From positions 1 through 34,425 of the forward strand of contig JAPHQX010000016.1 in the NCBI GenBank assembly GCA_026196035.1: a stretch of 34,425 nucleotides of DNA, written 5' to 3'. The notes under the pieces are model-generated. The model saw only the letters and a list, made by a program, of their open reading frames with translations. It did not search any database and had not been told where the DNA came from. The position numbers and the translations under genes are program-made. How positions within the stretch are numbered: the stretch's first letter is position 1; each line of letters opens with the position of its first letter. Below are positions 1 through 34,425 of the stretch, piece after piece. The stretch is from Gammaproteobacteria bacterium. Lineage in GTDB: Bacteria > Pseudomonadota > Gammaproteobacteria > SZUA-229.

Positions 1-324
1 ACGGGTTACACAAACCCCAACTGGATCGAGCTGGCTTTTGATCAGGCCAGAATCTCTGCGCCGGATATTTTCGCTGCGGCCAACAGCGTTGAAGTGAATA
101 CCGGTGTCTGGCGCAGCCAACGCCCGGTGATTGATTATGAGCGATGCGGCAAATGCTGGTGGGTGTGCAGCACCTTCTGCCCTGACGGAGCCATACGGGT
201 CGAAGACAATACGCCGGTCATTGATTATGACCACTGCAAGGGCTGCCTGGTGTGCGTGGCCCAGTGCCCGCCCCATGCCATTGAAGCCATTGATGAAGAA
301 AGCTTTACGGAGGTGGCATCATGA
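1..324 (+). CDS. 2-oxoacid:ferredoxin oxidoreductase, gamma/delta-type subunit, 3' end (5' truncated by window edge)
   Basis: Frame 1 is open from base 1 (TGYTNPNWIELAFDQARISAPDIFAAANSVEVNTG...). It carries two 4Fe-4S ferredoxin motifs (CGKCWWVCSTFCP, CKGCLVCVAQCP) and overlaps the downstream alpha subunit start (ATGA). Confidence 0.85.
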   Translation, partial: TGYTNPNWIELAFDQARISAPDIFAAANSVEVNTGVWRSQRPVIDYERCGKCWWVCSTFCPDGAIRVEDNTPVIDYDHCKGCLVCVAQCPPHAIEAIDEESFTEVAS

Positions 325-1568
325 CTCGCCTGCTACTCACCGGCAATGCTGCAGCCGCCTGGGGGGCTCGACTGGCGGCCACCGATTACATTCCGGCATT
401 TCCGATTACGCCGCAAACCGAGATTATCGAAGCCCTGGCCAACTGGATTGATCACAATGAAATGGATGCCCGCATGGTCACCCTGGAGTCAGAGCATTCG
501 ATGATCACCGCCGCGGGCACCGCTGCGGCCACCGGGGTCAGGGTGTTTAGCGCCACTTCCAGCCAGGGGCTGCTGTACGGCATGGAAATGCTGTACACCG
601 TGGCGGGCTGGCGTGCACCCTTCGTGCTGGCCAATGTCTCCCGCGGGCTGGCGGCACCGATCACCCTGGAGCCGGATCACAATGATATCGTCGCGGCCCG
701 TGACTGTGGTTTTTTACAGATCCATTGCGCCACCTGTCAGGAGGTGCTGGATAACACCCTCATTGCCTTTCGCCTGGCGGAAGATGAACGCATTCGCCTG
801 CCGGTGATTGTTAATCTGGATGGTTTTTATCTGTCGTTTACCCGCGAACCGGTGGAGCTGCCGGATGCTGCGCAGGCAAAGACATTCGTCGCTGATTTCG
901 ATGCAGAGAATATCCGCTTTCGGGCCAGCAGTCCGGTGAGCCAGGCAGTGGCGGTGCTGGGGGGCACGCCCTATTCCTACTTCCGTTACCAGACCCATCT
1001 GGCAGCACAGAACGGACTGACGGTGTATGCCGAACTCTGTGACGAATTCAACCAGCAGTTTGGTCGCCAGTACGCCGCCATTGAAAACTACCGGGCCGAT
1101 GATGCGGAACTGGTGTTTGTCATGATGGGCTGTTTTGCCACCAAGGCAAAAGAAGCGGTGGACCAGTTGCGGGAAGCCGGCTGGGCCATTGGCCTGCTCC
1201 GACCCCGGCTGTTACGGCCATTGCCAAAGGAGGATTTTGCGCGCTTGCTGGCGGGCAAACAGGCAGTCGCCGTGGTGGATCAGAACCTGTCCATGGGCAT
1301 GGGCGGCGTGCTGCATTCGGAACTGGCCACCTCACTCTATGGCCAGAGTGACGCCCCTCAACACCTGCTCAGTTTTGTCGGCGGACTGGGGGGTCGGGAC
1401 ATCTCCACAGAGGAATTTTTTGCCATGGCAGACGCCATGAAACAGGCGGTCAGCAGCGGCCAGACCCCACCCACTCGCCTGCTTTATAGCGATAACGAAT
1501 TTAAGGAAATCAGGAAGTTACAGGCTATTGCTAAAGTACAAAATGAGACTAATGGAGAGCCCAGATGA
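321..1568 (+). CDS. 2-oxoacid:ferredoxin oxidoreductase alpha subunit (PorA-like)
   Basis: 415 aa; PAFPITPQTEIIEAL, TLESEHSMITAAGTAAATGVRVFSATSSQGL and the C-terminal VVDQNLSMGMGGVLHSEL match POR/VOR alpha architecture; lies between the ferredoxin and beta subunits. Confidence 0.9.
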   Translation: MTRLLLTGNAAAAWGARLAATDYIPAFPITPQTEIIEALANWIDHNEMDARMVTLESEHSMITAAGTAAATGVRVFSATSSQGLLYGMEMLYTVAGWRAPFVLANVSRGLAAPITLEPDHNDIVAARDCGFLQIHCATCQEVLDNTLIAFRLAEDERIRLPVIVNLDGFYLSFTREPVELPDAAQAKTFVADFDAENIRFRASSPVSQAVAVLGGTPYSYFRYQTHLAAQNGLTVYAELCDEFNQQFGRQYAAIENYRADDAELVFVMMGCFATKAKEAVDQLREAGWAIGLLRPRLLRPLPKEDFARLLAGKQAVAVVDQNLSMGMGGVLHSELATSLYGQSDAPQHLLSFVGGLGGRDISTEEFFAMADAMKQAVSSGQTPPTRLLYSDNEFKEIRKLQAIAKVQNETNGEPR

Positions 1569-2488
1569 TTGACATCCCCGTCACCTTATACCGCAATATG
1601 AAGAACCTGCCCTCGGAACATCTGCTCGGTGGCGGCACCCCCATGTGTGCCGGTTGCGGCGGACTGGAAGCACTCAATCAGGTCTATGATATCGTCGGTG
1701 ACAAGTCGGTGTTTGTGAATGCCGCCGGCTGTATGACCCTGCTCTCGGTCTACCCCTATACCCCGTTTCGCGGCTCCTGGATTTACACCGCCATGGGTTC
1801 GGCCCCCGCCGGTGCCCAGGGTGTCAGAGATGCTCTGGATATCCTGCTGGATAAAAATCGCATCGGCAATGAAGACGATATGGAAGTGGTGGTACTCACC
1901 GGTGATGGCTCGGCCTATGGCATGGGCATGTCGGCTACCTCCGGTACCCTGGATCGGGATCTTGATTACCTGTATCTGTGTTATGACAATGAAGGCTACG
2001 GCAACACCGGCCAGCAGTTCTCGGCGGCCACCCCCCATGGGGCAAAGACCGCCACCAGCAAAGGCCCCCATGGTTATCCCGGCTTCAAGAAAGACCTGTT
2101 TGAGATCTGGGCCGCCCATAAACCCGCCTATGTGGCCACCATCATCGGTGCCGAACCGGTGGATCTGGCGCGCAAGATTGAAAAAGCGATGAGCATGAAA
2201 GGCCCGCGCATGCTGATCGCTTTATCCCCCTGCCCAACCGGCTGGGATTTTGATCCTAAAGAGACGGTGAATATCGGCAAGCTGGCGGTGAAAACCGGCA
2301 TCTGGCCGTTGAAAGAATATGTGGATGGCAAAATCATCCACACAAAAATACCCCGGGAACGAAAACCGGTGGAAGATTATCTGAAATTACAGGGGCGCTT
2401 TAAGCATCTGTTTGAGCCACAGCGGGATGATGAGCTGATTAATGAAATACAGCAGCGGGTCGATAGATACTGGGAAGATGTGAGTTAA
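1565..2488 (+). CDS. 2-oxoacid:ferredoxin oxidoreductase beta subunit (TPP-binding, PorB-like)
   Basis: 307 aa; GGGTPMCAGCGGLEAL, VVVLTGDGSAYGMGMSATSG (TPP motif), YDNEGYGNTGQQFSAATP and SPCPTGWDF; ATGA overlap with alpha. Confidence 0.92.
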   Translation: MIDIPVTLYRNMKNLPSEHLLGGGTPMCAGCGGLEALNQVYDIVGDKSVFVNAAGCMTLLSVYPYTPFRGSWIYTAMGSAPAGAQGVRDALDILLDKNRIGNEDDMEVVVLTGDGSAYGMGMSATSGTLDRDLDYLYLCYDNEGYGNTGQQFSAATPHGAKTATSKGPHGYPGFKKDLFEIWAAHKPAYVATIIGAEPVDLARKIEKAMSMKGPRMLIALSPCPTGWDFDPKETVNIGKLAVKTGIWPLKEYVDGKIIHTKIPRERKPVEDYLKLQGRFKHLFEPQRDDELINEIQQRVDRYWEDVS

Positions 2489-2542
2489 GGGCACCCAGTC
2501 ATTACGAGCACATTGTCATTATGTGTACTGTCATTGAGTGTG

Positions 2543-2679
2543 CTGTCATTGCGAGGATGCCTACATGGATGTAGGTAGTAGAGCAATGCAGGAGCAATTG
2601 CCGAGCATCTTTTGTGACGCGGCAATCTCTTAAAATCTGGATTGCCGCGTCGGCAGAAAGCGCCTCCTCGCAATGACAG
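2543..2679. repeat. MITE-like nested inverted-repeat element
   Basis: Perfect 15-bp terminal inverted repeat CTGTCATTGCGAGGA (2543-2557) / TCCTCGCAATGACAG (2665-2679). Internal perfect 12-bp inverted repeat GACGCGGCAATC (2616-2627) / GATTGCCGCGTC (2640-2651). Small 7-bp hairpin CCTACAT-GG-ATGTAGG (2560-2575). Noncoding gap between two genes. Confidence 0.8.
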
Positions 2680-2730
2680 AAAGATACAGATGAAATGAAA
2701 GATTCACTGGAACATCAGACAAGGAAACAA

Positions 2731-4449
2731 ATGACCACAACATCAGCAAAAAGTTATTTCCATCGCGGCGGCGACGAACCCCTGCTGGGTGAAACTATCC
2801 CTGAACATTTTGCCCGTATTGTTGAACAGTTCCCTGACCATGAAGCGGTGGTCTCCCTGCCGCAATTAAAACGTTTAAGTTATAAACAACTTTATAAATC
2901 GGTAGACCAGCTGGCCATGGGTTTACTTGGCCTGGGTTTTAACAAAGGCGACCGCATCGGTATCTGGTCGACGGATAATCTGGAATGGCTATTAGTACAG
3001 ATGGCAACCGCGCGAATCGGTGTGGTGCTGGTGAATATTAATCCGGCTTATCGTTTAACAGAACTGGAATATGCACTACAACTGTCGGAACTCCACGGCA
3101 TTATCACTATCCCGGCCTTTCGCAGCAGTAATTATGTCGCCATGCTGATAGAACTGTTACCGGAATTAAAACGCGCCGGTGACATCAGCAGTAAAGCCTT
3201 TCCCTTTTTACGCAAAGTGATTGTTTATGATCCCGCAAGCCCGGTTGACACTGAACGACCCGAACCGGGTTTTGTCACCTGGCGTGAACTACTGGATGCC
3301 GGTAAACACATTACAATGTCACAGCTGGATGAAATAACCGCATCGCTGGACAGGGATGATGAAATTAATATTCAGTTTACCTCTGGCACTACCGGGTTTC
3401 CAAAGGCGGTGGTGTTAACTCATCACAATATTTTAAATAATGCCTATTTTTCAGCGCGGGCCATGCACTTTAATGAAAACGATCGGCTGTGTATTCCGGT
3501 GCCGTTTTATCATTGCTTTGGCATGGTGCTGGCCAATCTATTATGCATCTCTGTAGGCGCCTGTATGGTGATTGCTGCGGAGCATTTTGATGCACCTGCG
3601 GTGTTACATGCCATAGAAACCGAACGTTGCACAGCGGTTCACGGTGTGCCCACCATGTTCATTGCCGAACTGGAACATAAAGATTTTAACAATTATGACC
3701 TGAGCAGTTTACGCACCGGCATTATGGCTGGCGCACCCTGCTTGCCGCCGTTAATGAAACGGGTGATGGAAGACATGCACTGCAGAGAAATTTTAATTGG
3801 TTACGGTGAAACCGAAGCATCACCTTTAACTCATCTGACCACTCGTGATGACAGTATGCAACGCCGCACTGAAACCGTGGGTAGAAACCTGCCGCATCAG
3901 GAAGTCAAAATTATTAATACTGAAACCGGTCAGACAGTGCCCCTGGGAGAAACCGGTGAAATATGTTTTCGCGGTTATCACATCATGCGCGGTTATTATG
4001 CTCAGCCGGATAAAACCGCAGAAACCATTAATGAAAATGGCTGGCTGTTGTCCGGTGATCTGGGCACTATGGATGCCGAGGGTTATCTGCGCATTACCGG
4101 TCGGCGTAAGGAAATGATTATTCGCGGCGGTGAAAATATTTACCCGAAAGAAATCGAAGCCTTTTTATTTACTCATCCCAAAATTGCGCAAGTTGCGGTG
4201 TTTGGCATTCCTGATGAATTTTATGGCGAAGAAATTATGGCCTGGATTCAGTTACACGAAGCTCAGACAGCCAGTGAGAATGAAATACAAAATTTCTGCA
4301 AAGACCAGATTGCACATTTTAAAATTCCGAAATACATCTGGTTTGTCGATGAGTTTCCCATGACAGTCACCGGCAAGTTACAAAAATTTCGTATGCGGGA
4401 GATCGCCATTGAAAAGCTGAAGCCTGATGATATTGCACAACATTCATAA
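2731..4449 (+). CDS. AMP-binding acyl-CoA synthetase (fatty-acyl-CoA ligase family)
   Basis: INIQFTSGTTGFPKAVVLTHHNI (P-loop), GYGETEASP, SGDLGTMDAEGYLRITGRRKEMIIRGGENIYPKEIE and a C-terminal GK lysine (MTVTGKLQKF). The ORF track starts at 2695; the ATG at 2731 follows AAGGAAAC and is the likelier start. Confidence 0.9.
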   Translation: MTTTSAKSYFHRGGDEPLLGETIPEHFARIVEQFPDHEAVVSLPQLKRLSYKQLYKSVDQLAMGLLGLGFNKGDRIGIWSTDNLEWLLVQMATARIGVVLVNINPAYRLTELEYALQLSELHGIITIPAFRSSNYVAMLIELLPELKRAGDISSKAFPFLRKVIVYDPASPVDTERPEPGFVTWRELLDAGKHITMSQLDEITASLDRDDEINIQFTSGTTGFPKAVVLTHHNILNNAYFSARAMHFNENDRLCIPVPFYHCFGMVLANLLCISVGACMVIAAEHFDAPAVLHAIETERCTAVHGVPTMFIAELEHKDFNNYDLSSLRTGIMAGAPCLPPLMKRVMEDMHCREILIGYGETEASPLTHLTTRDDSMQRRTETVGRNLPHQEVKIINTETGQTVPLGETGEICFRGYHIMRGYYAQPDKTAETINENGWLLSGDLGTMDAEGYLRITGRRKEMIIRGGENIYPKEIEAFLFTHPKIAQVAVFGIPDEFYGEEIMAWIQLHEAQTASENEIQNFCKDQIAHFKIPKYIWFVDEFPMTVTGKLQKFRMREIAIEKLKPDDIAQHS

Positions 4450-4807
4450 ACACTCATGGCATTATTTTACTAACGCACTCCTGCTTGGCACAGGATTTAT
4501 ACTCTCACCTCTGTCCTGGTGGAATGATGCGGTTATTAATTTACCGCTGGCTTATTTATTTTCATTACCCTTTAGCATGATTAATGAACAATGGTTTTTA
4601 ATCAGTTTTGTTTTAGGCTACTGGCTAACCAACCTGCTGGGATTCCTGATGCTGCACTGGGGTGGCACGGGCATTATTAATAAACAGCATATGACTTTTA
4701 GCATCAGACAGAGCTTTCTAATTTCAGCCCTGTATTCGGTAATAGTTATTATCATGGTATTAGTTGACTGGATACCACCACCCACTGAACTATTAAATCG
4801 TTTTTAA
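4427..4807 (+). CDS. Small hydrophobic membrane protein of unknown function
   Basis: 126 aa with several hydrophobic stretches (LLLGTGFILSPLSWW, WFLISFVLGYWLTNLLGFLML, FLISALYSVIVIIMVLVDW). Overlaps the end of the synthetase and ends 13 bp before the MAT gene. Start uncertain. Confidence 0.55.
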   Translation: MILHNIHKHSWHYFTNALLLGTGFILSPLSWWNDAVINLPLAYLFSLPFSMINEQWFLISFVLGYWLTNLLGFLMLHWGGTGIINKQHMTFSIRQSFLISALYSVIVIIMVLVDWIPPPTELLNRF

Positions 4808-4820
4808 TGAGATCTGAGCC

Positions 4821-6023
4821 ATGCAAGCTGTCACCATCACAACACTTAATTCTGCTTACAATGATCAGTTAGTTGAGATTGTCGAACGCAAAGGCATCGG
4901 GCATCCGGATACCATGTGTGATGCAATGGCCGAAGAACTGAGTCGCACACTGTGTGAATATTATCTCGAACACTTTGGTCTGGTGCTGCATCACAATGTC
5001 GACAAGGCATTATTATGGGGTGGCCATTCAGCACCCGAGTTTGGTGGCGGCCAGATAATTGAACCCATGGAAATTTTTCTGGCCGGTCGCGCCACATGTG
5101 AGTACCGTGGCATTAAAGTGCCATTAGAAGAACTGGTAATGGAAAGCTGCAACAACTGGCTGAACTCCAGTTTCCATATCCTTGATGCTGAGCGGGATGT
5201 AAAACTGCACAGTCTGATTCGACCGGGCTCTATTGATCTGGTTGAACTTTATCTGCGCCAGGAAAAAACCGGCATTGCTCTGGCCAATGACACTTCCTGT
5301 GGAGTTGGTTATGCACCCCTGAGCGAACTCGAACGCGTGGTGCTGCATGTTGAAAAAACCCTGAACTCACCCAGAACAAAATCAGACCATCCGGAAATCG
5401 GTGAGGATATAAAAGTCATGGCGGTGCGCAGGCAGGACACCATTGACCTGACCATTGCCTGCGCCTTTATAGATCAGTTTATTTCAGACAAACAGGATTA
5501 CAGCCATAAAAAATCCCAGCTCATTAAACTGGTAGAACAGGCCGCCCAGAAAGAATCTGACAAAACACTAACTATCACTGCCAACACCGCTGATGATATC
5601 GATAAGGACAGTTATTATTTAACCGTGACCGGCACCTCGGCTGAATCCGGCGATGATGGTGAAGTCGGCCGTGGTAATCGAGTGAACGGATTAATCACTC
5701 CCTACCGACCAATGAACATGGAAGCTGCCGCAGGTAAAAACCCGGTCACCCATGTTGGCAAACTTTATAACCTGGTCGCGCAACGCATTGCAGAAACGAT
5801 TGTGACTGAACTCGATGAAGTGCGTGAGGCCTGTTGTTATCTGGTGAGTCGCATTGGCAGCCCGATTACTGAACCGCAGGTGGTCGATATTAAACTCTAT
5901 ATGCAGGAAAGTATTTCGACTGACGAAGTCAGATCGCAGGTACAGGCGATAACCGATGCCGAGTTATCGAATGTTTATAAAATTCGTCAACAGTTAATTG
6001 CCGGGGAAATTCGGGTTTATTAA
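4821..6023 (+). CDS. Archaeal-type S-adenosylmethionine synthetase (methionine adenosyltransferase, AdoMet_Synthase family)
   Basis: 400 aa; VEIVERKGIGHPDTMCDAMAEELS, HHNVDKALLWGGHSAPEFGGGQIIEPMEIFLAGRAT and GDDGEVGRGNRVNGLITPYRPMNMEAAAGKNPVTHVGKLYN are typical of the archaeal MAT family rather than canonical bacterial MetK. Confidence 0.92.
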   Translation: MQAVTITTLNSAYNDQLVEIVERKGIGHPDTMCDAMAEELSRTLCEYYLEHFGLVLHHNVDKALLWGGHSAPEFGGGQIIEPMEIFLAGRATCEYRGIKVPLEELVMESCNNWLNSSFHILDAERDVKLHSLIRPGSIDLVELYLRQEKTGIALANDTSCGVGYAPLSELERVVLHVEKTLNSPRTKSDHPEIGEDIKVMAVRRQDTIDLTIACAFIDQFISDKQDYSHKKSQLIKLVEQAAQKESDKTLTITANTADDIDKDSYYLTVTGTSAESGDDGEVGRGNRVNGLITPYRPMNMEAAAGKNPVTHVGKLYNLVAQRIAETIVTELDEVREACCYLVSRIGSPITEPQVVDIKLYMQESISTDEVRSQVQAITDAELSNVYKIRQQLIAGEIRVY

Positions 6024-6028
6024 CAACT

Positions 6029-7123
6029 TCAGTGCAATCTTTCGATTAACAGATCGACATAGTCTTTTAGTTCTGATTTTAATTCCCTGTCGATGGCGGT
6101 GAATTCAAGATGACAACCAAACTCATGATTCTTTTTTTCAACGTGAGTGACTTTAGCAAATACGTCACTGGCACAACAACGCATTAATGATTCTGAAAAG
6201 GTGGTTTGTACTTCATCATGTTTTCTCAGACCAATGGGTACCACGGCGAACAGACCACCATAACTGATATCCATAATTCTGCCCGTATATTCGTCCGGCT
6301 GAACTTCCTTGTCTGTTACACAATGAAATGCCAGTGGCATATTAACTTTAACCCGGGGGCTTTTTCGTATTTCACGACACGGCACCTGAAGATATCGCGG
6401 CCGGTCTGTAGCTAACAGCTCATACATTCTGACGGCATCTTTTCTGCCCTTCACATGGACTTCATTGATATCACCAATTTGAATATAATCTTTTGCTTTC
6501 AGATAAGTATTTTCACTTAACAGAATCTGGCCGCGTAAACTATGCGCTTCAACTCGCGCCACAAGATTAACTTCATTTCCAATGACCGTATATTCATTAT
6601 GTAATTCTGACCCGAGAGTACCGGCAACAACTTCACCCGTATTAATGCCTATACCCATGTAAAGTGAGGGCATGCCGAGACTTTCATTAAGTTGATTAAT
6701 TTCACTCATCACCACCTGCATTTCAGTGGCGCAGGCCAGGGTACGCTCAAGATCATCAGGCCGACTTTGAGGAATACCAAACAGGACCATGATGGAATCG
6801 CCCATAAACTTGTCGATGACACCATTATATTTCAGGATCACTTCACTCATTTTTAAGAAATAGCGATTAAGCAACTCCAGCAGTTCTACTGGTGAGTAAG
6901 CTTCTGCCATGGTTGAAAAACCACGCAGGTCAGACAGCAGAATATTAACCATTTTTTTCTCTGTCTGTAGATGACCATCGAGGGAAAGATCAATTGAACG
7001 ATATAATTTTCTGACTAACTGATGTTCATTAACACCTGGCATCATATGTGGAAAACTATCATTTATAACATCCATGATATTGCCAACCAGATTGCGTTTA
7101 ACTATGTTGTTTAATTTTTTCAT
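6029..7123 (-). CDS. Class III adenylate/guanylate cyclase fused to a C-terminal PilZ domain
   Basis: Cyclase motifs LLSDLRGFST, DKFMGDSIMVLFG, GINTGEVVAGTLGS and NEYTVIGNEVNLVARVE; C-terminal PilZ motifs RKSPR (RxxxR) and DISYGG (D/NxSxxG). Confidence 0.92.
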   Translation of the reverse strand: MKKLNNIVKRNLVGNIMDVINDSFPHMMPGVNEHQLVRKLYRSIDLSLDGHLQTEKKMVNILLSDLRGFSTMAEAYSPVELLELLNRYFLKMSEVILKYNGVIDKFMGDSIMVLFGIPQSRPDDLERTLACATEMQVVMSEINQLNESLGMPSLYMGIGINTGEVVAGTLGSELHNEYTVIGNEVNLVARVEAHSLRGQILLSENTYLKAKDYIQIGDINEVHVKGRKDAVRMYELLATDRPRYLQVPCREIRKSPRVKVNMPLAFHCVTDKEVQPDEYTGRIMDISYGGLFAVVPIGLRKHDEVQTTFSESLMRCCASDVFAKVTHVEKKNHEFGCHLEFTAIDRELKSELKDYVDLLIERLH

Positions 7124-7219
7124 GTTCTAACCTGATAATTATTCAAATCATGAGGTTATTATCCTGTTATAGCTCCGGAACAAACTCAATAACCACTCCA
7201 TTAGCCTTGCCACGAAAAA

Positions 7220-7693
7220 TCAGCTGGATTTTTCGTAGGTTCCAACCAGTTCTGCCACTGCAACAACATGCCCCTGCATGGCCATTTCTATTTGTGCTTT
7301 AGTCGGTTTATACATGCTTTTTAAAACAGTATCTAACGCATATAATTTGTGGAAATAACGATGACGTCCGATGGGTGGGCATGGTCCGCCATAGCCACAT
7401 TTTTTCCAGTCATTCTGTCCCTGCTCTGTTCCCGGTGGAAGCGCCAGGGACGATACATCCTCGGGTAATCCATTTGCATCTAATGGAATGTTATATAAAA
7501 CCCAATGCACCCAGGTCATCCTGGGAGCTGCTGGATCAGGCGCATCTGGATCATCAACAATCAGAACTAAACTTCGGGCTAATTCAGGTACGTCATCCCA
7601 TATCAGTGGTGGTGAAATATCAACACCATCACAGGTGTATTTCGCCGGTATATTTCCACCATTGGTAAAAGCACTGGATTTAAGTGTAAGCAC
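7220..7693 (-). CDS. PEBP / YbhB-YbcL (Raf kinase inhibitor-like) family protein
   Basis: 157 aa; DDPDAPDPAAPRMTWVHWVLYNIP and GYGGPCPPIGRHRYFHKLYALD are PEBP signatures. Confidence 0.92.
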   Translation of the reverse strand: MLTLKSSAFTNGGNIPAKYTCDGVDISPPLIWDDVPELARSLVLIVDDPDAPDPAAPRMTWVHWVLYNIPLDANGLPEDVSSLALPPGTEQGQNDWKKCGYGGPCPPIGRHRYFHKLYALDTVLKSMYKPTKAQIEMAMQGHVVAVAELVGTYEKSS

Positions 7694-7865
7694 TTATTTA
7701 ACCTCGCATATATGAAAACACATAAACAGGTATTGACTTACATAACAGATATCTTTTCTATCATTATTAATTTAGCTCAACTTAGCCGTGATTATCTTGA
7801 CGTTAAACAAAATAATTTTATTATTAAATGCCTATTATTAATTTAACTGATAATTGCCCGGGCAA

Positions 7866-8459
7866 ATGAAATTGATGAGACCTGTAATCACTAACTTTGG
7901 CCTGTACAGCCTGTTGACGCTACAGCTGTTAATAACCTGTAGCGTCAACGCTCAATCCCTTGCCCTTGAAGCCGGTGAAAAAAATATCAATGCCATCTAC
8001 AGAACAGCGATTTATTATGATGCCAGCCAGCCAGTAATCACTGATACGCGATTTCTTTACAGCCGGCAAAATAACCATCAGGATCTGTTTGCCTCTGCCG
8101 GTCTCACCGCGTTCGCAGGAAATTCACATTCCTCGGGATTCAACATGGGTTTAGGCTGTAGACTGGTGGCCGCAGATCCACTGGATTATTATTTAACCGC
8201 AGTGACGGTGGGTGGCGAGCTCATTTTTCAGCCAGAAGCTTCAGGTTCAAGACTGGAAACCAGCCTGTATTATGCTGGCGAATCTTTAAGTTTTTCTGAT
8301 GCCCGCTCTGTTTCAGCGTTCAGTGTTAACGTGGATTATAAAATCCAGGCCGATCGCTTTATACGTTTAGGCTATAGAAAAATAAGAACACAATTAAATA
8401 ATGGCATAAGCTCTGATTTTGATCGTGGCGCTTATCTGGGCCTGGTCACTTCATTTTAA
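7866..8459 (+). CDS. YfaZ-like outer membrane protein (predicted)
   Basis: Signal peptide (MKLMRPVITNFGLYSLLTLQLLITCSVNAQS) followed by alternating beta-strand pattern and a terminal F. The ORF track start at 7854 is a TTG; ATG at 7866 is preferred. Confidence 0.65.
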   Translation: MKLMRPVITNFGLYSLLTLQLLITCSVNAQSLALEAGEKNINAIYRTAIYYDASQPVITDTRFLYSRQNNHQDLFASAGLTAFAGNSHSSGFNMGLGCRLVAADPLDYYLTAVTVGGELIFQPEASGSRLETSLYYAGESLSFSDARSVSAFSVNVDYKIQADRFIRLGYRKIRTQLNNGISSDFDRGAYLGLVTSF

Positions 8460-8472
8460 TTCACGAGACATA

Positions 8473-9303
8473 ATGATCACCGACATCTGGAAAATTGCTC
8501 TCGTCATCATCATCGCCTATGCCGCTCTGAGCGCCCTTGTTTATTTCAAACAGGCCAGTATCATTTATTACCCTGAACTACCCGGGCGAAAAATTACAGC
8601 CACACCTGAGAAGATTAATCTGTCATTTGATGACGTTGAATTTTTTACTGAAGACAGAATAAAACTGCATGGCTGGTTTATTCCCCATGATCAGGCCCGC
8701 GGTACATTGCTGTTCTTTCATGGCAATGCCGGTAACATCTCCCATCGCCTGGACTCTATTGAAATCTTTCACCGGCTTAATTTGAATGTGTTTATTTTTG
8801 ATTACCGCGGCTATGGACAAAGCGAAGGCAGGACGACCGAACAGGGCACCTACCGTGATGCCGAAGCGGCCTGGCGATACCTGACTGAATCCAGAAATAT
8901 TAATCCCCGGGAAATTATTATTTTTGGCCGTTCACTGGGCGCCTCCATTGCCGCCTGGCTGGCCAGCCAACATCAACCGGCATCACTGATAGTTGAATCC
9001 GGTTTCAGCTCTATACCTGCGATGGCTAAAAGACTCTACCCTTTTTTACCCGTAGGCTGGCTGGCTCACTTTAAATACAACACCCGGGACTATGTCAGCA
9101 GGACATCTTGCCCTGTTCTAATTGCACACAGTACTGATGATGAAATTATTCCATTTGACGAAGGACGTGAAATTTACAGAACGGCCAGGGAACCCCGGCG
9201 CTTTTATGAAATGCGTGGCGGACACAATGACGGATTTATGATTAGCGGCTCAGACTATAGAAATGAACTCAGGTCGTTTATCCAGGCCAGTTTGACTCAT
9301 TAG
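8473..9303 (+). CDS. Membrane-anchored alpha/beta hydrolase (BEM46-like)
   Basis: N-terminal TM segment, LFFHGNAGNISHRL, IIFGRSLGASIAAWLAS (GRSLG nucleophile elbow), HSTDDEIIPFDEG and a late histidine GGHNDGF. Preferred start is ATG 8473, not 8419. Confidence 0.88.
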   Translation: MITDIWKIALVIIIAYAALSALVYFKQASIIYYPELPGRKITATPEKINLSFDDVEFFTEDRIKLHGWFIPHDQARGTLLFFHGNAGNISHRLDSIEIFHRLNLNVFIFDYRGYGQSEGRTTEQGTYRDAEAAWRYLTESRNINPREIIIFGRSLGASIAAWLASQHQPASLIVESGFSSIPAMAKRLYPFLPVGWLAHFKYNTRDYVSRTSCPVLIAHSTDDEIIPFDEGREIYRTAREPRRFYEMRGGHNDGFMISGSDYRNELRSFIQASLTH

Positions 9304-9356
9304 CCTGTCAGCTATACCAGCCACCTGACAGAACCCTGGCGATAAACCTCACCCAT

Positions 9357-9419
9357 GAGTATTGCAGTCAACACAGTAAACATTCGATTGTGTTATCAAA
9401 TTTAACGACTGCAATACTC
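9357..9419. repeat. Long hairpin between convergent genes
   Basis: Perfect 13-bp inverted repeat GAGTATTGCAGTC (9357-9369) / GACTGCAATACTC (9407-9419), with an additional 6-bp stem AACACA (9370-9375) / TGTGTT (9389-9394) inside. Confidence 0.8.
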
Positions 9420-9444
9420 GGCCGGAACAATATGAGCTATTCAG

Positions 9445-10011
9445 TTAACCGACGATATTGTGTTTACCGATTAAATGAACGGTACTGGCCTGTGGGCCAT
9501 TATCACCAGCCACTTCTGAAAACCTCACCTTATCACCGTATTCCAGTGCATCAAAACTACCCTCTAACAGACTGTTGCGGTGAAAATAGATTTCACGGCC
9601 ATCAGAAGATAATATACGACCATAATCTTCATAAGGCACCAGCTCCAGCACCGTACCATGAGGTGGAACTTCGTGATGCTTGACGTCACCCCGCTGTTTT
9701 CGGGTGAAATCCTGTAGCTTGCGCTTGGCTGCATTAAAGGCATCACGTATGGCGACATAGACATCTTCATGGGCATGATGGTCTTTGGGTGCGCGATTAA
9801 TAATCAGCTCACCATTGGGCACAGTGAGGTCAATTCGAACATGATAAAGACCGCCTTTATTATGATGCGCGTGAGGCGCTTCGACCATGACTGAACAACT
9901 CATGATCTGGTCATAAAATTCATCTAGTTTGGCTGCTTTTTCACGGATTTTGGCTTCTACTGCTTCTGATGGTGGGATATCACGAAAGTTGATTTGCAAT
10001 GGTTGCTTCAT
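9445..10011 (-). CDS. HPF/RaiA (S30EA-type) ribosome-associated protein with C-terminal cold-shock domain
   Basis: N-terminus PLQINFRDIPPSEAVEAKIREKAAKLDEFYDQIMSCSVMVEAP...AIRDAFNAAKRKLQDF is HPF-like; C-terminus GTVLELVPYEDYGRILSSDGREIYFHRNSLLEGSFDALEYGDKVRFS is CSD-like. Confidence 0.88.
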   Translation of the reverse strand: MKQPLQINFRDIPPSEAVEAKIREKAAKLDEFYDQIMSCSVMVEAPHAHHNKGGLYHVRIDLTVPNGELIINRAPKDHHAHEDVYVAIRDAFNAAKRKLQDFTRKQRGDVKHHEVPPHGTVLELVPYEDYGRILSSDGREIYFHRNSLLEGSFDALEYGDKVRFSEVAGDNGPQASTVHLIGKHNIVG

Positions 10012-10154
10012 TAAGAGACCCTATTAGAGTTAATCGAGTTCACGTCTATATACTAACTTTTTTTGAGTACAAAAAAACACACAATAATAGTCCTATTGAT
10101 ATTAATTAATAACTTGATAAATTAATTACCCCTTTAGTTAAATTACAGTTAGAA

Positions 10155-10182
10155 TTCAAAAATAGCTGATATTTTCAGCTTA
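10155..10182 (-). terminator. Putative intrinsic terminator at the end of the diguanylate cyclase gene
   Basis: Minus strand reads AGCTGA-AAATA-TCAGCT followed by ATTTTTG; the stem is 10180-10175 / 10169-10164 and overlaps the stop codon. Confidence 0.5.
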
Positions 10183-11904
10183 TTCAATCGTAGCACCTGT
10201 TTCAACGCGATCTCGCCCATTCGCCTTGGCCTTATACAGCCCTTCATCCGCTGCTCGAATCAGATGGCTCGATGAGGTCGGAATATGACCTGTTGGATTA
10301 TATGTTCCCACCCCAATACTGATAGTAATGTGATCACTGGCTTTTGATGCACTATGTGCAATCCCAAGTTCATGTATCGCTTTTATCAATAACTCGGACA
10401 GCCATTTAGCTCGATCAGCATCAGTATTGGGCAATATCACAGCAAACTCTTCACCACCATAACGGGCAACCATTTCACCCCCACGCTGAAAAAATGTTTT
10501 AATAACTGTCGCCACCTTGTATAAACACTTATCACCTTCCTGATGACCATAGGTATCATTGTAGAGCTTGAAATAATCAATATCACACATCAATAGTGAT
10601 AAGGGTAATTTATCTCGAGTGGCTCGATTAAGTTCTTCATCAATTCTAATATCAAAACTTCGCCGATTGTAGATATTGGTTAAACTGTCTTTGGTGGCAT
10701 ATTCATTCAGTTTTTTGTTACTCTGCAGAAGCTCATCATTAATATTTTTCATAATGCGCTCAAAGTCTTTTCGTTCGGTAATATCCCTGATTATTCCAGA
10801 ATACATTTTTTTAGAGCCTATCAGCATTTCACTAACTGAAATATCGATTGGAAAAACAGTATTATCTCGCCTTTGCCCATTAACCTCACGCTTGATACCT
10901 ATGACTTTTCTAATGCCGGTAACTTTATAATTTTTCAGGTAGCCATCATGCTCCGATTTATAGGGCTCTGGCATTAATATAGAAACATTATGGCCTGCTA
11001 ATTCATCCTCAGTGTAACCAAACATCTTTTCAGTCGCCCTGTTAGCTCGACGAATTATACCCTGATCATCTATAACGACTATCGCATCAAGAACACTTTG
11101 AAATAAACCCTCCAGACGATGCTCTCGCTCCAGTATCTGTTCCTGGTTTTTATCGATCCTATCCAGCAGACTATTGATAGACGTAGACAACCAGCTTATT
11201 TCATCATGACCTCTGGTAGCTGATCTAATATTATGATCACCATCCGAATAGGATTTCAGTGTGTCAACAAGATGATTAACACGTCTGGTGATCAAACGCC
11301 CTGTAAAAAACAGTAACAGAAAAATACCCGCAAAAAACGTCAACCCTACAAATAGAAACCCATTATAGATTGACGCCTCAGCTCGATCGAAATGAAACCC
11401 AAGGTCAACCTGATAAAAAATAAAACCACAATCATCTGCTCTCAATAAAGCATCATTGCCTGTAACACAGAGACTACTATAACCATCGATGATCTTTTTA
11501 TCGGTATATAGATAGGTATCTATAGTTTGTCTGAGTATAATTTTTTCGATGAGCTCAGCATCAGGCGCCGGACTGACCTGCTTCCAGTGTTTACCCTGGT
11601 CAGTATATTTACTAGCTGCGATGACTATATCGTCCTTTGATACAATCGCCAGGTAATTCAGATCAGTTTCTGATGAGATACTTGAAACCATCCCTCTTAA
11701 ATAGTCATATTCATGATATTTCATAAAATGAGAAACAACACCCTGGAGAGAATTAAGGCGATCACGAACAACTATTTCCTGTTCTTCTGCCACCCGATCA
11801 AAGACAATGCTACGACTCATATAGAAAGACAAACTGATAGTCAATATTGTAAAAACACCAATAAGACCCGGTAGAGCAAATCGCAAACTAAGAAAACGAT
11901 ACAT
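10180..11904 (-). CDS. Diguanylate cyclase: periplasmic sensor, HAMP, PAS, GGDEF
   Basis: Two TM segments bracketing a periplasmic region, HAMP-like RRVNHLVDTLKSYSDGDHN, PAS (LDAIVVIDDQGIIRRANRATEKMFGYTEDEL) and GGDEF (DSLTNIYNRRSFDIRI ... RYGGEEFAVILP). Confidence 0.93.
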   Translation of the reverse strand: MYRFLSLRFALPGLIGVFTILTISLSFYMSRSIVFDRVAEEQEIVVRDRLNSLQGVVSHFMKYHEYDYLRGMVSSISSETDLNYLAIVSKDDIVIAASKYTDQGKHWKQVSPAPDAELIEKIILRQTIDTYLYTDKKIIDGYSSLCVTGNDALLRADDCGFIFYQVDLGFHFDRAEASIYNGFLFVGLTFFAGIFLLLFFTGRLITRRVNHLVDTLKSYSDGDHNIRSATRGHDEISWLSTSINSLLDRIDKNQEQILEREHRLEGLFQSVLDAIVVIDDQGIIRRANRATEKMFGYTEDELAGHNVSILMPEPYKSEHDGYLKNYKVTGIRKVIGIKREVNGQRRDNTVFPIDISVSEMLIGSKKMYSGIIRDITERKDFERIMKNINDELLQSNKKLNEYATKDSLTNIYNRRSFDIRIDEELNRATRDKLPLSLLMCDIDYFKLYNDTYGHQEGDKCLYKVATVIKTFFQRGGEMVARYGGEEFAVILPNTDADRAKWLSELLIKAIHELGIAHSASKASDHITISIGVGTYNPTGHIPTSSSHLIRAADEGLYKAKANGRDRVETGATIE

Positions 11905-12869
11905 TAGTTAATCACATCATTTATAAACTGATTAGTAAACAAGTCATTATTAGAGAACGGTTTATTCAGTAATTTATTATTCAACATGATCTTGCTCATC
12001 TGGTTAACCGTTCTTTGTAAAACATAATTCCTGACACCCAGAAGCTCATTATTTTCATTTCTATCCGGAAGAACGATCGTTTTATAATGAGCTTCAACCT
12101 GTTGAACACTAACATTTAACCTTTCAGCAATATTCAAATAGGCTTCAAGCTGGTTTTCATCCATATAGTCAAGCGCCCAGAACCAGCCAGTAACAAGTTT
12201 ATTTAATGCATGCGCGTACTTATCTATACAATCCTGATGCACCACCAGAACATCAATAATTTCACCGGGCATCATGGTGCTATCGAAAATCATATTAGCG
12301 CCCGCAGAAAGCAGGCCGTTTATAGCTGGCTCAAATGTTACCACCGCATCAACTTCATTATTAATAAATGCTTTTTCATGTGCCTCAAAATTAATATGAC
12401 GAATCGAAACATCCTGCAAAGCCATATTATTAGTTTCAAGTGCCCGCGAAAGAACAAAAGCACCCAGCGCACTACTTTCTACACCCACTGTTTTACCCTG
12501 AAGCTGTTTAACGGATTGTATATCTGAATGAGAAATGATGGCGTCAGCGCCATTAGAAAAATCATGTATTAATATCACGCTGACAGGTATATCCAGTTGA
12601 CGTAACAGTAGAACCTCATCCAGTGTCAGTGAAGCCGCTTCTATTGCCCGGTTACGAAAGGCACGTAACACTTCTGTAGCTGATGGATACTGTATGAGTC
12701 GTATTTGACGTTTTTTCCAGAAGTTTAAATCCCTGGCGAGATAAAGCGGCTCATAACCCGGCCACTGATTCCCACCCACTCTCAGCGGCGCGTGTGGCGC
12801 TTCACTGCAGGCTGATAGTTGAAGAGAAACTAAAATGACTAATAGTATGATTCCGTTATTAAAAAACAT
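11904..12869 (-). CDS. Lipoprotein substrate-binding protein, NMT1/SsuA-like
   Basis: Signal/lipobox LVSLQLSAC; LRVGGNQWPGYEPLYLARDLNFWKKRQIRLIQYPSATEVLRAFRNRAIEAASLTLDE and GKTVGVESSALGAFVLSRAL. TAATG stop/start overlap with the downstream GGDEF gene. Confidence 0.87.
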   Translation of the reverse strand: MFFNNGIILLVILVSLQLSACSEAPHAPLRVGGNQWPGYEPLYLARDLNFWKKRQIRLIQYPSATEVLRAFRNRAIEAASLTLDEVLLLRQLDIPVSVILIHDFSNGADAIISHSDIQSVKQLQGKTVGVESSALGAFVLSRALETNNMALQDVSIRHINFEAHEKAFINNEVDAVVTFEPAINGLLSAGANMIFDSTMMPGEIIDVLVVHQDCIDKYAHALNKLVTGWFWALDYMDENQLEAYLNIAERLNVSVQQVEAHYKTIVLPDRNENNELLGVRNYVLQRTVNQMSKIMLNNKLLNKPFSNNDLFTNQFINDVIN

Positions 12870-12959
12870 CCTGAACTCATTAGTTAAACTTATAAATAGA
12901 GTCTAGTCAGGTTTACAGGAATTGCAGAATACGCGCTAAATTAAAACGCCATAAAAACA

Positions 12960-14150
12960 TTAAAAATAATAAGTAAAAAGCAGATTAAACTGGTTCCCGG
13001 GGCTTGCAGGCCCGCCATATTCAGAGAGTGAATCGCCTGCAGATAAAATCAGGCTGGTTTTTAAAACCCTGTTTTCAGTCCAGTTATAATTTAAGGTAAT
13101 GGGCATCAGGTAACTATTATCGTCGAGATTAACAATCATCGTAGGCGACAGATTAACCAGCGGGTGTAACTCAATATTTAAGCCTAAAGACAGATAATGT
13201 TTTGCCGTGGTGAATAACTCACCACGTGACAATCTTGAGCTGAGCTCAGCATCAGGCGACAGGCTGAAATCGGCTTCACCCAGCTCGTTATAGAAATACT
13301 CTGCAAAACCATAAACATTATGCTCGAACCAGACCCAGGAATAATCAAGATTACTCATCAACATAGTGACTTTCTGCTGATTCGATAACTCGGTGACTAA
13401 AACATCAAGACGCCAGACAGCATCAAGAATCGATTTAGCATAACCCAGCGCCAGAATAGCCTGATCATAATGACGCGCATAAAGAACATCGACATCACCT
13501 TTCGGTGTTAGCGCATGAAATTTAATCGCCTGTGAAGCCTGATCATTATCAATATCACCGGATAAATTACGTCGTGGCAAAATCATCATTTGCCAGTCAT
13601 TTCCATTATCCATTAACCATTGACCATACAACATATCGTCTCCGGTTTTGTAATCCTTATCTATAGCGACAGGATCAAAGGGATTAATAATATCCATGGG
13701 ATGAAAAACAAAACCATTACCCCAGCTAACGGCCTGGCGCCCCAGACGAACAACCAGTTGATCATGACTATACGCCAGTGACAGACGATCGATACGATGC
13801 TGCTGCAGGTCATTATTCTCATCCCTTATATTTGAGCTTAAATCCAGAGCACGATTTTTATCCGCATCAACCCCGGTAATCAGATCAGGATTATTACTAT
13901 GAAGCGCATTCATTTCATAATGGATTTCGGCTGAGAAATCATTCCATTTATGTTCACTGGCGAGGCGAAGACTCAGGCTATTTAAACTTTGTTGATCTCC
14001 ACTATCGAGATAGATAACTGAATCAGATGGGATATCCGTGTAATTAAACGAATATTTAATATGACCGTAGTGTGTCCATGCCTGCGCGATAGACGATAAT
14101 AAAAAAAGTGCGGCAACAAATGCCGCTGATAATGATTTATTTATCTGCAT
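12960..14150 (-). CDS. Predicted outer-membrane beta-barrel protein
   Basis: Signal peptide MQINKSLSAAFVAALFLLSSIAQA, repeated amphipathic strands, VRLGRQAVSWGNGFVFHPMDIINPFDP (porin-like) and terminal aromatic FTYYF. Immediately follows the ABC ATPase. Confidence 0.75.
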   Translation of the reverse strand: MQINKSLSAAFVAALFLLSSIAQAWTHYGHIKYSFNYTDIPSDSVIYLDSGDQQSLNSLSLRLASEHKWNDFSAEIHYEMNALHSNNPDLITGVDADKNRALDLSSNIRDENNDLQQHRIDRLSLAYSHDQLVVRLGRQAVSWGNGFVFHPMDIINPFDPVAIDKDYKTGDDMLYGQWLMDNGNDWQMMILPRRNLSGDIDNDQASQAIKFHALTPKGDVDVLYARHYDQAILALGYAKSILDAVWRLDVLVTELSNQQKVTMLMSNLDYSWVWFEHNVYGFAEYFYNELGEADFSLSPDAELSSRLSRGELFTTAKHYLSLGLNIELHPLVNLSPTMIVNLDDNSYLMPITLNYNWTENRVLKTSLILSAGDSLSEYGGPASPGNQFNLLFTYYF

Positions 14151-14840
14151 TTAATGTTGTTTGTTATTCTCAATAATCTTGCCATCATGTAATTTAATCA
14201 AACGCCTGGCTCGTTCCATAACCATGGGATCATGGGTAGAAACAATAAACGTCATTTGATGCTGCTCGCCCATTTCGCGCATCATCTGCAACAGGTTATC
14301 TGCATTTTTAGAATCAAGGTTTGCCGTAGGTTCATCGGCCAACACCAGACAGGGCTTATCCACAATCGCGCGAGCAACGGCAACACGTTGTTGCTGACCA
14401 CCTGAAAGCTCAGCTGGTTTGCGATTTTCAAGACCCTCCAGACCAACCTCTTTTAAAATAGCCAGAGAATGTTCATTGCGATACTGTTTACTGTCACCCT
14501 GCATTTGCATCACCATTTCAACATTTTCTTTGGCTGTTAAAACAGGAATTAAATTATATGCCTGAAATACAAAACCGATTTTATGCAGACGCAGCTCTGC
14601 CAGTTCAGACTTGCTCATTTTGTCGACGTGCTGTCCATCAACAATGATTTCACCTGATGTAGGTGAATCAAGTCCGCCAATCATATTGAGCAATGTTGAT
14701 TTACCCGAACCCGATGGGCCGGATAAACAGATAAAATCACCGGCGATCACATCCAGATTAATATCCGTCAGGGCTTTAACTTCTATCTGTCCCTGGCGAT
14801 AAATTTTATTTAAATGTTTGCAGCTAACAACTGTTTTCAT
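14151..14840 (-). CDS. LolD/MacB-type ABC transporter ATP-binding protein
   Basis: Walker A GPSGSGKST, signature LSGGQQQRVAVARAI, Walker B LVLADEPTANLD. Preferred start MKTVVSCKHLNKIYRQG at 14840 rather than 14891. Confidence 0.93.
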   Translation of the reverse strand: MKTVVSCKHLNKIYRQGQIEVKALTDINLDVIAGDFICLSGPSGSGKSTLLNMIGGLDSPTSGEIIVDGQHVDKMSKSELAELRLHKIGFVFQAYNLIPVLTAKENVEMVMQMQGDSKQYRNEHSLAILKEVGLEGLENRKPAELSGGQQQRVAVARAIVDKPCLVLADEPTANLDSKNADNLLQMMREMGEQHQMTFIVSTHDPMVMERARRLIKLHDGKIIENNKQH

Positions 14841-14842
14841 AA

Positions 14843-16072
14843 TCACACCCTGGTTATTGCATCTGCAGGGACTAACCTGGATGCACGCCATGCAGGATAA
14901 ATACTGGTTAACATACCGAGAATAATCACCACCGAGTTGGCCAGCACAAGGTCTTTGGTGATGATCACGAAGGGAATAATATTCGACAGATTAGCCATCT
15001 CCATACCCTGAGCAAAGGCAGACACATCTATACCCTCACCGGTAGCCAGAACCGACCACCAGGCAATAATATTACCCAGAAAAAGGCCCAGCATTAACAA
15101 CAGAGTTGATTCAACCCATACCTGCCCCATAATAAAACCCGGCTTCAGACCCAGCGACTGAAACAGGCCAAATTCACGGGTACGCTCGAACACCGACATT
15201 AACAGGGTATTCACTATGCCAAAGCCCATGGCCAGAAAAACAATCAGATGCCAGACCAGATGAAAACTATCATAAAGTTCGATAATAACCCGTGACATGG
15301 GCTCAAGTTGTGCCCACCCCTGCACATCCAGATGTGGATTCTGCTGTTGTAGATCAGCGACCAGTTCATCAAGCTGATTCATATCATGCAAAAGAATCGA
15401 CACTTCTGAAACTTCATTCTTGATATTTAGAAGATCTTCACTGGTTTGCAGACCCATAAAAATATAACCGGTTTCCAGTGCTTCCATCTGGGTATCGAAG
15501 ATGCCGACAATACGAAAACCTCGATCGACTATTTTATTGTCTTTATCCTGTGACATTATCACCACCCGTTTACCCAGACGGGTTTCCAGTCGTTCGGCAA
15601 GTTTACGTCCAATGATAATACCTGAGTCATTTTCATCTTTAAGATAACGACCTTCGACTATAGATGACTGTAGAAAAGACATGCCGTTTTCATTATCTGG
15701 ATTGATACCCACCATCACCAGACCAGTTGATTCACGCTCACTAACAATGACCGCAGGCACCCGCACACGACTTGAAGTCTGTTTAATCAGAACATTATTT
15801 AAAGACTCAAACAACTGATCATCGATTAAACTGAAACGATGATCAATCACCGGATCATCCAGGTATTGTTTTGAATGTATTTGTATATGGCCAGTAAGAT
15901 TATTAATAGTGTCGCTGAGGATCTGCGAACTCATACCGCGCATAAAGGCTGCAGTAAAAATCATTGCCCAGACACCGAGGACAATAGCAAACAGAATAAC
16001 CAGAGTACGGCGCTTATTTCGCCATAGATTACGCCAGGCCAGTGACATCAATAATGAAGTAATATGACTCAT
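14843..16072 (-). CDS. FtsX-like ABC transporter permease (LolC/E-like)
   Basis: 409 aa; N-terminal AWRNLWRNKRRTLVILFAIVLGV, large periplasmic domain, C-terminal FxSLGLKPGFIMGQVWVESTLLLMLGLFLG TM bundle. Confidence 0.92.
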   Translation of the reverse strand: MSHITSLLMSLAWRNLWRNKRRTLVILFAIVLGVWAMIFTAAFMRGMSSQILSDTINNLTGHIQIHSKQYLDDPVIDHRFSLIDDQLFESLNNVLIKQTSSRVRVPAVIVSERESTGLVMVGINPDNENGMSFLQSSIVEGRYLKDENDSGIIIGRKLAERLETRLGKRVVIMSQDKDNKIVDRGFRIVGIFDTQMEALETGYIFMGLQTSEDLLNIKNEVSEVSILLHDMNQLDELVADLQQQNPHLDVQGWAQLEPMSRVIIELYDSFHLVWHLIVFLAMGFGIVNTLLMSVFERTREFGLFQSLGLKPGFIMGQVWVESTLLLMLGLFLGNIIAWWSVLATGEGIDVSAFAQGMEMANLSNIIPFVIITKDLVLANSVVIILGMLTSIYPAWRASRLVPADAITRV

Positions 16073-17298
16073 ATACTGTGCATTGCCTCAACTGGTTGTA
16101 ATTTGCGAATACGGGTAGCTGGATAAAGTGCAGCCAGTAATGTAAACAGTAATATCATTGCCGGACCCAGAAATACACTTTCGAAGGATATTTGCGGTGT
16201 TATTGTCGCTGGCATATTGTACATCTTTGCAATTTCTTCCATGCCAGAAAAAGTCAGGCCATAAACATAAAAATAATAATTAATTGCAACACCAATCAAT
16301 GTACCCACTGCAAGACCCACAAGGGTGAGAATAAACGCTTCCAGCATGACCAGTCGACCGATATTAAATGGCGTATAACCCAGCGCCAGCATAATGCCAA
16401 ATTCACGGGTGCGCTCAAGCACTGACATTAAAAAAGTATTCAGTATACTGAAGGTAATAATGGCAACCAGCACAATATACATTAGCCAGCCTGAGGCATA
16501 ATCCAGCTCGATCATTTGCCTTACACCTGGCTGAATTTCATCCCACGACAGAGTTACCAGGTCTTTATAGTCTGCCGTTAAATCCTGAAACTGTAAGCGC
16601 AACGCGTCCAGCTGCTTAACATCTTCATCATATATAACAATCGAATGACCATGACCATTCATTTCAAAGACCTGTTGAAAGCTTATCAGTGGCATCTGTA
16701 TAAGATTGCGATCGAGATCCCGTGAACCTGATTCGTAAATCCCAACAACAGGAACAATGGTCGCAGCCACAGAGCCATCCCTGCCAGAACCCAGAATAGT
16801 CACCTCATCACCAAGTTTGATCTGCATATTACGCGCCAGACTACGACCAATAATAATTTCATCTGCACTATCGGATGACAGGTAACGCCCCTCTTTAATA
16901 ACGCCCGGTAAACTGGAAATCTTTTTCTCGAATTCAGGTTGAACACCGACAATCATGGTGCCATAAGTTCGTTTATCTGATGACACCAGAGCAAAACCAT
17001 TAGCTCGCGCACTAATGGCATCCAGACCACTGAGTTTACGCAGATCACTGGCCAGAGATGAAATATCTGCAATACTGGTGCGCATTTTAGGTTCATCAAG
17101 ATAACCTTCTTTCTGTACCTGCAGCAACCCATGATAGATACGTATCGAACTCTGAATCATTAAATCATACTGACCAAGCTGTATACCGATACTGAATACC
17201 AGCAATCCTGCACCAAAGGCAATGGCCAGAATGGACAGTATGGTACGTCTGGGTTGACGCCAGATATTCCGCCATGCAAATCGCCAGGTACTCGCCAC
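16069..17298 (-). CDS. FtsX-like ABC transporter permease (LolC/E-like), second paralogue
   Basis: 409 aa; AWRNIWRQPRRTILSILAIAFGAGLLVF and RTREFGIMLALGYTPFNIGRLVMLEAFILTLVG; ATGA overlap with the following permease. Confidence 0.92.
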   Translation of the reverse strand: MASTWRFAWRNIWRQPRRTILSILAIAFGAGLLVFSIGIQLGQYDLMIQSSIRIYHGLLQVQKEGYLDEPKMRTSIADISSLASDLRKLSGLDAISARANGFALVSSDKRTYGTMIVGVQPEFEKKISSLPGVIKEGRYLSSDSADEIIIGRSLARNMQIKLGDEVTILGSGRDGSVAATIVPVVGIYESGSRDLDRNLIQMPLISFQQVFEMNGHGHSIVIYDEDVKQLDALRLQFQDLTADYKDLVTLSWDEIQPGVRQMIELDYASGWLMYIVLVAIITFSILNTFLMSVLERTREFGIMLALGYTPFNIGRLVMLEAFILTLVGLAVGTLIGVAINYYFYVYGLTFSGMEEIAKMYNMPATITPQISFESVFLGPAMILLFTLLAALYPATRIRKLQPVEAMHSI

Positions 17299-17321
17299 TG
17301 TTTAACTCCTGTTAGATCATT

Positions 17322-18077
17322 CTAAAATCGCGGGTTTCTCAAATTTGATAAAGTAAATGTACTCTTATTAATATCAGCATCAAACTCAATATGATGTAGA
17401 CGAAATTCTGTCCACTCGCCTTGCGCATCTACTTTCTGCATACGCTCGATGGTTGCCAGATTTTTACCCGCAATAAATTTTATTTCGAGTGTCGTTAACT
17501 GTTTAACCAGAATACCGTCCTGATCGTAAAACTTGTGCTCAAGTAACACATGATCATCTCGCACAGTTAGAATTTCTTTACCCCAGACTACCGGTGCATC
17601 TTCATGGGGAACTGACTCAATAACATAGATAGTGACACCATCCTGCTGACGTGTTTCAAGTATCTTGTGGCTATATTTTTCTATCAGGTCATCGGCACGG
17701 GCAACATCATTATTTGAAAAGTCCGAACCCATCCAGCTTTGATGCGCCATACTACTGGGTATTTTTATCACTTTATTAATTTTTGGCGTATAACTCCACA
17801 TATCATCATCAATTAACAGGCTGCCATTCCCCATGTCCTTTTTAGGCGCAGTGACTCTAACCAGTGACCGGTCCAGACCCTGAGTCCATATTTTCATATC
17901 CATCGATCGTTGCCAGTCAGGCCGATGAATGATCATGCTGGCTTCAGAATAGGAGGTCAGCCCACGAAAATGATCAATGGCATCTTTTATTAACTGCCGG
18001 GCATCAACTGCATTAACCGAAGTAGATATCAGAAACAGCAGACAGGTATAGATTAATTTAAGTTTTACGCTGATCAT
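17322..18077 (-). CDS. LolA-fold outer-membrane-lipoprotein-sorting-like periplasmic protein
   Basis: Signal peptide; LVRVTAPKKDMGNGSLLIDDDMWSYTPKINKVIKIPSSMAHQSWMGSDFSNNDVARADDL matches the LolA-like superfamily pattern associated with transporters. Confidence 0.85.
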   Translation of the reverse strand: MISVKLKLIYTCLLFLISTSVNAVDARQLIKDAIDHFRGLTSYSEASMIIHRPDWQRSMDMKIWTQGLDRSLVRVTAPKKDMGNGSLLIDDDMWSYTPKINKVIKIPSSMAHQSWMGSDFSNNDVARADDLIEKYSHKILETRQQDGVTIYVIESVPHEDAPVVWGKEILTVRDDHVLLEHKFYDQDGILVKQLTTLEIKFIAGKNLATIERMQKVDAQGEWTEFRLHHIEFDADINKSTFTLSNLRNPRF

Positions 18078-18095
18078 AAAATCACTTTATTTTAT

Positions 18096-18887
18096 TCACC
18101 TAACCAGTAACAAAACACAGGAAAGAGCATCAAGCAAATATTTAATTTCTCTACCCTGCTCCATTAATTTTTTTTCAAGAGGCAGAATCATCAAACCCGG
18201 CTTATCAGTACTGAACATGCTGACAATATCATTTATGCTGTAATGGTCGATATGTATAAAATCAACTTTCACTGATAACAGCTTCAGATACTGTCGTGCC
18301 GATAATTCATTATCGGCATGTGTGGTTAACACCTTGAGATACTGCAGATTATTGTTTTCAATTAATGAATGTATCACACGAACTGATTTTTTTGCCTGTG
18401 ATGAACCGTCATAAAACAGGACAACCGGATTAATTAACTGCCCTGTATTTTCTACCTGCATTTTTCGCCTGGATGAATACTTTTCCGGCATAAGGATAAT
18501 TAACTGAAAATCATTAGATTCTCCAAGCACCTCATCAATAACCGAACCCTCTGCAGTTCTAAATGAACAGGCTACATTTGATAATCTCGCGTACTCAGCC
18601 ATCATTTGACGTAGTTTTTCCGCATGACTGCGGATATGACGCAACATAGCCGCACTATCCAGTTTACGCACATTTGCAGCTGGAAAAATAACCTCACGAC
18701 TAAATGGAAGATTGGCAATACGCAACAAATCAGAGTCCTCAACAAACATTCCACAGAGATTTGCATTGAGTTTTTCGGCCAGCACTACAATCTGCCGCAT
18801 AATCAGCATGCTATAACTATCCAGTCTGAGACTGACTAGAATATGATCAATTTTATTTTCAATATCATTTGTCATTGTCGTCATCAT
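18096..18887 (-). CDS. Universal-stress-protein-like protein (tandem Usp-like halves)
   Basis: 263 aa; IDHILVSLRLDSYSMLIMRQIVVLAEKLNANLCGMFVED opening and a second half PVVLFYDGSSQAKKSVRVIHSLIENN...LLDALSCVLLLVR. Confidence 0.65.
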   Translation of the reverse strand: MMTTMTNDIENKIDHILVSLRLDSYSMLIMRQIVVLAEKLNANLCGMFVEDSDLLRIANLPFSREVIFPAANVRKLDSAAMLRHIRSHAEKLRQMMAEYARLSNVACSFRTAEGSVIDEVLGESNDFQLIILMPEKYSSRRKMQVENTGQLINPVVLFYDGSSQAKKSVRVIHSLIENNNLQYLKVLTTHADNELSARQYLKLLSVKVDFIHIDHYSINDIVSMFSTDKPGLMILPLEKKLMEQGREIKYLLDALSCVLLLVR

Positions 18888-21285
18888 CTTTTGAAGATGA
18901 TTTAGAAAAGTTTTTACGCATACGATTCATATCACTAAGCCTTTCCTGAACCAGCCCATTAACTGTTTTTTCAGGGAAGCCGCCTTTCTTATCCGCAACA
19001 CCCGCTTTTTTACCGGTTAACAACTCCATTACCTGATCAACTGTCTCAACTGCGTATATTCTGAATTTTTTATTCTCAACAGCCTCAACTACATCTCTGT
19101 GTAACATAAGATTTTTAATATTTGACTGAGGAATAATAACAGCCTGCTTACCTGTTAAACCTCTAGCTTTACAGATATCAAAGAAACCTTCAATTTTCTC
19201 ATTCACACCGCCTATAGCCTGTACCTGACCATGTTGATTAACAGAACCGGTTAAAGCTATAGATTGATTAATCGGCAAATCTGATAAGGCAGACAATAAT
19301 GCACAGAGCTCGGCTACCGATGCACTATCCCCCTCTACTGAACCGTAAGACTGTTCGAACACCAGACTTGCCGAGAGTGATAAGGGCTGATTTTTTGCAT
19401 AGCGATTTGCCATATAGGATGACAGAATAAGAACACCTTTAGAATGTATTGATCCTCCCAGATCAACTTCCCTTTCAATATCTATTACTTTTCCTGAACC
19501 GAGTCGTGCGGTTGCCGTAACTTTAGATGGCCGACCAAATGCATAGTCACCCAGCTGAATCACTGACAGTGCATTCACCTGGGCTACCTTGCTGCCTTCT
19601 GTTTCCAGTAGATAGGTGCCACGCAATACCTGCTCGTGTACACGCTCACGTAACTGATCAAGACGTCTGATGCGGGCATCCAGCGCAAGTTGCACATCAT
19701 TGCGTTGAACGGTGTCATGCTTCTGCTGAGTTGACCAGTAATCTGATTCACGTAACAGATCAATTAAATTACCCATATGCAGGGATAACTTTTCAGCATC
19801 TTCGATACGTCTTGCACAATCTTCAATGATTAATGCAACGGCCTGTTGATCAAATGATTTAAAATCTGATTCGTGCTGAAGTCTTGCGACCATCTGTGCA
19901 AATAGAATGGTATTTTCTGAACTCCGTGTTATGTCTTCTGAAAAATCTACTGCCACCTTGAATAGCTGATTAAACTCAGGATCATATTGTTTCAACAGAT
20001 AATAAAGCCAGCGATCACCGGTTAGTACAACTTTTATATCAATAGGAATAGGTTCTGGTTCAAGAGAAATGGTACTGGCTACACTGAGCATTTTTTCTAA
20101 TGACTCAATGCGTACTTCATGAGCACGCAGGCTACGTTTCAGCCCTTCCCAGGCAAAAGGAGAAGTCAGCACACGACGCATATCAAGCACCAGAAATCCA
20201 CCATTTGCCCTGTGCAGTGCACCTGCCTTAATCAGTGTAAAGTCAGTTAATAAAGTTCCAAACTGGGCAAGATGCTCAATACGACCTACCAGATTATTGT
20301 ATGTTGGATTATCTTCATAAATAACAGGCAAACCTTTTGTTTCACTATTATCAACCAGAACATTAACCTGAAATCGCGAAAACAGGGCTTTGGCATCCTT
20401 GTCTTCTGAAACAAATCCTTCTGGACTGCCAAAACGCCGAAACGCATCTACATCCTCGATAAAACCATTTTTTGCCTCATTCAAATACTCGATCACATCG
20501 GGTAGATCAGCATACTTACTGATCAACTCATCGAGAAACTGCTCAACGGTTAACTGGGTTATTTCACGATTTAACAGCTTGATGCTTTTCCTGGTTTCTC
20601 TTGTCCAGACAGGTATCTTACGTACCGCAGCACTGACCTGATTCTCCAGATCATCTATTTTATGTTTAATGTCATCCTGTTCCTTTTCTGACAGGATTGA
20701 AAACTCTTCAGGTGTTAGCACTTTTCCATCACGCATGGGCCCCAGGGTATAACCACTGGGGGTACGTATTAGCGCAATATTCTGCTTCCTGGCTATTTCA
20801 TCCAGTTCTAAAAAAGCAGACTCTTCCTGGGCAATCACTTCATCTTTAATTTCCTTAACGCGAGCATGATACTCATCGCTTTCAAATGCCGCAGGTATAG
20901 CTACCAGAAGATCTTCTACCAGCTGACTCATATCATTACGTAACTGGTTACCCGTTCCTGTGGGTAATTTTAAAAAAAGTGGATTATGTTGTCGTTTGAA
21001 GTTATTGATATAACACCAGTCGTTAGACTCTTTATGATCAACAACTCTTGATTCGAGTAGCTGTTTAACAATGGTATGCTTACCCAGGCCGGTTGATCCT
21101 GATACAAACAGGTTGTAACCTTCATGCTTGATTCCAAAACCAAAATCCAGTGCCTCGAGCGCTCTCTCCTGACCGATAATATCAGTTATTTCTGTAATAT
21201 CATCAGTCGTTGTAAAATCCAGTAGCGACATATCACATGCGTGATACAACTCATCTGATGACAATTCATATTCTGATTTTTTCAT
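18865..21285 (-). CDS. LonB-like ATP-dependent protease (COG1067/AAA_32 type)
   Basis: Walker A GSTGLGKHT, Walker B GGFLVLDM, catalytic Ser in SVEGDSASVAELCALLSAL, catalytic Lys in GGVNEKIEGFFD. ORF track start 21291 is a GTG; ATG 21285 is preferred. Confidence 0.92.
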   Translation of the reverse strand: MKKSEYELSSDELYHACDMSLLDFTTTDDITEITDIIGQERALEALDFGFGIKHEGYNLFVSGSTGLGKHTIVKQLLESRVVDHKESNDWCYINNFKRQHNPLFLKLPTGTGNQLRNDMSQLVEDLLVAIPAAFESDEYHARVKEIKDEVIAQEESAFLELDEIARKQNIALIRTPSGYTLGPMRDGKVLTPEEFSILSEKEQDDIKHKIDDLENQVSAAVRKIPVWTRETRKSIKLLNREITQLTVEQFLDELISKYADLPDVIEYLNEAKNGFIEDVDAFRRFGSPEGFVSEDKDAKALFSRFQVNVLVDNSETKGLPVIYEDNPTYNNLVGRIEHLAQFGTLLTDFTLIKAGALHRANGGFLVLDMRRVLTSPFAWEGLKRSLRAHEVRIESLEKMLSVASTISLEPEPIPIDIKVVLTGDRWLYYLLKQYDPEFNQLFKVAVDFSEDITRSSENTILFAQMVARLQHESDFKSFDQQAVALIIEDCARRIEDAEKLSLHMGNLIDLLRESDYWSTQQKHDTVQRNDVQLALDARIRRLDQLRERVHEQVLRGTYLLETEGSKVAQVNALSVIQLGDYAFGRPSKVTATARLGSGKVIDIEREVDLGGSIHSKGVLILSSYMANRYAKNQPLSLSASLVFEQSYGSVEGDSASVAELCALLSALSDLPINQSIALTGSVNQHGQVQAIGGVNEKIEGFFDICKARGLTGKQAVIIPQSNIKNLMLHRDVVEAVENKKFRIYAVETVDQVMELLTGKKAGVADKKGGFPEKTVNGLVQERLSDMNRMRKNFSKSSSKDDDDNDK

Positions 21286-21309
21286 TATCACACCTGTTAT
21301 TTTTATTAA

Positions 21310-22143
21310 TCAGGCCTTATGACTGCGTAAATATATAAACCAGTAAACAATGCCTACAAAAAAACCACCGCCTATAATATTGCCTATGGTCACGGGCAAT
21401 AAATTATTTATTAAAAACCCATATAATGTTAACTGGGTTAAATCCGTTGATGTAGCCATCATGCTGACCACTTCTGTATCAGCTGACAATAATAAACCTG
21501 CAGGAATAAAATACATGTTGGCTACTGAATGCTCGAAGCCCAGCGCCACAAAGGCACTAATGGGAAACAGTATTGCGAGAATTTTATCAGTGACCGAGCG
21601 CCCGGCAAAACACAACCAGACAGCCAGACACACCAGAACATTACATAACACACCTTTAGCTAAAGCTTCTGAAAATGGCATACTGACTTTTTTATTTGCA
21701 ATCATCAAAGCTTTAACACCAACATCATCAAACGCCCAGTGATTTGAAAAATAAACCAGAAACACCATCATCAGTGCACCTGCAAAGTTACCTGCATAAA
21801 CAATGATCCAGTTACGTAATAGCTGGGATAATTTAATATCACCACTGACATAAGCCATCACAATAAGATTGTTGCCAGTAAATAATTCGGCACCGGCAAC
21901 TATCACCAGTATTAACCCGAGACAGAAAACAAGACCACCGAGTAACTGGGTAAGACCTAAACTTAAGCTGGAATTATGAACGACAAAGGTATAAAACATA
22001 GCGCCGAGTGCAATAAATGCACCGGCCAACATAGCGAGCACGAACATAGTCAGCAGATCAAGACTGGCCTTGGCAACACCGGCGCTTTCAACTCGTTTTG
22101 CCATTTCGGCCGGGGTATAGGCATCAATATCAAAATGATCCAT
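21310..22143 (-). CDS. Formate/nitrite transporter (FNT) family channel
   Basis: Multi-TM protein with GAMFYTFV, AGAELFTGNNLIVMAYVSG, NWIIVYAGNFAGALMMVFLVYFS, GVLCNVLVCLAVWLCFAGRSVTDKI and FEHSVANMYFIPAG. Preferred start at 22143, with AGGA upstream. Confidence 0.92.
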   Translation of the reverse strand: MDHFDIDAYTPAEMAKRVESAGVAKASLDLLTMFVLAMLAGAFIALGAMFYTFVVHNSSLSLGLTQLLGGLVFCLGLILVIVAGAELFTGNNLIVMAYVSGDIKLSQLLRNWIIVYAGNFAGALMMVFLVYFSNHWAFDDVGVKALMIANKKVSMPFSEALAKGVLCNVLVCLAVWLCFAGRSVTDKILAILFPISAFVALGFEHSVANMYFIPAGLLLSADTEVVSMMATSTDLTQLTLYGFLINNLLPVTIGNIIGGGFFVGIVYWFIYLRSHKA

Positions 22144-22147
22144 AACT

Positions 22148-24847
22148 CTATCCTGTTTTACTGATAGCAACGGCAGTCACTTTAAATTCAGGTGTATTTG
22201 CATCCAGATCAAGCACACCGCTGGTTAACTGATTGATCGCGACTTCAGGAAAGTGAAACGTGGTGAACAGAACACCTGCTTTCACTTCTTCACTTAATTG
22301 TGCACTGAGGTGAGTAACGCCCTGACGCGACCGAATTTCGACCTGATCATCATCATGTATGCCATAAGATTTTGCATCCTCAGGATTAATAAGCAAAACA
22401 TCTTTATTAATAATGTCTATATTGGGTGTACGGCGTGTCATTGATCCACAGTTGTAATGTTGCAGCCGACGACCTGTAGTCAGAATAAATGGGTAGTCTT
22501 TTAAATCATCAGCAAGTAATTCTGGCGTTTCTATAAAATCTGTAAATACAAATCGCCCCCTGCCCCGTTTAAACTGATCAGCATGTAAAGTCTTTGTATC
22601 CGTTCCATCTTCTGCTACTGGCCATTGTTTACCATTATCACCGAGACTATCCCAGCTAACACCTGCAAAGAAAGGTACAACCTTAGAGATTTCATCCAGG
22701 TGCAGTACTGGATCATATCCTTCCTGCTCATATCCCATACGATTCATTATATCAACAATGATCTGACCATCAGCTTTTGTTCCAGCCAGTGGCTCGGTTA
22801 CTTTATTGACTTTTTGTATTCTGCGCTCGCCATTAGTAAAAGTACCACTCTTTTCCAGATGTGACGCAGCCGGTAATACGACATTGGCCATACTCGCGGT
22901 TTCAGTCATAAAAATTTCCTGAACCACCAGAAAATCAAGAGTTTTTAATGCACTTCGAACATGGGTTGTATCGGGATCAGTCTGCAGAATATCTTCGCCC
23001 ATAATCCACAGGGCTTTCAGCTTGCCTTCTGCCGCTGCATGAATCATTTCAGGTGTCGTTAAGCCCTGTTCTGATGGGACAGGCCGGCCATAATATTTTT
23101 CATAGTGCTGGCGTACCTTTTCATCACTGACATCAAGATAACCGGCACCCAGTTTTGGCTGCACACCCATATCGGCAGCACCCTGTACATTGTTCTGCCC
23201 GCGCAATGGATTAACACCCACACCGGGACGACCAATGTTACCTGTCATCATGGCAATAGAGGCGACCAGCATCACTCCTCGACTGCCCTGATAATGTTCA
23301 GTCAAACCCAGACCATGAAAACACATGGCATTAGTGGCCTGACCATAAGCAACAGCGGCTGCACACACCTGCTGGCGATCAACACCAGTGATTTTTTCAA
23401 GCCGATCAAGATCAATATTAATCGCCGCCCGTTTAAAATCTTCAAAACCTTCTGTACGCTGTGTAACAAATTCTTCATCGATCAGCTGTTCATTAATAAG
23501 GTAATAAATAAACATATCCAGCAACGCCACATTTGTACCGGGCCTTAACTGTAAATGATGAGTCGCATAACGGGTTAATTCAATTCGCCGTGGATCAATA
23601 ACAATTAGAGGAACACCTTTCATCGCCTGTTGACGAATTTTTGCACCGGTCACCGGATGTGCCTGAGTGACATTTGCACCGACAACCAGCAAACAGTCTG
23701 CCAGTGGAATCTGGTCAATGGAATTAGTTGCCGCACCGGTACCCAACACCTGGCGCATACCAAAAGCTGTGGGTGCATGACAGACCCGCGCACAACCATC
23801 AATATTGTTATTTCCAATAACCACACGCATGAACTTCTGCATTAAATAATTTTCTTCATTGGTGCAACGTGATGATGAAATACCGGCTACAGACTGGGGG
23901 CCACTTCTTTGCAGGACGGTATTCAACATTTCCGCAATATAATCCATGGCTTCATCCCAGCTGGCTGGCTCTAATTTATTATCCTTGCGAATCAGTGGTG
24001 TGGTTAATCGATCAGGATGATTGTAATACTCAAATGCATAGCGACCTTTTAAACAGGCATGCCCCTGATTCACTTCTGAATCATTGACTGGCATCATGGC
24101 TACTATTTTTTTATTCTTTATTAACACATCAAAATTACAGCCCACACCACAGTAGGTACAGACGGTACGTGTTCGCTGGTCTTCATCTAATGTTTTTGTA
24201 TGATAACGGTCAGTCAAAGCATTGGTCGGACAGGTTTGTACACACTGGCCACAGGCAACACATTCAGAATCTATGACCAGCTGATCCATTGAAAAAATAA
24301 TATCCGAGTCATAACCACGACCACGCATAGCGAGCACCATTTCACCCTGCACTTCATCGCAGGCGCGAACACATCGAAAACAATGAATACACTGTGTCGC
24401 ATCAAAATGGATATAAGGATGACTAGTATCGGGCTGGCGTTTTGATTTACTCAGCGGAAAGCGATTATCTTTTATATTAAATTGCGGGATCAGTTGCTGA
24501 AAAGGCGTAGGCTTTTCATCGCCGCAGGGAGTAAGCCTGTTATCAGGATAATCACTTAATAACAGCTCCATAAGGGTAGAGCGAAGTTTTTTAATAACCG
24601 GTGAATTGGTATAGATATATTGACCCGATTCAACCAGGGCATGACAGGAAGCCATGATACGCCGTTGGGAATTTTTATCCCCTGCAACTTCGACACTACA
24701 CATACGACAACTACCAAATGGCTCCAGTGATTCATCATGACATAACACCGGTATTTCATTTTTGTTGAAATGGCGAGAGACAAACTGATAAATGGTCTCA
24801 CCCTGTTTAATGTCATATGACTGATTATTAATGAATGCCTGACTCAT
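22148..24847 (-). CDS. Formate dehydrogenase catalytic (alpha) subunit, NuoG-like N-terminus plus Mo/W-bis-MGD domain, Cys-type
   Basis: 2Fe-2S (CHDESLEPFGSCRMC), 4Fe-4S motifs (CIHCFRCVRAC, CVACGQCVQTCP), VCTYCGVGCNFDV, active-site region GCARVCHAPTAFGMR with Cys in place of Sec. Confidence 0.93.
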   Translation of the reverse strand: MSQAFINNQSYDIKQGETIYQFVSRHFNKNEIPVLCHDESLEPFGSCRMCSVEVAGDKNSQRRIMASCHALVESGQYIYTNSPVIKKLRSTLMELLLSDYPDNRLTPCGDEKPTPFQQLIPQFNIKDNRFPLSKSKRQPDTSHPYIHFDATQCIHCFRCVRACDEVQGEMVLAMRGRGYDSDIIFSMDQLVIDSECVACGQCVQTCPTNALTDRYHTKTLDEDQRTRTVCTYCGVGCNFDVLIKNKKIVAMMPVNDSEVNQGHACLKGRYAFEYYNHPDRLTTPLIRKDNKLEPASWDEAMDYIAEMLNTVLQRSGPQSVAGISSSRCTNEENYLMQKFMRVVIGNNNIDGCARVCHAPTAFGMRQVLGTGAATNSIDQIPLADCLLVVGANVTQAHPVTGAKIRQQAMKGVPLIVIDPRRIELTRYATHHLQLRPGTNVALLDMFIYYLINEQLIDEEFVTQRTEGFEDFKRAAINIDLDRLEKITGVDRQQVCAAAVAYGQATNAMCFHGLGLTEHYQGSRGVMLVASIAMMTGNIGRPGVGVNPLRGQNNVQGAADMGVQPKLGAGYLDVSDEKVRQHYEKYYGRPVPSEQGLTTPEMIHAAAEGKLKALWIMGEDILQTDPDTTHVRSALKTLDFLVVQEIFMTETASMANVVLPAASHLEKSGTFTNGERRIQKVNKVTEPLAGTKADGQIIVDIMNRMGYEQEGYDPVLHLDEISKVVPFFAGVSWDSLGDNGKQWPVAEDGTDTKTLHADQFKRGRGRFVFTDFIETPELLADDLKDYPFILTTGRRLQHYNCGSMTRRTPNIDIINKDVLLINPEDAKSYGIHDDDQVEIRSRQGVTHLSAQLSEEVKAGVLFTTFHFPEVAINQLTSGVLDLDANTPEFKVTAVAISKTG

Positions 24848-26460
24848 GCTTCCGACCCCCTGGTAAAGAAACCGGATAATTCATCTGAAAAATAAGTCAT
24901 CATATTACGCACAGGCAAAGGCAGGCCACTGCCAAGTCCACAGAGCGAAGTCTGTTGGAGAACATCCAGCAGATCATTAAATGCAATACTATCTACAGGC
25001 GATTGCTGACTGGCGTCACGTAACATATCAGAGCCTTTGCGTGTACCCAGACGACAGGGCAAACACTTGCCACAGGATTCGTCAGCCATGAATTCAAAAA
25101 TATGCCGCATAAAATCGATCATTGGAAAACTGTCAGGAACCGCAATCACGCCACCATGGCCAAGCAAAAAACCGTTACTATCAAACGACTCAAAATCTAT
25201 ACTTAAGTCAGTAATTTTATTTACCGGAATAATACTGCCCAGCGGACCACCCACCTGTATCGCTTTTGAATCAGCAGAAAAGCCACCGGCAAAATCATAA
25301 ATGACTTTTTTCAGTGGCTCACCCATATCAACTTCATAAACACCTGGCCGTTTAAAACCATGATCAAGGGAAAGCAATTTACTGCCGGTACTTTTATCCG
25401 TACCCATACTGGCAAAAGCAGATCCCGAGTTTTTTAAAATCCAGGGTATGGCAGCAAAAGTTTCTACATTACTGATTAAAGTGGGTTGTGAAAACAGTCC
25501 CTGCTGTGCAGGATAAGGCGGACGTGTTCTCACTTCAGGCTTTAAACCTTCTATAGAATTAAGCAGAGCCGTTTCTTCACCGCAGACATAGGACCCGGCA
25601 CCAACAATCATTCGAATACGAAACTGTGCATTTTGATAAGCCAGGGTATTTTCATACTCGTTAATAGCCTGCTTAATAATTTTATGTGCCTGCGTATATT
25701 CCGCACGAACATAAATAAATCCCGCACTGGCATCACAGGCGATTGCCGAAGCCAGCATACCCGCCAGGACACTATGTGCTTGCTGTTCCAATAAATAGCG
25801 ATCTGAAAATGCACCCGGATCACCTTCATCTGCATTACACACAATATACTTTTGTTGACCTGTCGCTTTTGCACAGGCCATCATCTTATCGGCAAAAGGA
25901 TAAGCAGCTCCTCCCCTGCCCCTTAAAGCGGAACTTTTGAGTTGCGACTTAATATCTTTGCTGTCAATGAGAACCGATTGATAGTACTGCTCAATATCAT
26001 CGACTGAATTAGAAAACACAGAAACGGATGAAAAAGTATAAAAAGGAATCTTCTCTAGATTATCTTTGCCTTCAAGATAACACTGAGCTACATCAAGAAC
26101 ATGACCACCTTCGATAAAGGCTTCACCACGATAACAATGCCCCAGACACTTAACCTCACCTATCTCATCACTCTGGTAATTTTGTAACAGGGCACTACGC
26201 AGTTGTGTTTGCTTACCCTGAAGCATGCATGAGGTACCGGTACAGATATAGGCACGCTTGCACTGATTATTTACATTAAGGAAATCATAAAAGGAACTGG
26301 TGGCCAGAAGATGGGCAGATGAAACAGGTCGCTGCCGTGAAATTTCTGCTAACTGCTGTTCTGAAAGACAGCCGTCAGGTTTTGCTGCATCGATTAATAA
26401 CTCGAACAGGGTTTTGTCATCACTATGCCGTGCACTGAGTGCGCGTATGTTTCTGGACAT
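24844..26460 (-). CDS. Formate dehydrogenase NADH-binding (beta) subunit, NuoE-NuoF fusion
   Basis: N-terminal thioredoxin-like 2Fe-2S pattern CTGTSC...CLGHC; NuoF domain ALRGRGGAAYPFADKM, CNADEGDPGAFSDRYLLE, GAGSYVCGEETALLNSIEG and CGKCLPCRLGTRKG. ATGA overlap with the alpha subunit. Confidence 0.93.
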   Translation of the reverse strand: MSRNIRALSARHSDDKTLFELLIDAAKPDGCLSEQQLAEISRQRPVSSAHLLATSSFYDFLNVNNQCKRAYICTGTSCMLQGKQTQLRSALLQNYQSDEIGEVKCLGHCYRGEAFIEGGHVLDVAQCYLEGKDNLEKIPFYTFSSVSVFSNSVDDIEQYYQSVLIDSKDIKSQLKSSALRGRGGAAYPFADKMMACAKATGQQKYIVCNADEGDPGAFSDRYLLEQQAHSVLAGMLASAIACDASAGFIYVRAEYTQAHKIIKQAINEYENTLAYQNAQFRIRMIVGAGSYVCGEETALLNSIEGLKPEVRTRPPYPAQQGLFSQPTLISNVETFAAIPWILKNSGSAFASMGTDKSTGSKLLSLDHGFKRPGVYEVDMGEPLKKVIYDFAGGFSADSKAIQVGGPLGSIIPVNKITDLSIDFESFDSNGFLLGHGGVIAVPDSFPMIDFMRHIFEFMADESCGKCLPCRLGTRKGSDMLRDASQQSPVDSIAFNDLLDVLQQTSLCGLGSGLPLPVRNMMTYFSDELSGFFTRGSEA

Positions 26461-26557
26461 CGGCTACCTCGACAGCATGTATTAAGTGTATTTATGTTTA
26501 AATTATCATCCCTGACAGAATATCTGTATTTGATCTGCGATAATATTCAACCTGTTA

Positions 26558-26574
26558 ATTGATTCTAAATCAAT
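26558..26574. promoter_or_regulatory. Palindromic candidate operator upstream of the formate dehydrogenase operon
   Basis: ATTGATT-CTA-AATCAAT, 7-bp perfect arms, in the 136-bp gap between the operon's first gene and the DUF2452-like gene. Confidence 0.3.
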
Positions 26575-26596
26575 ACCTTATGATAACAGTGGGCTA

Positions 26597-27085
26597 TTAA
26601 AGCCCTTTTTCCAGCAACAGGCGATTAACCAGTTCTCTTGAATCATCTTTTTCGTCCAGTCGATCCACTGGTAACCAGGACATATCATTTTCCAGTCGAT
26701 AGGAATCAATATACTTATGGGGCATGGAACCACCCCAGTCATCCGGCGATAACATTGAGAAATAGGTATTTCCATTGTTTTTCTGATAGAGGTGGTAAAT
26801 TTTTCCCGGGATACGTTTGAAATTACATTCAGCCCGATGCAGATCCTGATCCAGCCTGGCTTCTTCGAGCACTGATTTAGCTTCTGTTTGCAATGATTTA
26901 ATCTGATCAGCAATAACCTTAAGTTTTGCACTGACTCGTGTATTCACCATGGCATCGGCTTCGGAGATTTGTCTGGCCAGATCGACCAGCTCGACCTGAG
27001 GTGCCAGACGACTCACCGGATAAGGCGACGTTCTGTCATCACCCTGGTGATTTGAACCTGTGTGTTTTTTGGGTTGTTTGTTCAT
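26597..27085 (-). CDS. DUF2452-like conserved hypothetical protein
   Basis: 162 aa; FKRIPGKIYHLYQKNNGNTYFSMLSPDDWG is a pattern recalled from DUF2452 proteins. Confidence 0.75.
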   Translation of the reverse strand: MNKQPKKHTGSNHQGDDRTSPYPVSRLAPQVELVDLARQISEADAMVNTRVSAKLKVIADQIKSLQTEAKSVLEEARLDQDLHRAECNFKRIPGKIYHLYQKNNGNTYFSMLSPDDWGGSMPHKYIDSYRLENDMSWLPVDRLDEKDDSRELVNRLLLEKGL

Positions 27086-27130
27086 AATGAAATTATACAG
27101 TTAATGGATTTTTAAATAACACCATCTTGA

Positions 27131-27239
27131 GTCCACAAATTAACGCGAATTAACGCAAATCTTTAGCTTGTTGAATTCTGGCCCGCTAGATTAAATTAAA
27201 TTTATCTTTATTTGCGTCTATTATCGTCCATTTGCGGAC
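27131..27239. repeat. MITE-like imperfect inverted-repeat element
   Basis: 30-bp terminal inverted repeat, 23/30 matched by eye: GTCCACAAATTAACGCGAATTAACGCAAAT (27131-27160) versus the reverse complement of ATTTGCGTCTATTATCGTCCATTTGCGGAC (27210-27239). Confidence 0.65.
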
Positions 27240-27253
27240 TTACGACTTGGAAA

Positions 27254-30200
27254 TTAAGCTTTACCGAGCAAACGGTACAGAGCAATTTTTACGTCATGCC
27301 CTACCGCCAGTGCCGCAGGTATAGTCACCAGTGTCACCACGGTTGCAAACACCAGCCCCCATGACAGTGCCAGTGCCATAGGTGAAACAAACGGATCCAT
27401 ACCACCCCAGCCATAAGCGGTGGGCAACAGCCCGACAACTGTAGTCGTTGCTGTTAATAATACCGCGCGCAAACGACGACGACCCGCAAGCACAATAGCG
27501 TCATGCAGATTCATACCGGTTTTATGTGCGCGCTGAATAAAGACAAGTAGCACCAGAGAGCTATTAACAACCACGCCAGTGAGTGCGACAAAACCCAGGC
27601 TGGAGAAAAATGACAACGGCATAGATTTCCACCACATATCATGAAAATAAAAACTGATAATAATACCAAAGGCACCGAAAGGTATGGCCAGCATAACAAT
27701 AAATGGATAAGTCAGATTATTAAACTGAATAGCCAGAATAAAGAAAATTGCAATCATCGCAAAACCAAATGCAATAAACAGACTTCTAAAAGACTCCTGA
27801 TTTTTTTCTTCTTCGCCACCGTAATTCACATTCACTGTATCTTTAATATTATCTTTCCATTTACTTTCGTTGTCCTGAACAAGCTTGTTAAGTTCAAAAC
27901 TTGAAATCAGATTACTATCAATATCAGCTACTACATTAACAATACGCACACCTTCTTTGTGACGTATGGTGGTAAAACCAGAGTGTTCTTCAAATTTGGA
28001 TATACGATACAACGGCACCAGACCATCACGTTTGTTGGGGATTAATAAATTTTTCAGCTGTTCGAGTTCGGATTCACTATTCTCCGGATAACGGATAGTT
28101 ACATCAACTTCCTCTGTGCCTTTACGGATATGCGACACCACCAGACCACCTACCGCCGCACGAATGTGCTGTGATGCTGTTGCCAGATCAACACCCGCAT
28201 AGGTTGCCAGTTCACGATCCAGTGTGACGCGTAACTCGTCATCACCTTTTTTTAAACCACTATCAATGCCAGTGACACCTGGTACTGTTTTTAAAAACTC
28301 AGTAAGTTGACGTGCGGCCTGTTCACTGGCCTTGTCATTGTAACTGTATATTTCTGCTTCAAGTGGCCGACCCACTGGCGGACCGGGGCGCAATGCGGTT
28401 GACGCAATATCAAGATCCGGATATTTTTCTTTTAACATATGCGTTAATACTGACATGTCCTCCATGGCATCATGATCCGGGCGCGTCACTGCGGGCAGAT
28501 AAATGGCGCGAATCTGACCATAACGACTGCCCCTTCGCGTTAAGGGATCGCCCTGATCAACTGACACATCGCCACTTTTTAAAATTGTGGCTTCAAGATA
28601 TTCAGGATTAATATATGCCCGCATGTCACGATCAACTTTACGCAAAGTTTCGCGCATTACTTCAATACTGGTACCCGGTGATGAAGTCACTCGCATAATA
28701 TATTCATCGACACCGACGGGCGGGAACAACTGAAATGATAAACTGGTTTTTGCCAATACAAATGCGCCAATCAACATAGCGAAAGAAAAACCAACGGTTA
28801 TCCAGCGAAACCGAATGGCATTTTCAAGCACCCAGCCATAAAAGTTTTCCAGAGCCGCCAGCCAGGCACGTTCCCTGGGATGTTTATTTGGATTAGTCAC
28901 ATGAGCCACATGACTGGGTAAAATCAGAAATGATTCCAGCCATGACAACAGCAAAAGCACTATGACAACAGTAGGAATAGCAATAATAAATTTTCCTATA
29001 ATGCCACTCATAAACATCATTGGCAGAAACGCGGCGATGGTTGTCATGATAGTCGTAGTCACAGGACCAATTAATTCAAAGGCACCTTTTGCTGCTGCTT
29101 CATGTGGTTTAAGCCCCCGCTCCATATGCCAGGTAATATTTTCACCAATGATAATGGCATCATCTACCAGCATACCAAGCACCATGATAAAACCCATCAT
29201 GGAAATCAGATTCAGCGTCACCCCGGAAATATAAAGCACAAATAGACCGGTCATGAAAATAATCGGCAGCCCCCAGGTCGTTGTCATGGCAACAGAAAAA
29301 CGCAGGAACAATAACAGGGAAACAAAAACCAGCACCAGACCGACCATGCCGTTATTGGTTAATACGCCAAGTCGCATGCGAGTGAAGCGTGAAAAGTCCT
29401 GAAAGGTACTGACTTCAACTGCATCACCGTATCGATCTGGAATGGTAGCGATATAGTCATATACTTCATCAACTGTATTAATAATATCGGCGTCAGATTT
29501 CTTCAGTAATAAAAATGATAAAGCAGGTTCGCCTTTTACATCATTAATAATTGATGGCTTGATCAGTGACTCGGTAACAGTAGCGACATCACCCAGACGT
29601 AATACATTACCTCGCTCATTAGCACGCAGAACAAGATTGGCCGCATCGTTAACATCTGAAAACTCACCGACAACACGCACTGTTTTCTGGCCTTCAAGGG
29701 TATCCAGATCACCACCCGGTGTATTTAAATTCCAGCTCTGTAATGCCTGCTTAATAGCGCCAATGGAAATACGTTGCTTTGCCATGCGCTCGGGGTCCAC
29801 GACAATACGCAACTCGGCTTTTCGATCACCCTGAATAAAAATACGCGCAACACCATCAATATTAAGCAAATCATCTTTTATATCATCGCCCAGACGTTTT
29901 AATGCCAGTTCATCCAGCGGCGCAGAAATAGCCAGACGAATAATCGGAAAAACCGCACCATCAATCTCAGTGACCACGGGATCAGCGGGTAAATCGGTGG
30001 GCAAAGTGGCACGATCAACTGCCAGTGAAATATCACTGGTTAAACGCGAACGATTACTTGCCTCAGGATCAACTTCCATTGTAATTCTGCCAGAACTGGG
30101 GAATGACATTGATACCATGGTATCAATACCATTAATCGCTCGTAGCTCCTGCTCGATGGGCGTAATAATTAACTGTTCGATTTCTTTTGGTGATGCACCT

Positions 30201-30358
30201 GGGTAATAAGCATCCACCTGAATACGATCCATATTTACATTGGGGAAGGCTTCACGATTAATAGCAAACGCAGCATAAATACCTATACCGAGAAGAAACA
30301 ACGAAACCAGATTAACCAGCAGACCTCTATTGACCAGAAAACGAATAATAGTCACCAT
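27254..30358 (-). CDS. RND (HAE1/AcrB family) efflux transporter inner-membrane subunit
   Basis: 1034 aa; N-terminal TM, INREAFPNVNMDRIQVDAYYPGASPKEIEQLI, TM4 GMLVDDAIIIGENI and duplicated RND architecture. Confidence 0.93.
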   Translation of the reverse strand: MVTIIRFLVNRGLLVNLVSLFLLGIGIYAAFAINREAFPNVNMDRIQVDAYYPGASPKEIEQLIITPIEQELRAINGIDTMVSMSFPSSGRITMEVDPEASNRSRLTSDISLAVDRATLPTDLPADPVVTEIDGAVFPIIRLAISAPLDELALKRLGDDIKDDLLNIDGVARIFIQGDRKAELRIVVDPERMAKQRISIGAIKQALQSWNLNTPGGDLDTLEGQKTVRVVGEFSDVNDAANLVLRANERGNVLRLGDVATVTESLIKPSIINDVKGEPALSFLLLKKSDADIINTVDEVYDYIATIPDRYGDAVEVSTFQDFSRFTRMRLGVLTNNGMVGLVLVFVSLLLFLRFSVAMTTTWGLPIIFMTGLFVLYISGVTLNLISMMGFIMVLGMLVDDAIIIGENITWHMERGLKPHEAAAKGAFELIGPVTTTIMTTIAAFLPMMFMSGIIGKFIIAIPTVVIVLLLLSWLESFLILPSHVAHVTNPNKHPRERAWLAALENFYGWVLENAIRFRWITVGFSFAMLIGAFVLAKTSLSFQLFPPVGVDEYIMRVTSSPGTSIEVMRETLRKVDRDMRAYINPEYLEATILKSGDVSVDQGDPLTRRGSRYGQIRAIYLPAVTRPDHDAMEDMSVLTHMLKEKYPDLDIASTALRPGPPVGRPLEAEIYSYNDKASEQAARQLTEFLKTVPGVTGIDSGLKKGDDELRVTLDRELATYAGVDLATASQHIRAAVGGLVVSHIRKGTEEVDVTIRYPENSESELEQLKNLLIPNKRDGLVPLYRISKFEEHSGFTTIRHKEGVRIVNVVADIDSNLISSFELNKLVQDNESKWKDNIKDTVNVNYGGEEEKNQESFRSLFIAFGFAMIAIFFILAIQFNNLTYPFIVMLAIPFGAFGIIISFYFHDMWWKSMPLSFFSSLGFVALTGVVVNSSLVLLVFIQRAHKTGMNLHDAIVLAGRRRLRAVLLTATTTVVGLLPTAYGWGGMDPFVSPMALALSWGLVFATVVTLVTIPAALAVGHDVKIALYRLLGKA

Positions 30359-30361
30359 TAA

Positions 30362-31810
30362 CTACTCCCCCGCTTCCGTAAATGAATATTCAGGCAATTT
30401 GATATTTTTCCATAACAGGCCGCGTAACAAACTCAAACTATGATAACGCCGATTAAGTTCTATTTTTTGTAATTCATAAGATAACTTCGCCTGCGATAAT
30501 TGTGACTCAAACTGAATTAACTGGTCAGTATCTGTTCTGCCTGATTTATAACGCTGCTCTGCTTCCTGTAACTTTTTATGCTCGCTATTAACGCTGACTT
30601 TATATGCCTTGACGGCCATATTGTTTGCTTTAATTTCCGCCAGCAAACTGGAGAGTTCATAATAAAGATCTTCCATAATCTGTTTTTTATTCTGCAAGGC
30701 AATACCTCTATCCAACTGTGCCTGATAAATCTCGGCATCATAACCACTCTTATCGAGTCCACGATTATATTCGACACTGACACCAGCAAAAACTTCTGAC
30801 TCACTTTGACTACCAGCAGCCGTATCACCGCTGTAAGTCTGGTTACCCAGATACATCAATAAATCCATTCCGTCTTTTTTTGCATCTCGACTTAATTTTA
30901 TTGCAGCATCAGCCAGCTTTAGCTGCTGATCAACTTTTACCAGCTCAGGACTGCGCGCTTTTACCTGCTGATATAACTCATCATGAAGCTGTTCAGGTAT
31001 TTGCAAATTATCATCCAGCGCCAGCTCAAGTGGCGCTGCCCAGTCACGTCCCATTAAACGATTAAGTGAAATACGCTGCTGTTCCCAGATAACTTTTAAA
31101 CCCTGATACTCTGCCTGCTGACGACTGAGCTGGGCTTTTACCTGCAACACATCTTTCTCTTCAGAAAGTCCCATAACAGAACGATCTTTTATATAGGCCT
31201 GCAGACGCTGACTTCGCTTGATAGCCTGTTGCGTATTAGTGATACGCGCATGCGTTGTAATACCGGCCATATATAATTCAATAATTTGAGAGGCCAGTTG
31301 ATCATGCCTGTTTTGCTGATCTGCATGACTAATCACTTTGTTAGCATCAGCTATTTCTTTTGCCTGGGTATAGGCCGGGTTATTTGCACCTTTAGCAAGT
31401 GGATGCCGGTAACTTATATCGAGTTTTGATATTGTTGACGGATTCGGCTGTAAGGGACTTAATGTGGTTGTCGCATCTTCACGATTAATAGCCGCATTGA
31501 ATGAAAGTGCAGCACCCGACTCAAGAGCGCGTTTTAAATTACCTGACACATCCACTCGGTCAGTGGGCGTTCCAAACAATGACATGTTTCTCGATATACC
31601 GCCTTTAGCGGCTAACTGCCAGGCAAGCTGATTTTCAATTTTTATATTTTCCTGACGCGCACGCTCAACCTGAATAGCGGCCACTTTCAATGAGGGATAA
31701 TGATCAATGACTTTCTGTATCAACTGATTAAGCCTGATCGATTCTGCTGATACGCAAACAGGCATCAACGCAAGCACCAGGTTCATCAATAAAGCCAGGA
31801 AATATCTCAT
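30362..31810 (-). CDS. TolC-family outer membrane efflux protein
   Basis: Signal peptide; long coiled-coil-like repeats, SKLDISYRHPLAKGANNPAYTQAKEIADANK and YKSGRTDTDQLIQFESQLSQAKLSYELQKIELNRRYHSLSLLRG. Confidence 0.88.
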   Translation of the reverse strand: MRYFLALLMNLVLALMPVCVSAESIRLNQLIQKVIDHYPSLKVAAIQVERARQENIKIENQLAWQLAAKGGISRNMSLFGTPTDRVDVSGNLKRALESGAALSFNAAINREDATTTLSPLQPNPSTISKLDISYRHPLAKGANNPAYTQAKEIADANKVISHADQQNRHDQLASQIIELYMAGITTHARITNTQQAIKRSQRLQAYIKDRSVMGLSEEKDVLQVKAQLSRQQAEYQGLKVIWEQQRISLNRLMGRDWAAPLELALDDNLQIPEQLHDELYQQVKARSPELVKVDQQLKLADAAIKLSRDAKKDGMDLLMYLGNQTYSGDTAAGSQSESEVFAGVSVEYNRGLDKSGYDAEIYQAQLDRGIALQNKKQIMEDLYYELSSLLAEIKANNMAVKAYKVSVNSEHKKLQEAEQRYKSGRTDTDQLIQFESQLSQAKLSYELQKIELNRRYHSLSLLRGLLWKNIKLPEYSFTEAGE

Positions 31811-32463
31811 ACATCAAACCTTTGATCTTTTATTAAACTCTTTAAAATAAATTTAATATGCAGATCGACATATTCGTCTGATAAATAGTCATCATCAAAA
31901 GGTTTGAGTGAATGCTGCCATATCGTCGCATAGACCAGAGGTGCAATAATTAATCGTGCTACAGCCTGTGTTTCAACCAGATTAAATTCACCAGACACCA
32001 CTCCACGACTCACCACATCGGTAAATAATCGTCGTGCACGTTTTACCACGGTTTCAACAAAGAACTCGGCCAGCTCAGGAAAATTACCCGATTCGGAAAT
32101 GACTATTTTAGGAATGGCTGACAATCGCGTTTCACCCACGTTGGTCCACCAGGCACGTATCAACTGGCGTAATAAATGGTCGGTTGGACCTTTATAATTT
32201 GCCACCATGGTTTCTACTTTTTCAATTTCAGGTGAAATCATTTCCTGCACCACGGCATGAAAAATACTTTCTTTACTTTCAAAATAATTATAAAGCGTGC
32301 CTTTTGATATACCGGCACTTTTAGCAACATCATCCATGCGTGTTGCGGCAAAGCCTTTTTCGGTAAACAGTTCTAAAGCAGCATTTAGTATTTCTTCAGG
32401 CCGATCTTCCTTACGGCGCTTCCAGCGAGAAGAGGGTTCAGGTTTTGAAATTGAGAAGACCAT
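31807..32463 (-). CDS. TetR/AcrR-family transcriptional regulator
   Basis: ILNAALELFTEKGFAATRMDDVAKSAGISKGTLYNYFESKESIFHAVV is a TetR HTH. The ATG at 32463 is preceded by AAGGA on the minus strand; the ORF track start 32496 lies inside a palindromic operator candidate. Confidence 0.92.
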   Translation of the reverse strand: MVFSISKPEPSSRWKRRKEDRPEEILNAALELFTEKGFAATRMDDVAKSAGISKGTLYNYFESKESIFHAVVQEMISPEIEKVETMVANYKGPTDHLLRQLIRAWWTNVGETRLSAIPKIVISESGNFPELAEFFVETVVKRARRLFTDVVSRGVVSGEFNLVETQAVARLIIAPLVYATIWQHSLKPFDDDYLSDEYVDLHIKFILKSLIKDQRFDV

Positions 32464-32481
32464 AGTATTATCCTTAATTAC

Positions 32482-32495
32482 TGACTGACCAGTCA
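32482..32495. promoter_or_regulatory. Candidate TetR operator
   Basis: TGACTGACCAGTCA (5-bp arms TGACT/AGTCA) located 19 bp upstream of the preferred TetR start codon, in the short gap to the ABC exporter gene. Confidence 0.5.
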
Positions 32496-32533
32496 TTAAA
32501 TAACAGAATCAGACACTTGTCCAGTTGATTTTA

Positions 32534-34342
32534 CTACTCTTCTTCAGCCTGCTGCTCTTTCTGAATTTCCCATAAGTTAGCGTAAACACCTTTACTTTCA
32601 ATAAGTTGCTGATGAGTACCCTGCTCAACTATGCGACCCTGGTCCATGACCAGTATTTGATCAGCATCAACAATAGTGGAAAGCCTGTGGGCTATGACCA
32701 GCGTCGTATGCTGCTCTGCGACTTCTTTAAGAGAAGCCAGAATTACCTGCTCGGAATGGGAATCCAGTGATGATGTCGCTTCATCAAACACCAGTATGCG
32801 CGGATTCTTTAAAATCACCCGGGCAATGGCTACTCGCTGTTTCTCACCGCCGGACAGTTTAAGCCCTCGCTCACCCACCACGGTGTCATAACCATCGGGC
32901 AATTGTTCAATAAACTGATGAATATTGGCCAGTCTGGCCGCCTGCCTGACATCTTCATCGGTGGCTGTCGGATGGGCATACTGAATATTGTGATAAATAG
33001 TGTCATTAAACAGTACCGTATCCTGAGGCACGATACCGATGGCTTCACGCAAACTGACCTGACTGACCTGACGTAAATCCTGGTCGTCCACTGTAATACT
33101 GCCGCCTGTGACATCATAAAACCGGAACAGCAATCGGGCCAGTGTAGACTTGCCCGCACCAGAAGGACCGACCACAGCTATTTTCTGACCACTGGGAATG
33201 ATCAGGCTGACATCATGGAGTATTTGTCTGTCGGCATGATATGAAAAATCCACATGATCAAATTTAACCACCGCGTCGGTTACCACCAGCGGTTTAGCCT
33301 GATCGCTATCCTGAATTTCCGGTTGCGTATCCAGTAATTTGAACATTAAATCCATGTCAGCCATGGCATGTTTCATCGAGCGATAAATAATGCCCAGAAA
33401 GCCCAGCGGAATAAAAAGCTGCAACATCATGGCATTGACCAGCACCAGATCACCCAGACTCATATCGCCATCCAGTACACCCTGTGCCGCATAAATCATA
33501 ATCACCATGACACCCAGGGCAATAATGGCGCCCTGACCAAAATTCAACAGCGCCATGGAGCTGGTACTTTTAACTGCCGAATCTTCCCACTGACTCAGGG
33601 TTTCGTTATAACGATTGATTTCATAGTGCTCATTATTAAAGTATTTAACCGTTTCGTAGTTAATCAGACCATCAACAGCCTGTGAGCTAGCCCGGGAGTC
33701 ATAGGCATTCATTTCGTGGCGAAAATGCATGCGCCATTCAGTGACCGCCATAGTGTAAATAATATAGATAGTCACAGTACCAAAGGTGATCAGTGCAAAA
33801 TGCGGGTCATACTGACTAAACAGAATAATGGCAACCAGGGCAAACTCGATAAGCGTAGGAATAATATTGAAGGTTAAATAATTTAATATGGACGAAAGAC
33901 TGCGTGTGCCCCGCTCCAGATCCCTGGAAATACCGCCGGTTCGACGATCAAGATGAAAATTCAGCGACAGATCATATAAGTGTTTGACTACTTTTGTTGA
34001 AATATCACGCATGGCACGATAGCGTACCCGGGCAAATACCGCATCCCGCAGCTCACTGAACATGACGTTAACCAGTCGCAGCGAGCCATAACCCAGCAAC
34101 AGTCCCAGAGGCAGCACCATGCCGATAGATTGTGGATTTTTAAGTACCAGATCCAGCTGATCAACAATTTCCTTGAGTACCAGTGGTACACCAACAGTTG
34201 CAAATTTAGCCAGCATCAGCGATAAAAGAGCAAACAGTACCCGGCCTCTATAGCTCCAGAGAAAAGGCAGCATGCGTTTGATATTGTGTAGATCTTTGCG
34301 CTCGGTGTGAGGCGCTTCCGTGGGGCGGAAATTTACGTACAT
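32534..34342 (-). CDS. Atm1/HMT1-type ABC exporter (fused TM and ATPase)
   Basis: FHLDRRTGGISRDLERGTRSLSSILNYLTFNIIPTLIEFALV is an Atm1-family hallmark; Walker A GPSGAGKST; LSGGEKQRVAIARVILKNPRILVFDEATSSLD. Confidence 0.9.
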   Translation of the reverse strand: MYVNFRPTEAPHTERKDLHNIKRMLPFLWSYRGRVLFALLSLMLAKFATVGVPLVLKEIVDQLDLVLKNPQSIGMVLPLGLLLGYGSLRLVNVMFSELRDAVFARVRYRAMRDISTKVVKHLYDLSLNFHLDRRTGGISRDLERGTRSLSSILNYLTFNIIPTLIEFALVAIILFSQYDPHFALITFGTVTIYIIYTMAVTEWRMHFRHEMNAYDSRASSQAVDGLINYETVKYFNNEHYEINRYNETLSQWEDSAVKSTSSMALLNFGQGAIIALGVMVIMIYAAQGVLDGDMSLGDLVLVNAMMLQLFIPLGFLGIIYRSMKHAMADMDLMFKLLDTQPEIQDSDQAKPLVVTDAVVKFDHVDFSYHADRQILHDVSLIIPSGQKIAVVGPSGAGKSTLARLLFRFYDVTGGSITVDDQDLRQVSQVSLREAIGIVPQDTVLFNDTIYHNIQYAHPTATDEDVRQAARLANIHQFIEQLPDGYDTVVGERGLKLSGGEKQRVAIARVILKNPRILVFDEATSSLDSHSEQVILASLKEVAEQHTTLVIAHRLSTIVDADQILVMDQGRIVEQGTHQQLIESKGVYANLWEIQKEQQAEEE

Positions 34343-34425
34343 TATTCAGAGCTTGTTATGTAATTGAGCTAGAGTATAAATGTAAGTGTCTCATCACAAC
34401 ATAGTTTATGGAATAATAGCGGTAT

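Follow-up and report, generated by a model that had tools for sequence, protein, structure and literature searches.

A class III cyclase fused to a PilZ domain as a candidate direct link from c-di-GMP to cAMP

A gene in the window, the whole 34,425-nucleotide stretch of contig JAPHQX010000016.1 from a gammaproteobacterium of the SZUA-229 lineage, raises the question of whether c-di-GMP can set the synthesis of a cyclic mononucleotide directly, through one protein. Few nucleotide signals in bacteria are as well studied as cAMP and c-di-GMP, and both bear on whether cells move or settle. To our knowledge, it is cAMP or cGMP that acts on c-di-GMP in the direct links that are known, and the remaining cross-talk is mostly transcriptional. 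A hard-wired link from c-di-GMP to cAMP in a single soluble protein would, if true, reverse this known direction, and it would suggest c-di-GMP-controlled cAMP tools.

The joining of PilZ domains to enzymes is a known theme, with BcsA and PilZ-GGDEF proteins as examples. A fusion of PilZ to DnaK is described in Myxococcus (PMC10313047), and 221 PilZ architectures were present in Pfam as of 2020 (PMC7288161). In open-access full text, no description of a class III cyclase under PilZ control was found; the domain combination may be listed somewhere. In Xanthomonas, XC_0250/XC_0249 link a cyclic mononucleotide directly to c-di-GMP signalling (PMC3770947). However, the mononucleotide there acts on the c-di-GMP side, whereas in the window protein c-di-GMP would influence the making of the mononucleotide, inside a single polypeptide. 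A Leptospira diguanylate cyclase that depends on cAMP, as it is cited in PMC12943098 (J Mol Biol 2017), likewise places the mononucleotide on the c-di-GMP side, opposite to the direction proposed here.

Domain layout of the cyclase-PilZ gene

The gene spans positions 6029 to 7123 on the minus strand (as do all of its features given below), including the stop codon, and is an intact ORF for 364 amino acids that starts with ATG at 7123 and whose stop ends at 6029. A Pfam scan recognises two domains only. The class III cyclase domain covers residues 55-236 (6416-6961) and matches Guanylate_cyc PF00211 with E=1.1e-27 (97.2 bits against a cut-off of 21.9). The PilZ domain covers residues 252-356 (6056-6370) and matches PF07238 with E=6e-11 (43 bits against a curated cut-off of 22.5). 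Thus, the description of the gene as a class III cyclase fused to an intact PilZ domain in the sequence-only reading holds, as does its remark that no GAF module is obvious; Pfam recognised no sensor domain. The N-terminal region (residues 1-54, 6962-7123) has two predicted helices at residues 6-23 and 33-48 and is without a domain match, and NCBIfam has no specific model for the protein. A full-length AlphaFold model built with 40 homologues (mean pLDDT 82) shows a cyclase fold, after which come a beta-rich domain and, at the C-terminus, a helix.

Catalytic residues and expected product

All six motifs named when the gene was first read are found in the translation. Four of these lie in the cyclase domain: SDLRGFS (6914-6934), with the first metal aspartate D65; DKFMGD (6797-6814), with the purine-selecting K105 and the second metal aspartate D109; EYTVIG (6578-6595), with the purine-selecting T179; and NLVAR (6554-6568), with the transition-state residues N186 and R190. 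Both metal aspartates and both transition-state residues are present and conserved. The closest solved domain is that of the Synechocystis guanylyl cyclase Cya2 (2w01; E=5.7e-49, about 43% identity), and the cyclase model compares to it with a TM-score of 0.95 over the target. The product of Cya2 is cGMP (PMC4284465). Also among the nearest solved cyclase domains is that of Pseudomonas aeruginosa CyaB (3r5g), which shares the class III adenylyl cyclase core but differs in that the solved construct is without PilZ. Full-length CyaB is anchored in the membrane by a MASE2 domain.

In the alignments, the K105/T179 pair of the window protein is the same as in CyaB, whereas Cya2 carries Glu/Gly at these positions and makes cGMP. 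Lys together with Thr or Asp at the purine-selecting positions marks an adenylyl cyclase under the established rules for class III enzymes, and the product therefore should be cAMP, not cGMP. The initial suggestion of cAMP or cGMP as output can be narrowed to its first half, and cGMP was set aside as a candidate product on these substrate-selecting residues. That the enzyme is a guanylyl cyclase after all, with a link from c-di-GMP to cGMP, has in its favour that the best solved catalytic match is Cya2 and that a sister clade, described below, appears to be guanylyl-type. We nevertheless judge it very improbable, because Cya2 has Glu and Gly where the window protein has the ATP-type pair, and because Lys/Thr is found across the whole clade, including members (L133-L136 and L152) that were found without a seed containing Lys.

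The PilZ ligand site and its conservation

The remaining two motifs are RKSPR (6353-6367, residues 253-257), an RxxxR stretch that is the predicted c-di-GMP switch, and DISYGG (6254-6271, residues 285-290), a DxSxxG stretch with D285, S287 and G290. These residues align with R114, R118, D145, S147 and G150 of E. coli YcgR, which contact c-di-GMP (PMC7288161), and the motif spacing is as in c-di-GMP-binding PilZ domains. Searching the PDB sequences with the PilZ profile gave no match at E=1, and the structural likeness came from fold comparison. When the domain was modelled by itself (pLDDT 84.6) and compared with the whole PDB, the best matches were PilZ domains with c-di-GMP complexes on top, including 4xrn, Alg44 (4rt0/4rt1), YcgR (5y6f/5y6g), VCA0042 (2rde) and BcsA. 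Around the RxxxR stretch the model is less confident than elsewhere, as might be expected of a loop that becomes ordered upon ligand binding. That the domain binds c-di-GMP is a strong inference. YcgR (5y6f), VCA0042 (2rde), Alg44 (4rt0) and BcsA (4p00) have in common with it the fold and the RxxxR...DxSxxG motif, and BcsA resembles it further in that PilZ controls an attached enzyme. However, none of the domains to which PilZ is joined in these four proteins is a nucleotidyl cyclase.

Relatives were collected by scanning with the peptide KFMGDSIM, which gave 80 loci; two with a broken reading frame were excluded from counts. Because this seed contains the lysine, part of the K105 conservation among the scanned loci follows from the search itself. 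Neither RxxxR nor DxSxxG served as a seed, and the members that came from whole-genome searches without KFMGDSIM have the same residue pattern. Among 40 aligned members, identity to the window protein in the PilZ region is 25-44%, with the nearest relative at 70%. All 40 homologues match both PF00211 and PF07238, and only five of the 116 columns in the PilZ region alignment are invariant, R253, R257 and G290 among them, so the fusion is not a product of chance. In the larger set of 84 distinct sequences of the window type, each one has R253 and R257, Asp or Asn at 285 and Gly at 290, and in each both domains are intact and kept together. Position 287 is Ser in 38 of them, Gly in 45 and Ala in one. 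By these residues, the DxSxxG motif is not uniformly classical in this clade; Gly predominates in one beta-rich lineage, and Ser is the residue in the window protein and in the relatives nearest to it.

Comparison with the nearest orthologue (L015, 74% identity) gave a dN of 0.11 in the cyclase domain and 0.18 in the PilZ domain; dS was saturated, so that dN alone is usable. As judged from the sequences, both domains are under constraint. The fusion forms one clade with a patchy distribution over beta-, gamma- and deltaproteobacteria. Carriers are rare within the order (2 of 54 genomes, counting the genome of the window), and a Lys-type, RxxxR-bearing member occurs in 5 of 369 sampled genomes of the class. 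No other input domains were recognised in the scanned members. The family is coherent and apparently uncharacterised, and its architecture predicts a direct link from c-di-GMP to cAMP.

A profile search of 399 genomes yielded another group of class III cyclases, in which a C-terminal domain sits where PilZ does in the window protein (L137, L138 and L156-L180). This domain is homologous to the PilZ domain of the window protein (profile-profile probability 98.2%, E=3.7e-14 over 118 columns), even though it mostly falls under the Pfam threshold, with weak matches in two of ten. RxxxR was found in none of 31 sister proteins. Moreover, position 105 in these 31 proteins is Glu in 25 (as in Cya2), Asn in five and Ala in one, but never Lys, and several carry N-terminal receiver or GAF domains. 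The sister clade thus shares a homologous cyclase and C-terminal domain with the window clade, yet differs in its residues at position 105, in its degenerate PilZ-fold domain and in its frequent receiver or GAF input. These GTP-type cyclases appear to hold a hidden and probably ligand-free PilZ family that Pfam mostly misses. In a tree built from just the cyclase domain, the ATP-type clade forms one side of a branch with an SH-aLRT of 86, and the other set is grouped at 99 with one long-branch row within it. Intact c-di-GMP residues therefore accompany ATP-type residues, but this does not amount to repeated evidence because it reflects a single evolutionary split.

Four proteins of one sub-lineage of the sister clade, with Asn at position 105 (L153, L154, L155 and L159), have the degenerate PilZ-fold domain followed, in the C-terminal third, by a second PilZ domain with DFSLDG and an RxxxR-type stretch such as RRSLR, the latter read by eye. 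This second domain suggests that c-di-GMP input to these cyclases arose again. In L172 (907-3222), a single ORF encodes a receiver, a cyclase and a PilZ-fold domain and then a calcineurin-like phosphoesterase domain, so one chain could possibly both make and break down a cyclic nucleotide.

Coupling of the two domains and genomic setting

We regard the protein as probably a soluble class III adenylyl cyclase, with c-di-GMP setting its activity. Because the key residues of the sensor are kept in 84 of 84 relatives, c-di-GMP probably governs cAMP directly. This core of the sequence-only reading, a cyclase under c-di-GMP control via PilZ, is backed by the conserved residues, by a PilZ model resembling c-di-GMP complexes and by the contrast with the sister clade; cGMP as the output and a link to the nearby GGDEF gene are not. 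Taken with the sister clade, we lean slightly towards a broader scenario in which a clade of adenylyl cyclases gated directly by c-di-GMP has a common ancestor with a guanylyl-type clade that lost, or never had, the site in its PilZ fold and relies on receiver or GAF input, and in which one sub-lineage gained a second, intact PilZ. The sister clade would also offer a built-in comparison for coupling and uncoupling between a PilZ fold and a cyclase.

Mechanistically, the cyclase would be a homodimer with shared active sites that makes cAMP like other class III enzymes. Binding of c-di-GMP to PilZ would order the flexible RxxxR linker just after the cyclase domain, and this ordered switch would shift PilZ relative to the cyclase, altering the dimer geometry and the closing of the two active sites. 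Output of cAMP would then follow c-di-GMP, with activation slightly preferred as the sign of the effect. In VCA0042 and YcgR, c-di-GMP at RxxxR reorients PilZ relative to the preceding domain. From E235, the last conserved cyclase residue, to R253 there are 17 residues in the window protein, and this distance is 16 or 17 in 85 of the 89 members measured. A linker this short and nearly fixed in length suggests mechanical coupling of PilZ to the cyclase.

Two other roles for the PilZ domain need to be weighed. The domain might bind c-di-GMP for docking or localisation, for example at the machinery for flagella, pili or polysaccharides, in which case the ligand sets where cAMP is made and not how much. 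The PilZ domains of YcgR and MapZ do work through protein partners, and the sister clade retains the fold without the ligand residues, so the fold itself may be structural or serve in docking. The linker just described speaks against this proposal, as does the lack of a conserved partner gene in ORF clustering of 41 loci plus the window, although a docking partner may be encoded elsewhere; we consider it unlikely. Less likely still is that the domain has lost c-di-GMP sensing and remains as an appendage for structure or protein binding, like the PilZ proteins that do not bind the ligand. Among PilZ-fold domains, many are unable to bind c-di-GMP (PMC7288161), the sister clade maintains a homologous domain that lacks RxxxR, and the Ser of DxSxxG is frequently Gly in the window clade. 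However, the window protein keeps all five classical residues, and all 84 proteins share R253, R257 and G290 even though the surrounding domain is mostly 25-44% identical. The sister clade, in turn, displays what loss looks like.

The genome of the window, which is 73% complete, has 38 GGDEF, 22 EAL and 10 PilZ matches, together with four class III cyclases and 12 cNMP-binding domains, and with so many GGDEF and EAL matches c-di-GMP is surely made. The cAMP would act via CRP, which is found above the curated cut-off in a same-genus genome that carries an orthologue of the fusion (G031) and in three of four other carriers tested. No CRP above the cut-off was found in the 73% complete genome itself, possibly because of that completeness.

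Upstream of the cyclase-PilZ gene, at a distance of 97 nt, is a PEBP-family gene in the same orientation, and a gene for S-adenosylmethionine synthetase (4821-6023, plus strand) is convergent with it. This synthetase is of the PF01941 type, which we take to be archaeal-type, in a proteobacterium. Among the loci compared, only that of the closest relative, L015, shares the neighbours of the window. Beyond close relatives, the sole recurrent neighbours are downstream genes for HDOD and metallo-beta-lactamase-fold proteins, which three loci have in common (L029:9472-11273, L051:6290-8048 and L074:9077-10854). An assignment of function from gene neighbours was rejected, because no partner is conserved over the family.

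The GGDEF enzyme noted earlier at 10180-11904 does exist, as a HAMP-PAS-GGDEF protein, but a specific link to the cyclase finds no support. Its proximity means little because four genes and 3 kb lie in between and because it is one of 38 such matches in the genome, and it was not retained as a cognate partner. The gene overlaps the end of a gene for an NMT1/SsuA-like, lipoprotein-like substrate-binding protein (10180-12869 for both, minus strand), and the two are possibly a ligand-sensing diguanylate cyclase pair. Upstream of its GGEEF motif, the HAMP-PAS-GGDEF protein has RGGE and not RxxD, which may mean weak product inhibition. Elsewhere in the window, a minus-strand gene at 9445-10011 joins an S30AE ribosome hibernation factor domain to a cold-shock domain.
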